A stretch of DNA of 64,000 nt from positions 3,348,001-3,412,000 of the forward strand of contig NZ_AP027368.1 in assembly GCF_030296015.1 (NCBI RefSeq). The letters run 5' to 3'. Positions 1 to 64,000 of this stretch are shown in pieces. The notes beneath the pieces were generated by a model, which worked only from the letters and a program-made list of their open reading frames with translations, was not told the DNA's origin and ran no database searches. Within the stretch, counting starts at the first letter, position 1. Every line of letters starts with the position of its first letter. The position numbers were made by a program, and so were the translations under genes. The stretch is from Ferrimonas sp. YFM (lineage in GTDB: Bacteria; Pseudomonadota; Gammaproteobacteria; Enterobacterales; Shewanellaceae).

Positions 1-1
1 T

Positions 2-190
2 GATCTGGTACTGCCCACCGACGGGTTCGTCTCCCCTTCCGATGTCGGCTTCTACCTGCTGGGCGAACTGTCCCAGCGTGAGGAAACCGTCCAACCTGAG
101 ACCAATCCCAATCCGGCGGCCGAAGTGCAGGAGCCCATGCCCACCACGGACACAGGCGGCACCCAGAACAAATATGGCCACTCACTCTAA
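2..190 (+). CDS. rcpA: RcpA/CpaC Tad secretin, C-terminal end only
   Basis: Only the last 62 codons lie in the window; the start is upstream. The visible part opens with LVLPTDGFVSPSDVGFYLLG, the segment that closes Tad/CpaC-type secretins, followed by a Pro/Thr/Asn-rich tail ending in a TAA. In the family, RcpA forms the outer-membrane ring through which the Flp pilus passes. The next gene begins 10 bases later and the rest of the Tad operon follows in order, which supports the call. The prepilin, prepilin peptidase and rcpC genes must lie upstream and cannot be seen. Confidence 0.8.
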   Translation, partial: DLVLPTDGFVSPSDVGFYLLGELSQREETVQPETNPNPAAEVQEPMPTTDTGGTQNKYGHSL

Positions 191-200
191 GGAGCGCGTT

Positions 201-476
201 ATGAAAACCATGGTTATCGCAGTTTCCTCAGCGCTGCTTCTGAGTGGCTGCGCAACAGACGTCATCTCCCAGTTCGAGATGGGAGAGGCAACCAGGACAA
301 TCAAACAGCAGGAGATCCTGGATCCCGATGCGGTGGCAAGGAATGCCGGCCGAGTGAGCAGCCTGGATGGCCAGTATGGTGTGGCGGTAATGGAAAACTA
401 CCGCACCTCCACCTACCGACCAGAGACCGCCCGCAGCGAATTTAAAGAGGCGAATCTGGGAGGTGAAAGCAACTAA
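201..476 (+). CDS. small Tad-locus lipoprotein
   Basis: 91 residues. The ATG at 201 follows a GGAGCG ribosome site and gives a lipoprotein signal with the lipobox LLSGC (Cys17); a longer in-frame reading from 42 would overlap the secretin and is rejected. The mature part is short and hydrophilic with no domain I recognise. Its place between rcpA and the pseudopilin genes suggests an outer-membrane accessory or pilotin-like lipoprotein of the secretin (RcpB-like role), but that role is inferred from position, not from sequence similarity I can demonstrate. Confidence 0.75.
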   Translation: MKTMVIAVSSALLLSGCATDVISQFEMGEATRTIKQQEILDPDAVARNAGRVSSLDGQYGVAVMENYRTSTYRPETARSEFKEANLGGESN

Positions 477-507
477 GCCGTTTATCGGCGCCACCTAGGA
501 GGCCACA

Positions 508-1851
508 ATGTTGAGAGCATCTTTCCAGCCCGCGAGCCAATCGCAGCGTAAGCAGCGGGGCTCTATTCTGGTGCTGGTCACCGTTGCACTGCTGACCATA
601 TTGATCATGGCGGCCATGGCCCTTGAGAGCGGACACCTGCTATTGAGCAAGACCCGCTTGCAGAACGCCGTCGATTCCGCCGCTCTCAGCGCGGCCATCT
701 CAGTGGTCAAGGAGGGCAACGACCACACCACAGCCAGACAGGATGGCATTGCCACCCTGCTCGCTGTGTTGGGTAATGCCGACTTCAGCCAGCTTCAGGA
801 GGACATCGACACCGCCAGTCTGACCTACAGCCAGAACCAGGTGGCGCCTCAGGTGGCGGTGGAGTTCTCCCTCCAGCCGGACCCCTTCATCGTTACCACA
901 GACACCAGTGCCGAGTATGTCCGGATAAGAGTGGAAAACGTCCAGCTGGCCACCTACCTGGGTCAGGCGATCAACATGGACAAGTTCACCAGTGCCTCGG
1001 CGGTGGCGGGCCCCAGTCTGCCCCTGGTGAACTGCTCCGAGAACGTACTGCCGATGATGGTGTGCGAGGGGGACACCCCGGGAGAGCCCTTTGGCTACCC
1101 TCGCGGCAACATCATGTCGATGAAGATCTCCAGTAAGCAGGACTCGGACATTGGCCCCGGCAACTTCCAGCTGATTCGACTGGGTGATAACTCCGGTGCC
1201 GCCGACATCCGAGATGCCATGGCGGGCGAAAACTCAGACACCAACTACTGTTTCGGTGCCACCGAAGGAGTCTCCACCGAGCCCGGCAACAACGTCGGCC
1301 CGGTGGCAACAGGCATGAACACCCGCCTGGGGATCTACCACGGCGGCACTGTGAACTCCACGGATCACCCCAGGGACAAGGACATCTGCGTCGGCGAAGA
1401 GCTGGACATCGACGACGATGACAACATTGTCTTCTCCTCTGACGGCACCATAGTGGATGGCACCGGTTCGACCCCGTCCCTGTACCGCTACTCCGACTAC
1501 GCCGACAACTACGTCGACAACACCGTGGATGGTGGCTCCCGCTTCCAGGACAGCTGCGCCGCCACCGGTGACAGCTGGGACAACAGCGGCGGCGCCAAGC
1601 GCCGGGAGTTTGCCATCGTGGTGGGCGCCTGTGACGGCCTGGCCAATGGCCAGAACAACGACATCGAATTCAAGGGTTTTGCCTGCTTCTATTTCATGCA
1701 GGAGGTGATCCAGAAGGGCAACCTGGCCTACGTCATCGGCGAATTTGTGGATGACTGCACCGGCACGGGCAACCCCACCCAGGACACCTCGGCCAGCGAT
1801 GGCCCCTTCACCATAGTCCTGTACCGGGACCCGGACAATAAGGATTCATGA
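508..1851 (+). CDS. TadG-like pilus assembly protein
   Basis: 447 residues. A basic N-terminus (SQRKQRGS) leads into one hydrophobic helix (ILVLVTVALLTILIMAAMAL), then a sequence of the type seen in TadE/TadG proteins (LQNAVDSAALSAA), where the processed pseudopilin-like helix anchors a large periplasmic domain. The remainder is Asp/Gly/Asn-rich with about ten cysteines, which suggests disulphide bonding outside the cytoplasm. A GGAGG ribosome site precedes the ATG. The stop overlaps the start of the next gene (ATGA), so translation is probably coupled. In the family these proteins are minor pseudopilins or assembly factors. Confidence 0.75.
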   Translation: MLRASFQPASQSQRKQRGSILVLVTVALLTILIMAAMALESGHLLLSKTRLQNAVDSAALSAAISVVKEGNDHTTARQDGIATLLAVLGNADFSQLQEDIDTASLTYSQNQVAPQVAVEFSLQPDPFIVTTDTSAEYVRIRVENVQLATYLGQAINMDKFTSASAVAGPSLPLVNCSENVLPMMVCEGDTPGEPFGYPRGNIMSMKISSKQDSDIGPGNFQLIRLGDNSGAADIRDAMAGENSDTNYCFGATEGVSTEPGNNVGPVATGMNTRLGIYHGGTVNSTDHPRDKDICVGEELDIDDDDNIVFSSDGTIVDGTGSTPSLYRYSDYADNYVDNTVDGGSRFQDSCAATGDSWDNSGGAKRREFAIVVGACDGLANGQNNDIEFKGFACFYFMQEVIQKGNLAYVIGEFVDDCTGTGNPTQDTSASDGPFTIVLYRDPDNKDS

Positions 1852-2321
1852 TGATGGCACTGACTCGAGTAACGCGCAGCAAGCAGCGGGGGGTGGCGGC
1901 CATAGAAGCTATGGTCACCCTCCCCTTGCTGTTTCTGCTTTTCTTCGGGGTTGGGGAGTTGGGCCGGCTGATGTATCAATACAACCAGCTTAACTCCGTG
2001 GTGCGCGACGCCTGCCGCTACCTGGCTTCCCAGGCCTACACCGACTCCAACGGCGCCAGCGACCTGACGCTGCAAGCCAGCACCCAGAATACCGCCAAGG
2101 CGCTGGCTCTCTATGGCAAGAGCAGTGGCACCACCCCGTTGCTCGCCGGACTGACAGCCGATGACATCAGCATCGCCATCACCGGCGGCGATCTCATCAC
2201 CGTCACCGCCACCTACAACTGGACACCAATCTTCAGTGGCAACCTGGCGGGCAACTACGGTGAAACCGTGGATTACGACTTTCCCCTGACCGCCACCATC
2301 TCCATGAGGGCCATCCCATGA
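1848..2321 (+). CDS. tadE: TadE-like pseudopilin
   Basis: 157 residues. The start overlaps the previous stop by four bases. The N-terminus has the TadE pattern: a short basic stretch, GVAAIEAMVTLPLLFLLFFG with a Glu near the start of the hydrophobic helix (the position used by the TadV prepilin peptidase), then a soluble domain of about 120 residues. Members of this family are minor pilins needed for Flp pilus assembly. Its stop again overlaps the next start (ATGA), showing a tightly packed operon. Confidence 0.8.
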   Translation: MMMALTRVTRSKQRGVAAIEAMVTLPLLFLLFFGVGELGRLMYQYNQLNSVVRDACRYLASQAYTDSNGASDLTLQASTQNTAKALALYGKSSGTTPLLAGLTADDISIAITGGDLITVTATYNWTPIFSGNLAGNYGETVDYDFPLTATISMRAIP

Positions 2322-2800
2322 AGATGATGCAGCGTCGACTCAAGCAACAGAAAGGGGTGTATGCGGTGGAGTTTGCCATCGTCGCCACCATTGTATTCAT
2401 AGCCATCTTCGCCTGTCTGGAGGTGTCCCGGCTGATGTTCTCCTACAACGTGCTGACCGAGGCCTCCAGGCGAGCCGCCAGGCTGGCGACCGTGTGCTCG
2501 CCGGACCTGGGCGCATCCCCTGCTGCTCCGGCGGCCCTGGAGACCCTGGCTCTGTTTGATGGCACCGACTTTGGCCCCAATATCTCCACCGCCAACCTGA
2601 CCATTGAGTACCTGAAACTGGATGGCACTGCGGCCGCCAACTTCAATGACATCGATCTGGTCAGGGCCTCTATCACCAATTACCAACATACCTTCGTGGT
2701 TCCGGGTCTGACCTTCCAGATCAACTCACCGGACTTCGTCACCACCCTGCCCAGGGAAAGCCTCGGCAGGACTCGCTTCGGCGTCACGGTGTGCACATGA
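2318..2800 (+). CDS. tadF: second TadE/TadF-like pseudopilin
   Basis: 160 residues, starting four bases inside the previous gene. The N-terminal KQQKGVYAVEFAIVATIVFI is the TadE/TadF signature, with the conserved Glu followed by the transmembrane helix. The body resembles the preceding TadE in length and layout (LMFSYNVLTEASRRAARLA against LMYQYNQLNSVVRDACRYLA), so the two probably arose by duplication and work as a pair of minor pseudopilins. TadE versus TadF naming is by order in the operon. Confidence 0.75.
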   Translation: MKMMQRRLKQQKGVYAVEFAIVATIVFIAIFACLEVSRLMFSYNVLTEASRRAARLATVCSPDLGASPAAPAALETLALFDGTDFGPNISTANLTIEYLKLDGTAAANFNDIDLVRASITNYQHTFVVPGLTFQINSPDFVTTLPRESLGRTRFGVTVCT

Positions 2801-2823
2801 CAGAAGGCAAGGAGTATACAAAG

Positions 2824-4080
2824 ATGGATAAATCAAATACCCCCCTTCGCCAGGACCAATGGGACCAAGCGGAGGGCAAAGAGGCTCAGCAAGAGCCCAG
2901 GGCCAGAGGCCCCAAGGCACTGCCTGTCCCGGTGAGCGCACTGCTGGTAGCGGCCAACCTGACCGACCAGATGTCCCTGGTCGAGGTGCTGCGATCCACC
3001 CCCAACCTGAATCTGGACTCCTTCCCCATCAACCAGATCAATAGGGAGGTGCTGGACAGCACCCAACTGCTGATCCTGCTGGTGCCCAACAACGAACGTC
3101 AGGCGGTGACCCTGATCCAGAACTTCGCCAGTCGCTGCGATAACATGCTGATTCTGGGTAATGAGGCCTCCCCCGAAGTGCTGCGCACCGCCATGCAGTC
3201 CGGGGCCAACGACTTCATCCCCCTGGAGTCCGATCCGGCAGAGCTGACCAACGCCATCTACAAAGTTGCCGCCCGCATGGCGGAAAATATGGAGCTGGCC
3301 CCCACCATCGCCGTGGTCAACGCCAAAGGCGGGGCCGGTGCCAGCTTCCTCGCCTCCTCCATTGCCGATGAGCTTTCCCAGCGTGAGTCCAAGAAAAACG
3401 TTGCCCTGCTTGATGGTGACCATCTTCATGGCAGCCAGATGCTGTTGCTGGACAGCAAACCTCAGTACTACTTCCACGACGCCCTGTCCCAGGTGGAAGA
3501 GCTGGATGACACCGCCATTACCGGCCTGATGAGTCAGCTGGGCAATATCCACCTGCTGCCCTCCATGCCCTTCAGCCAGTTGGACAGCAACTGTTTCCAG
3601 TTCCAGAATCTGCCCACCCTGCTGTTCAAGATTCGCGCCCACTACAGCTCGGTGACCGTTGATCTGTCCCGGGGACCGGACACCTGGTCCCTGCCAATTC
3701 TCACCGATGCCCAGCACATCCTGCTGGTGATTCAGGACAGCATCGCCTGCCTGCGGGACGCCGCGTCGTCCATCCGCTTCTTTACCGTTCAGTTGGGGAT
3801 TCCTAAGGAGCGCATTCACATCGTATTCAACCGCTACACCCCCTCAAAGAGCCAGCTCACCCTCTCCGACGTGAAAGAGACCGTGGGCATCAACTCCGTG
3901 TACACGGTACGCAACGATTTCAAACGCGTCAGTGTCTGCGTAGATGAGGGCAAACGCCTCTCTGAGTTTGCCGCGAAAGAGGCGATCACTAAGGACATCA
4001 AGGCGATTTGCGACGACCTTCTGCCCTCCATGGATGACGACACCAAGGGCAGCCTGTGGGATAAAATTTGGAGACGATAA
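2824..4080 (+). CDS. tadZ: TadZ/CpaE pilus localisation ATPase
   Basis: 418 residues from the ATG at 2824, chosen because AAGGAG lies nine bases before it; in-frame Met codons further upstream overlap tadF and have no ribosome site. The N-terminal 150 residues look like an atypical receiver domain; residues from about 160 form a ParA/MinD-type ATPase with VVNAKGGAGAS. This Walker A keeps the first lysine but has Ala where the canonical motif has the second Lys, as is usual in TadZ. The family positions the Tad machine at the pole or membrane. Three bases separate it from tadA. Confidence 0.85.
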   Translation: MDKSNTPLRQDQWDQAEGKEAQQEPRARGPKALPVPVSALLVAANLTDQMSLVEVLRSTPNLNLDSFPINQINREVLDSTQLLILLVPNNERQAVTLIQNFASRCDNMLILGNEASPEVLRTAMQSGANDFIPLESDPAELTNAIYKVAARMAENMELAPTIAVVNAKGGAGASFLASSIADELSQRESKKNVALLDGDHLHGSQMLLLDSKPQYYFHDALSQVEELDDTAITGLMSQLGNIHLLPSMPFSQLDSNCFQFQNLPTLLFKIRAHYSSVTVDLSRGPDTWSLPILTDAQHILLVIQDSIACLRDAASSIRFFTVQLGIPKERIHIVFNRYTPSKSQLTLSDVKETVGINSVYTVRNDFKRVSVCVDEGKRLSEFAAKEAITKDIKAICDDLLPSMDDDTKGSLWDKIWRR

Positions 4081-4083
4081 GCT

Positions 4084-5409
4084 ATGGATGCCACTCAAAA
4101 CGATAATGACATCAGTAAGAAGCTGCTGACAGAGCAGGAAAACATCATTAAGAGGGAGTTGCACGATCGCCTGATGCAGCTGCTGGACGTCTCCCGGCTG
4201 GAGGCGGTGTCCGAGGTGGAAGCCAGGCAGCAGATCGCCAAGATCTGCAACGAGATCCTCTATGAGAACCCACGCCCGATCAATCTCAGCTCCAGAGAGA
4301 AGATCATCAAGCAGATCAATGATGAAGTCATGGGACTGGGACCACTGGAGACCCTGTTGGAAGACCCCACCATCTCCGACATCCTGATCAACAACTTCAA
4401 CCACATCTTCGTGGAGCGCTTCGGTAAGCTGGAGCAGGTGCCCATGCAGTTCAACGATGACCAGCACCTGCTCAACACCATCGACAAGATCGTCTCCGGC
4501 GTCGGCCGCCGGGTGGATGAGTCCAGCCCCATGGTGGATGCCCGTCTCAAAGACGGCAGCCGGGTCAACGCCATCATCCCCCCCCTGGCCCTGGACGGTC
4601 CCAGCATGTCCATCCGCCGCTTCACCGTGGACAAACTGACCGCGGAGCAGCTGGTGCATTTTGGCTCCATGACCCAGGCGATGTCCGACGTGCTCAATGC
4701 CGTGGTCATGGGCAAGCTCAATGTTCTGGTCTCCGGGGGAACCGGCAGTGGTAAAACCACCCTGCTCAACATCCTCTCCGGCTACATCCCCTCCGATGAG
4801 CGGATCATCACCATCGAGGACTCCGCAGAACTGCAGTTGCAGCAGCCCCACATTGTCCGGCTGGAAACCCGCCCCTCCAACCTGGAAGGGCGAGGCGAAG
4901 TCACCCAGAGGGATCTGGTGAAAAACTCCCTGCGGATGCGGCCGGACCGCATCGTTGTGGGTGAGGTTCGTGGCGCCGAAGCCATGGACATGCTCACCGC
5001 CATGAACACCGGCCACGAAGGCTCATTGACCACACTTCACGCCAACTCGGCCAGGGACGCCCTCAGCCGTCTGGAAAACATGGTGTGCATGGCCGGCTTT
5101 GATGTACCGGTGAAGAACATCCGTACTCAGATCGCCTCCGCCATCGACATGGTGGTTCAGTTGGAGCGCCAGGAGGATGGCAAGCGGCGGGTGGTGTCCA
5201 TCACCGAGATCAACGGCATGGAGGGTGAGGTGATCACCATGTCTGAGATCTTCGGCTTCCAGCGCCAGGGCAGAAACGAGGATGGGCAGATCCTGGGCCA
5301 GTACCGCGCCAGTGGCGTCATTCCCAACTTCCACGACCAACTGGCCAAGAAAGGGATTATCCTGCCCTTCGAACTCTTTGGCGTCGACAACAACATGGAC
5401 ATTCTCTAG
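4084..5409 (+). CDS. tadA: TadA/CpaF secretion ATPase
   Basis: 441 residues, the usual length. Walker A is GGTGSGKTT (residues 218-226), followed by the Asp box ([12 protein letters not shown]), the His box ([19 protein letters not shown]) and the long N-terminal domain found in CpaF/TadA type II/IV secretion ATPases. It supplies the energy for Flp pilus polymerisation at the cytoplasmic face of the inner membrane and is expected to contact TadB and TadC. The GGAGACGATAAGCT before the ATG gives a ribosome site. Ten bases separate it from tadB. Confidence 0.93.
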
Positions 5410-5418
5410 GAGGCGGCC

Positions 5419-6393
5419 ATGAGCATTGAACTGATCTTCCTCGGCTGCGTGTTCGCCGCCGTACTGCTGCTCTCCCAAGCCTTGTTCCTGCCTGTGTACC
5501 GCCCCCAGCGGGGCGACACCAAGGTGATCAAGGAGCGGCTAAAGCAGTTGGCCAAGGAGAAAGGAGACGACGAGGAGAATCTGTCTCTGCTCAGGCGCAA
5601 CCGACTGCAGAAGACCTCAGCCCTGGGCCGGCAGCTGGAAAGCTACGCCTTCATCCAGAACCTGTCATTCAAACTGGAACAATCCGGGTCCGCCTATCTG
5701 GGCCACCAGTATCTGATGATGGCCCTGTTTTCCGCCCTGGTGCTCACCACCCTCTGCTGGATGTTCACCAATGACATGCTGTTTTGCATCATCACGGCAG
5801 TACTGACCATCACCCTGTTCCACATGAAGCTCAACCGGGATTTCGATAAACGTATGGAGGCGATTGAGACTCAGTTTCCCGAAGCCCTGGACATCCTGCG
5901 CCGGGGTCTGCAGGCCGGCTACGCCTTCTCCGACTCCATCAAACTGGTGTACGAGGAGATGGAGGGCCCCCTGGCCTTCGAGTTCAAGCTGATGTTTGCC
6001 GACATCAACTACGGCAAGGACACTAAGCGGGCGCTGCTGCGCTTCATCGAGCGAGTCCCCTCTGTCTCCGCCATGGCCTTCTCCTCTGCGGTGCAGGTGC
6101 AGAAGGAGACCGGCGGTAACCTGGCAGAGAACATGAAAAACCTCTCTCGCATCATCCGTCAGCGCTTCACCTTCAAGCGCAAGGTGAAATCCATGTCGGC
6201 TGAGGGACGCATGTCCGCCTGGGTACTGGTGCTGATGCCCCTGGGCCTGTTTGCCTTCCTGTTTCTGACCTCACCTAGCTACGCCAGAGAGCTGACCGAC
6301 AGCCCCGATGGCCACCGACTGATGATATATGGCGCCCTGGGCATGCTCATCGGCACCTACTGGATTGGCCGACTGATTCGCATTGAGGTGTAA
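5419..6393 (+). CDS. tadB: TadB inner-membrane platform protein
   Basis: 324 residues with an N-terminal helix, two central membrane segments (about residues 95-135), a type II secretion F domain with FPEALDILRRGLQAGYAF, and two membrane helices near the C-terminus. This is the TadB layout. It forms the platform with TadC on which TadA acts. A GGAGG site precedes the ATG; two bases separate it from tadC, which implies translational coupling. Confidence 0.9.
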   Translation: MSIELIFLGCVFAAVLLLSQALFLPVYRPQRGDTKVIKERLKQLAKEKGDDEENLSLLRRNRLQKTSALGRQLESYAFIQNLSFKLEQSGSAYLGHQYLMMALFSALVLTTLCWMFTNDMLFCIITAVLTITLFHMKLNRDFDKRMEAIETQFPEALDILRRGLQAGYAFSDSIKLVYEEMEGPLAFEFKLMFADINYGKDTKRALLRFIERVPSVSAMAFSSAVQVQKETGGNLAENMKNLSRIIRQRFTFKRKVKSMSAEGRMSAWVLVLMPLGLFAFLFLTSPSYARELTDSPDGHRLMIYGALGMLIGTYWIGRLIRIEV

Positions 6394-6395
6394 CC

Positions 6396-7373
6396 ATGGA
6401 CTATCTGTTAAGCCTGATCACCGAACAACTCAACGATCCCACTCAGGCGCTGTATGTGGTCTACGCCATCGCCGCCGCCGCCGGGGTCACCCTGGCCTTA
6501 GGCATCGGCCAGATCCTCAGCGGCCTCTATTCTCCGACCCGCAAGCGCCTGGCTCAGTTGAAGATGCAAGAGGGCCCTCAGGTCACTATGGAGCAGGACT
6601 TTGACCAGTCCCTGGAGCATGGCCTCTCCGGCAAGAAGCACCAGGAGCTGATTGGCCGCTTCGCCTTCGGCAACGAAGACACACGTAAGCGACTGATCCA
6701 TTCGGGCTTTCACTCCAATAGTGCCCTGGCCATCTACAACGGCTGTCGTATTCTGCTGTTTGTGGGCGCCGCCATCGGCTCCCTCTATCTGCTCAAGGCC
6801 TTCCCCGACACCTCCAGGACCATCCTCTTCTATGGCATCGCCGTGATGATGGGGGCGGCATTCATCCTGCCCTCCATGGTGCTGGACCATTTGGCCAATC
6901 GACGGATGCGCAAGCTCAAGGTGGGCTTCCCTGATGCCCTGGATCTGTTGGTGGTCTGCTGCGAAGCCGGGCTGGGATTGCTGGCGGCACTGAACCGGGT
7001 CGCCACCGAGATTCGCCTCAGCCACTTCCAGCTCTCCGAAGAGCTACACCTGGTCTGCCAGAAGTCGCGTGCCGGTTTGCCATTGAACGTCGCCCTGCAG
7101 GAGTTCGCCGAGCGCACCGGCCTGGAGGACATCCAGGGGCTGAACGGGTCCATTACCCAGAGCATGCGCCTGGGTACTGGTATTGCTGAAACATTAAGGG
7201 TTTACTCTGAAGAGTATCGTGAAAAACGGATTCAGGCGGCGGAAGAGATGGCCGGAAAGCTGGGAGTGAAGATGATGTTCCCCATGATCTTCTGTATCTG
7301 GCCCTCCTTCTTTATCGTGGCCATCGGCCCGGCGATGCTCAAACTGGCTGAAGTTTGGGATGTGGCTTTCTAG
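6396..7373 (+). CDS. tadC: TadC inner-membrane platform protein
   Basis: 325 residues, paralogous in layout to TadB: N-terminal membrane helix, two helices around residues 105-165, a type II secretion F domain with FPDALDLLVVCCEAGLGL, and a final hydrophobic segment (MMFPMIFCIWPSFFIVAIGP). It follows tadB with two bases between. The pair is the inner-membrane core of the Flp pilus machine. Nothing unusual seen. Confidence 0.9.
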   Translation: MDYLLSLITEQLNDPTQALYVVYAIAAAAGVTLALGIGQILSGLYSPTRKRLAQLKMQEGPQVTMEQDFDQSLEHGLSGKKHQELIGRFAFGNEDTRKRLIHSGFHSNSALAIYNGCRILLFVGAAIGSLYLLKAFPDTSRTILFYGIAVMMGAAFILPSMVLDHLANRRMRKLKVGFPDALDLLVVCCEAGLGLLAALNRVATEIRLSHFQLSEELHLVCQKSRAGLPLNVALQEFAERTGLEDIQGLNGSITQSMRLGTGIAETLRVYSEEYREKRIQAAEEMAGKLGVKMMFPMIFCIWPSFFIVAIGPAMLKLAEVWDVAF

Positions 7374-7386
7374 ACAAGGACGCACT

Positions 7387-8412
7387 ATGAAAAGAATAAC
7401 TTTGATACCCGCAATCGCCCTGGCGCTCACCCTGGCCGGATGCGCCACGGCCCCTAATAAAGAGACGGCCCCCCAGGCCAATCCGGCGGAGTTGGTGGCC
7501 AAAGCTGAGAAAGCGGTCAAGCGGGGCCAACTGGACAATGCCCTGTCCCACTATCTTCAGGCACTGGAACAAAAACCCGGCGATCCGGCCATCCTGATGG
7601 AGATTGGCGCAATCCAGACCCAGCTGGGTCACACCGAATACGCCTTAAAAGCCTTCACCGATGTGCTGGAGCAGCAACCGGACAACGTCGAGGCCCTCAC
7701 CTCGCTGGGGCTGCACAAACTCAATGTGGGGGAGAATGAGCAGGCGCTCATCTACCTCAACAAGGCCGCCGATCTGGACCAACTGAGGTTGCTGACCCAA
7801 AGCGCTCAGGTGGTCGTCGGTGAAGACGCTCCCCTGCAACCCCTGGATGAAAGCTCACCGCTTCGCTGCTACAACGCCCTGGGCATCCTGAAAGATCTCA
7901 GCGGCGAATACGGCCAGGCACGGGATTACTACCGCCTGGTGCTCGCCAGGGCTCCCTCTGCCGCCAACGTACTCACCAACATCGGTTACTCCTACTACCT
8001 GGATGGCAACCTGCGCCAGGCAGAGATCCACCTGAGGCAGGCGGTGCAGAAACAGCCTGACTTCAAACGGGCCTGGAACAACCTGGGACTGGTGTACGCC
8101 AGGATGAAGCACTACAAACGTGCGCTGGTGGCCCTGAAGCAGGTGATGCCTGAGGCCGATGCCCTTAACGATCTCGGCTACTTTGCCATGCTCGAAGGCC
8201 GCTATGGAGACGCTCAGGAGCTGTTCTGGAAGGCGATAGACGCCTCCCCCATCTACTTCGCCAAGGCTCAGGACAACCTGGAAAAACTCAGGGAGCTCCA
8301 GGGCAAAGCCACCGCCGGTGCCAACCATTACCGGCCGGTCAGCCTGTTGCTGGAAGCCAAATACAAGGCGGAGATCAGCGCCGAACCCATCGATTCCACC
8401 TCCAATAAATAG
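7387..8412 (+). CDS. tadD: TadD TPR lipoprotein
   Basis: 341 residues from the ATG at 7387, which gives a lipoprotein signal with lipobox TLAGC (Cys19); an in-frame Met at 7360 would overlap tadC and hide the signal. The mature protein is made of tetratricopeptide repeats (for example AILMEIGAIQTQLGHTEYAL, AWNNLGLVYARMKHYKRAL). TadD is the outer-membrane-linked pilotin or scaffold of the Tad system. It is the last gene of the operon; a GC-rich hairpin follows within ten bases of the stop. Confidence 0.85.
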   Translation: MKRITLIPAIALALTLAGCATAPNKETAPQANPAELVAKAEKAVKRGQLDNALSHYLQALEQKPGDPAILMEIGAIQTQLGHTEYALKAFTDVLEQQPDNVEALTSLGLHKLNVGENEQALIYLNKAADLDQLRLLTQSAQVVVGEDAPLQPLDESSPLRCYNALGILKDLSGEYGQARDYYRLVLARAPSAANVLTNIGYSYYLDGNLRQAEIHLRQAVQKQPDFKRAWNNLGLVYARMKHYKRALVALKQVMPEADALNDLGYFAMLEGRYGDAQELFWKAIDASPIYFAKAQDNLEKLRELQGKATAGANHYRPVSLLLEAKYKAEISAEPIDSTSNK

Positions 8413-8418
8413 CCTGAT

Positions 8419-8442
8419 GCCCCCGGTTCGCTGACCGGGGGC
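8419..8442 (+). terminator. candidate terminator of the tad operon
   Basis: A perfect nine-base stem, gccccccggt-type arm at 8419-8427 pairing with 8434-8442, around a six-base loop. It sits just after the tadD stop. There is no strong T-run behind it, so it may be weak or Rho-assisted. Confidence 0.55.
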
Positions 8443-8547
8443 TGACCCACATTCACTTTTCTTCAACAGGGAGAGATCTACCCCTTTACTCAGCCATAAG
8501 TAGCACTGATAATCAGGATGATTTTCACAATAAGGAAGGATATGGCT

Positions 8548-8847
8548 ATGTGGTACATGATCTACTCCGAGGACGTTGAGAACAGCCTCCCACTGCGCAA
8601 AGAAGCTCGCCCGGCGCACCTGGCCCGACTGCAGCAACTGAAAGAGGAAGGCCGCCTGTTCGCCGCCGGTCCCCTGCCCGCCGTTGATGCGGAAGATCCA
8701 GGCGAAGCGGGTTTCACCGGCTCCCTGGTTATCGCTGACTTTGACTCCCTGGAGGCCGCTCAGGCCTGGGCCGATGCCGATCCCTACATCGATGCCGGTG
8801 TCTACGCCAAGTCCACCATCAAGCCTTACAAACTGGTACTGCCCTAA
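8548..8847 (+). CDS. yciI: YciI family protein
   Basis: 99 residues. I start it at the ATG at 8548 ([10 protein letters not shown]) because this matches the length and opening of Escherichia coli YciI and sits eight bases after AAGGAAGGA; in-frame ATGs at 8518 and 8542 are alternatives. The core [20 protein letters not shown] and [19 protein letters not shown] is nearly the E. coli protein, with the conserved His/Asp of the family. The family has a ferredoxin-like dimeric alpha-beta barrel fold; its physiological reaction is not settled. Probably co-transcribed with xthA, 23 bases downstream. Confidence 0.9.
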
Positions 8848-8870
8848 ACACTCAACAAACGGAATCACCA

Positions 8871-9677
8871 ATGAAGTTCGTGTCATTTAATATCAATGGC
8901 ATTCGGGCTCGGCTGCATCAACTGCAGGCGCTGATCGATACCCATCAACCGGATGTGATCGGTCTGCAGGAGATCAAGGTGGACGACCCTCAATTCCCCC
9001 TGGAACAGGTTCAGGAGATGGGGTACCACGTCGTCCACCACGGTCAGAAGGGTCACTATGGAGTGGCCCTTCTTACTCGTACTCCTCCTCGTGAGGTGCA
9101 GAAAGGCTGGACCACGGATGACGACGCCGCACAGAAACGGATGATCATGGCCACCGTTGATGGCCCCGACGGAGAACCGATACGGGTGCTCAACGGCTAC
9201 TTCCCTCAGGGGGAGAACCGCAGCCATGAAACCAAATTCCCCGCCAAGCAAAAGTTCTACTCCGACCTGATGGAACACCTTGGCCAACATCACTCGCCAG
9301 ATGATAACCTAGTGGTGATGGGAGACATCAACATCAGCCCCACCGACCGGGATATCGGCATCGGCGAAGCCAACGCCAAGCGTTGGTTAAAGACCGGAAA
9401 GTGTTCCTTTCTTCCAGAAGAAAGAGAATGGTTAAGCAAATTAGTGGGTTGGGGCTTAACGGACAGCTTCAGATATCTACATCCTGAAATTGACGACCGT
9501 TTCAGTTGGTTTGACTACCGTTCAAAGGGCTTCGATGATAACAGAGGGTTACGCATTGATGTGATCCTTACCAGCGAATCTTTGACGAAAAGGTTAATCC
9601 AGTCGGATGTGGATTATGATCTCAGGGGAATTGAAAAGCCCTCCGATCACGCTCCCATCTGGACCACCATTAAATGA
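8871..9677 (+). CDS. xthA: exodeoxyribonuclease III
   Basis: 268 residues, the same length as E. coli Xth. The Mg-dependent AP endonuclease/3'-5' exonuclease repairs abasic sites and 3' blocks in DNA. Key residues are in place: Asn7 (SFNING), Glu34 (GLQEIKV), the GDINISPTD motif with catalytic Asp and Asn, RGLRIDVIL, and the final SDHAPIW with the catalytic His. The long block [17 protein letters not shown] is typical of bacterial Xth. A terminator-like hairpin follows about 100 bases downstream. Confidence 0.97.
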
Positions 9678-10015
9678 TAAACTGACCTTCGGGTGAGATT
9701 TTCGAGGAAATATGCGGAATTTAGATTACATAATAACCGCACCTTATGAGCTCATGAGGCCTCGAAGCTGACAATAAAGGCGCGTTTACGCGCCTTTACT
9801 TAGTTAGCGACATGTTAACAAAAGTATTGAATCAAGTTTTAATAATGCTTGAACTTCAGTGAACATGTATGTCAGATCAAATTTTCATTTTTTAAAACTG
9901 GCTATCGAACATATCTGCTGATATCAATACGCATGAAACACCCAATTAAACGCGTATTTATTATAAGAACAACGCCGGTTGTCAAAAGAGCATTGAGCAG
10001 AGGAAACACATAACA
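9678..10015. other. AT-rich intergenic region with one terminator
   Basis: 338 bases with no convincing gene. It contains the hairpin at 9776-9797 and then an AT-rich stretch likely to carry the promoter of the small regulator gene at 10016. I see no further structure. Confidence 0.5.
9776..9797 (+). terminator. terminator-like hairpin after xthA
   Basis: aaaggcgcg (9776-9784) pairs perfectly with cgcgccttt (9789-9797) around TTTA. The stem's own T-run serves as the tail. It could work in both directions. Confidence 0.6.
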
Positions 10016-10342
10016 ATGGCACAAGCTCAACTTACGAAACTGATGGACGCTGTAGAGATCTTTAGAGACGTGTACTCCGAGATTCCGCCCCAGACCTGTT
10101 TGATGTTCATGCAGGTTTGCCAGGAAGAAGGGTGCTCTATCAAGGATCTGCAAGAACGTTTCGAAATGTCCCAGGCCAGCGCCAGTCGCAATGCGCGACT
10201 GCTGTCTGAGCGGGTACATTCCGGACGCCAGGGATTGGGGCTCGTAGAACTCCGTATCGATGAGCAGGACTACCGCATCAAGCGGGCCTTCCTCACCGAA
10301 AAAGGAAGGGAGGTGAGAGATCGCTTGTCGGCGGTCGTCTAA
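10016..10342 (+). CDS. small MarR-like winged-helix regulator
   Basis: 108 residues. The central part reads as a winged helix-turn-helix of the MarR type: a first helix (QTCLMFMQVCQEEGC), the recognition region IKDLQERFEMSQASASRNAR, and a wing (GLVELRIDEQDYRIKRAFLTEKG). It lacks the long flanking dimerisation helices of full-length MarR proteins (about 140-150 residues), so it is a minimal version; similar short proteins occur in phages and Alteromonadales. The upstream gene is xthA and the downstream neighbour is a GcvR-like gene with its own terminator between, so it is probably a single-gene unit. Target unknown. Confidence 0.7.
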   Translation: MAQAQLTKLMDAVEIFRDVYSEIPPQTCLMFMQVCQEEGCSIKDLQERFEMSQASASRNARLLSERVHSGRQGLGLVELRIDEQDYRIKRAFLTEKGREVRDRLSAVV

Positions 10343-10400
10343 TTCCACCTCATTTATAGCAATCAACTTGCCGGGCAACCTAGGTCGCCTGGCTCTTCAA

Positions 10401-10424
10401 TGCCACCCCCTGGGGTGGCATTTT
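10401..10424 (+). terminator. rho-independent terminator
   Basis: tgccacccc (10401-10409) pairs with ggggtggca (10412-10420) with a two-base loop, followed by TTTT. It ends the winged-helix gene. Confidence 0.75.
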
Positions 10425-10639
10425 AGTTTCTGCGGCCTGTACAGCCTCCTGAAGCAATCCTGAGCCGAATCCGCCCCAACCCTCAAGTAGCGCTTAACAG
10501 GCCAATACGCACGCTCTTAGCTGGAAACTGCTAAAGTAATAATCAGGTAGGGAAAACCCAACCTGCGCCGGGCCAGATCAAGGGCTCAGCTCCAAGGTGT
10601 GTCCTGGCGACTCATGCCCCAAGAGACAAGGAGCGACGG

Positions 10640-11143
10640 ATGAAAACCAGAACCATAGCAACCGTAACCGGTGCCGACCGCAGCGGGCTGCTCAATCTGC
10701 TTGCCAAACTTACTCGCCAAATGGACGGCGTCTGGACCGCCAGCAAGGTGATCCACATGGGTGGCCAGGTGGCCATCATGCTGGACATCACCCTGCCCGA
10801 CTCCAACATCAAAGAGCTGAAGGAGCGTTTTGAAGCGGTCCATCGGCTCCACTGCGTCTTCAACGATCCTCCGCAAGAGACCCCTCACGAGCATCTGCTG
10901 GCCCTGCACGTGGATGCCGACGACAGGGTCGGCCTGATTCGGGACATCACCGCCGCCGTCCACGAGATGGACATCGACATCACCAGCTTCAACAGCGTAC
11001 GCCTTGCCGCCGGCGGCATGGGCAACACCGTCTTCACCGCCTCCCTGGAGCTGGCCGCTCCCAGCCAGATAGACGCCAAGGTGCTGGTCGACAAGATTGA
11101 AAGCCTGGAAGGCAACATCCGCGCCGAGGCCGAAGCCGCCTGA
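10640..11143 (+). CDS. GcvR-like double-ACT regulatory protein
   Basis: 167 residues with two ACT domains: residues about 4-75 (IATVTGADRSGLLNLLAKLT) and about 85-155 (HVDADDRVGLIRDITAAVHE). The architecture matches the glycine cleavage system regulatory protein family, whose E. coli member GcvR binds glycine and restrains GcvA. The ATG follows CAAGGAGCG. No gcv genes are nearby, so the GcvR role is by family only; it could bind another amino acid. A strong bidirectional terminator follows. Confidence 0.75.
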   Translation: MKTRTIATVTGADRSGLLNLLAKLTRQMDGVWTASKVIHMGGQVAIMLDITLPDSNIKELKERFEAVHRLHCVFNDPPQETPHEHLLALHVDADDRVGLIRDITAAVHEMDIDITSFNSVRLAAGGMGNTVFTASLELAAPSQIDAKVLVDKIESLEGNIRAEAEAA

Positions 11144-11172
11144 CAACATCGAATAGGCAAAAGACAGGCATA

Positions 11173-11202
11173 AAAAAACGCAGCCAAAAGGCTGCGTTTT
11201 TT
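11173..11202. terminator. bidirectional rho-independent terminator
   Basis: A 13-base perfect stem (arm 11173-11185 with aaaaaa then cgcagcc; arm 11190-11202 ggctgcg then tttttt) around AAAA. It has A and T runs on the two sides, as expected between convergent genes. Confidence 0.9.
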
Positions 11203-11216
11203 CGTGTGTCGTGCCG

Positions 11217-12725
11217 TTACAGCAGGGCAGGTACGCCAGGCAGCATACCAACAGCCAGCATGGCGGCAACACAGATGATGAAGGCGCCGGCAGGGATAAC
11301 CAGGCGGTCCATGAAGGACAGCTTCTTGGCGCGCTCTTTGTCACCGATCAGACCGTTGTTGTCCAGCAGCATGGTCAGGGCCCAGGCGAATACAGGGTTA
11401 ACCACGATGGAGGCAAAGATACAGATACCAGCGGACTGAGAGTCCTTGGTGTCTTTAACCATCTGCATGCCCGCTTCCAGCAGAGGCAGGAATACACCTA
11501 CCAGCAGAGCGATGGACATAACAGGACGCCATACGGTGATGTCCATTGGGTAGCCGATGATGGCAACCACAATACACAGGGTACCCAGCAGAATCGCACC
11601 AGCGGGGATAGGACGCTTGGCGATGGCCGCAGGGATCATGTAGGTACCCCAGGAGGAGGTGATGTTACCGCCACCGAAGCCGGTGCCCACCATCTGACGG
11701 ATGGAGCAGCAGGTCATGGTGTCATCAACGTCCATCAGTACCTTGTCGGTGCCCTTAGGATAGTTCAGCTCCTGGAAGATACGGTGACCCAGGAAGTCAG
11801 GAGACCACATGGCTACCGCCAGGATGGCGAAAGGCAGAGAGGCGATGAAGTGCTGCATGTTAGGCAGACCCAGTTGCCAACCGGTCTCGGTGGAGCCCCA
11901 CCAGTACCATGGGTTCAGGTTAGGCAGACCAGGAGAGGTTACGAACTCCAGGTCCAGGCCAGCGCCAAACAGGAAGGCGATCAGAACCGCAGCGATGGAG
12001 CACAGAGGAATCGCCAGCCAGCGCTTGCCCATGCGGGCCAGCACGGAGTAAACAACGATGTTTACCGCCAGGATCATCAGGGCAACGTGGCTCAGGCTGT
12101 AGTCCAGGGCGTGCTTGGCCTGCAGACCTTCAGCCCAGGTGAACAGGGAACCGATCTGGCCCATGGAGCCCATGGCCCCCAGGTACACCAGCAGACCGCC
12201 GGCAACCCCTTCTCCGGTGAGGTTAACGAGTTTCGACCCCCCCTTGAAGTAACTAAGCAGCAGACCGAAAACACCCAGCAGGATAGCCAGGGCCAGAGGG
12301 TGAGCACCCGCCAGAGCGATGGCACCAATCAGAGGGATCATGGGGCCGTGGTTACCGGCCAGGTTCGCTCTGGGGTTCAGGAAACCGGAACCCAGAATAC
12401 AGAACAGCAGTGCGGGGATCAGCATCTCCACGCGGACCACTTCAATGGCCCACTCGGCGCCCAGGTTCACGTGGTCCCACTTTTCAGTCAGGCCCGAACC
12501 CCAGGCGGCCATTACCGCAGAGTACATTACGGTAATACCGATGGTACCGGCGATGGCTGGTACCAGATCTTCCCACTCAAAACGGAAGTCACGACCCGGA
12601 AGGTTCAGACCCCAGCGACGTGGCTTCATGATTTGCAGCTCGTGGTCCAGATAGTCTGAACGGCTGTCAAATTCACTGCTAGGCTTGTGCAACTCGCTAT
12701 AAGTCGAGTTTTCTACGTCCCGCAT
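11217..12725 (-). CDS. DUF3360 family membrane transporter-like protein
   Basis: 502 residues from the ATG at 12725, which has GAGG nine bases upstream; a TTG three codons earlier is less likely. About 12 hydrophobic segments follow a 50-residue hydrophilic N-terminus. I recognise it as the DUF3360 family of marine gammaproteobacteria, which has the general look of a sulfate/anion-permease-type fold, with an N-terminal GNHGPMIPLIGAIALAGAHP loop. Substrate unknown. It stands alone. The long leader region carries an FNR-like site and several inverted repeats, so its expression may respond to oxygen. Confidence 0.7.
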   Translation of the reverse strand: MRDVENSTYSELHKPSSEFDSRSDYLDHELQIMKPRRWGLNLPGRDFRFEWEDLVPAIAGTIGITVMYSAVMAAWGSGLTEKWDHVNLGAEWAIEVVRVEMLIPALLFCILGSGFLNPRANLAGNHGPMIPLIGAIALAGAHPLALAILLGVFGLLLSYFKGGSKLVNLTGEGVAGGLLVYLGAMGSMGQIGSLFTWAEGLQAKHALDYSLSHVALMILAVNIVVYSVLARMGKRWLAIPLCSIAAVLIAFLFGAGLDLEFVTSPGLPNLNPWYWWGSTETGWQLGLPNMQHFIASLPFAILAVAMWSPDFLGHRIFQELNYPKGTDKVLMDVDDTMTCCSIRQMVGTGFGGGNITSSWGTYMIPAAIAKRPIPAGAILLGTLCIVVAIIGYPMDITVWRPVMSIALLVGVFLPLLEAGMQMVKDTKDSQSAGICIFASIVVNPVFAWALTMLLDNNGLIGDKERAKKLSFMDRLVIPAGAFIICVAAMLAVGMLPGVPALL

Positions 12726-13162
12726 GCTTATCAACCTCGATTAAAAATCACCTTGGAGCTGTGGTGTAGGCCCGTCGGCCGCCCCCACATTGTTTTCGCC
12801 TTACCCCGATGCCAAGGAGCAAATTGGTAAGACCATTTTACTAAAAAGAAATCGGCTGAATTAAACTTCAGCCCCGAATCGATGTCAAACGACGAAACGT
12901 TAGCCCGATCACAAGAATAGTGACGCTGCTTCAGTTCGTTTTTTAACAAATCAGATAAGTGCTGGTTATAAAAGATAAAATTGGCTTATTGACACGTTTT
13001 AGCAGCCGTACCCAATTAATTGATCTTGAACAATATTGGGCGAGATTTCCCAATTCGGCGAAATTGGAATAATCCTTAACAATCTGTTGACCAGTAATAA
13101 CCATAGACCAATGTTCGGTAACCACCTGAACCGGGTTACTGCAGATGTGAACTGAGCACAGA
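12726..13162 (-). other. long leader/promoter region of the DUF3360 gene
   Basis: About 440 bases with no convincing gene. It contains an FNR-like sequence at 13020-13033 inside an inverted repeat (CCCAAT at 13011-13016, ATTGGG at 13035-13040), and a second hairpin with CCAATT at 13050-13055 and AATTGG at 13062-13067. This repeated CCAATT theme suggests a binding site cluster. Confidence 0.45.
13020..13033. promoter_or_regulatory. FNR-like site
   Basis: TTGAT-CTTG-AACAA matches the FNR consensus TTGAT-N4-ATCAA in nine of ten defined positions. It lies about 295 bases before the DUF3360 start codon, which is far for a direct activator unless the leader is long. Confidence 0.4.
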
Positions 13163-13185
13163 AAAGCCGGCACGATGCCGGCTTT
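13163..13185 (-). terminator. terminator after panF
   Basis: aaagccggc (13163-13171) pairs with gccggcttt (13177-13185) around ACGAT. It lies just beyond the panF stop on the - strand. Confidence 0.7.
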
Positions 13186-13218
13186 CATTATTTGACGGAG
13201 AGTTGAGCGGCCTGGAGC

Positions 13219-14649
13219 CTAGCTTCTCGACGACAGCTTCAACCGCCCCGCCACTCCCTGAACCAGCACAAAGGCCAGCAGAGAGATCACCAGGGCCGGC
13301 ACTATGGCGTGCAGGGTCAGCAGCTTGATCTTCAAAAAGGTCAGCGGCAGATAGGTCGCCAGTCCGGCCACCATGGCCGCCAGCGCCGCCTCGCCCCTGG
13401 CCTGCTTCCAGAACAGCCCAAGCACCAGAGGCCAGAGGAACACCACCTGCAGGGCACCGAAGGCCGCCATATTCAGCCAGATGATCATCTGTGGCGGGTC
13501 CAGGGCCATCAGGGTACAGGCCAGGGCCACCCCGAAGGTGGTCAGCCGGGTCAGCCACTTCATCTGCGTCTGAGTCAGGCTGCGCCCCTGCATCGCCAGG
13601 TCGCGGACCAGGGTGGAGGTGGTCTGCAGCAACATGGAGTCCACCGAGGACATCACCGCCGCCACCGGCGCCGCCAGCATCAGCCCCGCCATCCAGGCTG
13701 GGAACAGCTGCACCATCAGGGTGGGGATGATCTCATCCGGGCTGCTGATCTCAGGCACCAGAGGGCGGCCCAGGGCACCGGCCAGGTGCGGCATCAGGGT
13801 CACCAGGGCGGTCACCAGGGTTCCCAGCACCATGGCGCGGGCAATGGCTTGGCCGTCGCGGGCGGCCATCACCCGAATCACCGTATGCGGCAGGCCTATG
13901 GTGCCAAAGCACACCAGCACCCAGAAGGAGAACAGGAAGGGCCATGAGATAAAGCCATCTGGGCCATGGGGGGCAATCAGCCCCGGATCGATCTGGGCCA
14001 TCTGTTCAGTCAGGTTGGTCATGCCGCCCCCCTGCCCCAGTACGCCGATGAGCAAAGCAAACATCCCCATCAACATCACCAGCCCCTGAATGGCGTCGGT
14101 GTAACTGACCGCCCTGAACCCGCCCCACAGGGTGTAGATCACCACGGTGGAGACGAACAACAGTAAAGAGGTGGTATAGGGGATCTCGGCCACCACACTG
14201 AGCAAGCGGGCACCGCTGGTGAACTGCACCACAATCATTCCCAGGAAGCCCGCCACCAGGCTGGCGCCGGACAACCAGAGTAACCAACGGTTCTGATACC
14301 GGTTTCTGAGTATGTCCAAAATGGTGACCGCACCGGTTTCACGGGCCAGATGCCATAATCTGGGACCCAGGACACCTAAGGTCAACAGGGCCACTGGGAC
14401 CTGGATCACGGCCAGAAGCACCCAGCCGAGGCCAAACTTGTAGGCGGCACCTGGCCCTCCTATATAGGAGCTGGCACTGGTGTAGGTGGCCACCAGGGAG
14501 AGGGCCAGGATCCCTCCCCCCATAAATTGTCCCCCCAGGAAATGGTTGCGGGAGAACTCCTGGCCAGCACTGGCGCGGCGCGCAGCCAGGCGGGACACCA
14601 GCAGAGTCGCGGCCAGGTAGACCAGAATGGAGATCAGTATGGGATTCAC
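13219..14649 (-). CDS. panF: sodium/pantothenate symporter
   Basis: 476 residues with about 13 membrane helices. The block SLVATYTSASSYIGGPGAA, followed by KFGLGWVLLAVIQVPVALL, is the PanF signature of the sodium:solute symporter family, and FWVLVCFGTIGLPHTVIR and PPQMIIWLNMAAFGALQ also match E. coli PanF closely. It imports pantothenate with Na+ for coenzyme A synthesis. The start is GTG at 14649, one base after the yhdT stop, with GAGG ten bases upstream; no better ATG is present. The gene pair yhdT-panF is conserved in gammaproteobacteria. Confidence 0.93.
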   Translation of the reverse strand: MNPILISILVYLAATLLVSRLAARRASAGQEFSRNHFLGGQFMGGGILALSLVATYTSASSYIGGPGAAYKFGLGWVLLAVIQVPVALLTLGVLGPRLWHLARETGAVTILDILRNRYQNRWLLWLSGASLVAGFLGMIVVQFTSGARLLSVVAEIPYTTSLLLFVSTVVIYTLWGGFRAVSYTDAIQGLVMLMGMFALLIGVLGQGGGMTNLTEQMAQIDPGLIAPHGPDGFISWPFLFSFWVLVCFGTIGLPHTVIRVMAARDGQAIARAMVLGTLVTALVTLMPHLAGALGRPLVPEISSPDEIIPTLMVQLFPAWMAGLMLAAPVAAVMSSVDSMLLQTTSTLVRDLAMQGRSLTQTQMKWLTRLTTFGVALACTLMALDPPQMIIWLNMAAFGALQVVFLWPLVLGLFWKQARGEAALAAMVAGLATYLPLTFLKIKLLTLHAIVPALVISLLAFVLVQGVAGRLKLSSRS

Positions 14650-14650
14650 G

Positions 14651-14857
14651 TCAGCGGCGCCTCAACAACATCATATAGGCCGCCAGCACCAGCCCGAAGG
14701 GGGCCATCAGGCAGGAAAACCAGAACCACAGGGGCAGGCCCCAGAACTGGCCCGCCCCATCCAACAGAAGGGGCCCGGCCAGCCAAAGCAGCACATAGGC
14801 CAGGGTCAAACCCAACGCCTTGGCGGTCAACCTGTCGGGTAATTGTTTATATTTCAA
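14651..14857 (-). CDS. yhdT: YhdT family (DUF997) membrane protein
   Basis: 68 residues with two hydrophobic helices (ALGLTLAYVLLWLAGPLLL and LMAPFGLVLAAYMML) separated by the family motif GLPLWFWFSCL. The start is TTG at 14857, supported by AAGGA seven bases upstream; no ATG fits. YhdT nearly always precedes panF and is thought to be a small accessory subunit of the pantothenate symporter, though this is not proven. Confidence 0.85.
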   Translation of the reverse strand: MKYKQLPDRLTAKALGLTLAYVLLWLAGPLLLDGAGQFWGLPLWFWFSCLMAPFGLVLAAYMMLLRRR

Positions 14858-15069
14858 TGATCTGTCCTTGGGAGGCCTATCCCTATACCCAGTTATACAG
14901 GGGATAATGCCTCATCAACAGGGGGGATTTCCATTTACAGTGAAACTCGGGAAAACCTCGAAAAAGAAGGGGGTCACTCTACCCCTTTATACCGCAACAG
15001 TGCAAAACCCCAAAGTGTTAACCAATGACAAACAGAAGCGCCAAAACTGCGATTATTTGTCGAACATCG

Positions 15070-15085
15070 AGAGATCTGGATCACA
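15070..15085. promoter_or_regulatory. CRP-like binding site
   Basis: AGAGATCTGGATCACA matches TGTGATCTAGATCACA at 13 of 16 positions. It lies about 215 bases upstream of yhdT and 460 bases upstream of pflB. Confidence 0.4.
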
Positions 15086-15407
15086 AAAATCCAGCGAATA
15101 ATCCCGATCAGGTTCGCGCGATGTTTCCAGATTATGAGCGCCTTCACAAAGCTGTTCACGATTAAGCCGAAAAGTTGGCAAGGGAGCTAGGCTTTGGAAC
15201 AATGGTAAAACCAATTGGCTGAATCGCTTTCAAACCTCTGGGAAACCGGTGGATTGAACTTCGTTACCAGGAGTGTGACGAACAGAGCAATCTGGCGATC
15301 GAGTGGCGGCAGCACTGGCTTCCACTACCTATAATTAGGGACGAGCTATATTGGGTGCCACCCATACCTTTGTACCCAAAGAGGGTGGTCAGTAAGCCAG
15401 AAGAGAT

Positions 15408-15421
15408 TTGCATTTTTGCAA
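15408..15421. promoter_or_regulatory. perfect TTGCA-N4-TGCAA palindrome upstream of pflB
   Basis: The two five-base half-sites are separated by four bases, the geometry used by CRP/FNR-family regulators, but the half-site differs from FNR at two positions. It lies about 120 bases before the pflB start. Confidence 0.35.
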
Positions 15422-15542
15422 CCGGTCCTGCCCCTGGATGATCAAGAGCAGAACCGTAAAATCGCTTCGTCATAGAAGGGACATCCCGACGTGCCGTCGA
15501 TGACGAAACGTATCATCTTTACTATGTTAAAGGTTAAACACT

Positions 15543-17825
<2,283 letters not shown>

Positions 17826-17849
17826 GGTGAACTAACCACGGGTTAAGAT

Positions 17850-17876
17850 AGAGGCTCTGTCACTGACAGGGCCTCT
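17850..17876 (+). terminator. intercistronic terminator between pflB and pflA
   Basis: agaggctctgtc pairs with gacagggcctct (one G-T pair) around ACT, followed by TTTT. Placed 24 bases after pflB and 44 before pflA, it would reduce read-through and make pflA less abundant than pflB, as expected for enzyme and activase. Confidence 0.75.
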
Positions 17877-17920
17877 TTTACTTTTTTTCAGCCAAAACCT
17901 GGCTGCACTTCGGAGAGACA

Positions 17921-18664
17921 ATGAGCGTAGAAGGTCGTATTCATTCCTGGGAATCCTGTGGCACCGTAGACGGTCCGGGGATTCGCTTTATCGTGTTTAT
18001 GCAGGGATGCCTGATGCGCTGCAAGTATTGCCACAACCGGGACACATGGGATCTGGATGACGGTAAGGTTGTTACCGTTGACGAGGTCATGGACCAGGTT
18101 GACTCCTACCGCTACTTCTTTGAAGCCAGCGGAGGCGGCGTAACCGCCAGTGGCGGTGAAGCCATACTGCAGCCCGAGTTCGTCGCCGAACTCTTCCGTC
18201 GCTGCAAAGAGCACGAAATCGACACCTGTCTGGACACCAATGGCATGGTGCGTCACTACACGCCCGCCATCGATGCCCTGCTGGACAACACGGATCTGGT
18301 GATGCTGGATCTGAAACAGATTAAGGATGATGTGCACCGCAACCTGGTGGGCGTCTCCAACAAGCGCCCCCTGCAGTTTGCCGAGTACCTCGCCAAACGC
18401 AATCAGCGTACCTGGATCCGCTACGTGGTGGTTCCCGGCTACACCGACGACGACGAGTCCGCCCAGGAGCTGGCGGAATACGTGGCGGCCAAGCTGCCCA
18501 ACGTCGAGCTGATCGAACTGCTGCCCTACCACGAACTGGGCAAGCACAAATGGACCGCCCTCGGCGAAGAGTATGAGCTGGACGGCGTCAAGCCCCCCAG
18601 CGGCGAGACCATGGAGCGCATGAAAGGGATCTTCGAATCCCAGGGCCTCAAAGTGAAATACTGA
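17921..18664 (+). CDS. pflA: pyruvate formate-lyase activating enzyme
   Basis: 247 residues, normal length. A radical SAM enzyme that abstracts the hydrogen from the PflB glycine. The cluster motif is CLMRCKYCH (Cys30, Cys34, Cys37); [11 protein letters not shown] is the SAM-binding GGE region, and DTCLDTNG and [12 protein letters not shown] also fit PflA. It follows pflB after a terminator-like hairpin. Confidence 0.96.
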
Positions 18665-18682
18665 GTCCAACACGCAAACAGA

Positions 18683-18704
18683 AAGGGAGCCCATCGGCTC
18701 CCTT
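18683..18704 (+). terminator. terminator after pflA
   Basis: aagggagcc (18683-18691) pairs with ggctccctt (18696-18704) around CATC, followed by CTCTTTTTT. Confidence 0.85.
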
Positions 18705-18725
18705 CTCTTTTTTCAGACTCCCAGA

Positions 18726-20252
18726 TTACGACTGACATTTAGGTGCCTGCTTGGCCGCCCACACCTTGGTGCTGATCATCAGCACCGCACAGCAGGCGAT
18801 GGAAGCGATCAGCCACTGGAAGCTATTGACGCTGGCCACCGAGGCCACCTGCCCCTTGAGCGCGCCGCTGAGCAGTGCCGAGGTGATCTGCCCATTGCCT
18901 CCAAGTCCCTGAGACAGGCTGTGGGAGTAGTGCTGGAAGGTGTCACTGGCCGGGTTGAAGTAACTGCCCAGCACCGAGGTGGCGTTGGCCGCCTCCAGGG
19001 TCTTTAGCCGGGAGAACTCGGCGATGGAGAGCATCGACCCCAGGGTACGAAACAGATAGAACCAGGCCACCCCCTGCAACAGATGCGCCTTGGGGAGGCT
19101 GCGCAGAATGTGGATCACCACGGTGACATTGAGAATGCCCACCGCCAGCCCCTTCAGCAGCATGGCGGGCCACAGGTCACTCAGACCGCTGTCGCCGCTG
19201 CTCGAGGTCATCAGCACACAGGCGATCACCATCATCAGCACCCCCAGGGGCACCACCTTGTCCGGCTGACCGCCAGGGAAGTAGGTCACCCTGACCGCCA
19301 CCAGCGCCCCCAAAAGCATGCCGCCAAAGCTCACCAGTTCCAGTTGGCCCAATTGGGCATGACTGTAGCCCAAGGTGCCGGTGACAAAGCCAGAGGTGAG
19401 CATGGTGGCGCCCATCACCGCAAAGCCGGCCACCGCCGCATTGACCATCCCCACCCGGGCCGAGGGTAGCGCCAACACCTGAGGCCCCAACAAGGTGCCC
19501 TTGCCCCAGTCTCGCCGTATCGCCAGCACAGCCAGCACCCCGAGAGTCAGGGTCAGCGCCGCCAGGGCGGTAATCCTCGGCTCGTCAAACCAGTTGTACC
19601 TTTCGCCCTTGAGCAGCAGCAGGGTCACCGCAGTCAGAGCACCGGCTAACAACCCGGCCTGAACCCAGTTGAAGCTGTGGCGCTCGGTCTGCTCCGGCCA
19701 GGGCCAGGGGCCAAACCGCACCCAGTAGAGCAGCGCCAGATAGGGGATCAGCTGCAGGGCAAAGGCCCAGTGCCACAGACCCGCCTCGGCCAGTTGCCCC
19801 ATCAGCAAGGGATAGAGCCCCAGAGGGATGAGCACCACCACCAGGGACATCACCGCCTGCACCACAGAGATGGCGCTGAAACTCAGGTTACCCAGCACCA
19901 CTCTGTGGGCCAGCAGCAGCATGGCGCTGGCACAGACCCCATGGAGGAACCAGGCAGGCCAATGCCACTGGGTTGGCGCCAATAGGGTCGCCAGGGTGGC
20001 CAGTATGCCCACCAGGGCCGCAGCGCGCAGCAGCGTGCGACTGCCCCATTGGCGGGCCAGCCAGGCACTCAGAGGCAGCGACAAAATCTGTCCCAGCATA
20101 TAAAGCAGATTCAACCAGCTGGCTTCGTCTGCCGACAGACCCAGGGCCGCGGCAATCTCGCCACTGCCGGCGGAGTAGATGCCTGCGCTTAGCCCCTGGG
20201 GCAACAGCAGCAGTACCGCCAGCAGCAGGGCAAGCAGCGGACGCATGGTCAT
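18726..20252 (-). CDS. DHA2-family (EmrB-like) efflux MFS transporter
   Basis: 508 residues with about 14 hydrophobic helices, the layout of the EmrB/QacA DHA2 group of drug:H+ antiporters. The first helices contain LSADEASWLNLLYMLGQIL and the motif A region LARQWGSRTLL. Its ATG overlaps the stop of the membrane fusion gene (TCAT on the + strand), so the two are translationally coupled and should form an EmrAB-type tripartite pump with a TolC-like outer-membrane protein encoded elsewhere. Substrates cannot be read from sequence. Confidence 0.85.
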   Translation of the reverse strand: MTMRPLLALLLAVLLLLPQGLSAGIYSAGSGEIAAALGLSADEASWLNLLYMLGQILSLPLSAWLARQWGSRTLLRAAALVGILATLATLLAPTQWHWPAWFLHGVCASAMLLLAHRVVLGNLSFSAISVVQAVMSLVVVLIPLGLYPLLMGQLAEAGLWHWAFALQLIPYLALLYWVRFGPWPWPEQTERHSFNWVQAGLLAGALTAVTLLLLKGERYNWFDEPRITALAALTLTLGVLAVLAIRRDWGKGTLLGPQVLALPSARVGMVNAAVAGFAVMGATMLTSGFVTGTLGYSHAQLGQLELVSFGGMLLGALVAVRVTYFPGGQPDKVVPLGVLMMVIACVLMTSSSGDSGLSDLWPAMLLKGLAVGILNVTVVIHILRSLPKAHLLQGVAWFYLFRTLGSMLSIAEFSRLKTLEAANATSVLGSYFNPASDTFQHYSHSLSQGLGGNGQITSALLSGALKGQVASVASVNSFQWLIASIACCAVLMISTKVWAAKQAPKCQS

Positions 20253-21280
20253 CAGCCCTGCCCCCGGGTGTCCACCTCAACCACCGCCGACAGCCCAGGA
20301 ACGATTCGACCTTTCAGTTCCTGAGGTAGGTCCAGCACGATCTTCACCGGCACCCGCTGCACCACCTTGACGAAGTTGCCTGTGGCATTGTCCGGCGGCA
20401 GCAGACTGAACTGGGCGCCGGTGGCCGGAGATACGCTCTCGACCCGGCCATTGAGGGGCTGCTCAGGAAAACTGTCCAGCACCACGGTCACCGGCTGGTC
20501 CGGCAGCATCTGAGTCAGCTGCCCCTCCTTGAAGTTGGCGTCGACCCAGAGGTTGTCCGTGGGCACGATGGAGAGCAGCGGCGCACCTGGGGCCACCAGC
20601 TGACCGACGCGCACCCCGCGGTTGCCCACCACACCGGAAACCGCGGCGCGAATATGGGTGTCTTCCAGCGCCAGCTCCGCCAGAGTCAGGGCCGCCTGAG
20701 CCTGCGCCGCCTTGGCCTCCAGCTGCTTCAGACCGCTGCGGGCCGAGGCCAGCCCCTGACGGGCCCCCTCCAGCTTGAGTTCGGCGCTCTGCTCACTGAG
20801 CCGGGCCAGCTCCATTCGGGTCTTCTGGGCATCATGCACCGAGGCCGAGGTCAGGTTGCGCCCCAGCAGTTCGGATTGGCGCTGCCACTCCAGCTTCTGC
20901 AACTGGGCATCGGTGTGGGCCGATTCGATGCCGGTGGCCGCCTGATCTACTGCGTTTTGCTGGATCTGCACCTGCTGTCGGGCACTCTCCACCGCCGCCA
21001 GGGCTTCGGTCAGGGCCCCTTTGGCCTGATCCCGACGGGCCAGGTAGTCGCGGTTGTCCAGCTCGGCCAGCAAGGCGCCCTGCTCCACCCACTGGTTGTC
21101 GTCCACATTCAGCCGGGTAACCACACCGCCCACCTCGGCGCTGATCTGGGTGATCTCCCCCTGCACATAGGCGTTGTTCGTCTTCTCCACGCCAGATTGA
21201 GGTGCCAGATAGAAATAGAACCCGGACAGTGCTGCCACCATGACTCCCGCCACAATCGCTGGTTTTAACTTGCCGCTCAT
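20252..21280 (-). CDS. HlyD-family (EmrA-like) membrane fusion protein
   Basis: 342 residues. One N-terminal transmembrane helix (AIVAGVMVAALSGFYFYL), then the biotinyl-lipoyl-like half motifs (NNAYVQGEITQISAEVGGVV at about residues 35-54 and DTHIRAAVSGVVGNRGVRVG near 210-230) flanking a long coiled coil rich in Ala, Gln and Glu, then a beta-barrel domain. This is the EmrA/HlyD periplasmic adaptor. First gene of the pump operon, divergent from the TetR gene, with an operator-like palindrome in between. Confidence 0.88.
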   Translation of the reverse strand: MSGKLKPAIVAGVMVAALSGFYFYLAPQSGVEKTNNAYVQGEITQISAEVGGVVTRLNVDDNQWVEQGALLAELDNRDYLARRDQAKGALTEALAAVESARQQVQIQQNAVDQAATGIESAHTDAQLQKLEWQRQSELLGRNLTSASVHDAQKTRMELARLSEQSAELKLEGARQGLASARSGLKQLEAKAAQAQAALTLAELALEDTHIRAAVSGVVGNRGVRVGQLVAPGAPLLSIVPTDNLWVDANFKEGQLTQMLPDQPVTVVLDSFPEQPLNGRVESVSPATGAQFSLLPPDNATGNFVKVVQRVPVKIVLDLPQELKGRIVPGLSAVVEVDTRGQG

Positions 21281-21378
21281 AGAAACACCCTTGCTGTTTG
21301 CCGGTTCGGGAGGTCGATACTCTCCACCACCAAGGCCGTTTTCAGCCCGGTGACAGAGTGATCTTCCTCAACACAAAA

Positions 21379-21399
21379 GATACTGTACTGTACAGTATC
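21379..21399. promoter_or_regulatory. perfect palindromic operator, probably for the TetR regulator
   Basis: GATACTGTAC at 21379-21388 and GTACAGTATC at 21390-21399 are perfect inverted ten-base arms around a single T. It lies in the 181-base gap between the divergent emrA-like and tetR-like genes, about 100 bases from emrA and 63 from tetR. The size fits a TetR dimer site. Confidence 0.7.
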
Positions 21400-21444
21400 A
21401 TAATGAGTCAGTATGATGGTTGGCAAGCGATCACCGCATAAAAC

Positions 21445-21460
21445 TGTACTAAGGAGTACA
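21445..21460. promoter_or_regulatory. second inverted repeat enclosing the TetR gene ribosome site
   Basis: TGTACT (21445-21450) and AGTACA (21455-21460) flank AAGG, so the ribosome site AAGGAG is inside the repeat, one base before the ATG. The arms share the ACTGTACT core with the larger palindrome upstream, suggesting a secondary operator or a hairpin that masks the ribosome site. Confidence 0.45.
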
Positions 21461-21461
21461 C

Positions 21462-22058
21462 ATGCGCCCCTCAAGTCTTAAGAAACGTCAGAAGTATCTG
21501 GAGGTTGCTACCGAGCTTTTTTTGGAGCACGGCTTCGAGGGAACCGGCCTGGATCAGCTGATTGCCCAATGTGGCGGCTCCAAGCTCACCCTGTACAACT
21601 ACTTTGGTGATAAGCGCGGCCTGTTGAAAGAGGTGGTCACCGGCGTTACCGAGGCGCTGCATCAGCATCTGGTGTTCGACGCCGACGACACCGCCTCCAC
21701 CGAGATGCAGCTGAGAGAATTTGCCAAGCGCTACGCCAACTTCATCTATCACCCGCGATTCATGAACCTGTTCCGCCTGGTGATGGAGCGCAGCGATCAG
21801 GACCCGGAACTGGCGGCCCACTTCCTGGAGCGGGGCCCCAAGTATGCTTTGCAGGTGCTGGAGCAGTTCCTGGCAGCCCGGGTCGACCGGGGCGACATGA
21901 AGCTGGACGATCCCCACATGGCCAGTGAACACCTGCTGGGTGCCCTGCGCAGCTCCCGCTACTTCGAAGCCCTGCTGACCCGCACGCCCCTGACCGAGGA
22001 GGAGCTCAATCAGTACGCCGATCGCGCCGTCACCACCTTCCTAAAAGGAGCGGGCTGA
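21462..22058 (+). CDS. TetR/AcrR-family repressor of the efflux pair
   Basis: 198 residues. The N-terminal helix-turn-helix reads ELFLEHGFEGTGLDQLIAQC then GSKLTLYNYFGDKRGLLKEV, the TetR pattern. The C-terminal ligand domain (HPRFMNLFRLVMERSDQDP) resembles the AcrR C-terminal type. It is divergent from the emrA-like gene and a palindrome lies between them, so it most likely represses the pump and itself. The inducer is unknown. Confidence 0.88.
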   Translation: MRPSSLKKRQKYLEVATELFLEHGFEGTGLDQLIAQCGGSKLTLYNYFGDKRGLLKEVVTGVTEALHQHLVFDADDTASTEMQLREFAKRYANFIYHPRFMNLFRLVMERSDQDPELAAHFLERGPKYALQVLEQFLAARVDRGDMKLDDPHMASEHLLGALRSSRYFEALLTRTPLTEEELNQYADRAVTTFLKGAG

Positions 22059-22127
22059 ACCGGCCACGGAGGAAAGCGTTAGCTCAATGGGTTACCCTTA
22101 ATTAAGGAACAAGGAGACGCGCCATTG

Positions 22128-22775
22128 ATGACTGAACTGCCCACCCCCACCGAAGGACTGGCCTGGATAATCTGGATCTGGCTGATGATCCACTGCATCC
22201 GGCAGGGAGGATTGTGGCAGTCGATGCGTCAGCACAGCTACCTGCTGCACCTGACCCTGGGCACCATAGTGGGGCTGGCCGCCCTGTGGCGATTGCGCGC
22301 CGGCATCTACGAGGGGCTGGAGCTGCACTTTGTCGCCCTGACCGTCACCACCCTCATCTTTGGCTGGCGCAACGCCCTGCTGGTGGGCAGCGCCGCCATG
22401 CTGATACTGATGCTGTTCGGGGTCGAGCCCTGGCAACAGGCCGGTGTCATCGCCCTGCTCGGCATCGCCGCCCCGGTGCTGCTGAGCTTCGCCATCCTCA
22501 CCCTGAGCCACAACACCCTGCCCCGCAACCTGTGGATCTACATCTTCATCGACGGCTTCCTCAATGGCATCCTCTGCTTCGTGGCCCGCACCCTGCTGCT
22601 GGCCCTGTGGTACAGCGGCGAGTATGACTGGGCCATCATCCGGGACAACTACCTGATCCTGATGCCGCTGTTCTTCTTCCCCGAGGCGATGCTCAATGGC
22701 TTCAGCACCACCCTGCTGGTGGTGCACAAACCCCACTGGCTGGCCACCTGGCGGGAAGAGCAGTACCTGAAATAA
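22128..22775 (+). CDS. CbiM-like integral membrane protein
   Basis: 215 residues from the ATG at 22128 (AAGGAG 11 bases upstream; a TTG one codon earlier is possible). About six hydrophobic helices. The order LHFVALTVTTLIFGWRNALL, then a Pro-rich turn, LPRNLWIYIFIDGFLNGIL, and MLNGFSTTLLVVHKPHWL resembles the CbiM-like 'energy-coupling factor permease' group of Pseudomonas and Shewanella, which lacks neighbouring ATPase genes. Function and substrate unknown. It follows the TetR gene by 69 bases and may share its transcript. A bidirectional terminator follows. Confidence 0.55.
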   Translation: MTELPTPTEGLAWIIWIWLMIHCIRQGGLWQSMRQHSYLLHLTLGTIVGLAALWRLRAGIYEGLELHFVALTVTTLIFGWRNALLVGSAAMLILMLFGVEPWQQAGVIALLGIAAPVLLSFAILTLSHNTLPRNLWIYIFIDGFLNGILCFVARTLLLALWYSGEYDWAIIRDNYLILMPLFFFPEAMLNGFSTTLLVVHKPHWLATWREEQYLK

Positions 22776-22804
22776 CCTCCCCGGCCTCTGTTTCGGACAC
22801 AAAA

Positions 22805-22827
22805 AAGCCGCCCATTACAGGCGGCTT
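22805..22827. terminator. bidirectional terminator
   Basis: aagccgcc (22805-22812) pairs with ggcggctt (22820-22827), with an A-run before and CTT after. It serves the convergent genes on both sides; the T-run is better on the - strand. Confidence 0.75.
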
Positions 22828-22845
22828 CTTGATGCGGCAGACGAA

Positions 22846-23451
22846 CTAGGCGGCGAGGAACTCGGCCACCTTCAGGGTTTCGCCGGTCATGCTGCCGTTG
22901 AGCGCCGCCAGATACACCTCGGCGGTCTGGTCGGCGGTAAAGGCGCCCTCATTGCTCATGCCCATCATCGCCAGGGTCTCCTCCACGAAACTGGGGCAGA
23001 CCACATTCACCCGCAACTGGGGCAGCTCCAGGGCTACCGCCCGGGCGAAGCTCTCCAGGGCGCCATTGGCCATGGCCACGCAAGCGCTGCCGGGCACCGG
23101 GTCCTGGGAAACAAAGCCGGAGGTCAGCGTCACCGAGCCACCGGATTTCAGATAGCGGCGACCGAGACGCACCAGGTTCACCTGGCCCATCAGTTTATTG
23201 TCCAGGGTTTGCTGGTAATCCGCCTGGGTCAGGTGCTCGAAGGGGCCGAAGCTGGAGAGGCCGGCGGCGCAGATGATCGCATCCAGATCGCCGGTATGTT
23301 CAAACAGGCTGTGCAGCGAGTCGAGGTCACTGAGATCACACTGGAGGTCGCCATGACTGAAGCCGGCTGTGATCAGAGTGTGGTTGTCCTTCAGGCGTTC
23401 TGCCACGGCGCTGCCGATGGTGCCGCTCGCCCCCACAATGAGAATTTTCAT
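22846..23451 (-). CDS. short-chain dehydrogenase, copy 1
   Basis: 201 residues. A compact SDR: nucleotide-binding ILIVGASGTIGSAVAERL, the DLDAIICAAGLSSFGP region (NAG-type), catalytic Ser in SVTLTSGFVS, and SACVAMANGALESF in place of the usual YxxxK, so the tyrosine is absent, as in other members of this short group. AGGA lies six bases before the ATG. It is about half identical to the next gene (see that entry). Substrate unknown. Confidence 0.8.
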   Translation of the reverse strand: MKILIVGASGTIGSAVAERLKDNHTLITAGFSHGDLQCDLSDLDSLHSLFEHTGDLDAIICAAGLSSFGPFEHLTQADYQQTLDNKLMGQVNLVRLGRRYLKSGGSVTLTSGFVSQDPVPGSACVAMANGALESFARAVALELPQLRVNVVCPSFVEETLAMMGMSNEGAFTADQTAEVYLAALNGSMTGETLKVAEFLAA

Positions 23452-23628
23452 CGGAAATCCTGCTGTTTTTGCTGTTATTTTTGGTCGCCACTCGTCCTAA
23501 TGACGCCCTGTGGCCTAGCAAAAGCATCCGTGATGCGAAGCATTCTCTCTGATCTCTTTCCCTAACACAATAGGGCCACACTTGTCATACCTCTAAGGAT
23601 ATAGCTGTTACTTACTGATAACTAAATC

Positions 23629-23656
23629 AAAAAAGCGGCCATAAGGCCGCTTTTTT
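23629..23656 (-). terminator. terminator after the second dehydrogenase
   Basis: A 12-base stem, aaaaaa then gcggcc (23629-23640) with ggccgc then tttttt (23645-23656), around ATAA. Strong in both directions. Confidence 0.85.
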
Positions 23657-23669
23657 TACTGAACATGAT

Positions 23670-24269
23670 TTACAGAAAATCAGGCACATCCAGGGTCTCA
23701 CCGGACATATCGCCCTCTAGGGCTGCGATGTAGGCCTTGGCAGTATCCAGGGCAGAGACGCCCTGAGTGCTGTCCATGCCCATCATCTCCATGGTCTCCT
23801 TAACGAACACCGGGGCCACCACATTCAGGCGCAGCTGTGGCAGTTCCAGGGCCGCCGCCTTGGCGTAGCTCTCCAGGGCGCCATTCACCAGGGAGATGGA
23901 GGCGGTACCGGGGAAAGGCTGACGGGAGAGCACACCGGAGGTCAGGGTAATGGAGCCGCCCTCGTTGATGTAGTCGCGGCCAAAACGCACCAGATTCACC
24001 TGGCCCATCATTTTGTTCTCTACCGCCGTGGCGTAGTCGGCGTCAGTCTGCTCGGCCAGGGGACCAAACACCGCCACACCGGCGGCGCTGATGATGGCGT
24101 CCACCTTGCCCACCTCGGCCAGCATAGCTTTGATGGACTCAGGGTTGGCCAGATCTACCTTGACGTCACCGCTGTTGAAGTTGGCGGCAATCACCTCGTG
24201 CTTGCCTTCCAGATGGGCCGCAATGCCTTTGCCGATGATGCCGCTGGCGCCTACCAATAAAATTTTCAT
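23670..24269 (-). CDS. short-chain dehydrogenase, copy 2
   Basis: 199 residues from the ATG at 24269, with AAGGA ten bases upstream; the reading frame stays open to 25058 but that part is antisense to the LysR gene. Motifs mirror copy 1: ILLVGASGIIGKGIAAHL, KVDAIISAAGVAVFGP, SITLTSGVLSRQPFPG, SISLVNGALESYAKAAALEL. The usual YxxxK is again replaced by a LVNGALE stretch. The two genes are tandem paralogs. Divergent from the LysR gene by 93 bases, which probably regulates it. Confidence 0.85.
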   Translation of the reverse strand: MKILLVGASGIIGKGIAAHLEGKHEVIAANFNSGDVKVDLANPESIKAMLAEVGKVDAIISAAGVAVFGPLAEQTDADYATAVENKMMGQVNLVRFGRDYINEGGSITLTSGVLSRQPFPGTASISLVNGALESYAKAAALELPQLRLNVVAPVFVKETMEMMGMDSTQGVSALDTAKAYIAALEGDMSGETLDVPDFL

Positions 24270-24362
24270 AGCTCTGATTCCTTCACTCTGTGTCTGTGTT
24301 GGATTCAGAATAGGCTCTCGCTTAAAATAGAAAAATAACCTCGAAATGAAATCAATTTTCTC

Positions 24363-25271
24363 ATGGAAAGAAAAATAGACCTGATCAAAGCGATGCGCAC
24401 CTTCCTGGTGGTGGTGGACCAAATGAGCTTCTCCGGCGCCGCCCGGCAGCTCAACATCGTGGTCTCCGCAGTCAGCCGCCAGGTCTCCGACCTTGAGAAA
24501 CACTTCGACTGCACCCTGCTCTATCGCACCACCCGCGCCATGCAGCTGACCCCTGAGGGCCGCTTCTACCAGGAAAAGTTCAAAGGGGTACTGGACCGGC
24601 TCGATGCCCTGGAGTCCACCACCCAGACCCGCCGCCAGGTGATAGGCGGCCACCTGCGCATCACCAGCGCCTACAACATCGATCAGTTGGGGATTCAGAA
24701 CCACATCGCCGACTTCCTCAAGCAGCACCCGGACGTGCGCCTCTCCTGGGTGATGGTCAACCGCTACGTCAACCTGATTGAGGAGGGGTTCGACCTGGCC
24801 CTGAGGGTGGGCCAGTTGTCGGACTCCAGCTTTATCGCCCGGGACTACCACACCATAGGGGTGCGCTTCGTCGCCAGCCCAGGCTATTTGGCGGAACACG
24901 GCACCCCCTGCCACCCCAAGGAGTTGACGAACCATAAGATGCTCATCGACGGCTCCAACCGCCAACCGGGACGGGTACGCTACTTCGAAAACGGCAAGGA
25001 GCACCACTTGAGCGTGCAGGGGCAGATCGAGGTCAATCAGGGACCGGTGCTGGGACAACTGGCCGCTGCCGGCCTGGGCATCGCCCAGTTGCCAGACTTC
25101 ATGGTGGAGGACGCCCTAGAGCAGGGCGAGCTGGTGTCCATCATGGAGGACTATTGTCTGCCGAGAATTCAGGTCTCCCTGGTCTATCCGGCCAGCAAGC
25201 TCACCGACCCCACCCTGCGCGCCTTCATCGACCACCTGCTGGCCGCACAACGGCAGCAAAGCAGCGGCTGA
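24363..25271 (+). CDS. LysR-family transcriptional regulator
   Basis: 302 residues, standard length. Helix-turn-helix at residues about 18-60 (SFSGAARQLNIVVSAVSRQV then DLEKHFDCTLLYRTTRAMQL), linker helix, then a periplasmic-binding-type effector domain from about residue 95 (GHLRITSAYNIDQLGIQNHI). It belongs to the AaeR/DsdC-like group that often sits beside oxidoreductases. It is divergent from the SDR gene and is likely its regulator. The effector is not predictable. Confidence 0.88.
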   Translation: MERKIDLIKAMRTFLVVVDQMSFSGAARQLNIVVSAVSRQVSDLEKHFDCTLLYRTTRAMQLTPEGRFYQEKFKGVLDRLDALESTTQTRRQVIGGHLRITSAYNIDQLGIQNHIADFLKQHPDVRLSWVMVNRYVNLIEEGFDLALRVGQLSDSSFIARDYHTIGVRFVASPGYLAEHGTPCHPKELTNHKMLIDGSNRQPGRVRYFENGKEHHLSVQGQIEVNQGPVLGQLAAAGLGIAQLPDFMVEDALEQGELVSIMEDYCLPRIQVSLVYPASKLTDPTLRAFIDHLLAAQRQQSSG

Positions 25272-25322
25272 ACAGCCAACCAACAGGGGATGACCAAAAA
25301 ATCCTCAAACAAATCAAAAGGG

Positions 25323-25352
25323 TTTTCAACCGCCGCTAAACCCGGCTAGAAT
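25323..25352 (+). promoter_or_regulatory. candidate promoter of tRNA-Arg
   Basis: TAGAAT at 25347-25352 lies 11 bases before the tRNA and TTTTCA at 25323-25328 gives an 18-base spacer. The -35 is poor. Confidence 0.4.
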
Positions 25353-25362
25353 GCAGAGCGTA

Positions 25363-25438
25363 CTCCCTATAGCTCAACAGGATAGAGCAGCCGCCTCCTA
25401 AGCGGCCGATCGAGGTTCGAGTCCTCGTGGGGAGGCCA
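25363..25438 (+). tRNA. tRNA-Arg (anticodon CCT)
   Basis: The 76-base sequence folds as a full cloverleaf: acceptor CTCCCTA with TGGGGAG (one T-G pair), D stem GCTC/GAGC, anticodon stem GCCGC/GCGGC around CTCCTAA (anticodon CCT, reads AGG), T arm CGAGG-TTCGAGT-CCTCG, discriminator G and an encoded CCA. A rare-codon arginine tRNA, and a common site for integration of genomic islands. The AT-rich island begins directly after it. Confidence 0.93.
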
Positions 25439-25439
25439 C
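25414..25439 (+). repeat. attachment-site-like repeat, left copy (tRNA 3' end)
   Basis: The last 26 bases of the tRNA region, from the T arm through CCA plus one base, recur at 30813-30838 with two mismatches. This is the usual attL arrangement for tRNA-targeted islands, where the element restores the tRNA 3' end. Confidence 0.75.
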
Positions 25440-25817
25440 CCACATAAGCTTATGAAAATAAAGCCTTTTCACTCAAATTCCACTTGCTAAAAACACCTCC
25501 TAGAAATTGCCAAAAGTGACCTCGGGTCTCGCTTTGCGGGTTTGAATTCCCAAACCCTCATCAACTTCAGCTATCTACTTCAAGTTAAAGCGGCCGATCC
25601 ATCTCAGTTTTACCGATTCAGTAAACGATTTCCTGAGCTGGGAAAGGTTTTACCGTTTTAGGAAAGCTGGCAAGATGGTTACTATTTCGCCAGGCAGACT
25701 TTTGCGGAACAAGCTATACGAAACCCCACATAACAAAATGCCGAAATTGTCAGTTGCGATCTGCAGTGTTCGGGGTTTTAGACTAAGGTCTTCAATTGCC
25801 AGTGGAAGGAGAGGCCC
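25439..25817. other. non-coding island edge
   Basis: 379 bases with no gene. It has a perfect seven-base hairpin at 25538-25557 (GGGTTTG and CAAACCC around AATTCC) and two copies of GTTTTACCG near 25604 and 25648. It should hold the promoter of the gene at 25818. Confidence 0.4.
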
Positions 25818-26474
25818 ATGCGTAACCTAGCTATTGCGTTCTTGATTGCTGTAACAGCAATCACTACCTACTTGTATATCAATAACCGCCCTTCATCATG
25901 TCTTCGCGATCTAGAGCATCACTCTATAGAACTAGCCATATGTAATTCCCTAAAAGTGACCTCTCAAGACTGTAAGGCTGAAGAAAGCAGATCAGTTATT
26001 TCAGGCCTAGAATGCCGAAAAAATGGCATTAGTGAGGATCAGATTTTTGCGGCTATAGACCTAGGAAGTCGTAAAGCAGGTGACCTTCCTACCAGCCCAT
26101 ATGAGAAAATAAAGGAAAGCCTAGAATCCTCTCCTTATCACCTGAAGCCTACAGAAGCCAACTTCACAAGCTTTTCGAGCAGGTGCTTAGCGTATGGCGG
26201 CCAACTCCACCGTATTTTTGGGTACCATGTGAAGAATGGCCACGCAGAGTTCATCGCCATAGAGCTCGATAGCCCCTGCCTCGGACTTGAACTAATCGAT
26301 AAGAAATTTCCAGTGATAACCAGTGACCAACTAGAAGAGCTAAGCTTGAAGTCTCAAAAACAAGGATGGTATCCAGCGAAATATAAGAAAGTTACTATCC
26401 ACCAAGTCCGCACCTTAGATGAAGCAACATCGATATATAAAGAAATGGAGGCCAGGGCAACCAGTATGAAGTAG
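25818..26474 (+). CDS. hypothetical membrane-anchored or secreted protein
   Basis: 218 residues. A good ribosome site (GGAAGGAGAGG) precedes the ATG. The N-terminus MRNLAIAFLIAVTAITTYLYI is a single hydrophobic helix, either an uncleaved anchor or a signal sequence; the rest is soluble with seven cysteines, most in the first half (SSCLRD, LAICNS, QDCKAEE, GLECRK). I recognise no family. Codon use is AT-rich, unlike the flanking core genes. It is the only + strand gene of the island and is isolated, so it may be cargo unrelated to the - strand genes. Confidence 0.7.
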   Translation: MRNLAIAFLIAVTAITTYLYINNRPSSCLRDLEHHSIELAICNSLKVTSQDCKAEESRSVISGLECRKNGISEDQIFAAIDLGSRKAGDLPTSPYEKIKESLESSPYHLKPTEANFTSFSSRCLAYGGQLHRIFGYHVKNGHAEFIAIELDSPCLGLELIDKKFPVITSDQLEELSLKSQKQGWYPAKYKKVTIHQVRTLDEATSIYKEMEARATSMK

Positions 26475-26562
26475 GGAGAGACTACGGGCTAGCCAGGAGC
26501 TGAGCAATTGATAATGAACATCATGCTCACCCCCAAAAAAGATCCTTATTTCTCACGCATAA

Positions 26563-26617
26563 AAATCTGACCAGGGGGGCGGTACTTAGTCTAAAGGCCC
26601 TAGAGATTTGACCCGCC
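26563..26617. repeat. structured island repeat, copy A
   Basis: Shares with copy B (29917-29974) the block AAATCTGAC, then GGCGGTACT, then TAGAGATTT with ACC. In both, AAATCT at the start can pair with AGATTT near the end, closing a hairpin with a GC-rich interior (GGGC with GCCC here). The middle has drifted but the ends and the GGCGGTACT block are kept. Same orientation as copy B. Confidence 0.55.
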
Positions 26618-26846
26618 CCAGGGTGCGAGATCTGTCGCCACCACGCATCAAACCACCACCTGACACGCGGCGGGCCTAGGCCAATCCCATGCCCCCTAAT
26701 AACTTTGCTAAGCGCTGAGAGCCCGTTGAATGCTCCTGGCCAGAGCTGACCGCCCAGCAGTAAACTGTGTAATCCAGTACCCAAATAGCCAGTTTTTTGG
26801 CTTTTCTTTGGCGTGTTTTTTCCAAGTATGCGCTAGGTACCCCCCT

Positions 26847-26888
26847 CTAAACCCCTAAAGTCCCTTTTTCGACCTTTAGAGGGTTTAG
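26847..26888. other. imperfect inverted repeat (possible RNA hairpin)
   Basis: CTAAACCCCTAAAGTC at 26847-26862 faces GACCTTTAGAGGGTTTAG at 26871-26888; the arms pair along their whole length with two single-base bulges, around CCTTTTTC. No T-run follows, so it does not look like a simple terminator. Confidence 0.5.
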
Positions 26889-27163
26889 ACGGGATCTTAC
26901 CCCTGCGTAATTGATTTATTACATCTGGTACAAATCACCAGGGCCAAATCAGTTAAGTGGTATGAACTCATACCTCAAAAATTGCGACCCCTTATACGTA
27001 GGTTGTTCAAACCCCTAGTCCCAGTAAACACCAAGATCATGATTACCAGTTGTGGATTACTAGCGACCCAATAATTTCCTAAGCTGCGCCCCCCACGATA
27101 AGGGAGAAGGATTGGAAGAGCCTGTAACATCCACAGGCAATGCTCTGCATCAGCGCCCGCCAA

Positions 27164-28774
27164 CTATTCCTTAAGGCTAAGTAGAAAGTCAGTATCTTTT
27201 ACACTAGTCAGTTCACCCTTAACAAAAGAGTGCAACTTTAAGAACTCAATAACATTACCATTCCATGCATATATGGACATCTGGAGTGCTTGGATCATCC
27301 TATCAAACAGGAGATCTCTTTCTCTAGATATCTTTTCGTTTTGCCCAGTTTTCTCCGAAGCAATATTCTCTAGATACTGAGAGAAGAAGGACTTTCTTTT
27401 GCCAAGTTCTTGATCCAATCCCTCAACAACGTCAATAATCTCTGACAAAGACAAGCTTTCACTTTTACAGACCTCAAGTAACATTTCAAACTCATCAATA
27501 CTTAAGTAATAGACTCTGCTAATGGGCACCTCTACACTTCCAACTTCATCAATTACCTTTTGCTCTATTTCGCTATCAATTACCTCGTTGAGGGCTCTCG
27601 CTGAAGGAATCTGATAGTTCTTGTGCGTTACGATAATTGAAGACAATTTCTTATTGCCCTCAATATATCCTATTTCCTTTAATTTCTTTGCACACTCCTG
27701 AGATTGAACAAGTCCTTTTATAAAACTACCCTCCAGCCTTTTCTCAATCTTCCCTTTGTCGGTACTTGTTTTGACTACCATATCCGGCTCTATTGCCTTT
27801 GAGTCAACTAATATGTAACCATCATGCTCCTGAATTAGAAAGTCAATAACCTTACCACTAATCGAGTTGTTTCTATAGAGCTCCTTAACCTGGCTCTCTT
27901 GTATATATGTCAATTGAGCATCATTTAAAATGCTTTCAACATAATTCTCCATCACAGGACCAAAAATTGACTTGAACTCCTCTTTAAAATGGAGCTTTAA
28001 TAAACATGGCACTAAATCAGTTGTTCCATTGGAAAATACACTTTTGCTTATAAATGCAAACTTTTCAGCTTCCACTAAGATAGGTTTAAGCATCAATGGT
28101 GAATCTTCAAAATATTCCCACTCCGGTGATGCTCCTTGCTCAAACCTGTTCATGAATTCTGGAAGAAGTCGAACGGGAATTCCCACCAATTTTATGTAAC
28201 CAATTATCGTTTCAATAGAATGCCTAGGATGGAGTTTCGTAATTATATCACCCAAGTTTATTGCTTCAGCCTCTTGGACTTTCTTTGAAGACAGCCAGAC
28301 TTGGAGCATCGCAGATATCTCATAGTAGTCTATTAAATCAATATCCGTGAGCTTGTTAAAAGCTAACTTTATAGGATCGTTCTCCGAGAACCACATTAGC
28401 TGCCTACATATACTCTCAAGCTGAGACTTTTCGGAGACTTGAAAAGTAGATTGTATTCTAAGAAGTGGCTTAAGTGACATCATTACTTCTTCAAAACTTT
28501 CATTCCCAGATATAACTTCGTTTTGCAGATTCCATATCATATTTAGAATCTTTAATAGTTCAGCCTCGCTTATATCTACAGCATAATCATACGCTCGATA
28601 ATTCAGCTTCCACTTCAAAGCAAGCATACAACACCATGGAGCTTTTCTTAAGCTCACAGTCAAGTTGCCACTAGGTTTTGCTAAATAGTTAAATAGTTGA
28701 TAAGCAAAGGAGCTATCGGTGAACCTCTTTAGTCTCTTTTTAATTTCTAATGTTCTCTTCTCATATTGACTCAT
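27164..28774 (-). CDS. large hypothetical protein with PD-(D/E)XK-like nuclease signature
   Basis: 536 residues from the ATG at 28774, which has GGAG 11 bases upstream; an in-frame TTG nine codons earlier is weaker. The N-terminal half is helical with no family I recognise. Around residues 308-325, KVIDFLIQEHDGYILVDSKA reads like a PD-(D/E)XK nuclease core: an Asp after a hydrophobic strand, then a second strand ending D-S-K. The C-terminal 200 residues are alpha-helical. Proteins of this size with a lone PD-(D/E)XK core in islands are often anti-phage or restriction-type. Strongly AT-rich codon use. It lies 145 bases after the neighbouring - strand gene and could share its transcript. Confidence 0.65.
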   Translation of the reverse strand: MSQYEKRTLEIKKRLKRFTDSSFAYQLFNYLAKPSGNLTVSLRKAPWCCMLALKWKLNYRAYDYAVDISEAELLKILNMIWNLQNEVISGNESFEEVMMSLKPLLRIQSTFQVSEKSQLESICRQLMWFSENDPIKLAFNKLTDIDLIDYYEISAMLQVWLSSKKVQEAEAINLGDIITKLHPRHSIETIIGYIKLVGIPVRLLPEFMNRFEQGASPEWEYFEDSPLMLKPILVEAEKFAFISKSVFSNGTTDLVPCLLKLHFKEEFKSIFGPVMENYVESILNDAQLTYIQESQVKELYRNNSISGKVIDFLIQEHDGYILVDSKAIEPDMVVKTSTDKGKIEKRLEGSFIKGLVQSQECAKKLKEIGYIEGNKKLSSIIVTHKNYQIPSARALNEVIDSEIEQKVIDEVGSVEVPISRVYYLSIDEFEMLLEVCKSESLSLSEIIDVVEGLDQELGKRKSFFSQYLENIASEKTGQNEKISRERDLLFDRMIQALQMSIYAWNGNVIEFLKLHSFVKGELTSVKDTDFLLSLKE

Positions 28775-28919
28775 AATAATTTTCGCTCCATATGAAAACA
28801 ACCAACCCTAATAAGCAGCCCATCTTTACTTCTATTAATTCCAGCACTGGCAACCAACTCGTCTTGTTTCTGCGCCTTCATCAAAACCCCACCAAACAAG
28901 CCTGTCATTAACGAAAACC

Positions 28920-29816
28920 TTAAGCCTTAGCCCACCCCAATTCAACCAGCACAAACCACAAACAACTTAAGGCCAAGTTGGCATCATCATCAGTTAATGG
29001 TCGAGTTTGGTGCCTCTCCTGCTCATTCGGTTTTCCTCGATAATGTAAACGCCTAACAGTGTCAGCACATCGGCTTACCAGGTTTTCTCCATTCCCCTTC
29101 GGGTTGCGCGCTTTGTTTGACTCAACATACTTCCCAACACCTTTGCCCAAATCCAAGTGAAGATCTCCGGCCAACGCGCCAAACACAACTGAAAGAGCAT
29201 CTCGACACCTATCGATGGTATCTACTGGCCCCAGCCGATTAGCACTAGCTTCTACCTTGTCCAGAGTTTGCTGTATTGACCGTAAAGCAGTAGTCGGTTG
29301 GATATGGTGGGCCAGTAGTTCAGGTATCACACCAAAACTATGCAATGCCTTAAGGGTGATCAAAGGTTGTCCATCGACTTGACTCTCAATTGACAAGACC
29401 TTCCAAAACGAATGATAGGGCTCATCACCCAACACTACTTTGGGAAGAGCACTACAAGATCGGAGAGACGTAAGTGAATCGATTTGATAACTAATGGCTT
29501 CAAGTAGCTGGGCAAGACCGCCTCCCCATGGACGAGTATTCAGATCTTTGCGTATGGGGTCTTGAACATGCCAAGTTGCTGGCTGAGAGGAGTACTGTCG
29601 ATAAACGCGCCCTCGGCGAATCTTTGTAATGGGGTCGAAGCTGTCCTCACGGAAGATCAGGCCTGAGTAACCCCAAAGTTCTCTATCAGGAACTTGCATA
29701 TCCACACCAACAAACTCGATGGGCAACATCGGAGTGGGATTTTCAACAGGAGTACCGAAGCTAGAACGACCCTGGTACAACCTCCCTGATAACTTACAAA
29801 AAGCTATCTCTCGCAT
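28920..29816 (-). CDS. hypothetical protein with HEPN-like C-terminal helices
   Basis: 298 residues from the ATG at 29816, chosen because GAAGGAGAGG lies eight bases upstream; an earlier in-frame start overlaps that site. The first 150 residues are mixed, with WGYSGLIFREDSFDP and an ordered region ending WHVQDPIRKDLNTRPWGGG. The last 100 residues form helices with DTIDRCRDALSVVFGALAG, LVSRCADTVRRLHYRGKP and LTDDDANLALSCLWFVLVEL, a pattern like HEPN domains and the C-terminal parts of abortive-infection proteins. That resemblance is by eye. It is upstream of the nuclease-like gene on the same strand. Confidence 0.6.
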   Translation of the reverse strand: MREIAFCKLSGRLYQGRSSFGTPVENPTPMLPIEFVGVDMQVPDRELWGYSGLIFREDSFDPITKIRRGRVYRQYSSQPATWHVQDPIRKDLNTRPWGGGLAQLLEAISYQIDSLTSLRSCSALPKVVLGDEPYHSFWKVLSIESQVDGQPLITLKALHSFGVIPELLAHHIQPTTALRSIQQTLDKVEASANRLGPVDTIDRCRDALSVVFGALAGDLHLDLGKGVGKYVESNKARNPKGNGENLVSRCADTVRRLHYRGKPNEQERHQTRPLTDDDANLALSCLWFVLVELGWAKA

Positions 29817-30222
29817 ACAGCGCCTCTCCTTCAACAACTGATCAATTAGGCTATTTCTAATATGGCTTCGCGCCCCAAAAAGTGGGCTTCTTAAATTTCA
29901 TATTTCGCGGCAGTACAAATCTGACTGAGGAGGCGGTACTGGGGTTAAGCCCCCCTTAGAGATTTAACCTCCCTACTTACCAAAAAACAACGAACACTCT
30001 AGATGATGGCTAGAGCAGTGCTTTGAAGATTGGAAGGATCTCTCCAAAGAAGGGTTCACCAAATATCAGTGCGGCAGGGAGTGTCAAAACAGCTAGGGGC
30101 ACTACCCCTACAACCACAGCAGCTATAGGGAATAGAATGATAACCAAAAACCAAAAAGCGCAGAGGCTCTTTCAACTCCAACTTTAAAGACCTGCCGTTT
30201 TGAGGTCCTACTACACCACTGT
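29817..30222. other. non-coding island segment
   Basis: 406 bases with no supported gene. It carries repeat copy B at 29917-29974 and should contain the promoter for the - strand gene starting at 29816. Confidence 0.4.
29917..29974. repeat. structured island repeat, copy B
   Basis: Direct, diverged copy of 26563-26617. Of the first 24 bases 20 are identical, and the TAGAGATTT block near the end is kept. Here the interior forms GGGG-TTAAG-CCCC. The two copies bracket the two larger - strand genes at a distance of about 3.4 kb. Confidence 0.55.
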
Positions 30223-30441
30223 TTACACTTTGACTGTGCAGCCAGTGGCCCCGGCCTTATGCGCTTCAACTCCGATCTGAAGCCCAAGACCAAATGAACG
30301 CACCATTCCTTCATAGATGTTGTTGATCTGTTCCTCTGTCACGCTTGAAGAGCTAATGGCAAACACACATGTCCCGTCGAAGTCTATAGAGTACTGCCCG
30401 TTCTCAAAATTGAGAGTTAGTTGAAGATCAGTGCTGGCCAT
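30223..30441 (-). CDS. small hypothetical protein
   Basis: 72 residues from the ATG at 30441, six bases after GGAGG; a longer reading to 30501 has no ribosome site. The sequence begins MASTDLQLTLNFENGQYSID and ends GATGCTVKV, with a predicted beta-rich first half and a helix (EEQINNIYEGMVRSFGLG). No family recognised. It lies in the island on the same strand as the larger genes but 400 bases upstream of them. Confidence 0.55.
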   Translation of the reverse strand: MASTDLQLTLNFENGQYSIDFDGTCVFAISSSSVTEEQINNIYEGMVRSFGLGLQIGVEAHKAGATGCTVKV

Positions 30442-30525
30442 CAATTGCCTCCATGAGCATTCGGCTTGATTCAGAGTCCCTTTCTCAATAGCACCACACA
30501 AACATCCAGTGAATCAACAAATAAA

Positions 30526-30561
30526 CCCCTCAGCTTGGGGTGAGGTGGCCTCAAGTTGAGG
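30526..30561. promoter_or_regulatory. overlapping GAGG/CCTC palindromes
   Basis: CCTCA (30528-30532) pairs with TGAGG (30541-30545), and CCTCAA (30549-30554) faces TTGAGG (30556-30561) around a single G. The region is between two - strand genes; it could be a terminator for the upstream small gene or an operator before the 72-residue gene. Confidence 0.35.
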
Positions 30562-30592
30562 TGAAGTCATCACTCCTCAAACACAGTGGTGA

Positions 30593-30796
30593 TCAGTGTT
30601 TTGCCATCGAGCCGGATCCCCCTTTTTTCTCACAGACTCTAATCCAGCGGTCAAAACTCTTGACGCTAAGCCCTTGTGGCTTCATATCGTCTCGGACAAT
30701 GTCCCATTCAGTAGAGTACCTCTGAGCTTGACGATACCTAATGGCTTGGTAAGCCGTCTGATAATGTTTGGTGAGCAGCCTAGCGGTTTCAAGCAT
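30593..30796 (-). CDS. small hypothetical protein at the island edge
   Basis: 67 residues from the ATG at 30796, starting MLETARLLTKHYQTAYQAIR; the frame stays open upstream through the attachment-like repeat, but the longer product would be read through tRNA-derived sequence and has no ribosome site. The body contains STEWDIVRDDMKPQGLSVKS, which may form two helices. It sits 17 bases inside the right boundary, the position where excisionase or recombinase-linked genes often lie, but I see no similarity to one. Confidence 0.45.
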   Translation of the reverse strand: MLETARLLTKHYQTAYQAIRYRQAQRYSTEWDIVRDDMKPQGLSVKSFDRWIRVCEKKGGSGSMAKH

Positions 30797-30812
30797 CTGC
30801 TCTTCTTCGGGT

Positions 30813-30838
30813 GGTTCGACTCCTCTTGGGGAGGCCAC
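30813..30838. repeat. attachment-site-like repeat, right copy
   Basis: 24 of 26 bases match the tRNA-Arg 3' end at 25414-25439, including an unbroken GGTTCGA, TCCTC and TGGGGAGGCCAC. No tRNA body precedes it, so it is not a second tRNA gene. Interpreted as attR. Confidence 0.72.
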
Positions 30839-30980
30839 TTCAGTAGAGAAGGAATGGCACTGGATGACGGCCTTCGCAACAAAGGGCCTCCAGGGATAAT
30901 AGGAGTGTTGCTTGAGCCCCACTACCGACCTGATGGTCAATGACGGAAGCTAATTCGGGAAGCTTTCAGACCGGAAAAGA

Positions 30981-32858
30981 CTACAGCTCCGTCTCCCCCA
31001 TCATTGCCTCCTCTTCCAGCTCATCATCCATGGAAGTGTCCATAGCAAAGTGGCGCGTCTGCCAGCGCTCGAGAATCCAGGCTTCCAGCGCTTGGCGGCG
31101 ATGATTAAGGGTTTCCGCATTCCAGTCATCGTAAGTGGCCAGCTTGCGCTCCTGCTTGATGCAGGAGTCACTGTAACTGGGGCTGACGCCAGGGGCACCC
31201 TTCTTTCGCTGAAAATCGAAGTTGGAGTAGCTGGCGTTGTCCTTGGTCAGCACCAGGTTGCCCAGGTCGTGCAGGTGGGTGGCGCGCTCCTCGTCACTCC
31301 ACACCTTAAGCCAATGGGAGTCTTCCGCCGGAGTTTGGGGCAGGATGTGTTCGATGGTGGAGTCCTTGGCCAGCTCCTGCCAGGTGATTTTCGGCTTGCT
31401 GCCCTTGCCCTCTTTGTCCATCAGGTGGTGCTCGTATTCAAACAGGGTGTATTTGAGCAGCCTGCGCCAGTGGTACCACTTACCCGGCTCCTTCAATTGA
31501 ACCGCAAAGGCACTGTCACTGGCGTAATAACGAATCAAGTCATGAATCTTGGCGACTATGGCCTCCAAATTCAGCTGACTTTGATTAAACAGCTCGTGGC
31601 CCCAGCGATACAGAGTGGAGCTGCCTGAGTTACTGCGCTTGCCCTCGAACAGAAACACCCGATAGGCGTAGCACTCCAGCGCCTGCAGCAATTCGATGTA
31701 CTGGGCTTCTGTTACCTCGCCGGCTTGCCAACGGCTTCGAGCGGCCACCAACAAAGGCAAGAAGTTGGCGATGTTGCCGGTGTTGTTGATCCGCTCCAGC
31801 CAGGCCAGTTCGGCGGCGGAATCGGTGTTATCCGCCGTAGGGCTGATGACGACCTGGTAGTGGCGGGCTACCTCAGGTAATCCCTTTACGAACTTCAGCA
31901 TAAAGGCGCGGGTTTCCGCCTTGGTTTTAGTGGCCTTTCCAGGCTGTCCATCGACAGCAAAATCTCTCAGCGGGATGTACTGAGGTTGCTTGAAGCCGTC
32001 ATAACCCTTCCAGTTTTTCGGCAGATGATGGCAATAAAGAGTCCACGCCAGGCGCAGACATTGAGACTCGCTGCCACCAGCGTCGCCCACAAAGCCATAG
32101 GTGTCACGCCAGGCCAGGTTCACCCGGCTGGTCAGTTCCTCACGCTCCTCGGGTGCACCATTGCGGGCAATCCAGTGCATCAGGTAGTTTTTCAGCAGCT
32201 CCAGCACCGACAGCTCTTTGCCCCGGGAATTCATCAGCTCGAAGGTCATGCCAATCTCACACTCCTCCTCGATGGTGTAGGAGGTAAACACTAACTTACC
32301 GGTGATCGCCTCAAACAGCTGGATCAGGTAATCCACGCCCTTGGCATCGTCAGTCAAAAGCTCAGCGACGTGGGCCTGAAAGTAGGCGGTGGCTTCGCAC
32401 AGACGGCGCTGATGTGGGGTGGTGGGTAGCTTGAGCGGCCGTCCCTCTGACAGCAGCCGATGGAACAGCTCGGCGGTGTCATTATTCAGGGTGAGCTTGC
32501 AGCGCAAACCGTCGTAGAGAAAGTCGGCGATGTCCCGCTCATACTCGGTCCGCCCCTTGGCTATCAGGGCATTAATGATCACCGACAGATACAAGCAGGT
32601 CGTTGTCAGGCGCTGTTGGCCATCCACCACATCGACCACCTTAGCCGGTCGGCGCCCATAGGTGGCGGTAGGGTGACTGGCCTGATAGGTCACCACGGTG
32701 CCGGTGTAGTGGTAGTGAACATTGTCGTCGGTAACCAAGGCATCCAGATCCTCAACGAAATCCCGCCACTGCTTCTTCTCCCAGGCGTAACCCCGCTGAT
32801 AGTCGGGAATGTGGAACAGGGTGCTGGAGAAAAGGTCGGTAAGCGATTGCTTGTTCAT
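30981..32858 (-). CDS. DUF262-DUF1524 (GmrSD-type) protein
   Basis: 625 residues. The DUF262 domain is N-terminal with IPDYQRGYAWEKKQWRDFVE and the catalytic-type motif VVDGQQRLTTT (residues 78-87); the DUF1524 HNH-like domain is C-terminal with STIEHILPQTPAEDSHW (His near residue 503) and HDLGNLVLTKDNASYSN. This single-chain order is that of GmrSD type IV restriction enzymes and related anti-phage proteins, where DUF262 is an NTP-hydrolysing/DNA-sensing domain. AGGA lies nine bases before the ATG. GC content and codon use match the core genome and not the adjacent island, and it lies outside the attachment repeat. Confidence 0.88.
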   Translation of the reverse strand: MNKQSLTDLFSSTLFHIPDYQRGYAWEKKQWRDFVEDLDALVTDDNVHYHYTGTVVTYQASHPTATYGRRPAKVVDVVDGQQRLTTTCLYLSVIINALIAKGRTEYERDIADFLYDGLRCKLTLNNDTAELFHRLLSEGRPLKLPTTPHQRRLCEATAYFQAHVAELLTDDAKGVDYLIQLFEAITGKLVFTSYTIEEECEIGMTFELMNSRGKELSVLELLKNYLMHWIARNGAPEEREELTSRVNLAWRDTYGFVGDAGGSESQCLRLAWTLYCHHLPKNWKGYDGFKQPQYIPLRDFAVDGQPGKATKTKAETRAFMLKFVKGLPEVARHYQVVISPTADNTDSAAELAWLERINNTGNIANFLPLLVAARSRWQAGEVTEAQYIELLQALECYAYRVFLFEGKRSNSGSSTLYRWGHELFNQSQLNLEAIVAKIHDLIRYYASDSAFAVQLKEPGKWYHWRRLLKYTLFEYEHHLMDKEGKGSKPKITWQELAKDSTIEHILPQTPAEDSHWLKVWSDEERATHLHDLGNLVLTKDNASYSNFDFQRKKGAPGVSPSYSDSCIKQERKLATYDDWNAETLNHRRQALEAWILERWQTRHFAMDTSMDDELEEEAMMGETEL

Positions 32859-33040
32859 TGAGTGGTTCCTGACTCATCAAGGGTGTGCCAAAGACCGCCT
32901 CTGACATCACAACAAAGCCTTATACCATGGTGACTTATGCTTTGAGTAGTGGACGGGTCACGGCAGGGGAATGGAGCTGGACGACAGGGCTGACAGAAAA
33001 ACCCCGCCACCAGCCCGAAGACCGATGACGGGGAGGTCGA

Positions 33041-34282
33041 TTACTGGTTGGGCATCAGTGGGGCGATAACCCGAGGCAGGACGCCCTGAAGCTTGGAAAT
33101 GGCTACGCCGTAGTTGGTGATGGGCACGCCGCGGCGCTGACACTCGCGCACCCGGCGCAGCATCTCGGTGCGGTTGAACATGCAGGCGCCGCAGTGGATC
33201 ACCAGGGCGTACTCCTCCAGGTTGTCCGGGAAATCGTGGCCACTGACCACATCGAACTGCAGGCTCTTGCCGGTGTATTTACCAATCCAGTTGGGCAGTT
33301 TCACCCGGCCGATGTCATCCTCCTGCACATTGTGGCTGCAGGCCTCAGCGATCAGCACCTTGTCGCCCTCTTCCAGGCTGTCGAAGCGCTCGGCCCCCGC
33401 CACCATGGGCGGCAGGTCGCCCTTGAAGCGGGCAAACAAGCTGGAGAAGGTGGTCAGGGGAATGGAGTTGGGCACCACCTGGTCGACGAACTTGATCACC
33501 TGGGCGTCGGTGATCACCAGCTTGGGCGGTGTGGTGAAGCGCTTCAGTGCGTCGGCCAGTTCGGTCTCCTTGACCACCATGGCCATGGCGCTTCGGTCCA
33601 GGGCTTCGCGCAATACCTGCACCTGGGGCAGGATGAGACGCCCCTTGGGGGCGGCGGTGTCGATGGGCGCCACACACAGCACCACGTCACCACTGCGGTA
33701 GAGATCCCCGGCCAGCACTGGTTCTGCCTTGAGCTCCTCCGGTGCCAATTCAAACAGCCGCTGCTTCAGGGCCGAGATATTGCTGCCGGTGGTGGCGGAG
33801 ACGCAGATGTGGGCCAGGCTGCGCTCCAGGCAGAAAGCCAGATCATCCCGGGAGGGCTGATGGCTGTCGCCCTTGTTGAACACCACCAGAAACGGCAGCT
33901 CGAGAGACTGCATCTGCTCAATCAGCGCCAGTTCGTAGTCACCCAGCCCCTGATCGTCGGCGATGAGCATCGCCATGTCGGCGCGGCACAACACCTTGTG
34001 GGTGGCGCCCACTCGCAGGGCGCCGAGGTCGCCCTCATCGTCGATGCCGGCGGTATCGAAGATGGTCACCGGCCCCAGTGGCAGCAGCTCATAGGGCTTG
34101 GCCACCGCGTCTGTGGTGGTGCCCTTGGTCTCTGAGACGATAGAGATCTGCTGGCCGGTCATGGCGTTGAGCAGGGAGGATTTTCCCACGTTGCGGCGGC
34201 CCACCAGGGCTATCTGGTAGCGCATGCCCCGGGGCGTGGCCTGGGCCGCAGCGTCGGCGGCGTTTTGCATTCCGGTACACAT
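33041..34282 (-). CDS. hydF: [FeFe]-hydrogenase H-cluster maturation GTPase HydF
   Basis: 413 residues from the ATG at 34282, with GGAG eight bases upstream. The N-terminal GTPase has P-loop ALVGRRNVGKSSLLNAMTG, switch sequence TKGTTTD and TIFDTAGIDD. The C-terminal cluster domain has HNVQEDD and HCGACMFNRTEMLRR with the conserved Cys residues that hold the [4Fe-4S] cluster. HydF is the scaffold that delivers the 2Fe subcluster to HydA. Last gene of hydGXEF, one base after hydE. Confidence 0.95.
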   Translation of the reverse strand: MCTGMQNAADAAAQATPRGMRYQIALVGRRNVGKSSLLNAMTGQQISIVSETKGTTTDAVAKPYELLPLGPVTIFDTAGIDDEGDLGALRVGATHKVLCRADMAMLIADDQGLGDYELALIEQMQSLELPFLVVFNKGDSHQPSRDDLAFCLERSLAHICVSATTGSNISALKQRLFELAPEELKAEPVLAGDLYRSGDVVLCVAPIDTAAPKGRLILPQVQVLREALDRSAMAMVVKETELADALKRFTTPPKLVITDAQVIKFVDQVVPNSIPLTTFSSLFARFKGDLPPMVAGAERFDSLEEGDKVLIAEACSHNVQEDDIGRVKLPNWIGKYTGKSLQFDVVSGHDFPDNLEEYALVIHCGACMFNRTEMLRRVRECQRRGVPITNYGVAISKLQGVLPRVIAPLMPNQ

Positions 34283-34283
34283 A

Positions 34284-35300
34284 TCAATGACTCCTGGAAT
34301 CACCACGGGCACTAGAGGGCTCCAGGCCGTGCTGTTTTATCTGGTTGCGTATGACCTCCAGCCGCTCGCGCAGGAACGCCTTGGCGGCGTTCTTGCCGGG
34401 GTAGATGTCATACTTGGAAAACACATGCTGTGGGGTGAACGACGGCATCACCACGTTGCAGCCCCGCAGCAGAGCCAGGGCGCGAGCGCCGGGCTCCAGA
34501 GCCTCCAGCGAGCTGGTGGCGGGGATGTTGGCCCCGGGGTTCATCAGCCGCAGGATGGCGCTGACCCTGTGGCTTTTGAGCACACAGCCGTTGCCGGAGA
34601 GGGCCATGGGGGTCTGAGGGTGGGCCACGAAGGGCCCGCAGGCGATCATATCCAGCTTAAGCCGGGTCAGTTCGATAATGTCCTGAGCCAGAATCTCGTC
34701 GGTCATCCCCGGCAGATCGGTGATGATGCCGCAGCCAGTCTGGTAGCCCAGGGCCTGAATCCCCTTAAGCCTGTCCAGACGCTCATCGAAGTTGGCCTTG
34801 GGGCGGGACTCGGCAAACAGCCTGCGGTTGAAGGTTTCCATCTTCAGCAGGTAGCGGTCGGCCCCCGCCTCTCGCCAGGCTTTAAGCTCCTCCAGGCTGC
34901 GATCCCCTAGGGACAGGGTGATCGCCAGCTTGTGTTTGGCATTGATTTGATGAATCAGCTGGGTGATGTCATCACAGCGGAACTTGGTGTCGTCACCGGA
35001 TTGCAGCACCAGGGTGCCCATGCCGAAGCTGGCCACCTGATCGGCCGCCTCAAGAATCTGATTGTGGCTGAGGCGATAACGCACCACCTCCCGGTTGGCG
35101 CTGCGCAGGCCGCAGTAGTGACAGTCGTTACGGCAGTGGTTGGAGAACTCGACGATGCCGCGCATAAACACCTGATCGCCAAAGGCGAGCTCTGTGGCCA
35201 GCCGGGCGCGGCTGAACAGCCAGTCGTCGTCGCTGCCGCCGAGCAGTTCCAGCACCTGTTGCCGGCTGAGCGGCATCTGGTCAGCCAGGGGCGGACTCAT
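34284..35300 (-). CDS. hydE: [FeFe]-hydrogenase maturase HydE
   Basis: 338 residues from the ATG at 35300, overlapping the hydX stop (TCAT on +) with GGGGAG eight bases upstream. Radical SAM motif CRNDCHYCGLR near residue 55-65; then SGDDTKFRCDD, ALGYQTGCGIITDLPGMTDE and the FVAHPQTPM region typical of HydE. It takes part in building the dithiomethylamine-bearing diiron precursor. Coupled translation with hydX and hydF. Confidence 0.94.
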   Translation of the reverse strand: MSPPLADQMPLSRQQVLELLGGSDDDWLFSRARLATELAFGDQVFMRGIVEFSNHCRNDCHYCGLRSANREVVRYRLSHNQILEAADQVASFGMGTLVLQSGDDTKFRCDDITQLIHQINAKHKLAITLSLGDRSLEELKAWREAGADRYLLKMETFNRRLFAESRPKANFDERLDRLKGIQALGYQTGCGIITDLPGMTDEILAQDIIELTRLKLDMIACGPFVAHPQTPMALSGNGCVLKSHRVSAILRLMNPGANIPATSSLEALEPGARALALLRGCNVVMPSFTPQHVFSKYDIYPGKNAAKAFLRERLEVIRNQIKQHGLEPSSARGDSRSH

Positions 35301-35911
35301 GACCGGCACTCCCCGGCTCTAGGGCTCACCTTTGCGGCGGCGATGCACTCCTGCACATAGCGGCCCAGGGCGATGGCCCAGGGCTCACTCTGCGTGGGTA
35401 CCTGCCCCAGGTTAAACCACTGAATCAACGCCCCCGGCGCCAGGCCCAGGACGCAGGCATCCAGTTGCAACCACAGGCCCAGGGCTGCGGGCTCCGGGCT
35501 GTGGGCATAGTGGCCGACAAACAGGGTGTCGCCCACCAACAGCTGAGGCTGCAGCGGCAGGGCGCTGGTGAGCACTAACTTCACCTGGTTGGGAAACGCC
35601 TCAGACAAATCGTTGCACCACTGGCGTGAAGCGGCGTACACCCGGGAAACTTGTCCCGGAGTCATCCCCTGGCGCAGCACCTGGGAGAACTCCTGACGCC
35701 AGCATTTGGGCGGCAACACCGACAGTATGGTCAGGCGCTTGAGGCTGCCGTCAGCCAGGCGGCGACGCAGCATTGCCTCCACCGGCGAGCCGGCGAAGTT
35801 GTCGTAGATGGCGGCGTGCAGCACCACCTCGCTGGCCTCCTCCAGGGCCGCCAGCAGGGCGCCTCTGTCCAGGCCGGGGCTGGGGCGCACGCCCCTTTGT
35901 GAAACGCTCAT
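35297..35911 (-). CDS. hydX: HydX, hydrogenase-operon protein of unknown function
   Basis: 204 residues. The ATG at 35911 overlaps the hydG stop by one base (TGATG); a GTG one codon earlier is possible. Position between hydG and hydE, as in Shewanella oneidensis hydGXEF, supports the name. No domain is evident to me by eye. Notable parts: LTILSVLPPKCWRQEFSQVL and VKLVLTSALPLQPQLLVGD, with a compact alpha/beta look that recalls phospholipase D-like or ligand-binding folds, but I cannot support that. Its role in maturation is unknown. Confidence 0.7.
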   Translation of the reverse strand: MSVSQRGVRPSPGLDRGALLAALEEASEVVLHAAIYDNFAGSPVEAMLRRRLADGSLKRLTILSVLPPKCWRQEFSQVLRQGMTPGQVSRVYAASRQWCNDLSEAFPNQVKLVLTSALPLQPQLLVGDTLFVGHYAHSPEPAALGLWLQLDACVLGLAPGALIQWFNLGQVPTQSEPWAIALGRYVQECIAAAKVSPRAGECRS

Positions 35912-37347
35912 CACAGGTAGATGTCCCTTTCACCGCCGTCGGTCTTGGCCAGGCAGGTGCGCACGTTGCGCTCCCGGGCCGGGCTCATGCTGGCCAGCTC
36001 CGACTCAATCAGGGCGTTGCCCGCCTCGCGGGTGCGCTCGCTGGCGTAGTCGTTGAGGTACTCGCGGAAGGTGATCAGGGCATTGGGCTGGCAGAACTTG
36101 CCGATGAACTGCTGCTTGGCCAGACCGATAAAGTGGTCGCCGGTGCGCCCCTTGCGGTAGCAGCCGGTGCAGAAAGAGGGCACAGACTTAGAGTCGGTCA
36201 CCAGCTCGTAGATGATCTCGTCCATGGGGCGATGGTCCCCCAGGGAGAACTGCTCGGCGTCATGCTGCTGCTCCAGGGCTTTCTGGTAGCCGCCGGGGGC
36301 GGTGCTGGAGCCGGCGCTGATCTGGGAAACCCCCAGCTCCAGCAGCTCCTTGCGCATTTCGGCGCTCTCCCGGGTGCTCATGATAAGACCGGTGTAGGGC
36401 ACCGCCAGGCGGGTAATGGCGACAATGCGCTTGAAGCAGTCGTCATTCACTTCATAGGGCGGGCGCTCGCTGAGCTCGGAGCCGTGGGCAGGCTCGATGC
36501 GCGGGAAGGAGATGGTGTGGGGGCCGACGCCGCAGTTTTGCTCCAGCTCCTGCACATGAGCCAGCATCGCCAGTAGCTCGAACCTGTGGTCGTAGAGGCC
36601 AAACAGCACGCCGATGCCCACGTCATCGATGCCCGCTTCCATGGCGCGGTGCATGGCGTAGAGCCGGTAGTTGAACCCCTTCTTCTTGCCCTTGAGGTGA
36701 ACCTTCTCGTAGGTGGCCTTGTGGTAGGTCTCCTGGAAGCACTGGTAGGTGCCGATGGCCGCACTCTTAAGCACCCGAAAATCTTCCACGCTCATGGGGG
36801 CGCAGTTGACGTTGATGCGGCGAATCTCGCCGCCGTCGCCATGTTTAACGTCGTACATGGTCTTGATGCTGTCGACAATGGCCTTGACGCTGTTGCGCGG
36901 GTGCTCGCCGTAAACCGCCAGAATTCGCTTGTGGCCCATATCCTGGAGGATCTCCACCTCCCGGCGCAGCTCGTCGGTGCTCAGGGTCTTGCGCTTAAGC
37001 TGATGGTTGTCGGCATTGAAGCCACAGTAGCTGCAGCTGTTGGCGCAGTGGTTGGATACGTACAGCGGGGCAAACAGCACGATGCGGTTGCCGTAGATGG
37101 TGTCCTTGATCTCCCTGGCCACCGCAAACAGTTCCTCATCCAGTTCCGGGTGGGTGTTCTGCAGCAGAACCGCGGTCTCCTCCAGGGTCAGCCCTTGGCA
37201 TTGACGGGCCTTCTCCAGCACCGCCCTCACCTGCTCGATGCTGGGGTTGGCGCACTGGTCGATGATGGCCCACAGGCCGTCGTCGTAGATAAAACTGGTT
37301 TGAGGATCGTAGACAGGCTGCTTCAGTGGATGGTGATGTGTGCTCAT
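35911..37347 (-). CDS. hydG: [FeFe]-hydrogenase maturase HydG
   Basis: 478 residues, normal for HydG. The radical SAM cluster motif is CANSCSYCGF (around residues 109-118), FAPLYVSNHC precedes it, and the C-terminal cluster that binds the dangler iron is in VPSFCTGCYRKGRTGDHF. HydG splits tyrosine to give CO and cyanide ligands for the H-cluster. First gene of hydGXEF; a terminator-like stem separates it from the upstream cytochrome gene. Confidence 0.95.
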   Translation of the reverse strand: MSTHHHPLKQPVYDPQTSFIYDDGLWAIIDQCANPSIEQVRAVLEKARQCQGLTLEETAVLLQNTHPELDEELFAVAREIKDTIYGNRIVLFAPLYVSNHCANSCSYCGFNADNHQLKRKTLSTDELRREVEILQDMGHKRILAVYGEHPRNSVKAIVDSIKTMYDVKHGDGGEIRRINVNCAPMSVEDFRVLKSAAIGTYQCFQETYHKATYEKVHLKGKKKGFNYRLYAMHRAMEAGIDDVGIGVLFGLYDHRFELLAMLAHVQELEQNCGVGPHTISFPRIEPAHGSELSERPPYEVNDDCFKRIVAITRLAVPYTGLIMSTRESAEMRKELLELGVSQISAGSSTAPGGYQKALEQQHDAEQFSLGDHRPMDEIIYELVTDSKSVPSFCTGCYRKGRTGDHFIGLAKQQFIGKFCQPNALITFREYLNDYASERTREAGNALIESELASMSPARERNVRTCLAKTDGGERDIYL

Positions 37348-37380
37348 GTCGGGTCCAAGTCGGGTGGTTTCAGACGTTAA

Positions 37381-37406
37381 AAGCAGCCCCCTTGCGAGGG
37401 CTGCTT
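37381..37406 (-). terminator. intercistronic terminator in the hyd cluster
   Basis: aagcagccc (37381-37389) pairs with gggctgctt (37398-37406). On the - strand the stem is followed by TTTTAACG. It lies between the cytochrome b gene (stop 37435) and hydG (start 37347) and would separate structural from maturation transcripts, or attenuate the latter. Confidence 0.6.
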
Positions 37407-37434
37407 GTGTTTGAGTTAAGGGGTAAGCAAGGGC

Positions 37435-38121
37435 TTACTTGCGGGCCAGTTCGTCACCGCTGGTGGCCACCGGGGCGATCTCCTGCTCCACCCACAATGG
37501 GGTGTACTCCGCCGCGTCGTGATAGGGCACGTTGCCGTGGATCATCATCGCCTTGAAGTCGTCGAAGCGGTACACCGCCAGGAACAGGTGAACCGGCAGG
37601 AAGGCGGTCAGCAGCAGGCCGCTGGCCAGGTGAGCCATGCCCAGCAGCCACACCAGGTCACGAGGGGCGGCGTGGGGGATCAGCCACAGCACCAGGCCGG
37701 AGAGGATCAGCGCGGTACCGCCAACCAGCACACAGGCACCGAACAGCTTCTGGCCGGAGTTGTACTTGTTCATCGGTGGCACAGGCACCTTCTTGCCAAA
37801 CAGGAACTTCTGCGGGTAACCGCCCAGAACCATAAACCACTTCACGTCGCGCTCAGACAGGCTGAACACCCGGGCCACGAACAGCACCACCCGATCGAAC
37901 GCCATCACGGTGAAGGCCACGGCATCCAGGGTCATCACCACACCGGCGATGATGTGGATGTTGTAGGTCAGCTCCATGCCCTGGTCGGTCAGCGGCTTGA
38001 AGAACAGCAGCAGGCCGGTGGCCGCCAGAGGCAGGAAGCTCATCAGCAGGATGTAGTGGAACACCCGCACGTTCAGAGGGTGCTTGAGGATGGGCCTCAT
38101 GTCATGTTGGTCATGATGCAT
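37435..38121 (-). CDS. cytochrome b subunit of the hydrogenase (FdhC/FdnI-like)
   Basis: 228 residues with four to five hydrophobic helices. It resembles formate dehydrogenase gamma subunits: HPLNVRVFHYILLMSFLPLAA with a haem-ligand-type His, LTYNIHIIAGVVMTLDAV, and GMAHLASGLLLTAFLPVHLF. The protein is expected to anchor the periplasmic HydAB and pass electrons between it and the quinone pool. In Shewanella this gene is called fdhC. Thirteen bases separate it from hydB. Confidence 0.8.
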   Translation of the reverse strand: MHHDQHDMRPILKHPLNVRVFHYILLMSFLPLAATGLLLFFKPLTDQGMELTYNIHIIAGVVMTLDAVAFTVMAFDRVVLFVARVFSLSERDVKWFMVLGGYPQKFLFGKKVPVPPMNKYNSGQKLFGACVLVGGTALILSGLVLWLIPHAAPRDLVWLLGMAHLASGLLLTAFLPVHLFLAVYRFDDFKAMMIHGNVPYHDAAEYTPLWVEQEIAPVATSGDELARK

Positions 38122-38134
38122 TGTCGTCTCTCCC

Positions 38135-38452
38135 TTAGCTCAGCTTGGTGCGGTCAACGAAGTGGGTGTGCAGCAGCTCGTGGGAGATGTGCCCCAGAGG
38201 CTCGCCGCCGAAGTCGCTGTAGTACTTCTCGATGGCCGGGTTGCGGTGGCTGACGCGCACCTTGGCGATGGCGTCGTCCTGGTACAGACCGGCGCTGCGG
38301 GCCTTGATGTAGTCGTTGCGACGAGCCAGCTTGTTGGCAAACCAGCCCACGGGGATGGCCATGGCGGCAACGAAGGCGGCGCCCACGGCCATGAACTTAC
38401 GACGAGACAGGAAGAAGCTGTCTTCGGCGAACAGATGGGTCTTCTTGGTCAT
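38135..38452 (-). CDS. hydB: [FeFe]-hydrogenase small subunit HydB
   Basis: 105 residues from the ATG at 38452, with AGGA a few bases upstream. The twin-arginine signal SRRKFMAVGAAFVAAMAIP shows Tat export of the folded enzyme, carrying HydA in with it because HydA has no signal of its own. The mature part has the small-subunit motif SAGLYQDDAIAKVRVSHRNP. Ten bases follow hydA. Confidence 0.92.
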   Translation of the reverse strand: MTKKTHLFAEDSFFLSRRKFMAVGAAFVAAMAIPVGWFANKLARRNDYIKARSAGLYQDDAIAKVRVSHRNPAIEKYYSDFGGEPLGHISHELLHTHFVDRTKLS

Positions 38453-38462
38453 GAGAGTGTCC

Positions 38463-39698
38463 TTATCCGATGTTGCCAATCCAGGATGAACCTGTGCCCT
38501 GTACGGGCTGCCCGCCGCCGTTCACACAGCCGCCGGCGCAGTTCATCACCTCGATGAAGTGGTAGGGAGAGGTGCCCGCTGCCACGTCACGCAGAATGGG
38601 TTCGATGTTGTTGCCCATGTCATGCACCACCGCCACCTTCACGGTGACCTCCTGGCCCAACTGTTTGTCGAACAGGGTGACATCGGCTTCCTTAACGCCT
38701 TCGAGGCCTCGCACTGGCTCCAGGTCCAGCTTGGCCATCTCGGTGTCGGTCAGCACCTTGTGGGCGGTACGCAGGGCCGCTTCCATGACGCCACCTGTGG
38801 TGCCGAAGATGGTGCCGGCGCCTGTGTACTGGGCAAACAGGCTGTCGCCGTCGTAGGCCGGGGTGGTGGCCAGATCGATCTTCAGCAACTTGAGCAGCTG
38901 AGCCATCTCGCGGGTGGTCAGCACCGCGTCCACATCCGGGTACTCGGCGGCGTGAGCGCCATGCTCATGGTTGTAGTGCCAGGCGGAGTTGAACTCAGGG
39001 CGGGAGGCCTCCACCTTCTTGGCGGTGCAGGGCATCACGGCGATGGTGAAGATCTTCTCCGGCTCCATGTCGTACACCTTGGCGCCGTAGGTCTTGGCCA
39101 CGGTACCGGCCATCTGCTGAGGCGACTTGGCGGTGGACAGGTGAGGCAGCAGCGATGGGAAGTTGCCTTCCAGGTAGCGCACCCAGGCGGGACAGCAGGA
39201 GGTGAACTGAGGCAGGGCGCCGGCGTGCTCCTCGCCCTTAACGGTGGCGTGCAGGCGGTGGATGAACTCACTGCCCTCCTCCATGATGGTGAGGTCGGCG
39301 GCGAAGTTACAGTCGAAGATCTTAAAGCCCGCCTTGTTCATGGCGCCGTACAGCTTGCCGGTCACCAGCTCGCCGGTGCCCAGACCAAACTCTTCGCCGA
39401 TGGCAACGCGCACCGCAGGCGCGATAATGCCCACCACAGTGGTGTCTTTGTCCGCCAGCTTGCGGATCACCCTGTCCAGCGCGCTGTGGGTCTCTTTGAT
39501 GGCACCGAAGGGGCAGTTGATCATGCACTGGCCGCAGCTCAGGCAACGATCCTTAACGATGGAGTGGGCAGCGCCGGAGGCACCAACAATGGCCTGAGTG
39601 GGACAGAACTTCTTGCAGGCGTCACAGCCTTTGCACTTGGAAGCGTCGATCTCAATCAGCCCCTGGATTTCACCGGCTTGATAGGTGGTAGCAGTCAT
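38463..39698 (-). CDS. hydA: periplasmic [FeFe]-hydrogenase large subunit
   Basis: 411 residues. Two 4Fe-4S clusters are bound by Cys22, 25, 28, 32 and Cys52, 55, 58, 62 in the ferredoxin-like N-terminus. The H-cluster motifs are all present: TSCCPAW (166-172), MPCTAKKVEASRPE (from 222), and EVMNCAGGCVNGGGQP near the C-terminus. It lacks the extra N-terminal cluster domains of larger hydrogenases and partners with HydB, as in Desulfovibrio and Shewanella periplasmic enzymes. AAGGA lies 12 bases before the ATG. Preceded by a leader hairpin and an FNR-like site. Confidence 0.96.
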   Translation of the reverse strand: MTATTYQAGEIQGLIEIDASKCKGCDACKKFCPTQAIVGASGAAHSIVKDRCLSCGQCMINCPFGAIKETHSALDRVIRKLADKDTTVVGIIAPAVRVAIGEEFGLGTGELVTGKLYGAMNKAGFKIFDCNFAADLTIMEEGSEFIHRLHATVKGEEHAGALPQFTSCCPAWVRYLEGNFPSLLPHLSTAKSPQQMAGTVAKTYGAKVYDMEPEKIFTIAVMPCTAKKVEASRPEFNSAWHYNHEHGAHAAEYPDVDAVLTTREMAQLLKLLKIDLATTPAYDGDSLFAQYTGAGTIFGTTGGVMEAALRTAHKVLTDTEMAKLDLEPVRGLEGVKEADVTLFDKQLGQEVTVKVAVVHDMGNNIEPILRDVAAGTSPYHFIEVMNCAGGCVNGGGQPVQGTGSSWIGNIG

Positions 39699-39721
39699 AG
39701 GGAGTTGCGTTCCTTGTTAAC

Positions 39722-39771
39722 GGCCATCGACAACAGAGTTAATCGCTCTGGTTTTGCTGTTGTCGATTGCC
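39722..39771 (-). other. large hairpin in the hydA leader
   Basis: ATCGACAACAG (39726-39736) and CTGTTGTCGAT (39757-39767) are perfect 11-base arms around 20 bases, and three more base pairs form outside after one mismatch. The hairpin ends about 24 bases upstream of the hydA ATG. On the - strand it would be in the untranslated leader, so it may stabilise the message or regulate translation. Confidence 0.55.
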
Positions 39772-39829
39772 GTGAGACGTAGTTCTTTAAAAGCGGCGGG
39801 GAATATAGAGAAAAGAACGCACAGCAAAT

Positions 39830-39843
39830 TTGCTTTAAATCAA
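39830..39843. promoter_or_regulatory. FNR/EtrA-like site upstream of hydA
   Basis: TTGCT-TTAA-ATCAA matches the FNR consensus TTGAT-N4-ATCAA at nine of ten positions. Centred about 138 bases before the hydA start codon, it suits anaerobic activation of the hydrogenase operon. Confidence 0.55.
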
Positions 39844-40528
39844 GTTCAGAAATAAAGACGACACAGATCTCACAACTTTTATTGAAAGTTATGATCTAAA
39901 ACGTCTATTGCAGAGAGTGAAATTTCAAATGTCACGATCAGCTAATTGCAACCAGTGCAATGAACTGGCATCGATTATGACTCGACCAATTTCATTTGAT
40001 CAAAAATATTTAAATGAACGACAGCAAATTAACAAAAAGAACTCCGTACCGGTTTAAACGGCGGGAAATATAAGATGCCTTTATTCTGCAGCATTAATTT
40101 ATTAACCACCACTATTACTGAACCGTTATCGGTCTATTCCAGTGCCTTATCACTCCATCGCGGCAACCCGGAGGCGGGCGCAAAGCCCTGTCACAGCTGC
40201 GCCCACCGAGATCGGCGCTCACCAGAATCAGGTTGCCCCCCCCTTATCGGCGCACTTTGATTCCCTTCGGAAACACAAGAAATAAGCTGAGCAATTCAAC
40301 GCTGACAATGCCGCTTTTCCAGGCCATTCACAATCAGAGAGAATAATTTATGAACAGGCCGTTTTTTCATTGCTGACGCCAGCAACAGTTCAAGCGAAAT
40401 TTAATTAATACACTCCAAAAATAACAAATCAATAGTTTATGTTTATTAACTGTGTAAAAAACAGGCCACGATCACTATTTGGTCTAACCAATTATCCAAT
40501 TAGAGCAATGTCTTTCAATAAAAATAAT

Positions 40529-40551
40529 AAGGGGCAAACCAGTTGCCCCTT
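40529..40551 (-). terminator. terminator after azurin
   Basis: aaggggcaa (40529-40537) pairs with ttgcccctt (40543-40551) around ACCAG; on the - strand ATTATTTTTATT follows. Confidence 0.8.
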
Positions 40552-40577
40552 ATAGTCTATTTAATCACCTACAGAGT

Positions 40578-41027
40578 TTATTTAAACTCAAACTTACCCT
40601 GCATGATGGCCCAGTGACCGGGGAAGCTGCACAAGAAGGTGTAATCACCCCCTGCGGTCAGCTTTTCAGTGCTGAAGGTCAGAGTGACAGACTCACCGCC
40701 GCCAATCACCTTGGAGGCCGCATACACCCGCTCATCCCCAGGCTTCACGTAGTTGTTGTCGAAACCGGCGGCCATGCCGTCGGTGCCCACTGCCGCTACA
40801 TTGGCGGTGTCGGTGATCACCAGGTTGTGGCCCATGGCCTGGGCAGGAAGGGTGCCGGTGTGGGTCAGGGTGATGCTCACCTCCTTACAACTGGCGGGCG
40901 CACTCAGCACCTTGGTGTTGAACTGCATCATGTCGTTGGCCTCCAGACTGAGTTCGCACTCAGAGGCGTTGGCGCCAAAGCTCAGGCCCAGCATCAATGC
41001 GGCAGCCGCCAGGATTCGATTTGTCAT
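40578..41027 (-). CDS. azu: azurin (periplasmic blue copper protein)
   Basis: 149 residues from the ATG at 41027 (GGAG eight bases upstream). A 21-residue signal peptide ends ANA, leaving 128 residues, exactly the mature azurin length. In mature numbering the copper ligands fall at the known positions: His46 (MGHNLVI), Cys112, His117 and Met121 (CSFPGHWAIM), with Cys3 and Cys26 for the disulphide. It carries single electrons in the periplasm, for example to a cytochrome c peroxidase or nitrite reductase; its partner here is unknown. Single-gene unit. Confidence 0.96.
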   Translation of the reverse strand: MTNRILAAAALMLGLSFGANASECELSLEANDMMQFNTKVLSAPASCKEVSITLTHTGTLPAQAMGHNLVITDTANVAAVGTDGMAAGFDNNYVKPGDERVYAASKVIGGGESVTLTFSTEKLTAGGDYTFLCSFPGHWAIMQGKFEFK

Positions 41028-41104
41028 AGTGATTCTCCGTGTCATTAAAGGTGTTTTGTTGTTTTGCTATTAGAAAGAGATACGTATCCGGCGCTCTCTT
41101 GGAT

Positions 41105-41128
41105 GAGTCCCGCCCGCAGGCGGGACTC
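41105..41128 (-). terminator. candidate terminator after fumC
   Basis: GAGTCCCGCC and GGCGGGACTC form a perfect ten-base stem around CGCA, four bases after the fumC stop. No T-run follows on the - strand. Confidence 0.6.
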
Positions 41129-41131
41129 GAT

Positions 41132-42511
41132 TCACAGGCCGCCGCGAGTGAGCTTGGCGGGATCGAGCAGCTGGGTCAGCTCCTCGACGGACAGATCGGT
41201 GTGCTCGGCGGCCACCTCGATGATGGGACGCCCCTCCTTGTAGGCCAGCTTGGCAATCTCCGCGGCCTTGAGGTAACCGATGATGGGGTTCAGGGCAGTC
41301 ACCAGGATGGGGTTTCTGGCCAGGGCCTCCTGAAGCTTGGCTTCATTGACCTTGAAGCTGGCGATGGCTTTGTCTGCCAGCAGCCCGCTGACACTGGCCA
41401 GCAAACCGATGCTCTCCAGCAGGTTGTGGGCGATCATCGGCAACATCACATTGAGCTCGAAGTTGCCAGACTGCCCGCCGACTGTGATGGCGGTGTCATT
41501 GCCCATCACCTGGGCCGCCGCCATGGCCGCCGCCTCCGGCACCACGGGGTTGACCTTACCCGGCATGATGGAGGAGCCGGGCTGAAGCGCCTCCAGCTCA
41601 ATTTCCCCCAGCCCCGCCAAGGGGCCTGAGTTCATCCAGCGCAGATCGTTTGCAATCTTCATGATGGATACCGCGGTGGCCTTCAACTGACCGGAGAGCG
41701 CCACCGCCCCGTCCTGGGAGCCGATGTAACTGAAGAAGTTGTCCGCCGGACGAAACGCCATGCCGGTGTCATCATTGAGCGCCTGACAGAAACGGGCAGC
41801 AAACTCGGGATGGGCGTTGATGCCGGTGCCCACGGCGGTGCCCCCCTGAGCCAGGGTTTGCATGGCCGGCAAGGCCTGCTCCAGCCGCTCGATATTCTGC
41901 TCCAGTTGACTGGCCCAACTGAGCAGGCTTTGTCCCAGGCTCACCGGCATGGCGTCCATCAGATGGGTGCGCCCGGTCTTGATAAAGCCCTCGACCTTGA
42001 CCGCCTTGGTGCGAATCTCTGCGACCAGGTGTCGCAAGGCCGGCAACAGGGTGTCGCTCACCTCGATGCTGGCACTGATGTGAATGGTGGAGGGGATGAT
42101 GTCGTTGCTGCTCTGGGCACAGTTGATGTGGTCATTGGGGCTGACCGCCTCCCCTAGGATGCGACTGGCCAGGGTGGCCAGCACCTCGTTGGCGTTCATG
42201 TTGGAGCTGGTGCCAGAACCGGTCTGGAAGATGTCCACCGGAAAGTGGGCCATCAACTCCTTATCACCCTGAAGCTCGTTGCTGGCCTGAACGATGGCGT
42301 CGGCCACCGGCTCCGGAAGCTGCCCCAGCTGGCCATTGGCCCGCGCGGCCGCCGCTTTGGCCTTGAGCAGCGCCCGGATGAAGGACTCAGGCATAGTCCG
42401 GCCACTGACAGGGAAGTTGTTCACCGCTCGTTGGGTCTGAGCTCCATAGAGCGCCTCTTTCGGCACCTGGAGTTCTCCCATGCTGTCTTTTTCGATGCGC
42501 GTAGACCCCAT
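41132..42511 (-). CDS. fumC: class II fumarate hydratase
   Basis: 459 residues from the ATG at 42511 with AAGGAG six bases upstream. Iron-free class II fumarase, interconverting fumarate and malate. The signature GSSIMPGKVNPV carries the catalytic loop, and FQTGSGTSSNMNANEVLA, GRTHLMDAMP and GGTAVGTGINAHP are standard FumC blocks. The upstream gene is fagA-like and a Fur-box-like sequence precedes both, which fits use of this enzyme when iron-sulfur fumarases fail under iron limitation. Confidence 0.96.
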   Translation of the reverse strand: MGSTRIEKDSMGELQVPKEALYGAQTQRAVNNFPVSGRTMPESFIRALLKAKAAAARANGQLGQLPEPVADAIVQASNELQGDKELMAHFPVDIFQTGSGTSSNMNANEVLATLASRILGEAVSPNDHINCAQSSNDIIPSTIHISASIEVSDTLLPALRHLVAEIRTKAVKVEGFIKTGRTHLMDAMPVSLGQSLLSWASQLEQNIERLEQALPAMQTLAQGGTAVGTGINAHPEFAARFCQALNDDTGMAFRPADNFFSYIGSQDGAVALSGQLKATAVSIMKIANDLRWMNSGPLAGLGEIELEALQPGSSIMPGKVNPVVPEAAAMAAAQVMGNDTAITVGGQSGNFELNVMLPMIAHNLLESIGLLASVSGLLADKAIASFKVNEAKLQEALARNPILVTALNPIIGYLKAAEIAKLAYKEGRPIIEVAAEHTDLSVEELTQLLDPAKLTRGGL

Positions 42512-42536
42512 GCTGCTCTCCTTATGTGGTGTCACA

Positions 42537-42905
42537 CTAGTTCTGATAAACGTAGAAGGTTGGCTGGAAAAAGCGGGTGGTAATGGTCAATTCCCGCTGC
42601 AAAGCCTGAACGTGCAGCCGCTCCTTCTCGCTGCTGGCCAGCCGCTTTAGCTGAAACAGAGGCCGGTAGATTTGGTTGAGGCAGGCCTCCCGCCAGTGGC
42701 TGGGCAGCAGCTCATCCAGGGCGGTATCCAGAAGCAATCGAAACTGGCCTTCATAGTGGCGTCTCTGGCGCTGCATCGGGCAGCAGTCACAGCGCCCGCA
42801 AGCCTGTTTCAGGTGGCGGCAGGGCTCCTGCCCCAGCCAGCACTCAATGAGATCATGATTATCCGGCTCACTGGCCCGGCGTATCTGCCTAGCTAATGCA
42901 TCCAT
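42537..42905 (-). CDS. fagA: FagA-like protein
   Basis: 122 residues from the ATG at 42905 (GAGGGAA upstream). Helical, with RQIRRASEPDNHDLIECWL, a cysteine cluster (HLKQACGRCDCCPMQR) and LLLDTALDELLPSHWREACL. The layout and position before fumC resemble Pseudomonas FagA (Fur-associated gene A, in fagA-fumC-orfX-sodA), recalled from memory. The Cys cluster here may bind a metal, which I do not recall from FagA. Function unknown. Twenty-five bases separate it from fumC. Confidence 0.6.
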   Translation of the reverse strand: MDALARQIRRASEPDNHDLIECWLGQEPCRHLKQACGRCDCCPMQRQRRHYEGQFRLLLDTALDELLPSHWREACLNQIYRPLFQLKRLASSEKERLHVQALQRELTITTRFFQPTFYVYQN

Positions 42906-42957
42906 AGACGCTTCCCTCAGTTTCGATACAGCAAACCGATTAATGAATTGAACCAAT

Positions 42958-42976
42958 GCAAATGATAACGATTCTC
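42958..42976. promoter_or_regulatory. Fur-box-like sequence
   Basis: GCAAATGATAACGATTCTC matches the 19-base Fur consensus GATAATGATAATCATTATC at 14 positions. It lies 53 bases before fagA and 119 bases before the divergent isochorismatase-like gene, so it could control both. Confidence 0.65.
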
Positions 42977-43094
42977 AATATTGTATTGCAACTCTTGTGG
43001 TGAGTTCCTTGGCAAAGAGTTATCCACCCGACAGGTCACTCAATTGCAACCATACTTAGGACAAGAAACTCCACTTTTATAGAAGGAGGCCAGA

Positions 43095-43643
43095 ATGTTG
43101 GAGCAATCGAGATGCGGATTACTGGTGGTGGATATTCAGGGATCACTGGCCCGCCAGGTGGTGGACAGCGATAAGATCATCGCCAACGCCAAACTGATGA
43201 TTCAGGCGGCGGAGATTCTGGAGATGCCGGTTATCACCCTGGAGCAGTACCCCAGGGGGTTGGGCCCCACGGTGGACGAGTTGCAACAGCAGCTGTTTGA
43301 AGAGCCCAAGCGCAAGACCAGCTTCAATGGCGTTCAACATGAAGCCATTGAGAAAACCCTGCTGGATACCGATCGCCGCCAATGGCTGGTGTGCGGCATT
43401 GAGTCTCACATCTGTGTCTATCAGACCACCATGGGGCTGCTGGATGCGGGATTCGAAGCGGAAGTGATCATCGACGCCATCTCCTCCCGGCATCCTCTGG
43501 ATACTCAGGTGGCCATCGACAAATGCCGGAACCTGGGTGCGGGCATCACCACAGTGGAGATGTGCCTCTATGAACTGATGGCCACCTCGCTGAATGAGCA
43601 CTTCAAGGAGATCCTGCCGCTGATCAAGGCGCATACCGACTGA
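43095..43643 (+). CDS. isochorismatase-family hydrolase
   Basis: 182 residues. Cysteine-hydrolase fold with the triad Asp13 (LLVVDIQGS), Lys74 (PKRKTSF) and Cys107 (GIESHICVYQT), plus MPVITLEQYPRGLGP. It is closest in look to the YcaC-like group, with no aryl carrier domain, so it is not a siderophore isochorismatase. Substrate unknown. AAGGAGG precedes the ATG. It shares an intergenic region and the Fur-box-like site with fagA-fumC. Confidence 0.85.
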   Translation: MLEQSRCGLLVVDIQGSLARQVVDSDKIIANAKLMIQAAEILEMPVITLEQYPRGLGPTVDELQQQLFEEPKRKTSFNGVQHEAIEKTLLDTDRRQWLVCGIESHICVYQTTMGLLDAGFEAEVIIDAISSRHPLDTQVAIDKCRNLGAGITTVEMCLYELMATSLNEHFKEILPLIKAHTD

Positions 43644-43706
43644 CCTCTCCCTCGGGGTGCCGTCTGTCTGTTAAGGTAGAGGCAGTATGGAAACGGAGGC
43701 TGCGCA

Positions 43707-44471
43707 ATGAAGCAATTGGTGCTCTATCTGGGGCTGGGATATCTGATGCTCTGTCTGGGGTTGTTCCTGCTGCAGCGAAAGATGCAGTATTTCCCGACTC
43801 CGCCTCTGCCAATCAAAGGGGCCCAGGCGGTCAGTTTTGACCACCAGGGGATCACCCTGCGCGGCTGGCAGGCCAATCCAGATCAGGAGAGCGCCCTACT
43901 CTACTTTGGCGGTAACGGTGAGCAGATTGAGCAGAATTTGGACCAGTTCCGCCAGTGGTTTCCGCACCACAGCATCTACCTGATCCCCTACCGTGGCTAT
44001 GGCAACAGCGACGGCTCCCCAACTGAACAAGGCATTGTCGCTGATGCTCTTTATCTGTTTGACGAATTGAGCCAGGCCCACCCCAGAATCACTGTTGTCG
44101 GTCGCAGCCTGGGATCCGGCGTGGCCGTGCAGGTGGCGGCACACAGGCCGGTGGACAGAGTCGTCCTGGTCACCCCCTTTGACAGTGCCCTGGCGGTTGC
44201 CCGGGATCTCTACTGGATGTTTCCCCTGTCTGTGCTGATGAAAGACCCCTATCGCTCGGACCTGCTGGCCCCACGGATTGACGCCCCCAGCTACGTGGTG
44301 ATCGCCGGGGATGATGAAGTGATTCCACTGAAACGAACCCAGGCTCTGGTGGATGCCCTGGGGCCCAACCTGCAGTGGAGCCGCAAGATCGAGGGTGCCG
44401 GTCACAACACCCTGTCACTCTATCCAGAGTATGGCCACGCCCTGAAACAAGCGGTCAACGGCGACGATTAG
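43707..44471 (+). CDS. alpha/beta hydrolase of the BEM46/YfhR type
   Basis: 254 residues. An N-terminal hydrophobic helix (LVLYLGLGYLMLCLGLFLL) anchors it in the inner membrane. Nucleophile elbow GRSLGSG (Ser134), oxyanion loop YFGGNGEQ, acid in IAGDDEVIP and His in GAGHNTLS complete the triad. The family (YfhR, BEM46) includes peptidase- and esterase-like enzymes of uncertain substrate. Its stop codon lies in a palindrome shared with the convergent nitrilase gene. Confidence 0.85.
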   Translation: MKQLVLYLGLGYLMLCLGLFLLQRKMQYFPTPPLPIKGAQAVSFDHQGITLRGWQANPDQESALLYFGGNGEQIEQNLDQFRQWFPHHSIYLIPYRGYGNSDGSPTEQGIVADALYLFDELSQAHPRITVVGRSLGSGVAVQVAAHRPVDRVVLVTPFDSALAVARDLYWMFPLSVLMKDPYRSDLLAPRIDAPSYVVIAGDDEVIPLKRTQALVDALGPNLQWSRKIEGAGHNTLSLYPEYGHALKQAVNGDD

Positions 44472-44484
44472 GCCCTAATCGTCG
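44462..44484. terminator. palindrome containing both stop codons of convergent genes
   Basis: CGACGATTAG (44462-44471) and CTAATCGTCG (44475-44484) are perfect inverted arms around GCC. The hydrolase TAG and the nitrilase TAG are both inside, so both proteins end in Asp-Asp. It may act as a bidirectional terminator, but lacks T-runs. Confidence 0.5.
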
Positions 44485-45419
44485 TCCCGCAGAGACAGCG
44501 CGGGCTGGCTTCGTCTGTCGACCTCCAGATGAAACAGGTCTGGACGATGGTAATGGCCGCTGACATCCAGTGCCTTGCGAGAGTCGGCGGCGGCCTGGAT
44601 ATCAATCTCGGCGTACAGCCCCCCCTTTTCCCGATGCAGTGGCCCGGCATGCACTCCGCCAAAAGGCTTGACGATGACCGCATCGCCACTGTTGATCCAC
44701 TCGTCATCCTTGAACAGCCGGCTGCGCTCGGGAAACTCTTGCGGAACATCCCTGCCCTCAATGGCAGTGGCGGTGCTCATCACCCAGCACCCCCCTTCTC
44801 TGGCGATGTGATTCATCGAAGCGTGCCAGGTTTCGCCGCAATCCCAGGTGGGTGCCAGGTAGATATCCACGCCCTGGGCATAGAGGGCAAAGCGGGCCAG
44901 GGGCATGTAACTTTCCCAGCAGATAAGACAGCCGATGCGTCCAACCGCAGTCTGCACCACCTTAAGGCCACTGGCATCACCGCAGCCCCACACCATCCGC
45001 TCTGGATTGGTGGGCATCAGCTTTCTGTGGCGGTTCACCAGGGAGCCGTCGGCATCGATAATGACGACGGTGTTGAACAGGGTTGAGCCACTGAACTCGG
45101 CATCCAACTCGTTCATCCCCATGACCACCACCATGTTGTGCTTGGCAGCCGCCTTACAGATGGGTTCCAGGTCTCCTGCGGCGATGTTGACCGAGTTTTG
45201 CCGAAGTTGACTGTGGATGCGGTTACCCAAAGCCATATCTCCGCCGGGGCGCAGGCGCCATATCCAGGTGGGATAACCGGGCAGGTAAGCTTCGGGAAAC
45301 AACAGCAGGCGAGTTCCGGATGTGGCCGCCTCCTCTATGGTTTCCAGGGCGCGGTCAATGGAGGTTTGCAGGTCCAGTAACGCAGGAGGCCTTTGTGAAA
45401 TTCCGACGCGAATACTCAT
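44475..45419 (-). CDS. nitrilase (carbon-nitrogen hydrolase)
   Basis: 314 residues from the ATG at 45419 with GAGG upstream; an earlier in-frame start is unsupported. The catalytic triad is Glu43 (FPEAYLPGYP), Lys133 (HRKLMPTNPERM) and Cys167 (LICWESYMPLAR). The SYMPLARFALYAQG and YLAPTWD blocks place it in the aliphatic/aromatic nitrilase branch rather than the amidase branch. It would convert a nitrile to the acid and ammonia; the substrate is unknown. It is a single gene, convergent with the hydrolase. Confidence 0.9.
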   Translation of the reverse strand: MSIRVGISQRPPALLDLQTSIDRALETIEEAATSGTRLLLFPEAYLPGYPTWIWRLRPGGDMALGNRIHSQLRQNSVNIAAGDLEPICKAAAKHNMVVVMGMNELDAEFSGSTLFNTVVIIDADGSLVNRHRKLMPTNPERMVWGCGDASGLKVVQTAVGRIGCLICWESYMPLARFALYAQGVDIYLAPTWDCGETWHASMNHIAREGGCWVMSTATAIEGRDVPQEFPERSRLFKDDEWINSGDAVIVKPFGGVHAGPLHREKGGLYAEIDIQAAADSRKALDVSGHYHRPDLFHLEVDRRSQPALSLRDDD

Positions 45420-45655
45420 GGCAACCTCGGTCGAGAGACAAAGAAGCCTTAACCCTAGTTCAAAGTGGAAAGAGTACAACTCGGTTCAGACTCGGGTGTC
45501 ATAGGTGGACGCCCCGCCCTGCATCAGGGATGCGTGGTGAAGGAAATAATCCATTGGTATCGAGCCATCAATGAAGTCACATAGCCAGCAATGAACGGTG
45601 TACAAACTCTGGACAGCGACAGTAGGATGGTGGGGATGTTAACTCACGGACAGTA

Positions 45656-46045
45656 ATGATGATCTATCATCTGGCGGCGGACGCCGTACTGCTGATTCAC
45701 CTGACCTTTATCCTGTTCGCCCTGTTTGGCGCCCTGCTGGGGCTGAGGCAACGTTGGATACTCTGGCTGCACCTGCCGGCCGCCATCTGGGCCATTGTCG
45801 TCGGGTTTATGGGGTGGATCTGCCCCTTGACGCCCCTGGAGAACTTCCTGCGCACCGCCGCCGGTGAACAGGGTTACAGTGGCGGCTTCATTGAGCACTA
45901 TGTGCTACCAATTATCTACCCTCAAGGCCTGACTCTGGATTTGCAAATGCTGTTTGGCCTGACCGCACTGACCATCAACCTGGTGATCTATTACTTTGTA
46001 ATAAGAAAGCTCTATTTTTCCGGCAAAACTGATTTGACTGAATAA
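45656..46045 (+). CDS. DUF2784 family membrane protein
   Basis: 129 residues, four hydrophobic helices. The family hallmark is the loop CPLTPLENFLRTAAGEQGYS followed by GGFIEHYVLPIIYP, seen here at about residues 61-95. Function unknown. Two ATG codons are adjacent (45656 and 45659) and the ribosome site is weak. It is separated from csgD by an AT-rich 280-base region. Confidence 0.85.
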   Translation: MMIYHLAADAVLLIHLTFILFALFGALLGLRQRWILWLHLPAAIWAIVVGFMGWICPLTPLENFLRTAAGEQGYSGGFIEHYVLPIIYPQGLTLDLQMLFGLTALTINLVIYYFVIRKLYFSGKTDLTE

Positions 46046-46325
46046 AGTTAAATAACAAAAAAAGTTATAGATTCAATAAGCCCATGAAAGAAAAGATGCT
46101 TTAACGAATATAACCACTCAAATAAAATTCGTTATTTCAGTTTCAGCAAATCGCTCAAAATCAATGACATGCACAACAGGCAAACTCCCAAGCCAAGATA
46201 ACAAATATTGAATGTAAGTATCCATTTTCAAATTATTGACCCTCGTCAACGACTCCGCCAATGGGTGTTATAGAGTTGTAACTCGGCCCTGTGATTTCAT
46301 GCATATTTGGTGCAAAGGAGTTGCC
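46046..46325 (+). other. AT-rich csgD upstream region
   Basis: 280 bases without a gene. It is strongly AT-rich, as is common for csgD promoters bound by H-NS-like and other regulators, but I identify no specific site. Confidence 0.4.
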
Positions 46326-46976
46326 ATGGAAAAACCCGTAAAGTGCATCTGTTTTTATCGACCGGATAAATTGCAGTCGCCCCTGCCTGCTTTGTGCCAG
46401 GGGCTGGAATGTCAGGTAGTGGAGCTCACCAGGGAGCAAGAACTTGCCGTCTACGGCCAGTGCAGCGATCCCATTCTGTTTCTGGTGGCCGCCCAGTTAC
46501 TGCCCAAAATCAATGGCAGCCTGCCAGGGTGGCTGGAGAACCTGCTGGACCATCACCTGGTCGCCATCTATGACGCCAGCGAGCTTCACTACAACCCCAT
46601 CAACCTGATCCACCATGGCTTGCGCGGCGTGCTCTACCATGGCAGCAAGCTGGATCAATCCCTTACCGGTATCCAAACCATGCTGCAAGGCAACCTGTGG
46701 TTTAAACGGATTCATATGGAACAAGCGCTGAGTGAGCTGATAAAGGAGCACCAGCAGCACCAAACCCCATCCGACGGTCGCAACCTGGACAAGCTGACCG
46801 AAAGAGAGATTGGCATCGTTCGCCTGGTGGCACTGGGCTCCAGCAACAAGGAGATCGCCCGCCAGTTGTTCATCAGCGAATACACGGTAAAGGCACATCT
46901 CGCCTCCGTCTTCCGCAAGACCGAAACCCATACCCGCGCAGAGCTGGTTGGAAAACTGGCCTCGACTCAGCAATAA
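46326..46976 (+). CDS. csgD: CsgD-like LuxR-family regulator of curli
   Basis: 216 residues from the ATG at 46326 (GGAG five bases upstream), the same length as E. coli CsgD. The C-terminal LuxR helix-turn-helix is clear: LTEREIGIVRLVALGSSNKE then IARQLFISEYTVKAHLASVF. The N-terminal domain is a degenerate receiver without a recognisable phosphoacceptor Asp, also like CsgD. It is convergent with the curlin genes and probably activates them. Confidence 0.85.
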   Translation: MEKPVKCICFYRPDKLQSPLPALCQGLECQVVELTREQELAVYGQCSDPILFLVAAQLLPKINGSLPGWLENLLDHHLVAIYDASELHYNPINLIHHGLRGVLYHGSKLDQSLTGIQTMLQGNLWFKRIHMEQALSELIKEHQQHQTPSDGRNLDKLTEREIGIVRLVALGSSNKEIARQLFISEYTVKAHLASVFRKTETHTRAELVGKLASTQQ

Positions 46977-46979
46977 AAA

Positions 46980-47001
46980 GCCCCCGCCCGAGAGCGGGGG
47001 C
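46980..47001. terminator. terminator between csgD and the curlin genes
   Basis: gcccccgc (46980-46987) pairs with gcgggggc (46994-47001). On the - strand TTTTTATTG follows, so it mainly ends the curlin transcript. Confidence 0.8.
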
Positions 47002-47022
47002 AAACTTCAGGGAACAAGGCAA

Positions 47023-49065
47023 TCAGAATTGACTGATGGAGATGACATTGCCTGTGCCCTGTTGCGCGAAGTCAGCGACGTTTCCGTAAGAGGTCTGACG
47101 GAAGGTGATGACGTTGCCTTCACCCTTCTGAGTGGAAGTCAGCTTGTTACCACCGGACTTCTGGTCACCAGACAGCTTATTGCCAGTGCCGCTCTGAGAT
47201 ATATCCAGCTCATTGCCGACCACACCGGAGTTGGTTTCGATGTCGATCCAGTTACTTTGACCTTTCTGGTCAAACTCAGCCAGCAGGTCAGCTGAAGTGG
47301 ACAGCAAGTTAATGGCGTTCAGACTGCCTCGTTGGGCCAAGTCCACATCGGCTCCCTTATCTCTGCCATTGAGATTCAGCAAGGCGCTGTTCTGTTCACC
47401 CTTCTGGAAAGTCTTAATCTTGGCGTTGTCGACATCGGTAACTTTGGCGTCCAGTTGGTTCATATAGCCACGCTGCTCTGAATTAAATTTCAGGCTTTCA
47501 CCCTGGCCATACACGTACAGATTGGTGTAGTTCTGCTCGCCCTTCTGCTTGGCATTGAGCTTACTGTCCTGAATGCCGTTAACAGTGGTAATAATTAGGT
47601 TGCTCTGCCCCTTCTGCTCAAACGCCATGCTAGAGCTAATGGCATTGGTTGCGGCAGCGCTCAGTATATTACTCTCGCCCTTCTGGTCGACTTCCACCTT
47701 GGCATCTTCAAAGTTGATGCCCACCAGCCCCAGGTAGGCCTGGTTATACTGGCCATGCTGCTCAGTCTTGATCTTGCTCTCTTTCACCCAAAAAACATTG
47801 GAGGCAGTGTAGTTGCCTTCACCATGTTGCTTGGCGACCACCTTGCTGGACTCAGCGACATTCACCCAAGCGTTGATGCCATTGCTCTTACCGTGCTGCT
47901 CGGTCTTGAGGGTGCTGTCATACACACCACCAACTTGGCCGTTCATCCAGTTACCATTACCTTCCTGCTTGGCATTAACCTTGGCTGTATCTGTACCCAC
48001 GACATTAGCAGCTATGCGGTTTTCCTTTCCATGCTGCTCGGTGACCATTTCGCTCTCTGATACCAAGATCATGGTGCTATCCAGGCGGTTGCCATTACCC
48101 TCTTGAGTGGCCTTCATCTTGGCGGTATCGGACCAGGTTACACGAGACTCGATGAAGTTCTCCTTACCATGCTGCTCGGTATTAACATTGCTGTTGTCGA
48201 CCCAGCGAACCTGGCTGTCCAGTTGGTTGGCATTGCCTTCTTGGGCTGCCCGAACGGTGGAGGTTTTGGCTCGCTCAACTTTGGACTTCATCAGGTTGTC
48301 CTTGCCGTGCTGGGCCAGGTTGACGTTGGCGTTCATCGCCTCGCCATTGCCCTTCATGGTCAGATCCATAACGTTGCGCTGGCCATCCTGGTCCATCTTC
48401 ACCTTGCTGTCCCTAACGGAGTAGAGTGCGGCGTCCGCCTGGTTTTCACGACCATGCTGATCCACCATCAGGGTGTTTTCATTGGCCTGCATACCGTAAT
48501 AGCCAATACGGTTTTCGGCGCCGTACTGCTTCATGTTGTAGGTGTTATGGCTGCTTTGGATGGTATCCAGCTCAATCTCATGGCCTACTGGATTGTCGCC
48601 ATCCCCTGAGGTTTGGCTGATGTCGGCCCGCTCGTAGTCACCGTCCAATTCCATCTTCAACAGATGACCTGCACCGGGAGCACTGTCCTGACTCAGGCGC
48701 ATGTTGTAGCCAGTGCCATCTACCTTACCCCGATCCAGGTTAAAGTCGATGGCGTTGTCATGGCCCTTCTGCTCCATCTTGAGATCATGTTCTCCGCCAC
48801 CTTCAAAATTAGCTTGAGTGATGGTGTTATTCTGACCATTTTGCTTGTAATTCATCGTGTTCATGGCTGAGCGTACGTCTGCACCAAGGATGACGTTGCC
48901 TTCACCTTTTTGACGGAACAGGGCATCGTTGTCGCCCCAGCTACGATACTCGACGTTGTTTTCCACGCCATTTTGCTCGACTTTCACTTCATCTGCCGCG
49001 TTGGCGCAAAAGCCGACGCCCAACAGGGCCAGGGTAATGACTGATAAGTTGAATCCACGTTTCAT
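47023..49065 (-). CDS. csgA: giant curlin, CsgA-like with about 28 repeats
   Basis: 680 residues from the ATG at 49065 (AAGGAG six bases upstream; a second ATG is one codon before). A 23-residue signal peptide ends ANA. The whole mature protein is a run of about 28 units of usually 23 residues, most starting Q-x-G-x-x-N (QHGKEN, QEGNGN, QKGQSN, QKGEQN). E. coli CsgA has five units in 151 residues, so this is more than four times longer. Between about residues 245 and 430 QHGKEN and QEGNGN units alternate. Two early units (QDSAPGAG, QTSGDGDN) are degenerate. It should form the main surface amyloid. Very few Cys. Confidence 0.85.
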   Translation of the reverse strand: MKRGFNLSVITLALLGVGFCANAADEVKVEQNGVENNVEYRSWGDNDALFRQKGEGNVILGADVRSAMNTMNYKQNGQNNTITQANFEGGGEHDLKMEQKGHDNAIDFNLDRGKVDGTGYNMRLSQDSAPGAGHLLKMELDGDYERADISQTSGDGDNPVGHEIELDTIQSSHNTYNMKQYGAENRIGYYGMQANENTLMVDQHGRENQADAALYSVRDSKVKMDQDGQRNVMDLTMKGNGEAMNANVNLAQHGKDNLMKSKVERAKTSTVRAAQEGNANQLDSQVRWVDNSNVNTEQHGKENFIESRVTWSDTAKMKATQEGNGNRLDSTMILVSESEMVTEQHGKENRIAANVVGTDTAKVNAKQEGNGNWMNGQVGGVYDSTLKTEQHGKSNGINAWVNVAESSKVVAKQHGEGNYTASNVFWVKESKIKTEQHGQYNQAYLGLVGINFEDAKVEVDQKGESNILSAAATNAISSSMAFEQKGQSNLIITTVNGIQDSKLNAKQKGEQNYTNLYVYGQGESLKFNSEQRGYMNQLDAKVTDVDNAKIKTFQKGEQNSALLNLNGRDKGADVDLAQRGSLNAINLLSTSADLLAEFDQKGQSNWIDIETNSGVVGNELDISQSGTGNKLSGDQKSGGNKLTSTQKGEGNVITFRQTSYGNVADFAQQGTGNVISISQF

Positions 49066-49084
49066 CATCTACTCCTTCACCACT

Positions 49085-49579
49085 TCAATAGTGGTTGATT
49101 GTTACCGTGCGAAAATTGCCGGTTTGATTAATTTGCCGTGAGAGCGAGTCACCGCCTCGGGAGTAGTCATTCACTACCGCCCGGTTGTAGTGCCCCACCT
49201 GGTTAATGCCGATGGCACTGTTGTCTGTCGCCTGATGGGTGATCGCCAGGTTTCCCTGCCCCTGCTGGGCAATGCTGGCCTGGTTGTGGCTGCCTTCCTG
49301 AGCCATCAGGGCGGTATTGCCTGTGCCCTGTTGACTGACGCTGGCTTTCTGCATCCACCCCTGCTGGGTGAGCACCACCAGATTGGCTTGACCACCGCCC
49401 TGCATCAGCTGCGCTTCATTGGCGATCCCCTGTTGGCGGACAACGACGGCATTTCCTATGGTCTGCTCCATCAGTTGGGCCACGGTGGGCTGCTCAATCA
49501 GCCTCTGCAGCGGCAGAGACAATTCCAGCGCCTGGGCCGGTAGCCATACCATCAAGAGCAAGGTGAGTAAGTGCTTCAT
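49085..49579 (-). CDS. csgB: CsgB-like curlin nucleator
   Basis: 164 residues, close to CsgB length. Signal peptide (MKHLLTLLLMVWLPAQA), then about five curlin repeats with Q-x-G-x-x-N spacing of 22-24 residues (QQGTGNTALMAQ, QEGSHNQASIAQ, QQGQGNLAITHQ). The C-terminus INQTGNFRTVTINHY is a truncated final repeat. It is expected to seed CsgA polymerisation on the cell surface. Nineteen bases before the giant curlin gene. Confidence 0.85.
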   Translation of the reverse strand: MKHLLTLLLMVWLPAQALELSLPLQRLIEQPTVAQLMEQTIGNAVVVRQQGIANEAQLMQGGGQANLVVLTQQGWMQKASVSQQGTGNTALMAQEGSHNQASIAQQGQGNLAITHQATDNSAIGINQVGHYNRAVVNDYSRGGDSLSRQINQTGNFRTVTINHY

Positions 49580-49836
49580 GCCGTTCCCCTGTTATCACAG
49601 GCAAGTTCATCTTATGGGGCAGAGCCTGGGTGGCGGAATCACCCATACAGGCATAAATAGAAAAGCCTTAACCATTGATTATTAAGGATTTAAATTGACT
49701 TAACTCAGGCTAGAACATTGGGGCTAATCAGGGCGATGGGACTAGTCCCCCCATCGATAAAGAGAGGCAATACGCGAGGCGAGGGCCAGGCATAAAAAAA
49801 CGGCCACCGAAGTGGCCGTCGTGCGGTTTGGGGACA
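49580..49836 (-). other. csgBA promoter region
   Basis: 257 bases between csgG and csgB. It includes the csgEFG terminator (49800-49819) and should contain the CsgD-dependent promoter; I do not see a defined CsgD site. Confidence 0.4.
49800..49819 (-). terminator. terminator after csgG
   Basis: acggccac (49800-49807) pairs with gtggccgt (49812-49819) around CGAA; on the - strand a run of seven T follows. Confidence 0.85.
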
Positions 49837-50595
49837 CTATCCCGCACTCCAATAACCTTTTGTTATGCCCTTCTCTATGATGGCGATCACCGCCGCCTCC
49901 ATTGCCTGGCGCACACACAACTGCACCGGCTCATTGGTGCTGTATCCGCCTTCCGCTTCCGCCAGTCGGTTCAGGCTGACATAACGGAAGAAACCCGCCC
50001 GCAGCTCCTGGGAGAAGATCTGCTTGGTGGAGGAGACGGAGATCAGCACCTTACCTGTCATCACGTCTACGGCGCGAAGATAAAGGGTAACCTGGTCTTT
50101 TCGGTAAAGCTCAGAGGCGCCAATGCCGTAGTACTCCATACCGATGCCGCCGGTCTCGATGTCGGTATCGTAGGCGGTGATGCCCCCTTCAAACAGCAGT
50201 CTGGCGTCGGCCAGGGTGCCCATGGCATCGGCCTGCTCTCCCAGGCGCTGACGAATGATCTTGCGCTCAGTCAGCAAGTTCTGCAGCCCCTCCCGCTCCA
50301 CGGGGTCAAACCAGGCGCTGTCGAGCAGAGTCTGAACCAACATGGAGGTGGCACCCTGGGTGACCGCCGTGGAGAAGGAACTGACGTTGGCCTGAGGCTT
50401 GTACTGGCCGGTCTGGTCCCGGAACGCGTACACCGCCACCGGAATCGGGTACTCCGGCGCAGGATCCTGCTGAAGCTGGAGCATCGCTTCGCTCACCGGA
50501 TCGATGCGGGCAGGTTCGACGAAAAGCTCAGGCTTACCGATGGCCGCACAGCCGCTGAGCATCAGCATGCCGGCCAGAATCAGGATACGTTTCAT
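49837..50595 (-). CDS. csgG: CsgG outer-membrane curli secretion lipoprotein
   Basis: 252 residues. Lipobox LMLSGCAAIG (Cys16). The pore protein motifs are VAVYAFRDQTGQYKPQANVS, VEREGLQNLLTERKIIRQ and the transmembrane hairpin region with GIGASELYRKDQVTLYLRAV. It forms the nonameric channel through which curlin is exported. The start overlaps the csgF stop (TGATG). Confidence 0.95.
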   Translation of the reverse strand: MKRILILAGMLMLSGCAAIGKPELFVEPARIDPVSEAMLQLQQDPAPEYPIPVAVYAFRDQTGQYKPQANVSSFSTAVTQGATSMLVQTLLDSAWFDPVEREGLQNLLTERKIIRQRLGEQADAMGTLADARLLFEGGITAYDTDIETGGIGMEYYGIGASELYRKDQVTLYLRAVDVMTGKVLISVSSTKQIFSQELRAGFFRYVSLNRLAEAEGGYSTNEPVQLCVRQAMEAAVIAIIEKGITKGYWSAG

Positions 50596-50975
50596 CAGTA
50601 GCTCAACTTAGGCAGCACGATCTCAGTGATCTCGCCGGTAGCCAGGTCGGTAATCAGCACATGGATGTTGTTGGGGTCATCATCCCGGACGTCGATGACA
50701 TACTCGCCAGTGTTGTAGGTGCCAGCGGTAAAGTCACCTTGGGTAATGTCACTGGTGAGGCTATAGAGCAGGTTGCGCTCCAAGGCATCCTGAAACTGCT
50801 CAACGAAGCTCGCCTCTTCATAGGACTTGGTGTGGTCGTTTTGTGATTGAGCCTTGCCGAGCAGGAAGGAGCCGTTGAGCGGATTGCCGCCGAAGCTGGG
50901 GTTGATGGGTTGATAGGTCAACTGGGTCGCCGTGGCCGGCAGACTGACCGCCAGCAGCAAGATAACTTTTCTCAT
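50595..50975 (-). CDS. csgF: CsgF curli assembly factor
   Basis: 126 residues from the ATG at 50975, with GGGGAGG five bases upstream. Signal peptide ending ATA, then QLTYQPINPSFGGNPLNGSF, the conserved CsgF N-terminal motif that inserts in the CsgG pore. Slightly shorter than the E. coli protein (138). It is the chaperone that couples secretion to nucleation by CsgB. Confidence 0.93.
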   Translation of the reverse strand: MRKVILLLAVSLPATATQLTYQPINPSFGGNPLNGSFLLGKAQSQNDHTKSYEEASFVEQFQDALERNLLYSLTSDITQGDFTAGTYNTGEYVIDVRDDDPNNIHVLITDLATGEITEIVLPKLSY

Positions 50976-50996
50976 GGAGCCTCCCCAGAACAAGCC

Positions 50997-51380
50997 CTAC
51001 CAGGGCTCATCCTTCTGTCCCAAAATGATGTTGGCCTTGACCCGCGCCACATGATCTATGGTGGTGCGCATGGCGTCGTCGGCCCGCTCTTTGATGTTGT
51101 TGTAGCGACGACCGAAGTAGGTGATGTACACCTGCTCCTGGTTGACGGTGATCCACAGCTTGGTGCCCGCCTGAGGGTAGACCGTTTCATGGACGGTCAC
51201 GGTGAACCCCTGGGTGCCGGGCAGATCACGCCAATAACCAGCGTAGTAGTAGAGAAAGTCCCGGCCAAAGCGGGTGACGGTACGGTCTATCAACAGTCCG
51301 TCCAGCTCAATCTCAGCAGTCAACGCCGGTGCGGGCAGCAACCACAACAACAGGCCGAGAATCAGAGTTCTTCTGCGCAT
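50997..51380 (-). CDS. csgE: CsgE curli secretion specificity factor
   Basis: 127 residues from the ATG at 51380 with GGAGGAAG upstream; longer readings are antisense extensions. Signal peptide ending LTA, then EIELDGLLIDRTVTRFGRDF and ITYFGRRYNNIKERAD, close to E. coli CsgE (129). It caps the CsgG channel from the periplasm. First gene of csgEFG, 21 bases before csgF. Confidence 0.93.
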   Translation of the reverse strand: MRRRTLILGLLLWLLPAPALTAEIELDGLLIDRTVTRFGRDFLYYYAGYWRDLPGTQGFTVTVHETVYPQAGTKLWITVNQEQVYITYFGRRYNNIKERADDAMRTTIDHVARVKANIILGQKDEPW

Positions 51381-51554
51381 CTCTTCCTCCAACTCAGCCC
51401 AATCTGACCCGAGGATAACGTCCCCCTTGATAACAACGGCATCCCCCGTTTGGGCGTAATCCGGCCTGGTTTCGGCAAAAGGACTAGCCCATGACACCGA
51501 CCGCGTCTTTGGGTACTCTTTGGAGCTATCTCTCGAAGAAATCAGGATGTTTTC

Positions 51555-54395
51555 ATGAAGCCGGCGCTTATCGCGTCCCTGATGCTCAGTGCATCTGTGG
51601 CCGCCAACCCAGTCAGTCAGATCCCCGGCCTGGGCGGGGCCTATCACGCCACCAAGGTGCTGAAAGAGGAGATCCTGAGCGCCGGCACCCTGGCGGTGAC
51701 CGCCTCCCGGGACGCCGCCCTGTTTACCATCGGCGGCACTACATTGGATGCCTACATCCTGACCCTGCCACTGGACGGGGCCACCAAAAGCCGGGTAATC
51801 AAGCGACTAGCCAATCCCATGTACGCCATCCAGTTGGGCCACTTCCTCTACATGTTTAAGGAGCGCTACGGCGACTACGACGGCGAGGACCAGTTCAAAC
51901 AGCACCTGCTGAAGCACTATTCACACCACCAGCTGACTGGCTACCAGCACTCCCTGTTCACTCTGGAGGCCCCTGCTTCTGATGGCCATGAAGCCGACTC
52001 CAAATCTCTTATCGACGATCAGTTCATCGCCACCCTGGTGTCTCTGTACGATGCCCTGTTCAACAACGATGAGTGGGTACTGGGGCGTCACCTGCCGGAC
52101 CACTACCGCTACCTGGGCGAAACAGAGAAAGACAAGGCCCTGATTGCCCGCATTCAGCCTCTGGTGATTGGCCTGTTGGAACCTGTGGAAGCGGGCATGG
52201 AGCCCGGGGAGTTCAAGAACGCCGTCAGGGAGATCATCGCCGATAATGCGCCGGAGCAGGCGGGTAAGGTGAATAACAAGGCGGAAGCGATCACCATCAC
52301 CCTGATCGACTTCGTTCGCTACAACGTGCTGAAGAGCTATCGCCAGTTTGTCTGGGAGGAGAGCCGGGCCGAGGCGCAGGCCAACTGGATGATCCGCCAG
52401 CTGGATGAGGACCCCAAGGCCCTGGTGGATTACCTCAGTAGCCGGGACCAGCGCCGCTTTGCGGTACAGGTGACCGTGGATGGCTTACAGCAGGGACTGA
52501 TGGCCGCCCTGGTCGCCCCGAAGGGCAGCCCCTTCCTAAGCCAGGCCCTGGCAATGCACAACAACAAGGACAATCTGAATCCCAAAGGGGAAAAAAGCGC
52601 CCAACCTGAGCATCAGCAGCAGATCACCTACCTGACCCAGCTGGTGGAAACGCCACAGCAGGATGAACACTACCTGCCCTTTTTCAAGACCCTCTACGCC
52701 CAGCCTCAGGGGATAGTCCAGCACGGGGTGTCCACCACGCCCACCATCAGTGTGCGCAACCTGCCCATTATCAAAACCGGCGCCGATGTCGCCGGCAGTG
52801 GCGGTACCGGCATCCCCAATTTTCACTTTGTGGACAGGGGCCAGGACCGCGCCTACTACTTTTACGGCAACGACGCCCTGCAGCTGGAGCGCCTGTTCGA
52901 ACAGCGCGGCGCCAAGACCATGTTTGACCGTCTTGATCATCTGAAAACCATGAGCTGCAACGCTCAGTACGACTGGAACAGCCAGGTGGGTTATGACGCC
53001 CTGGTCAATCTGGGCCTGGGTGAAGTGGTGCGGGACTTTGGCGAGCGCCGCTGTGCCGGAGAGCTGGCCCGACGGGCCAAGGTGCATCCCAGGTTGCAGT
53101 CGGCCCGAACCGAGCTGCTGAGTCTGATTGCCGACTATCAGGCCACCAGTTGGCTGCTGCCCCTGAGCAAGGCCTCGCAGAAGCGTCACCTGGAGCAGAA
53201 GATTGAGCAGTTGGCGCAGCTATCCGAACAGGGGATGCCGGACTACCTGCTGATCTACAACCCCTGGCCGGATCATTTCGCCCACTTCAAGGGGCCCTTC
53301 AGTGACGAGATCATCGCCCCCACCGGCGAGCTGAACCGCCTGGACTACTGGCTGAGCGAGTACGACGGTTACTACCAACAGGCCGGCATCAATCAACGCA
53401 CCCTGTGGGGCATGGCGGGGGATCACGGCCTGACGCCCATCTATTGGGCGGTCAATCCCCAGGAACAGGCCCTTGAACCGCTGCAGCAAGAGCTGGGCTA
53501 CCCCCTGACCATCCGAAAAATCTCCTCGGATGAGGGGGAGGGCCCCAAGATCACCAATGCCCATCATTTCCCCAGCAATCATGGCCTGGATCTGGTGATC
53601 GCCTCCACCGCCGGCGGCAACTTTATGCTGGACCTGTTCAACTCCCACAGCGGCTGGCAGACCCAGCCCCTGTATCGGGAGCTGACTCAGTGGCAACCCA
53701 ATCAGGCGCCGGATGGCAGCAAGGTGGACCTTATTGAGGAGCTGACCACCCGGCTGGCTTCCAGCCTGGACTACCTGGCGGTGAGGGAGACCCCCTGCAC
53801 CACCGAGATGTGCACCCTGAGGCTGGTGGCCCACAGAGACGGACAGCGCCGGGACGAGCTGATTCAACGTCATGGCGACAGGCTGCATTATCGCAGTGCC
53901 GACGCCACAACCACGCCGGTACTGCTGCAATTGACGGAGTCCAATCCCTGGGAAGCCCCGCTGGATCGGGCGCACCAACAGGAGAAAGCGCGGCTGTTGA
54001 CCGCCTGTCTGGATGCCCCAGTGGCCGACCCCAAACAGTGGTGTACCAGCGGTCAGTGGCGGCAGCTGACCCGGCTGACCCCAAGACCAGATTCGGTCAA
54101 TCAGCTGGCCCACCTCTACGATGAGGACAGGGCCGGCACCATCAACCTGTTCCCCGCCGAAGGGGTGGGCTACAACACCCTGGTGCCCGGGCGCCATGCG
54201 GGCGAGCACTACCTGGAGAAGGACGCCTTCCTCGGGTTCTGGGGCACGCCGGTGAAGGCGAACACCCAGGTGCCCACTGCCATCAACGGTTCGCTGGCGC
54301 CGACCCTGTATGAGTACCTGACCGGAGAGGGAGTTACGCCGGGAGAGGATGGCTGGGGCTTCCCCTCACTGTGGCCTGAACTCAAGGAGCGCTGA
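51555..54395 (+). CDS. large secreted alkaline-phosphatase-superfamily phosphodiesterase
   Basis: 946 residues with a short signal peptide (MKPALIASLMLSASVAA). The type I phosphodiesterase/nucleotide pyrophosphatase core runs from about residue 385: the nucleophile loop STTPTISVRNLP, YNPWPDHFAHFKGPFSD with a metal-binding Asp and His, AGDHGLTP (Asp and His near 623), PSNHGLD, and PGRHAGEHY near residue 880. The N-terminal 380 residues are helical and unrecognised. It would cleave phosphodiesters or phosphomonoesters in the periplasm or outside. Divergent from csgE. Its last 14 bases overlap the convergent hydroxylase gene. Confidence 0.75.
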   Translation: MKPALIASLMLSASVAANPVSQIPGLGGAYHATKVLKEEILSAGTLAVTASRDAALFTIGGTTLDAYILTLPLDGATKSRVIKRLANPMYAIQLGHFLYMFKERYGDYDGEDQFKQHLLKHYSHHQLTGYQHSLFTLEAPASDGHEADSKSLIDDQFIATLVSLYDALFNNDEWVLGRHLPDHYRYLGETEKDKALIARIQPLVIGLLEPVEAGMEPGEFKNAVREIIADNAPEQAGKVNNKAEAITITLIDFVRYNVLKSYRQFVWEESRAEAQANWMIRQLDEDPKALVDYLSSRDQRRFAVQVTVDGLQQGLMAALVAPKGSPFLSQALAMHNNKDNLNPKGEKSAQPEHQQQITYLTQLVETPQQDEHYLPFFKTLYAQPQGIVQHGVSTTPTISVRNLPIIKTGADVAGSGGTGIPNFHFVDRGQDRAYYFYGNDALQLERLFEQRGAKTMFDRLDHLKTMSCNAQYDWNSQVGYDALVNLGLGEVVRDFGERRCAGELARRAKVHPRLQSARTELLSLIADYQATSWLLPLSKASQKRHLEQKIEQLAQLSEQGMPDYLLIYNPWPDHFAHFKGPFSDEIIAPTGELNRLDYWLSEYDGYYQQAGINQRTLWGMAGDHGLTPIYWAVNPQEQALEPLQQELGYPLTIRKISSDEGEGPKITNAHHFPSNHGLDLVIASTAGGNFMLDLFNSHSGWQTQPLYRELTQWQPNQAPDGSKVDLIEELTTRLASSLDYLAVRETPCTTEMCTLRLVAHRDGQRRDELIQRHGDRLHYRSADATTTPVLLQLTESNPWEAPLDRAHQQEKARLLTACLDAPVADPKQWCTSGQWRQLTRLTPRPDSVNQLAHLYDEDRAGTINLFPAEGVGYNTLVPGRHAGEHYLEKDAFLGFWGTPVKANTQVPTAINGSLAPTLYEYLTGEGVTPGEDGWGFPSLWPELKER

Positions 54396-54966
54396 GCTCA
54401 ACCCAGCGCCTGAACTCAGGGGTGACATTCATATCCACCACCAGAGACAGGCGCCGTTCTGTGCCTTGATGGCTCACCTGATGGGGGGCATCGGCGTTGA
54501 TGTACCAGATCTCCCCCTGTTGCATGGGCAGAGTCTCGCCGGCCACATCAAAACTCAGGCCCCGGGGAAGCGCCACGCACAGCTGAAGCCTGGCCTGCCC
54601 CTGCTCGATGCATACGCCGGCATCCCGGTGGGGCAGAATATGGGCACCGGGCTCCAGCGCCATCAACCTGGCCGAGCGCCGCTCTCCAGGCAGGGAGGCC
54701 AGAAGCGCCCGGGTGGCAGGCAACCGGTCTAACACCGCCAGCTCAACCCAGACGTCACTCTCCTCGATGGAGAACAGCTGCAGCAACGGGTGGCTGTGGC
54801 TGTGTTCCTGCGGGGCGGTCAGAGCCAGGGCCTGCCAGCTTCCCACATAGGCCGAACGGTTCACGTGAGCCCACCACAGGGAGGAGCCTGTCAGGCCCTC
54901 CAGCTCAGATTGGATCGGCCCGGCGTCAAACTCGCCCAGTTTCAGCGCGTTCACCACCTGAGTCAT
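54382..54966 (-). CDS. aspartyl/asparaginyl beta-hydroxylase family dioxygenase
   Basis: 194 residues from the ATG at 54966, which overlaps the stop of the giant adhesin gene (TGATG) with GGAG upstream. The Fe(II)/2-oxoglutarate site is visible as ILPHRDAGVCIEQGQARLQL, the second His in NADAPHQVSHQGTERRL and the Arg of RLSLVVDMN. The family hydroxylates Asp or Asn side chains, in known cases in EGF-like or calcium-binding domains. Being coupled to a calcium-type adhesin suggests that protein as its substrate; that is an inference. Confidence 0.8.
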   Translation of the reverse strand: MTQVVNALKLGEFDAGPIQSELEGLTGSSLWWAHVNRSAYVGSWQALALTAPQEHSHSHPLLQLFSIEESDVWVELAVLDRLPATRALLASLPGERRSARLMALEPGAHILPHRDAGVCIEQGQARLQLCVALPRGLSFDVAGETLPMQQGEIWYINADAPHQVSHQGTERRLSLVVDMNVTPEFRRWVELSAP

Positions 54967-55592
54967 CAGAAACGATACTCCAGGCGCACAAAACCGTTGC
55001 CTATCCGGTCGCTGTCCAGTTCGAAATGTTGCCAGCCGCCGCTGAGTTGCCACTGCTGCTGAAGCCGATAGCTGACCCCGACCTCGCCGAACCAGTCTGT
55101 GCCGTCGGCATCGACACGGTACCGCTTACGCTGGCTCTGACTGACCGACTCACCCTCCCAATACCAGCCGCCGCCTCCCAGGGCCAGCCCCCAATGGGTT
55201 CCAAGGGGCCAGTGATAGTGAACCCCCAGGGCCACTCCCTGAGCGGATTTAGGGCCACTGCCCGCTGCCGCCTTTAGTGCCTCGTCAGGATCCAGGGCGG
55301 TGCCGACGTAGTTGAGTTCGTAGTCGCCCAGATCCTGATAATCCATGCGCACCTGCCAACGAGGCGTCAGATCATAGCCCAACCCGACACCCCAACTGAC
55401 GGCGGTGTCATCCACCGACAACTGACTCAGGGTCACCCCCGCCTGCTCCAGGCTCTGACGTATGGCGCCACTGTCCGAGTCTCCCTGGCTGTAACCGCCT
55501 TGCAGGTGAACCCGCCACTGGGCCTGAGCGGCCAAGGGCAGCAGCATGGCGACCCAGATTCCGCGCCTGAACATCAGCGCAAGAAGCGCCAT
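54966..55592 (-). CDS. possible separate OmpA-like product from an internal start
   Basis: In frame with the giant gene, an ATG at 55592 (codon 2521) has GGGGAG five bases upstream and begins MALLALMFRRGIWVAMLLPL then AAQA, which is a normal signal peptide followed by QWRVHLQGGYSQGD and a barrel ending in VRLEYRF, with the terminal Phe of outer-membrane proteins. If used, it gives a 208-residue stand-alone OmpA-like protein. I cannot tell whether it is used; it may be a relic of gene fusion. Confidence 0.4.
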   Translation of the reverse strand: MALLALMFRRGIWVAMLLPLAAQAQWRVHLQGGYSQGDSDSGAIRQSLEQAGVTLSQLSVDDTAVSWGVGLGYDLTPRWQVRMDYQDLGDYELNYVGTALDPDEALKAAAGSGPKSAQGVALGVHYHWPLGTHWGLALGGGGWYWEGESVSQSQRKRYRVDADGTDWFGEVGVSYRLQQQWQLSGGWQHFELDSDRIGNGFVRLEYRF

Positions 55593-58500
55593 CAAGGCTC
55601 CCCACCCCAGAGCACCACCACTGCTTTCGGACACCTTGAGCTCCTCATTGGCGTTCAGGGTGAGCACCAGTTGGCTCTGGGCGGTCGCCCCCAGGGGATC
55701 TCTTACCTGATAGGTCACTCTGTCTTCTCCCTCATAGCCTGGCTTGGGCCGATAACGCAGGCGGTTGTCATCCGTAATGCTGGCCTGCCCCACCTGGGCC
55801 TCCACCCACTCGAGCAACAACAGATCTCCATCCGGGTCACTGTCATTGGCCAGCACATCCACCACGATTTCGGTGAGATCGTCACTCTCCAGGTAATCCG
55901 CCAAAGCCACCGGCGCACCGTTGGCCACCAGGGTCAGCTCGATGCTGCCTTGGGTCGACCCCCCGCGGCCGTCGCTGATGAGGAAGCGGATACGGTCATC
56001 CCCCAGATATCCAACTGGTGGCCGATACACCAGGGCTCCATCGGACTCGACACTCACCTGACCAAGGTCGGCCAGGGCCCACACCATCTCCAGGGCATCC
56101 CCATCCGGGTCTTGCGCCTTCGACAGGGGGTCAAACCGGGTCAGTGAGTCCCTCTGCAGGGTCGCCAGTTGAGTCACCACCGAGGGCGAGCTGTTGCCAT
56201 TGACCGACACAGCCACTCCGCCAGGATCATGGATGTTGCCATCCACCCGGCCATCGGCGTCATTGGGACCACCGTCACTGATGGTCAGCTGCACACACCA
56301 GGCGCCTTCACGCAGGCCAGTTTGCCACTGGGGCGCCCCGGGAGGCGGACAGTAACCGGGCTCGCCGGGAGCACTGTGAATGGCGTCCCCCTGCTGTTCC
56401 ACAAACTGATACCAGCCGAGCTGTGGCGAGTATTTGCGATAGATGGCACCCGCAGGGATGGGCGCTCGCTGAGGCAACACCAGGCGATAGCTCTGCCCGG
56501 CTTCGGGAAGGCCTTCGGCAATGAAGTCGAAGGTGCCCCCCTCGGCCAGATAGCCTTCATCCTCCGGCAGGGGATCCTGTTTATCCACCCAGACGCTGCG
56601 GCGCTGACCTTCGCTGGCCAGGATGCCTGTCCGCAGGCACACCCCCTCCTCTCCTTCAAACAGGTACTGCTGCTGAACCTGAAGCTCTTCGGGCTGCAGA
56701 TGACACTGTTCCAGTGCGTCCAGGTAATCTGGGATGCCGTCGTTGTCGCTGTCGCCATACCCCTCGTGGCTGTCGGGCAGCAGGTCGCCGTCGCTGTCCT
56801 CCTCACCCAATGGAGCCAGTGAAGACACCAGTTGCAGGGTCAGCCCCTCCCGGGTGCTGAGTTCACCGTCAGAGACGGTCACCTCGAGGCGATAGTCACC
56901 CGGGGCCATCGACTGAGGGTCCAGGGTAAAGCTGGCAGGGTCACTGTCCTGATCCACCAACTCTCCGCTCTCCCAGGTCAGGGTCAGAGAGTCCTGAGGG
57001 TTGGGGTCCTCAGCCGATGCCTGTATCACCACAGGACCGGCATCCTGGGCAATCAGGGTACGGTTCTCTGAGGACTGAGTGGCGCTCAACGCCAGCTGTG
57101 GCGCTAGGTTGCCGTCGCTGATGGTCAAGATGAAGCGCCCCTTGTGCCCCAGGTTCAGTGCCGAATCCAGAGTCAGCTCGACCGTCTCATCCTGCTCCGA
57201 CTGCTCATCGGCGAGGATGGTCAGAGTCACCTCGGCGTAACGCCCTGAGGTCACCACGAAGCGGTCGGTCTCCAGCTGATAATCCACTCCCTGCTCGGCG
57301 GTGCCGGACAGGGTAAAAGGCAGTTCCAGCGGATAGGTCACCGCATCGCCATTGAGACTCAGGGCAATGGTCACCTCACGGCCCTCCGCAGCACTCTGGT
57401 CCTTGTGCAGATTGACCATGGGGTGCACCTTCACCAGTTGACTGGCGGTGGCGCTGTTGCCCTGCCCATCCTGGGTCTGCCAATAGACCTGATGCCCCCC
57501 TGGGCGCAGCAAGGGTTCCCCCTGAACCAGACTGACCGGCAGGGGTTCGCCGGAGGCATCCACCGCCTTGGCCACCCCCAGGTCGACCCGGGTAAACAGG
57601 GCGTCGGCATTGACCTCCACCGGCTCCGGCGGCGTCAGTTCGGGCAGGCCCTCCAGTTCGCCGTCGCCGACGCTCAGAGCCACGGTGGCATTGGCAGTCT
57701 CGCCCTCCTCATCGGCCACCAGGTAGCTCAGCACCACTTCGCCACCGAATCCCGGCTCCAGATCCAGAGTCAGCAGCTGGGTTTCAATGGTCACTTGCCC
57801 CAAGCTGGACTGGGCACTGACCAGAGTCAGGGGATCCCCATCCACGTCGCTGTCGTTCTCCAGCACCAGCAGGGGATAGCGACCCTGCTCATTGGCAGCC
57901 ACGGCGAAGGTGTCGTCCACCGCCACCGGTGTATCATTCACCGGAGTAACCTCAATGGTAACCGTGAAGGCGTCGGACTCCAGTTCGCCGTCGGAAGCGA
58001 CCAACTGCAGGCTGTCCTGGCCATTGAAGTCCTGATTCGGGGTGTAGTGCCACGACCCACCGTTTTCACTCAGCCGCCCCTCACTGGGCTCTGCGTCCAG
58101 GCGGTAGCTCAGGCTGTCCCCCTCCTGGTCCACCTGGGGCAGGTTCAGGGTCAGTGCCGTGTCCTCTTCGGTAGTCAGGGTCAAACCCGCCACCATGGGG
58201 GCATCGTTGCTGTTGACCACGGTAATGGTGAAGGGACCGATGCTGGCGCTGGCACCGGCGGCATCGGCCACTGTGATGGTGATGCCGCCATGACTGCCCA
58301 CGTGCTCATTGGTGGGCGTCCCCCACAGCCGACCGCTGGCCACATCGAAGCTGGCCCACGCTGGCAGGCCACTGATGCTGAAGCTGTGGCTGTCGAAGCT
58401 GTCGTCATCGCTGAGCCCAGGGCTGAAGCTGTAGGCGCTGTCCTCCTCCACGCTCACCGCCGGAGTGCCGGAGAGCTGAGGCGCCAGGTTGTACTGTTTC

Positions 58501-61500
58501 AGTACCTCGTCCGTGGCTCCCTCCCCCTGGTTGCCGGCCTCATCGGTCAGGATGAAGGTGAGGGTCAGCGTGCCTTGTGACAAGGCGGACACATCGATGT
58601 CGGCAAAGACCTGATCCGTTTGCGCCAGCGCGCCACTGGCGGAGACAGTGCCGCCCTGCCCGTCTTCAATGCTATAGGCGTACTGCTCGCCGGCGCTTCC
58701 GCCCTCCAGCAGGAAGCTCATCGCCCCCTGGTTGTACGCATGGATTCGCTGCTGCTCAATGGTGACCCCATACTGCTCAGGCGCCTGGGTGTCGACCACC
58801 AGTTGCGCATCCAGGCTCTCCACCTTGGTGTTGCCCGCTTTGTCCTCCAGGGTCAGCTCAACGTTGTAGCTGCCGTCCTCCAGGTTGTCGGCAGTGGCGG
58901 CCAGGCTCCAGGCGCTGTCACTCAGGGTATTTGGGGTAAAAGGACCATAAACACCGCCATCGGAATGCAGCAGGCGGATGCTCATGCTTTCCATGCCCCC
59001 CGCTTCCACCAGGGTGCCAGTCAGAGAGGGGGTGTTGTCATTGGTCAGCTGCGCCTCCATCTGCGCTACCGGGGCGATGGAGTCGTGCACCAGAGTCGGC
59101 AGCGCCACGGGAGCCGAGCGGTTACCGGCGTCATCCTCGGCCACCGCCACCAGATGGGTGGCACTGTTGTCCGCCAGTGTCAGGGCAAACTGCCAGCTGC
59201 CACCGCTGACCGTGGCCGTCTCCAGAGCCGTCTCGTTGTCGGCCACCCCATTGTTGTCGGCATCGGCCAACAACAGTACCCGGACGCCATCCTCACTGTG
59301 AGAGCCGCTCAGAGTCAGCGCCGTAGTGATCTGATAGGTGTCTTCAACGGGTGACACCAACACAGGCGACACGGGGACGGTGGAGTCCTCCAGGAAACTG
59401 CCGATGGCGGCGTCGCTGTAATTGCCCACCTCATCCTGGGCCCGCAACACGAAATGGTTTTCCCCATCCTGACTCAGGGTGGCCTCCAGGGACCAGTCAC
59501 CGGCCACCACGGTGGCCGTGGCCAGCGCCGCATCGCTATCGGCAATGCCGTCACCGTTGGCATCGGTCAGCAGCAGAATCTGCACCCCATTCTCTGAATA
59601 GCCCTGCTGAGACAGGGTCAGGGTGTCGGCGTTCAGGGTCTGGGCGCTTTGCGCCGCAGAAGGCGCTGCCGGGGCCAGGGTGTCCACCATCAAACCGGTT
59701 TCGGTCACCGCTGAGAAACTCAGCTGCGCCGGGTTGCCGTTGCCGTCCTCGGCGGTATCCCCCTGGGTATCTATGGCGGTGACCGTCACCCCGTCGTCGT
59801 CATTGTCGCCACTTTGAACCTGATAGCTGAACACCAGTTCGTTGCTGTTGTGGCCGGACACCAGTTCGGCCGTTCGGCTAACGCTGCCCAGAGTCAGGCG
59901 GGCAACACTGTTGGTGCCGGAAAGCAAGATGACGTCATCCAGCGCAGCCCGCACCTCGATGCTGTCGCCCGCCTTCAAGGTGCCGCTACTCAGAGACACA
60001 GAGGTCACCTGAGGGCCCAACGCATCTTTGTTGGCGGTATCCGTGACGGGACCAACAAGATTACCGGCGGCATCGGTCAACTCTACAGACAGTGTCAAAG
60101 TACCATCCGCCAAACTGCTGACATCGATGCTGCCAAACTGAGCATTGGCCGCGGCCACATTCAAGCCCGAAGCCATCAACGGAGTGCCACCTCCACTGGA
60201 GCTGATCTGGTAACTCAGGGTTCCAGACTCGGCGCCAGATAGAGTAAAGGCAAAGCCTCCCTGATTACTGGCGTTGATGTCTGCATCAATGGAGACGGAT
60301 GCAAGACTTGCCACTGTGTCTTTGTCTGCGGTATCGGATACTGCGGAAGCTGTGTTGCCTGCCTGATCCGACACCACGACAGCAAGAGTCAAGGTCCCAT
60401 CTGGCAGGCCGCTGACATCAATGAGCTCCACACGGTCACTACTGGTGGAAAGAGAGCCGTTGCCAGTGATATCCGTGCCGCCGGCATCACTACTGATGCT
60501 GTAATTGAAATCGGCTCCCGATTCAGCGCCAGCGAACTGAAAACCTATCTGTAGCTGATTGCTCCCATTAACCGGATCCTGAAGAAAGGCCACGCTGTGC
60601 CCCGTCGGAGCGGTAGTGTCAACCGTGAACTCACTTAAGGTCAGCGCACTACTCGCATTACCCGCCGAATCCGTGAGAGTCACAGAGCAATCGGCGTAAC
60701 TGCCGTCACTCAAAGGGGTCGCATTATCCGGCTGACTGAGAGTAATGGTGATGTTACCGCTGGTGACTGCCCCTTCCTCACCACTGCCGCAACTGCCGCC
60801 AACGGTCAGGGTACCTGCTTCAGAACCGCTGACTACGGCCGTAGGGGTTGAGTCAGGCGTAGGTGTGGTCACCGCTGTCACTTCATTGAGCGTTGGCACT
60901 ACGCCATCCACCAACACTGCCGATAAACTGCCGACGCTATTCAGGGTTATGTTCAAATCATTCCCTGCCGCATCTTTGAGGCTGCCGCCATTGACATCCA
61001 AACTGGTGCCAAGGGCGATGCCGTCCCCATCAAGATCTCCGGCTTGAACCACATAGCGGAAGGTGATTATTGAGCTGGCATCGCCACTGAGGTAATCGGC
61101 GTATCGAGTTTCGGTACCAAGGGTAAGCACCAACCTCGGCGAGCCAATGACATTCAGCGTGCTATCGACATTGACCACAAAGTCCAGGTTTGTCCCTATT
61201 CCGTAGGTAGCATTGCCAGGTACTGATACCGAACTGACAACGGGAGCAATGTCGTCAACAAGCAGAGTCCCGCTGCCATTGGTAACCGGTGTGGTCGAGG
61301 CCATTTGAGAACCGCTTTCCCCCACCGTCAGGTCAGCATCCCCATCCACAGAGAGGATGACAGAGGCGTTGTGATTAATGCTGATGCTGGTAAGAAACCC
61401 ATCGATCACATAGGTCTCGCTGGCCCCATCGGCCACACTGATGCTCAGTCCTGAAAAACTGATGGTATCTGTCGCCGGGTTGTAACTGCCGCTCTGCTCA

Positions 61501-63152
61501 CTGACATCCGGACCACTCAAACGCCAGGTCACAGCGGCGCGCTCGGCGTCGGTACTGGTACCACTTACATTGATATTCAGTTGAGAAACCAGCAATGGCA
61601 AACCATCGGCGCTGCCACCATCACTGATAGTAAAATCAAATAAATCAATCGCTTCACCACTGGTGTCAACAGAGAAGTTCAGGGGTTGTGGCTCACTAAC
61701 GCCAGCCGCCGCAGTGAGGGTGCCGTCCGTATCGGCCACCAAACCGGTAAGCTGACTGCTGGTCACCGTAGCTAAGCCACCGGAACTGGCTTGCAGATTG
61801 AATGTTTCGGTCGCGCCACTGGCACTGTAATTCAGGGTCATCCCTGTGAAGGTTGCGACTCCAGAAGCAGGGGCAATCGATACTGTGGCCGCATCGCCGT
61901 CGCTGTCACCGGTTGCCGACAGTTGAGCCGTTCCAGCCCCGTTGACCTCAGAAAGTGTAATCGCCGTGCTGTATCCGGTATCCACCAGGTTATTGGCATC
62001 TCTCGCCGACACCACAGGCACCGTGGTCAAGGACACAGCCTCACCGCTGTTTACCAATAATGGCGCGGGCTGCACATCAAACACCAACTGAGTCGCAACC
62101 ACATCGGCAGTCACGCTGTTGGCATCGGCGCTGGGCAGATTACTGCCAACGTCATCCTGATCATTGGCGCTCAACACAACGGTTTGCTGATCGGCCGTTG
62201 CTGTGTAACTCAATGCAGTAAATGTCGCCGTGCCACTGACCGCGGCCACACTGTTGTTGCTCAGGCTCCCAGGGGCCGAGGTGCTCAGGCTGACAATTTC
62301 ACTGAAGTCATTATCAAGGTTTCCTGCGTCATCTTGAGCACGTACAACAGGTTGAGTGGTCATGGCGCTACCTGAGGTGACCCCTGCAGGTTGAGTCACC
62401 CATACTAGCTGGGTTGCGGAGATCTCAACCTCGGTGCCTGCCCCATTGGCTACCGCAGAAGTGCTGCCCATCTGAGTGCCTCCGGAACCGACGCTCAGGT
62501 GGGTATCTCCATCAACACTCAGCACCAAAGTTTGACCTTCGGTCAGGCCGCTGCTGTCACTAAAGTAGCCGCTAAGTGTATAGACCTCGCTTCCTCCATC
62601 GGCCACCGAGATATTAAGACCACTGAAGGTCAGGGTATTGGCCCCTGCACTGTAAACCCCAGACGCGTTGCTGACATCGTTACCGTTTAAACGCCACACC
62701 ACCTTGGAGAAGTCCGCCGAGCCGCTGGTTTGCAACACGATTTGAGTAATTTCCAAGGCCAAGCCATCACCGCCGCCGCCATCACTCAGAGTAAAGTCAA
62801 ACAGGTCGACGGCTTCTCCTGCTGAGTCTGCACTGCTGCTCAGGGCCACCGGCTCACTGACTGACGCCGATGCGGTTAGGTTGCCATCGCTGTTAGCCGC
62901 TGGACTGTCGTCGCAATCAGCATCGGTTTCGCAATATTGACCCACCTTAGGGCCGCTGTCGCAAAAGTTAAAATCGCACACGGCCACGGTATGCAAGGCG
63001 TAATCTGTCGCATCTGATGAAGGCTGGAGGACAGCTGGCGAGGCTGGCATTGGCGGTAACTTGAATGGCGACCGCGCCTCAGCCTCGACAACTTGACTGC
63101 AAAACAGGGTAAAGAGCCCAATGCTGGTTAGGGCAGTACGTTGAAACATCAT
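54966..63152 (-). CDS. giant Ig/cadherin-like adhesin fused to an OmpA-like barrel
   Basis: 2728 residues. After a signal peptide (ending VEAEA) a Cys-containing segment (residues 58-80, CDFNFCDSGPK) is followed by filamin/Ig-like units (ATQLVWVTQP near 245, ATQLVFDVQP near 355), Big-type Ig repeats to about 1500, cadherin-like domains with VEEDSAYSF (1560) and NDTPVAVDD (1740), a Calx-beta-like domain (1911-2014), a thrombospondin type 3-like calcium stretch DSDNDGIPDYLD (about 2130), a choice-of-anchor U domain (2197-2317) and two more cadherin-like units. At 2508-2528 SESSGGALGWGALMALLALM then FRR is a GlyGly-CTERM-like sorting signal, then a second signal-like helix and an eight-strand OmpA-type barrel (2545-2728). 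The ATG has only a weak ribosome site. Confidence 0.82.
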   Translation of the reverse strand: MMFQRTALTSIGLFTLFCSQVVEAEARSPFKLPPMPASPAVLQPSSDATDYALHTVAVCDFNFCDSGPKVGQYCETDADCDDSPAANSDGNLTASASVSEPVALSSSADSAGEAVDLFDFTLSDGGGGDGLALEITQIVLQTSGSADFSKVVWRLNGNDVSNASGVYSAGANTLTFSGLNISVADGGSEVYTLSGYFSDSSGLTEGQTLVLSVDGDTHLSVGSGGTQMGSTSAVANGAGTEVEISATQLVWVTQPAGVTSGSAMTTQPVVRAQDDAGNLDNDFSEIVSLSTSAPGSLSNNSVAAVSGTATFTALSYTATADQQTVVLSANDQDDVGSNLPSADANSVTADVVATQLVFDVQPAPLLVNSGEAVSLTTVPVVSARDANNLVDTGYSTAITLSEVNGAGTAQLSATGDSDGDAATVSIAPASGVATFTGMTLNYSASGATETFNLQASSGGLATVTSSQLTGLVADTDGTLTAAAGVSEPQPLNFSVDTSGEAIDLFDFTISDGGSADGLPLLVSQLNINVSGTSTDAERAAVTWRLSGPDVSEQSGSYNPATDTISFSGLSISVADGASETYVIDGFLTSISINHNASVILSVDGDADLTVGESGSQMASTTPVTNGSGTLLVDDIAPVVSSVSVPGNATYGIGTNLDFVVNVDSTLNVIGSPRLVLTLGTETRYADYLSGDASSIITFRYVVQAGDLDGDGIALGTSLDVNGGSLKDAAGNDLNITLNSVGSLSAVLVDGVVPTLNEVTAVTTPTPDSTPTAVVSGSEAGTLTVGGSCGSGEEGAVTSGNITITLSQPDNATPLSDGSYADCSVTLTDSAGNASSALTLSEFTVDTTAPTGHSVAFLQDPVNGSNQLQIGFQFAGAESGADFNYSISSDAGGTDITGNGSLSTSSDRVELIDVSGLPDGTLTLAVVVSDQAGNTASAVSDTADKDTVASLASVSIDADINASNQGGFAFTLSGAESGTLSYQISSSGGGTPLMASGLNVAAANAQFGSIDVSSLADGTLTLSVELTDAAGNLVGPVTDTANKDALGPQVTSVSLSSGTLKAGDSIEVRAALDDVILLSGTNSVARLTLGSVSRTAELVSGHNSNELVFSYQVQSGDNDDDGVTVTAIDTQGDTAEDGNGNPAQLSFSAVTETGLMVDTLAPAAPSAAQSAQTLNADTLTLSQQGYSENGVQILLLTDANGDGIADSDAALATATVVAGDWSLEATLSQDGENHFVLRAQDEVGNYSDAAIGSFLEDSTVPVSPVLVSPVEDTYQITTALTLSGSHSEDGVRVLLLADADNNGVADNETALETATVSGGSWQFALTLADNSATHLVAVAEDDAGNRSAPVALPTLVHDSIAPVAQMEAQLTNDNTPSLTGTLVEAGGMESMSIRLLHSDGGVYGPFTPNTLSDSAWSLAATADNLEDGSYNVELTLEDKAGNTKVESLDAQLVVDTQAPEQYGVTIEQQRIHAYNQGAMSFLLEGGSAGEQYAYSIEDGQGGTVSASGALAQTDQVFADIDVSALSQGTLTLTFILTDEAGNQGEGATDEVLKQYNLAPQLSGTPAVSVEEDSAYSFSPGLSDDDSFDSHSFSISGLPAWASFDVASGRLWGTPTNEHVGSHGGITITVADAAGASASIGPFTITVVNSNDAPMVAGLTLTTEEDTALTLNLPQVDQEGDSLSYRLDAEPSEGRLSENGGSWHYTPNQDFNGQDSLQLVASDGELESDAFTVTIEVTPVNDTPVAVDDTFAVAANEQGRYPLLVLENDSDVDGDPLTLVSAQSSLGQVTIETQLLTLDLEPGFGGEVVLSYLVADEEGETANATVALSVGDGELEGLPELTPPEPVEVNADALFTRVDLGVAKAVDASGEPLPVSLVQGEPLLRPGGHQVYWQTQDGQGNSATASQLVKVHPMVNLHKDQSAAEGREVTIALSLNGDAVTYPLELPFTLSGTAEQGVDYQLETDRFVVTSGRYAEVTLTILADEQSEQDETVELTLDSALNLGHKGRFILTISDGNLAPQLALSATQSSENRTLIAQDAGPVVIQASAEDPNPQDSLTLTWESGELVDQDSDPASFTLDPQSMAPGDYRLEVTVSDGELSTREGLTLQLVSSLAPLGEEDSDGDLLPDSHEGYGDSDNDGIPDYLDALEQCHLQPEELQVQQQYLFEGEEGVCLRTGILASEGQRRSVWVDKQDPLPEDEGYLAEGGTFDFIAEGLPEAGQSYRLVLPQRAPIPAGAIYRKYSPQLGWYQFVEQQGDAIHSAPGEPGYCPPPGAPQWQTGLREGAWCVQLTISDGGPNDADGRVDGNIHDPGGVAVSVNGNSSPSVVTQLATLQRDSLTRFDPLSKAQDPDGDALEMVWALADLGQVSVESDGALVYRPPVGYLGDDRIRFLISDGRGGSTQGSIELTLVANGAPVALADYLESDDLTEIVVDVLANDSDPDGDLLLLEWVEAQVGQASITDDNRLRYRPKPGYEGEDRVTYQVRDPLGATAQSQLVLTLNANEELKVSESSGGALGWGALMALLALMFRRGIWVAMLLPLAAQAQWRVHLQGGYSQGDSDSGAIRQSLEQAGVTLSQLSVDDTAVSWGVGLGYDLTPRWQVRMDYQDLGDYELNYVGTALDPDEALKAAAGSGPKSAQGVALGVHYHWPLGTHWGLALGGGGWYWEGESVSQSQRKRYRVDADGTDWFGEVGVSYRLQQQWQLSGGWQHFELDSDRIGNGFVRLEYRF

Positions 63153-63184
63153 AGTTACTCATCCATGAGTCAAAAATCGTCAGT

Positions 63185-64000
63185 TTATTGCCTGGTGGCG
63201 TGCACCTGGCGTCCAGAAGAGCACTCTGGACTGCTGTCCAGCCAAGCCAGAATATTGACGGCATCAAGCAACACCTGCTGCCTGGCGCGACAACGTTCAT
63301 AGCGATGCAGCCCGGCTTTCAATTGCCTAACCGTTAACTGTGGTCTGGCACGCCGAATAAGAGTGATCACTCCGGCGGCGATGGCAGTGGAAGCCGAGGT
63401 TTTAGAAAACGTCTTAAGGTCATTGCCCTGATAATTGATGATGGGCAGATAGCTGGGAGCCGACAGACTGACGGCCTTATCCCAACTGACGTTGGCAAGC
63501 TTCCCAGAATGATCGGTGGCGCTAATGACGATCACGTCCGGATGCGCCGCCAGACCGATATTGGCAATGGGATCGGGATGAGCCGCCGCCACAAGGGCAA
63601 TGCCCTTGTCGTGATTGGCACGCTGGGCCAAATAGTGGAGGTAGTCACTCAGCACGGGGGACACCTCCGCCAGCAACCAGGAAAGATTTATCACATCCGC
63701 TCCCTGCTGCTCAGCCAGAAACAGGGCATGCAACAGATTGGAGGTCCAAGGCTGATGAACACTCAGCGCCACTAACTCGGCACGAGGTGCGACCCCTTGC
63801 ATCGGCGGTTGATTGCCCGGCGCTTTGGCCCAGATGAGGCTGACCACGTCATCGCCGTGACGCCTGACCGGAGCCGGGCCTGGAGATTCGAAACCGATGT
63901 GCTGCCTAAATTTGATGGACACATCAGACAGGGCGGGATGACTGAGATCGAAGCGGTTGTCGATCACCGCTGTAACCGCACCCTCGCCTTGGCCACGAAA
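63185..64000 (-). CDS. S8 (subtilisin-like) peptidase, N-terminus beyond the window
   Basis: 271 residues visible, reading open to the window edge. The catalytic Asp is in AVIDNRFDLSHPAL, the His in RRHGDDVVSLI, and the Ser in SKTSASTAIAAGVITLI; DVINLSWLL also fits S8. The usual oxyanion Asn (AAGN) is replaced: the sequence reads VAAAHPDPIANIG, and DTG and GTSMAAP are drifted. It may be active but altered, or a non-cleaving relative. The C-terminus has two Cys. Thirty-two bases before the giant adhesin, so likely the same operon, perhaps for its processing. Confidence 0.75.
   Translation of the reverse strand, partial: FRGQGEGAVTAVIDNRFDLSHPALSDVSIKFRQHIGFESPGPAPVRRHGDDVVSLIWAKAPGNQPPMQGVAPRAELVALSVHQPWTSNLLHALFLAEQQGADVINLSWLLAEVSPVLSDYLHYLAQRANHDKGIALVAAAHPDPIANIGLAAHPDVIVISATDHSGKLANVSWDKAVSLSAPSYLPIINYQGNDLKTFSKTSASTAIAAGVITLIRRARPQLTVRQLKAGLHRYERCRARQQVLLDAVNILAWLDSSPECSSGRQVHATRQ

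Follow-up and report, generated by a model that had tools for sequence, protein, structure and literature searches.

The window, a stretch of 64,000 nucleotides from Ferrimonas sp. YFM, contains a single tRNA according to ARAGORN, and the 3′ end of this tRNA-Arg(CCT) borders an island whose span between two att copies is 5.4 kb. The features of the island and of its right-hand neighbour, in window coordinates, are:

25363–25438, plus strand: tRNA-Arg(CCT), the integration site, with the attL core at 25414–25439; the same tRNA is occupied by five congeneric islands
25818–26474, plus strand: orfA, 218 aa, no family (no match in Pfam, PADLOC, NCBIfam or PHROGs)
26541–26622, plus strand: cos-like site 1 (model R2, 62.3 bits, E 1.5e-17)
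26975–27163, minus strand: small ORF with a conserved counterpart next to a congener's cos-like site (G009:C13)
27164–28801, minus strand: orfB, GapS1-family antiphage protein (NF047931, 376.3 bits against a cut-off of 320)
28920–29837, minus strand: orfC, uncharacterised conserved protein with 38 relatives in GTDB genomes and 5 on plasmids
29895–29975, plus strand: cos-like site 2 (model R2, 40.7 bits, E 8.2e-11, model match 29896–29973)
30223–30501, minus strand: orfD, 92 aa, no family (nothing at E < 0.3 in Pfam, PADLOC, NCBIfam or PHROGs)
30593–30796, minus strand: orfE, 67 aa, adjoining attR and resembling the C-terminal end of a satellite-type Toprim/AAA_25 primase-helicase
30813–30838, plus strand: attR, a copy of the tRNA 3′ end with two mismatches (26-mer repeat)
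30981–32858, minus strand: GmrSD-type (DUF262/DUF1524) gene outside the island, assigned by Pfam, with 80–93% DNA identity in G005, G006, G009 and G010

A preliminary description had reported that 26 bases at the tRNA 3′ end recur with two mismatches, and this recurrence was reproduced in none of 100 shuffles (expected 0). The att-like pair is genuine. It had also been called clean; the repeat stands, but that qualifier does not, given the mismatches in attR and the segment 30839–30981, which had no match in 13 congeners queried with 30839–33200. GC content per 1-kb step was 0.55–0.62 at 22–25 kb, 0.37–0.49 between the att copies and, to the right of the island, at least 0.56 over 31–39 kb and 0.55 at 39 kb, in agreement with the AT-rich interior and GC-rich flanks described earlier. 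Rfam analysis of 24000–33000 returned the tRNA as its sole match.

The interior, in contrast, is not entirely orphan as had been stated, since orfB belongs to the GapS1 family, orfE is primase-helicase-like and two cos-like sites are present. The orfB match spans positions 1–454 of the 455 of the NCBIfam model, and a PD-(D/E)XK-like motif was recognised by eye, while comparison with PDB sequences gave no match. On the basis of family and motif, orfB is probably a nuclease acting on infecting phage. Gamma-Mobile-Trio islands are marked by the GmtY, GmtZ and GmtX genes. The GapS1 antiphage family stems from the Gamma-Mobile-Trio paper, as referenced in the consulted part of PMC12774648. The adjacent small ORF shares 52% identity over 40 aa with its counterpart in G009:C13 (67% over 175 nt at the DNA level). 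No island ORF other than orfB scored above a family cut-off. By eye, orfA carries a hydrophobic stretch at its N-terminus.

The AlphaFold2 model of orfC reached a mean pLDDT of 83.6, and its fold had no match in the PDB at E ≤ 0.001. Some orfC relatives adjoin defence genes; among 82 neighbouring ORFs, however, the commonest PADLOC models (the best 25 of 311) match just three members each, mostly type I specificity, which makes the link between orfC and defence suggestive only. The matches of orfE to the primase family are confined to C-termini, including those of the island-borne primase-helicases of G009 (tblastn, E 3e-8) and G001 (E 2e-6) and of relatives in G223 and G133 (37–39% identity); against PHROGs it gave E 0.022, and its peptide had no match in the plasmid collection. 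Neither AlpA nor a complete primase was found in the island and this, together with the shortness of orfE, its identity of 30–40% and the weak PHROG match, weighs against reading the island as a satellite.

The two cos-like sites are divergent direct repeats of ~80 bp, identical in 51 of 88 columns and lying 3.35 kb apart. Both were scored with R2, a model built from phages only, without any copy from the window. Homologues in phages sit just upstream of terS, the gene for the terminase small subunit, which is the position of cos; among seven phage regions fetched, the element lay 16–144 bp upstream of an annotated terS in five and near a record end in two. From this position we infer that the repeats are putative packaging signals, although none of the fetched phage records annotates them as cos. 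Across 14 genomes of the genus, scored with 150 first-look candidates per genome, no site other than the island pair and a single one in G009 exceeded 21 bits. Weak congeneric matches ranged from 14 to 20 bits, and as the best of them (20.1 bits, G005:C7) sits among ordinary chromosomal genes, they were taken as background. A search of viral contigs with one exact degenerate pattern gave no match. The repeats were also considered as integron attC sites, a reading rejected by eye because they have no inverted core boxes, and their RNA folding was no better than that of shuffles (z −0.81 to 0.16).

For this cos type, we surveyed 30 loci across the order, 14 without and 16 with terminase and HNH genes. 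A tRNA lay within ~1.5 kb of 5 of the 14 and of 0 of the 16 (one-sided p 0.014; p 0.030 with the window left out). Elsewhere in the order, loci with this cos type but no terminase had an integrase nearby in 11 of 14 cases and a tRNA or tmRNA in 9 of 14; at that scale the terminase-linked comparison comprised three fetched loci, with an integrase or tRNA in none. In two genomes (G414 and G215), satellites that look complete and carry this cos type sit at tRNA-Met, each having an integrase and an exact repeat of att. Of 36 classified cos sites in the order, 19 adjoin terminase or HNH genes, as would be expected if the window sites came from a phage and the island were a defective prophage remnant. 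We consider this highly improbable: Pfam and PHROGs recognised no terminase, HNH, capsid, tail or other structural or lytic gene among the five island ORFs scanned, and a terS start, which adjoins cos in the terS-annotated phage regions and the listed prophages, lies beside neither window copy.

The earlier observation that no recombinase can be read in the island was confirmed for the tyrosine type: Pfam found none among the five ORFs scanned (no PF00589), and a six-frame scan of the whole genome placed all eight Phage_integrase matches outside the island. Serine recombinases, covered by Pfam through the same five ORFs only, were likewise not found. Six of the eight genomic loci were scanned for tRNAs and yielded one tmRNA and no tRNA-Arg integrase; the remaining two (307 and 312 aa) we take, by length only, to be XerC and XerD. 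On these grounds, six loci scanned and two set aside by length, a helper integrase within the genome was rejected as a candidate.

These results bear on the possibility of an intact passenger: a minimal cos cassette, integrase-less from the start, whose movement would depend on a helper phage together with the integrase of another island. The island retains the two att copies and the two cos-like sites, and orfB and orfC are open, as such an element would require. Nevertheless, the six scanned loci offer no tRNA-Arg integrase, the tmRNA-adjoining enzyme is 23–26% identical to four of the integrases found at this tRNA in congeners, and orfE resembles a gene remnant, so that we regard an intact passenger as very unlikely. 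Between the alternatives put forward in the preliminary description, a minimal passenger moved by a helper or a decayed island, the latter fits better.

The tRNA-Arg(CCT) site is an integration hot spot. Islands with related tyrosine integrases occupy it in 5 of 13 congeners (G001, G005, G007, G009 and G010), and in each the tRNA 3′ end is repeated as an att copy 109–169 bp from the integrase start. Two others (G006 and G011) have a bare tRNA followed by a NERD-type gene, which constitutes an empty site, and the sequence after attR in G009 aligns with that after the tRNA in G006. An empty site joining 25438 directly to the sequence after 30838, as the preliminary description had proposed, was seen in none of the 13. 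The two patterns it regarded as arguing against an island were not seen either: tRNA loci without such an island had no second copy of the repeat better than 3 mismatches in 17 over the stretch scanned, and far from being syntenic in all close relatives, orfB and orfC are missing from this locus in all 13.

Repeated use of the site raises the possibility of accretion, in which two or more elements landed successively in the hot spot and an inner att copy was lost, leaving orfA with cos-like site 1, orfB and orfC with cos-like site 2, and orfE with attR as separate fragments. The low identity of the cos copies, each resembling different relatives, is consistent with such a history, as is the right flank, which is unlike that of all 13 congeners. 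In G001, moreover, TGTCCCGC repeats past attR resemble, by eye, those at the left end of the G005 and G010 islands, and model R2 found this cos type in none of the five integrase-bearing congeneric islands. No third att copy was detected between 25439 and 30813 (up to 5 mismatches in 24), however, and we judge accretion possible but unlikely.

We favour the interpretation that the island is the decayed remnant of a cos-type phage satellite, with a probability of roughly 0.7. The att duplication is observed; the integrase that produced it would have been a tyrosine enzyme like those of the five congeners, judging from these relatives, and its insertion into tRNA-Arg(CCT) would have created attL and attR. 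While active, the element may have replicated and then been packaged by a co-infecting phage of the HNH-cos-TerS type, whose terminase, to judge from sequence and position, would have recognised its cos sites. The integrase and the bulk of the primase could later have been lost to a deletion ending near attR, with orfE as the residue. The present-day island would then be a defence block fixed in place, in which two different cos-like sites enclose GapS1 and orfC and which could no longer excise itself; at most, a helper terminase might start packaging of host DNA at a cos site. Its helper would have been a phage and not just another integrase, a possibility that escaped the preliminary description because the cos-like sites were not recognised. 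Two findings qualify the decayed-satellite reading: as this cos type occurs in none of the five congeneric islands, the att/orfE side and the cos side may differ in origin, and as 30839–30981 is unmatched in congeners, the insertion may not have been a single clean event.

Among known systems, Gram-negative PICIs such as EcCICFT073 offer the closest parallels in the consulted sections of PMC6092414 and PMC6739421: like the window island, they are att-bounded, with no recognised structural genes, a helper-type cos (putative in the window island, by sequence) and two different cos sites in one island, documented as functional in EcCICFT073 (PMC6092414). The window island differs in lacking an integrase, AlpA and a replication module beyond the C-terminal primase-like fragment, in its 5.4 kb against the 12–15 kb given for PICIs in that source, and in a cos of the HNH-terS rather than the lambda group. 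PICMIs, small marine satellites of Vibrionaceae, resemble it in minimal size (6.1 kb for PICMI115), short direct repeats and defence cargo; in the consulted text, however, the PICMI model requires integrase, AlpA, primase and fis (PMC10803314), whereas the window island lies at tRNA-Arg and has none of these genes complete. Defence genes directly adjoining cos are also known from P4-like satellites and from P2 prophages whose defence hotspots lie next to cos, according to the consulted part of PMC9122126. In the window, by contrast, Pfam and PHROGs recognised no psu, sid, delta or alpha primase among the five ORFs, and the cargo lies between two cos-like sites. The similarity of orfB to GapS1 is above the family cut-off, its location between cos-like sites being the difference.

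Cos–cargo–cos layouts were found in the window (GapS1 and orfC, 3.35 kb) and in one further block. In G299, two other genes lie between 139-bp direct repeats, 84% identical, that hold cos-like sites, and this block recurs in G400, from another genus of the same family, with 92.7% identity over 1,943 bases; beyond its limits, similarity between the two stretches fetched is confined to pieces no longer than 333 bp. In the open-licence literature, we found no description of cos-flanked cargo and one paper that mentions two cos sites together with a satellite. A tentative and rather improbable explanation is that the mobile unit is the segment from cos to cos, with cargo gained and moved as cos-flanked cassettes. 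After cutting by terminase, a linear molecule would use its cohesive ends to enter the cos of a different satellite, and the outcome would be cargo between two direct but different cos sites.

An orphan-looking, integrase-less tRNA island can be recognised by its cos sites as a probable phage-satellite remnant; gene-based finders such as the PICMI model make no use of them, according to the consulted text of PMC10803314. Across an order, the cos model by itself singled out loci that resemble satellites and lack terminase genes. Cargo between two cos sites, a layout found in the window and in a single further block common to two genera, suggests a testable route by which defence genes could enter satellites and, if true, movement as cos-flanked cassettes would explain in physical terms the defence hotspots beside cos of Rousset et al.

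The tRNA-Arg(CCT) gene occupies 25363–25438 of the window, and the repeat of its 3′ end noted in the preliminary description holds: the terminal 26-mer recurs 5.4 kb downstream, at 30813–30838 (attR), with two mismatches, a match found in 0 of 100 shuffles. At one of the two mismatches, attR carries the base found in the tRNA of at least four congeners (G002, G003, G004 and G012). The DNA between the att copies is AT-rich as described (GC 0.37–0.49, against at least 0.55 on either side), but not wholly orphan, as its gene orfB belongs to the GapS1 family. The island lacks a tyrosine integrase, as proposed: no recombinase was detected in the five island ORFs scanned, and the eight tyrosine recombinase places of this 4.66 Mb, single-contig genome all lie outside it. 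Elsewhere in the genome, a recombinase-led cluster (L054:3716–9220, ~4.587–4.592 Mb) consists of a gene for a 410-aa tyrosine recombinase and, after it, genes of 577, 707 and 145 aa with no NCBIfam match over the cut-off. At L052:7627–9483, a 425-aa integrase adjoins the tmRNA, probably marking a second island.

tRNA-Arg(CCT), present in all 14 genus genomes including this one, is an integration hot spot. Five congeners (G001, G005, G007, G009 and G010) carry islands there with homologous tyrosine integrases, mutually 33–76% identical over the ten pairs compared; Pfam confirmed those of G007, G009 and G010, and the calls in G001 and G005 are based on homology to the others. In each, a copy of the tRNA end sits 109–169 bp past the integrase start; the G005 island is divided between two contigs and has a short integrase ORF of 265 aa. 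Type I restriction genes, identified by eye, are present in the islands of G009 and G001, as is a gene for a Toprim/AAA_25 primase-helicase (Pfam). Past the G001 attR (L032, oriented, 15841 on), TGTCCCGC repeats resemble by eye the left ends of the G005 and G010 islands, possibly indicating tandem islands. In G006 and G011, a bare tRNA is followed by a relative of the NERD gene of G009; in G003, such a relative lies ~1 kb past the tRNA. DNA past the G009 attR aligns with that past the G006 tRNA and, judged by sequence, the two form a proper occupied/empty site pair. At loci with no visible island of this kind, the best-matching repeat of the last 17 tRNA bases had 3–5 mismatches, similar to shuffles (means 4.3–5.4); G001, G007, G009 and G010 had 0–2. 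The window copy has one, a value also reached by one or more of 30 window shuffles, and the 26-mer test is the stronger for its att pair.

The empty site predicted in the preliminary description, joining the tRNA end directly to the sequence after attR, was shown by no congener, since positions 30839–30981 had no reported match in any of the 13 and conservation starts at a GmrSD gene (from ~30982), conserved in four:

30981–32858, minus strand: GmrSD-like gene, immediately outside attR.

In G005 and G009, other genes intervene between this gene and the att copy.

Inside the island lie two direct repeats of ~80 bp (26541–26622 and 29895–29975), with related sequence in G009. In another genus, a relative is located between HNH and terminase small-subunit (terS) genes. 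Two queries (E ≤ 10) returned 96 and 101 phage records with similar DNA, many weak matches included. The element lies 16–144 bp upstream of annotated terS in five of seven phage regions fetched (K303, ST101-KPC2phi6.3, SfII, SKA5 and QHHSV-1), and close to the record end in PhiPS02, ST64B (a record marked circular) and, additionally, SfII. PMC10448857 places an HNH gene directly upstream of the HK97 terminase and cos. None of the seven regions labels the element cos; we infer that it is one. R2, a sequence model built from nine copies, none taken from the window or G009, gave the window copies 62.3 bits (E 1.5e-17) and 40.7 bits (E 8.2e-11), with 58.0 bits for the copy in G009; the sole further match on 457,521 bases reached 14.9 bits. 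Genus-wide, a model that did include the window copies found only these three above 21 bits, and thus revealed no resident prophage of this cos type that could act as helper. R2 detected no cos-like site in the five integrase-bearing congeneric islands (0/5), which argues against one common origin. The main rival reading, accretion of several elements at tRNA-Arg(CCT), appears unlikely to us.

The window copies share 51 of 88 columns and find their nearest likeness in different relatives, and so did not arise by recent duplication. The PICI EcCICFT073 likewise has two sites, reported as working cos sites in PMC6092414; the window pair is known from sequence. PMC6739421 raises the question of why EcCICFT073 has two. 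The window layout recurs in G299, where a pair of 139-bp direct repeats (84%), each with a cos copy inside (27.9 and 24.4 bits), lies on either side of two minus-strand genes. G400, from another genus of the same family, shares this block (92.7% over 1,943 bases), with a weaker second copy (20.6 bits) and no integrase found in the 20-kb stretch; outside it, the two have only short pieces in common (longest 333 bp):

L198:9984–11907 and L202:9809–11748, two genera of one family: shared cos-cargo-cos block with MarR-like and SRPBCC-like genes (by eye).

That such blocks are cassettes moved via cohesive ends is our boldest reading, and a rather improbable one.

Across the order, R2 marked 38 places, distributed over 33 of the 394 genomes. 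Of the 36 classified (two in G223 were left out), 19 adjoin terminase or HNH genes and 17 do not; two of the latter are the window copies, and the other 15 form 14 loci. In stretches of 7–20 kb, 11 of these 14 had a tyrosine integrase match (that of L195 and of L199 being short or broken) and nine a tRNA or tmRNA, compared with 0/3 for either among the three terminase-linked loci fetched at this scale. With the scale matched at ~1.5 kb to either side, or less where a contig ended, 5/14 non-terminase loci had a tRNA nearby versus 0/16 others (one-sided p 0.014), or 4/13 minus the window (p 0.030). The loci in G414 and G215 appear complete, each combining tRNA-Met with a cos, small genes, an integrase and an exact att repeat; G215 additionally has an AlpA-like HTH_17 gene.

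Relatives of orfB (27164–28801, minus strand) occur in G013 and G056, five plasmid-collection records and 17 phage records, one adjoining a P2-like (Peduoviridae) prophage integrase; for that phage, PMC12774648 reports a GAPS1-like fold. The second gene matched no family over the cut-off in four libraries:

28920–29837, minus strand: orfC, with conserved motifs and 38 relatives, some near defence genes.

These relatives, in GTDB genomes, are by titles mostly Betaproteobacteria; a plasmid search gave five relatives; BREX, Zorya, DUF262 or type I specificity genes co-occur in some stretches. With its FREDSFDPVTRVRRGR-like and RLHxRGKxNE-like motifs, orfC is a candidate new defence gene. orfE (30593–30796, minus strand) is similar to the C-terminal end of the primase-helicase encoded in the G009 (30% over 73 residues) and G001 (40% over 52) islands. 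It matches two further genomes of 295 (G223 and G133), each time at the C-terminus of a relative 39–44% identical to the island primase, a placement that agrees with our earlier assumption.

We put at roughly two in three the probability that the island is a decayed satellite of the cos type that had integrated at tRNA-Arg(CCT). The att pair, the cos-like sequences, the place of orfB in the GapS1 family and the lack of a tyrosine integrase are the parts of this picture that the data show directly. An agent of integration would have acted at this tRNA, a helper may once have packaged the island, and a deletion would have followed, leaving what is now a fixed defence block.
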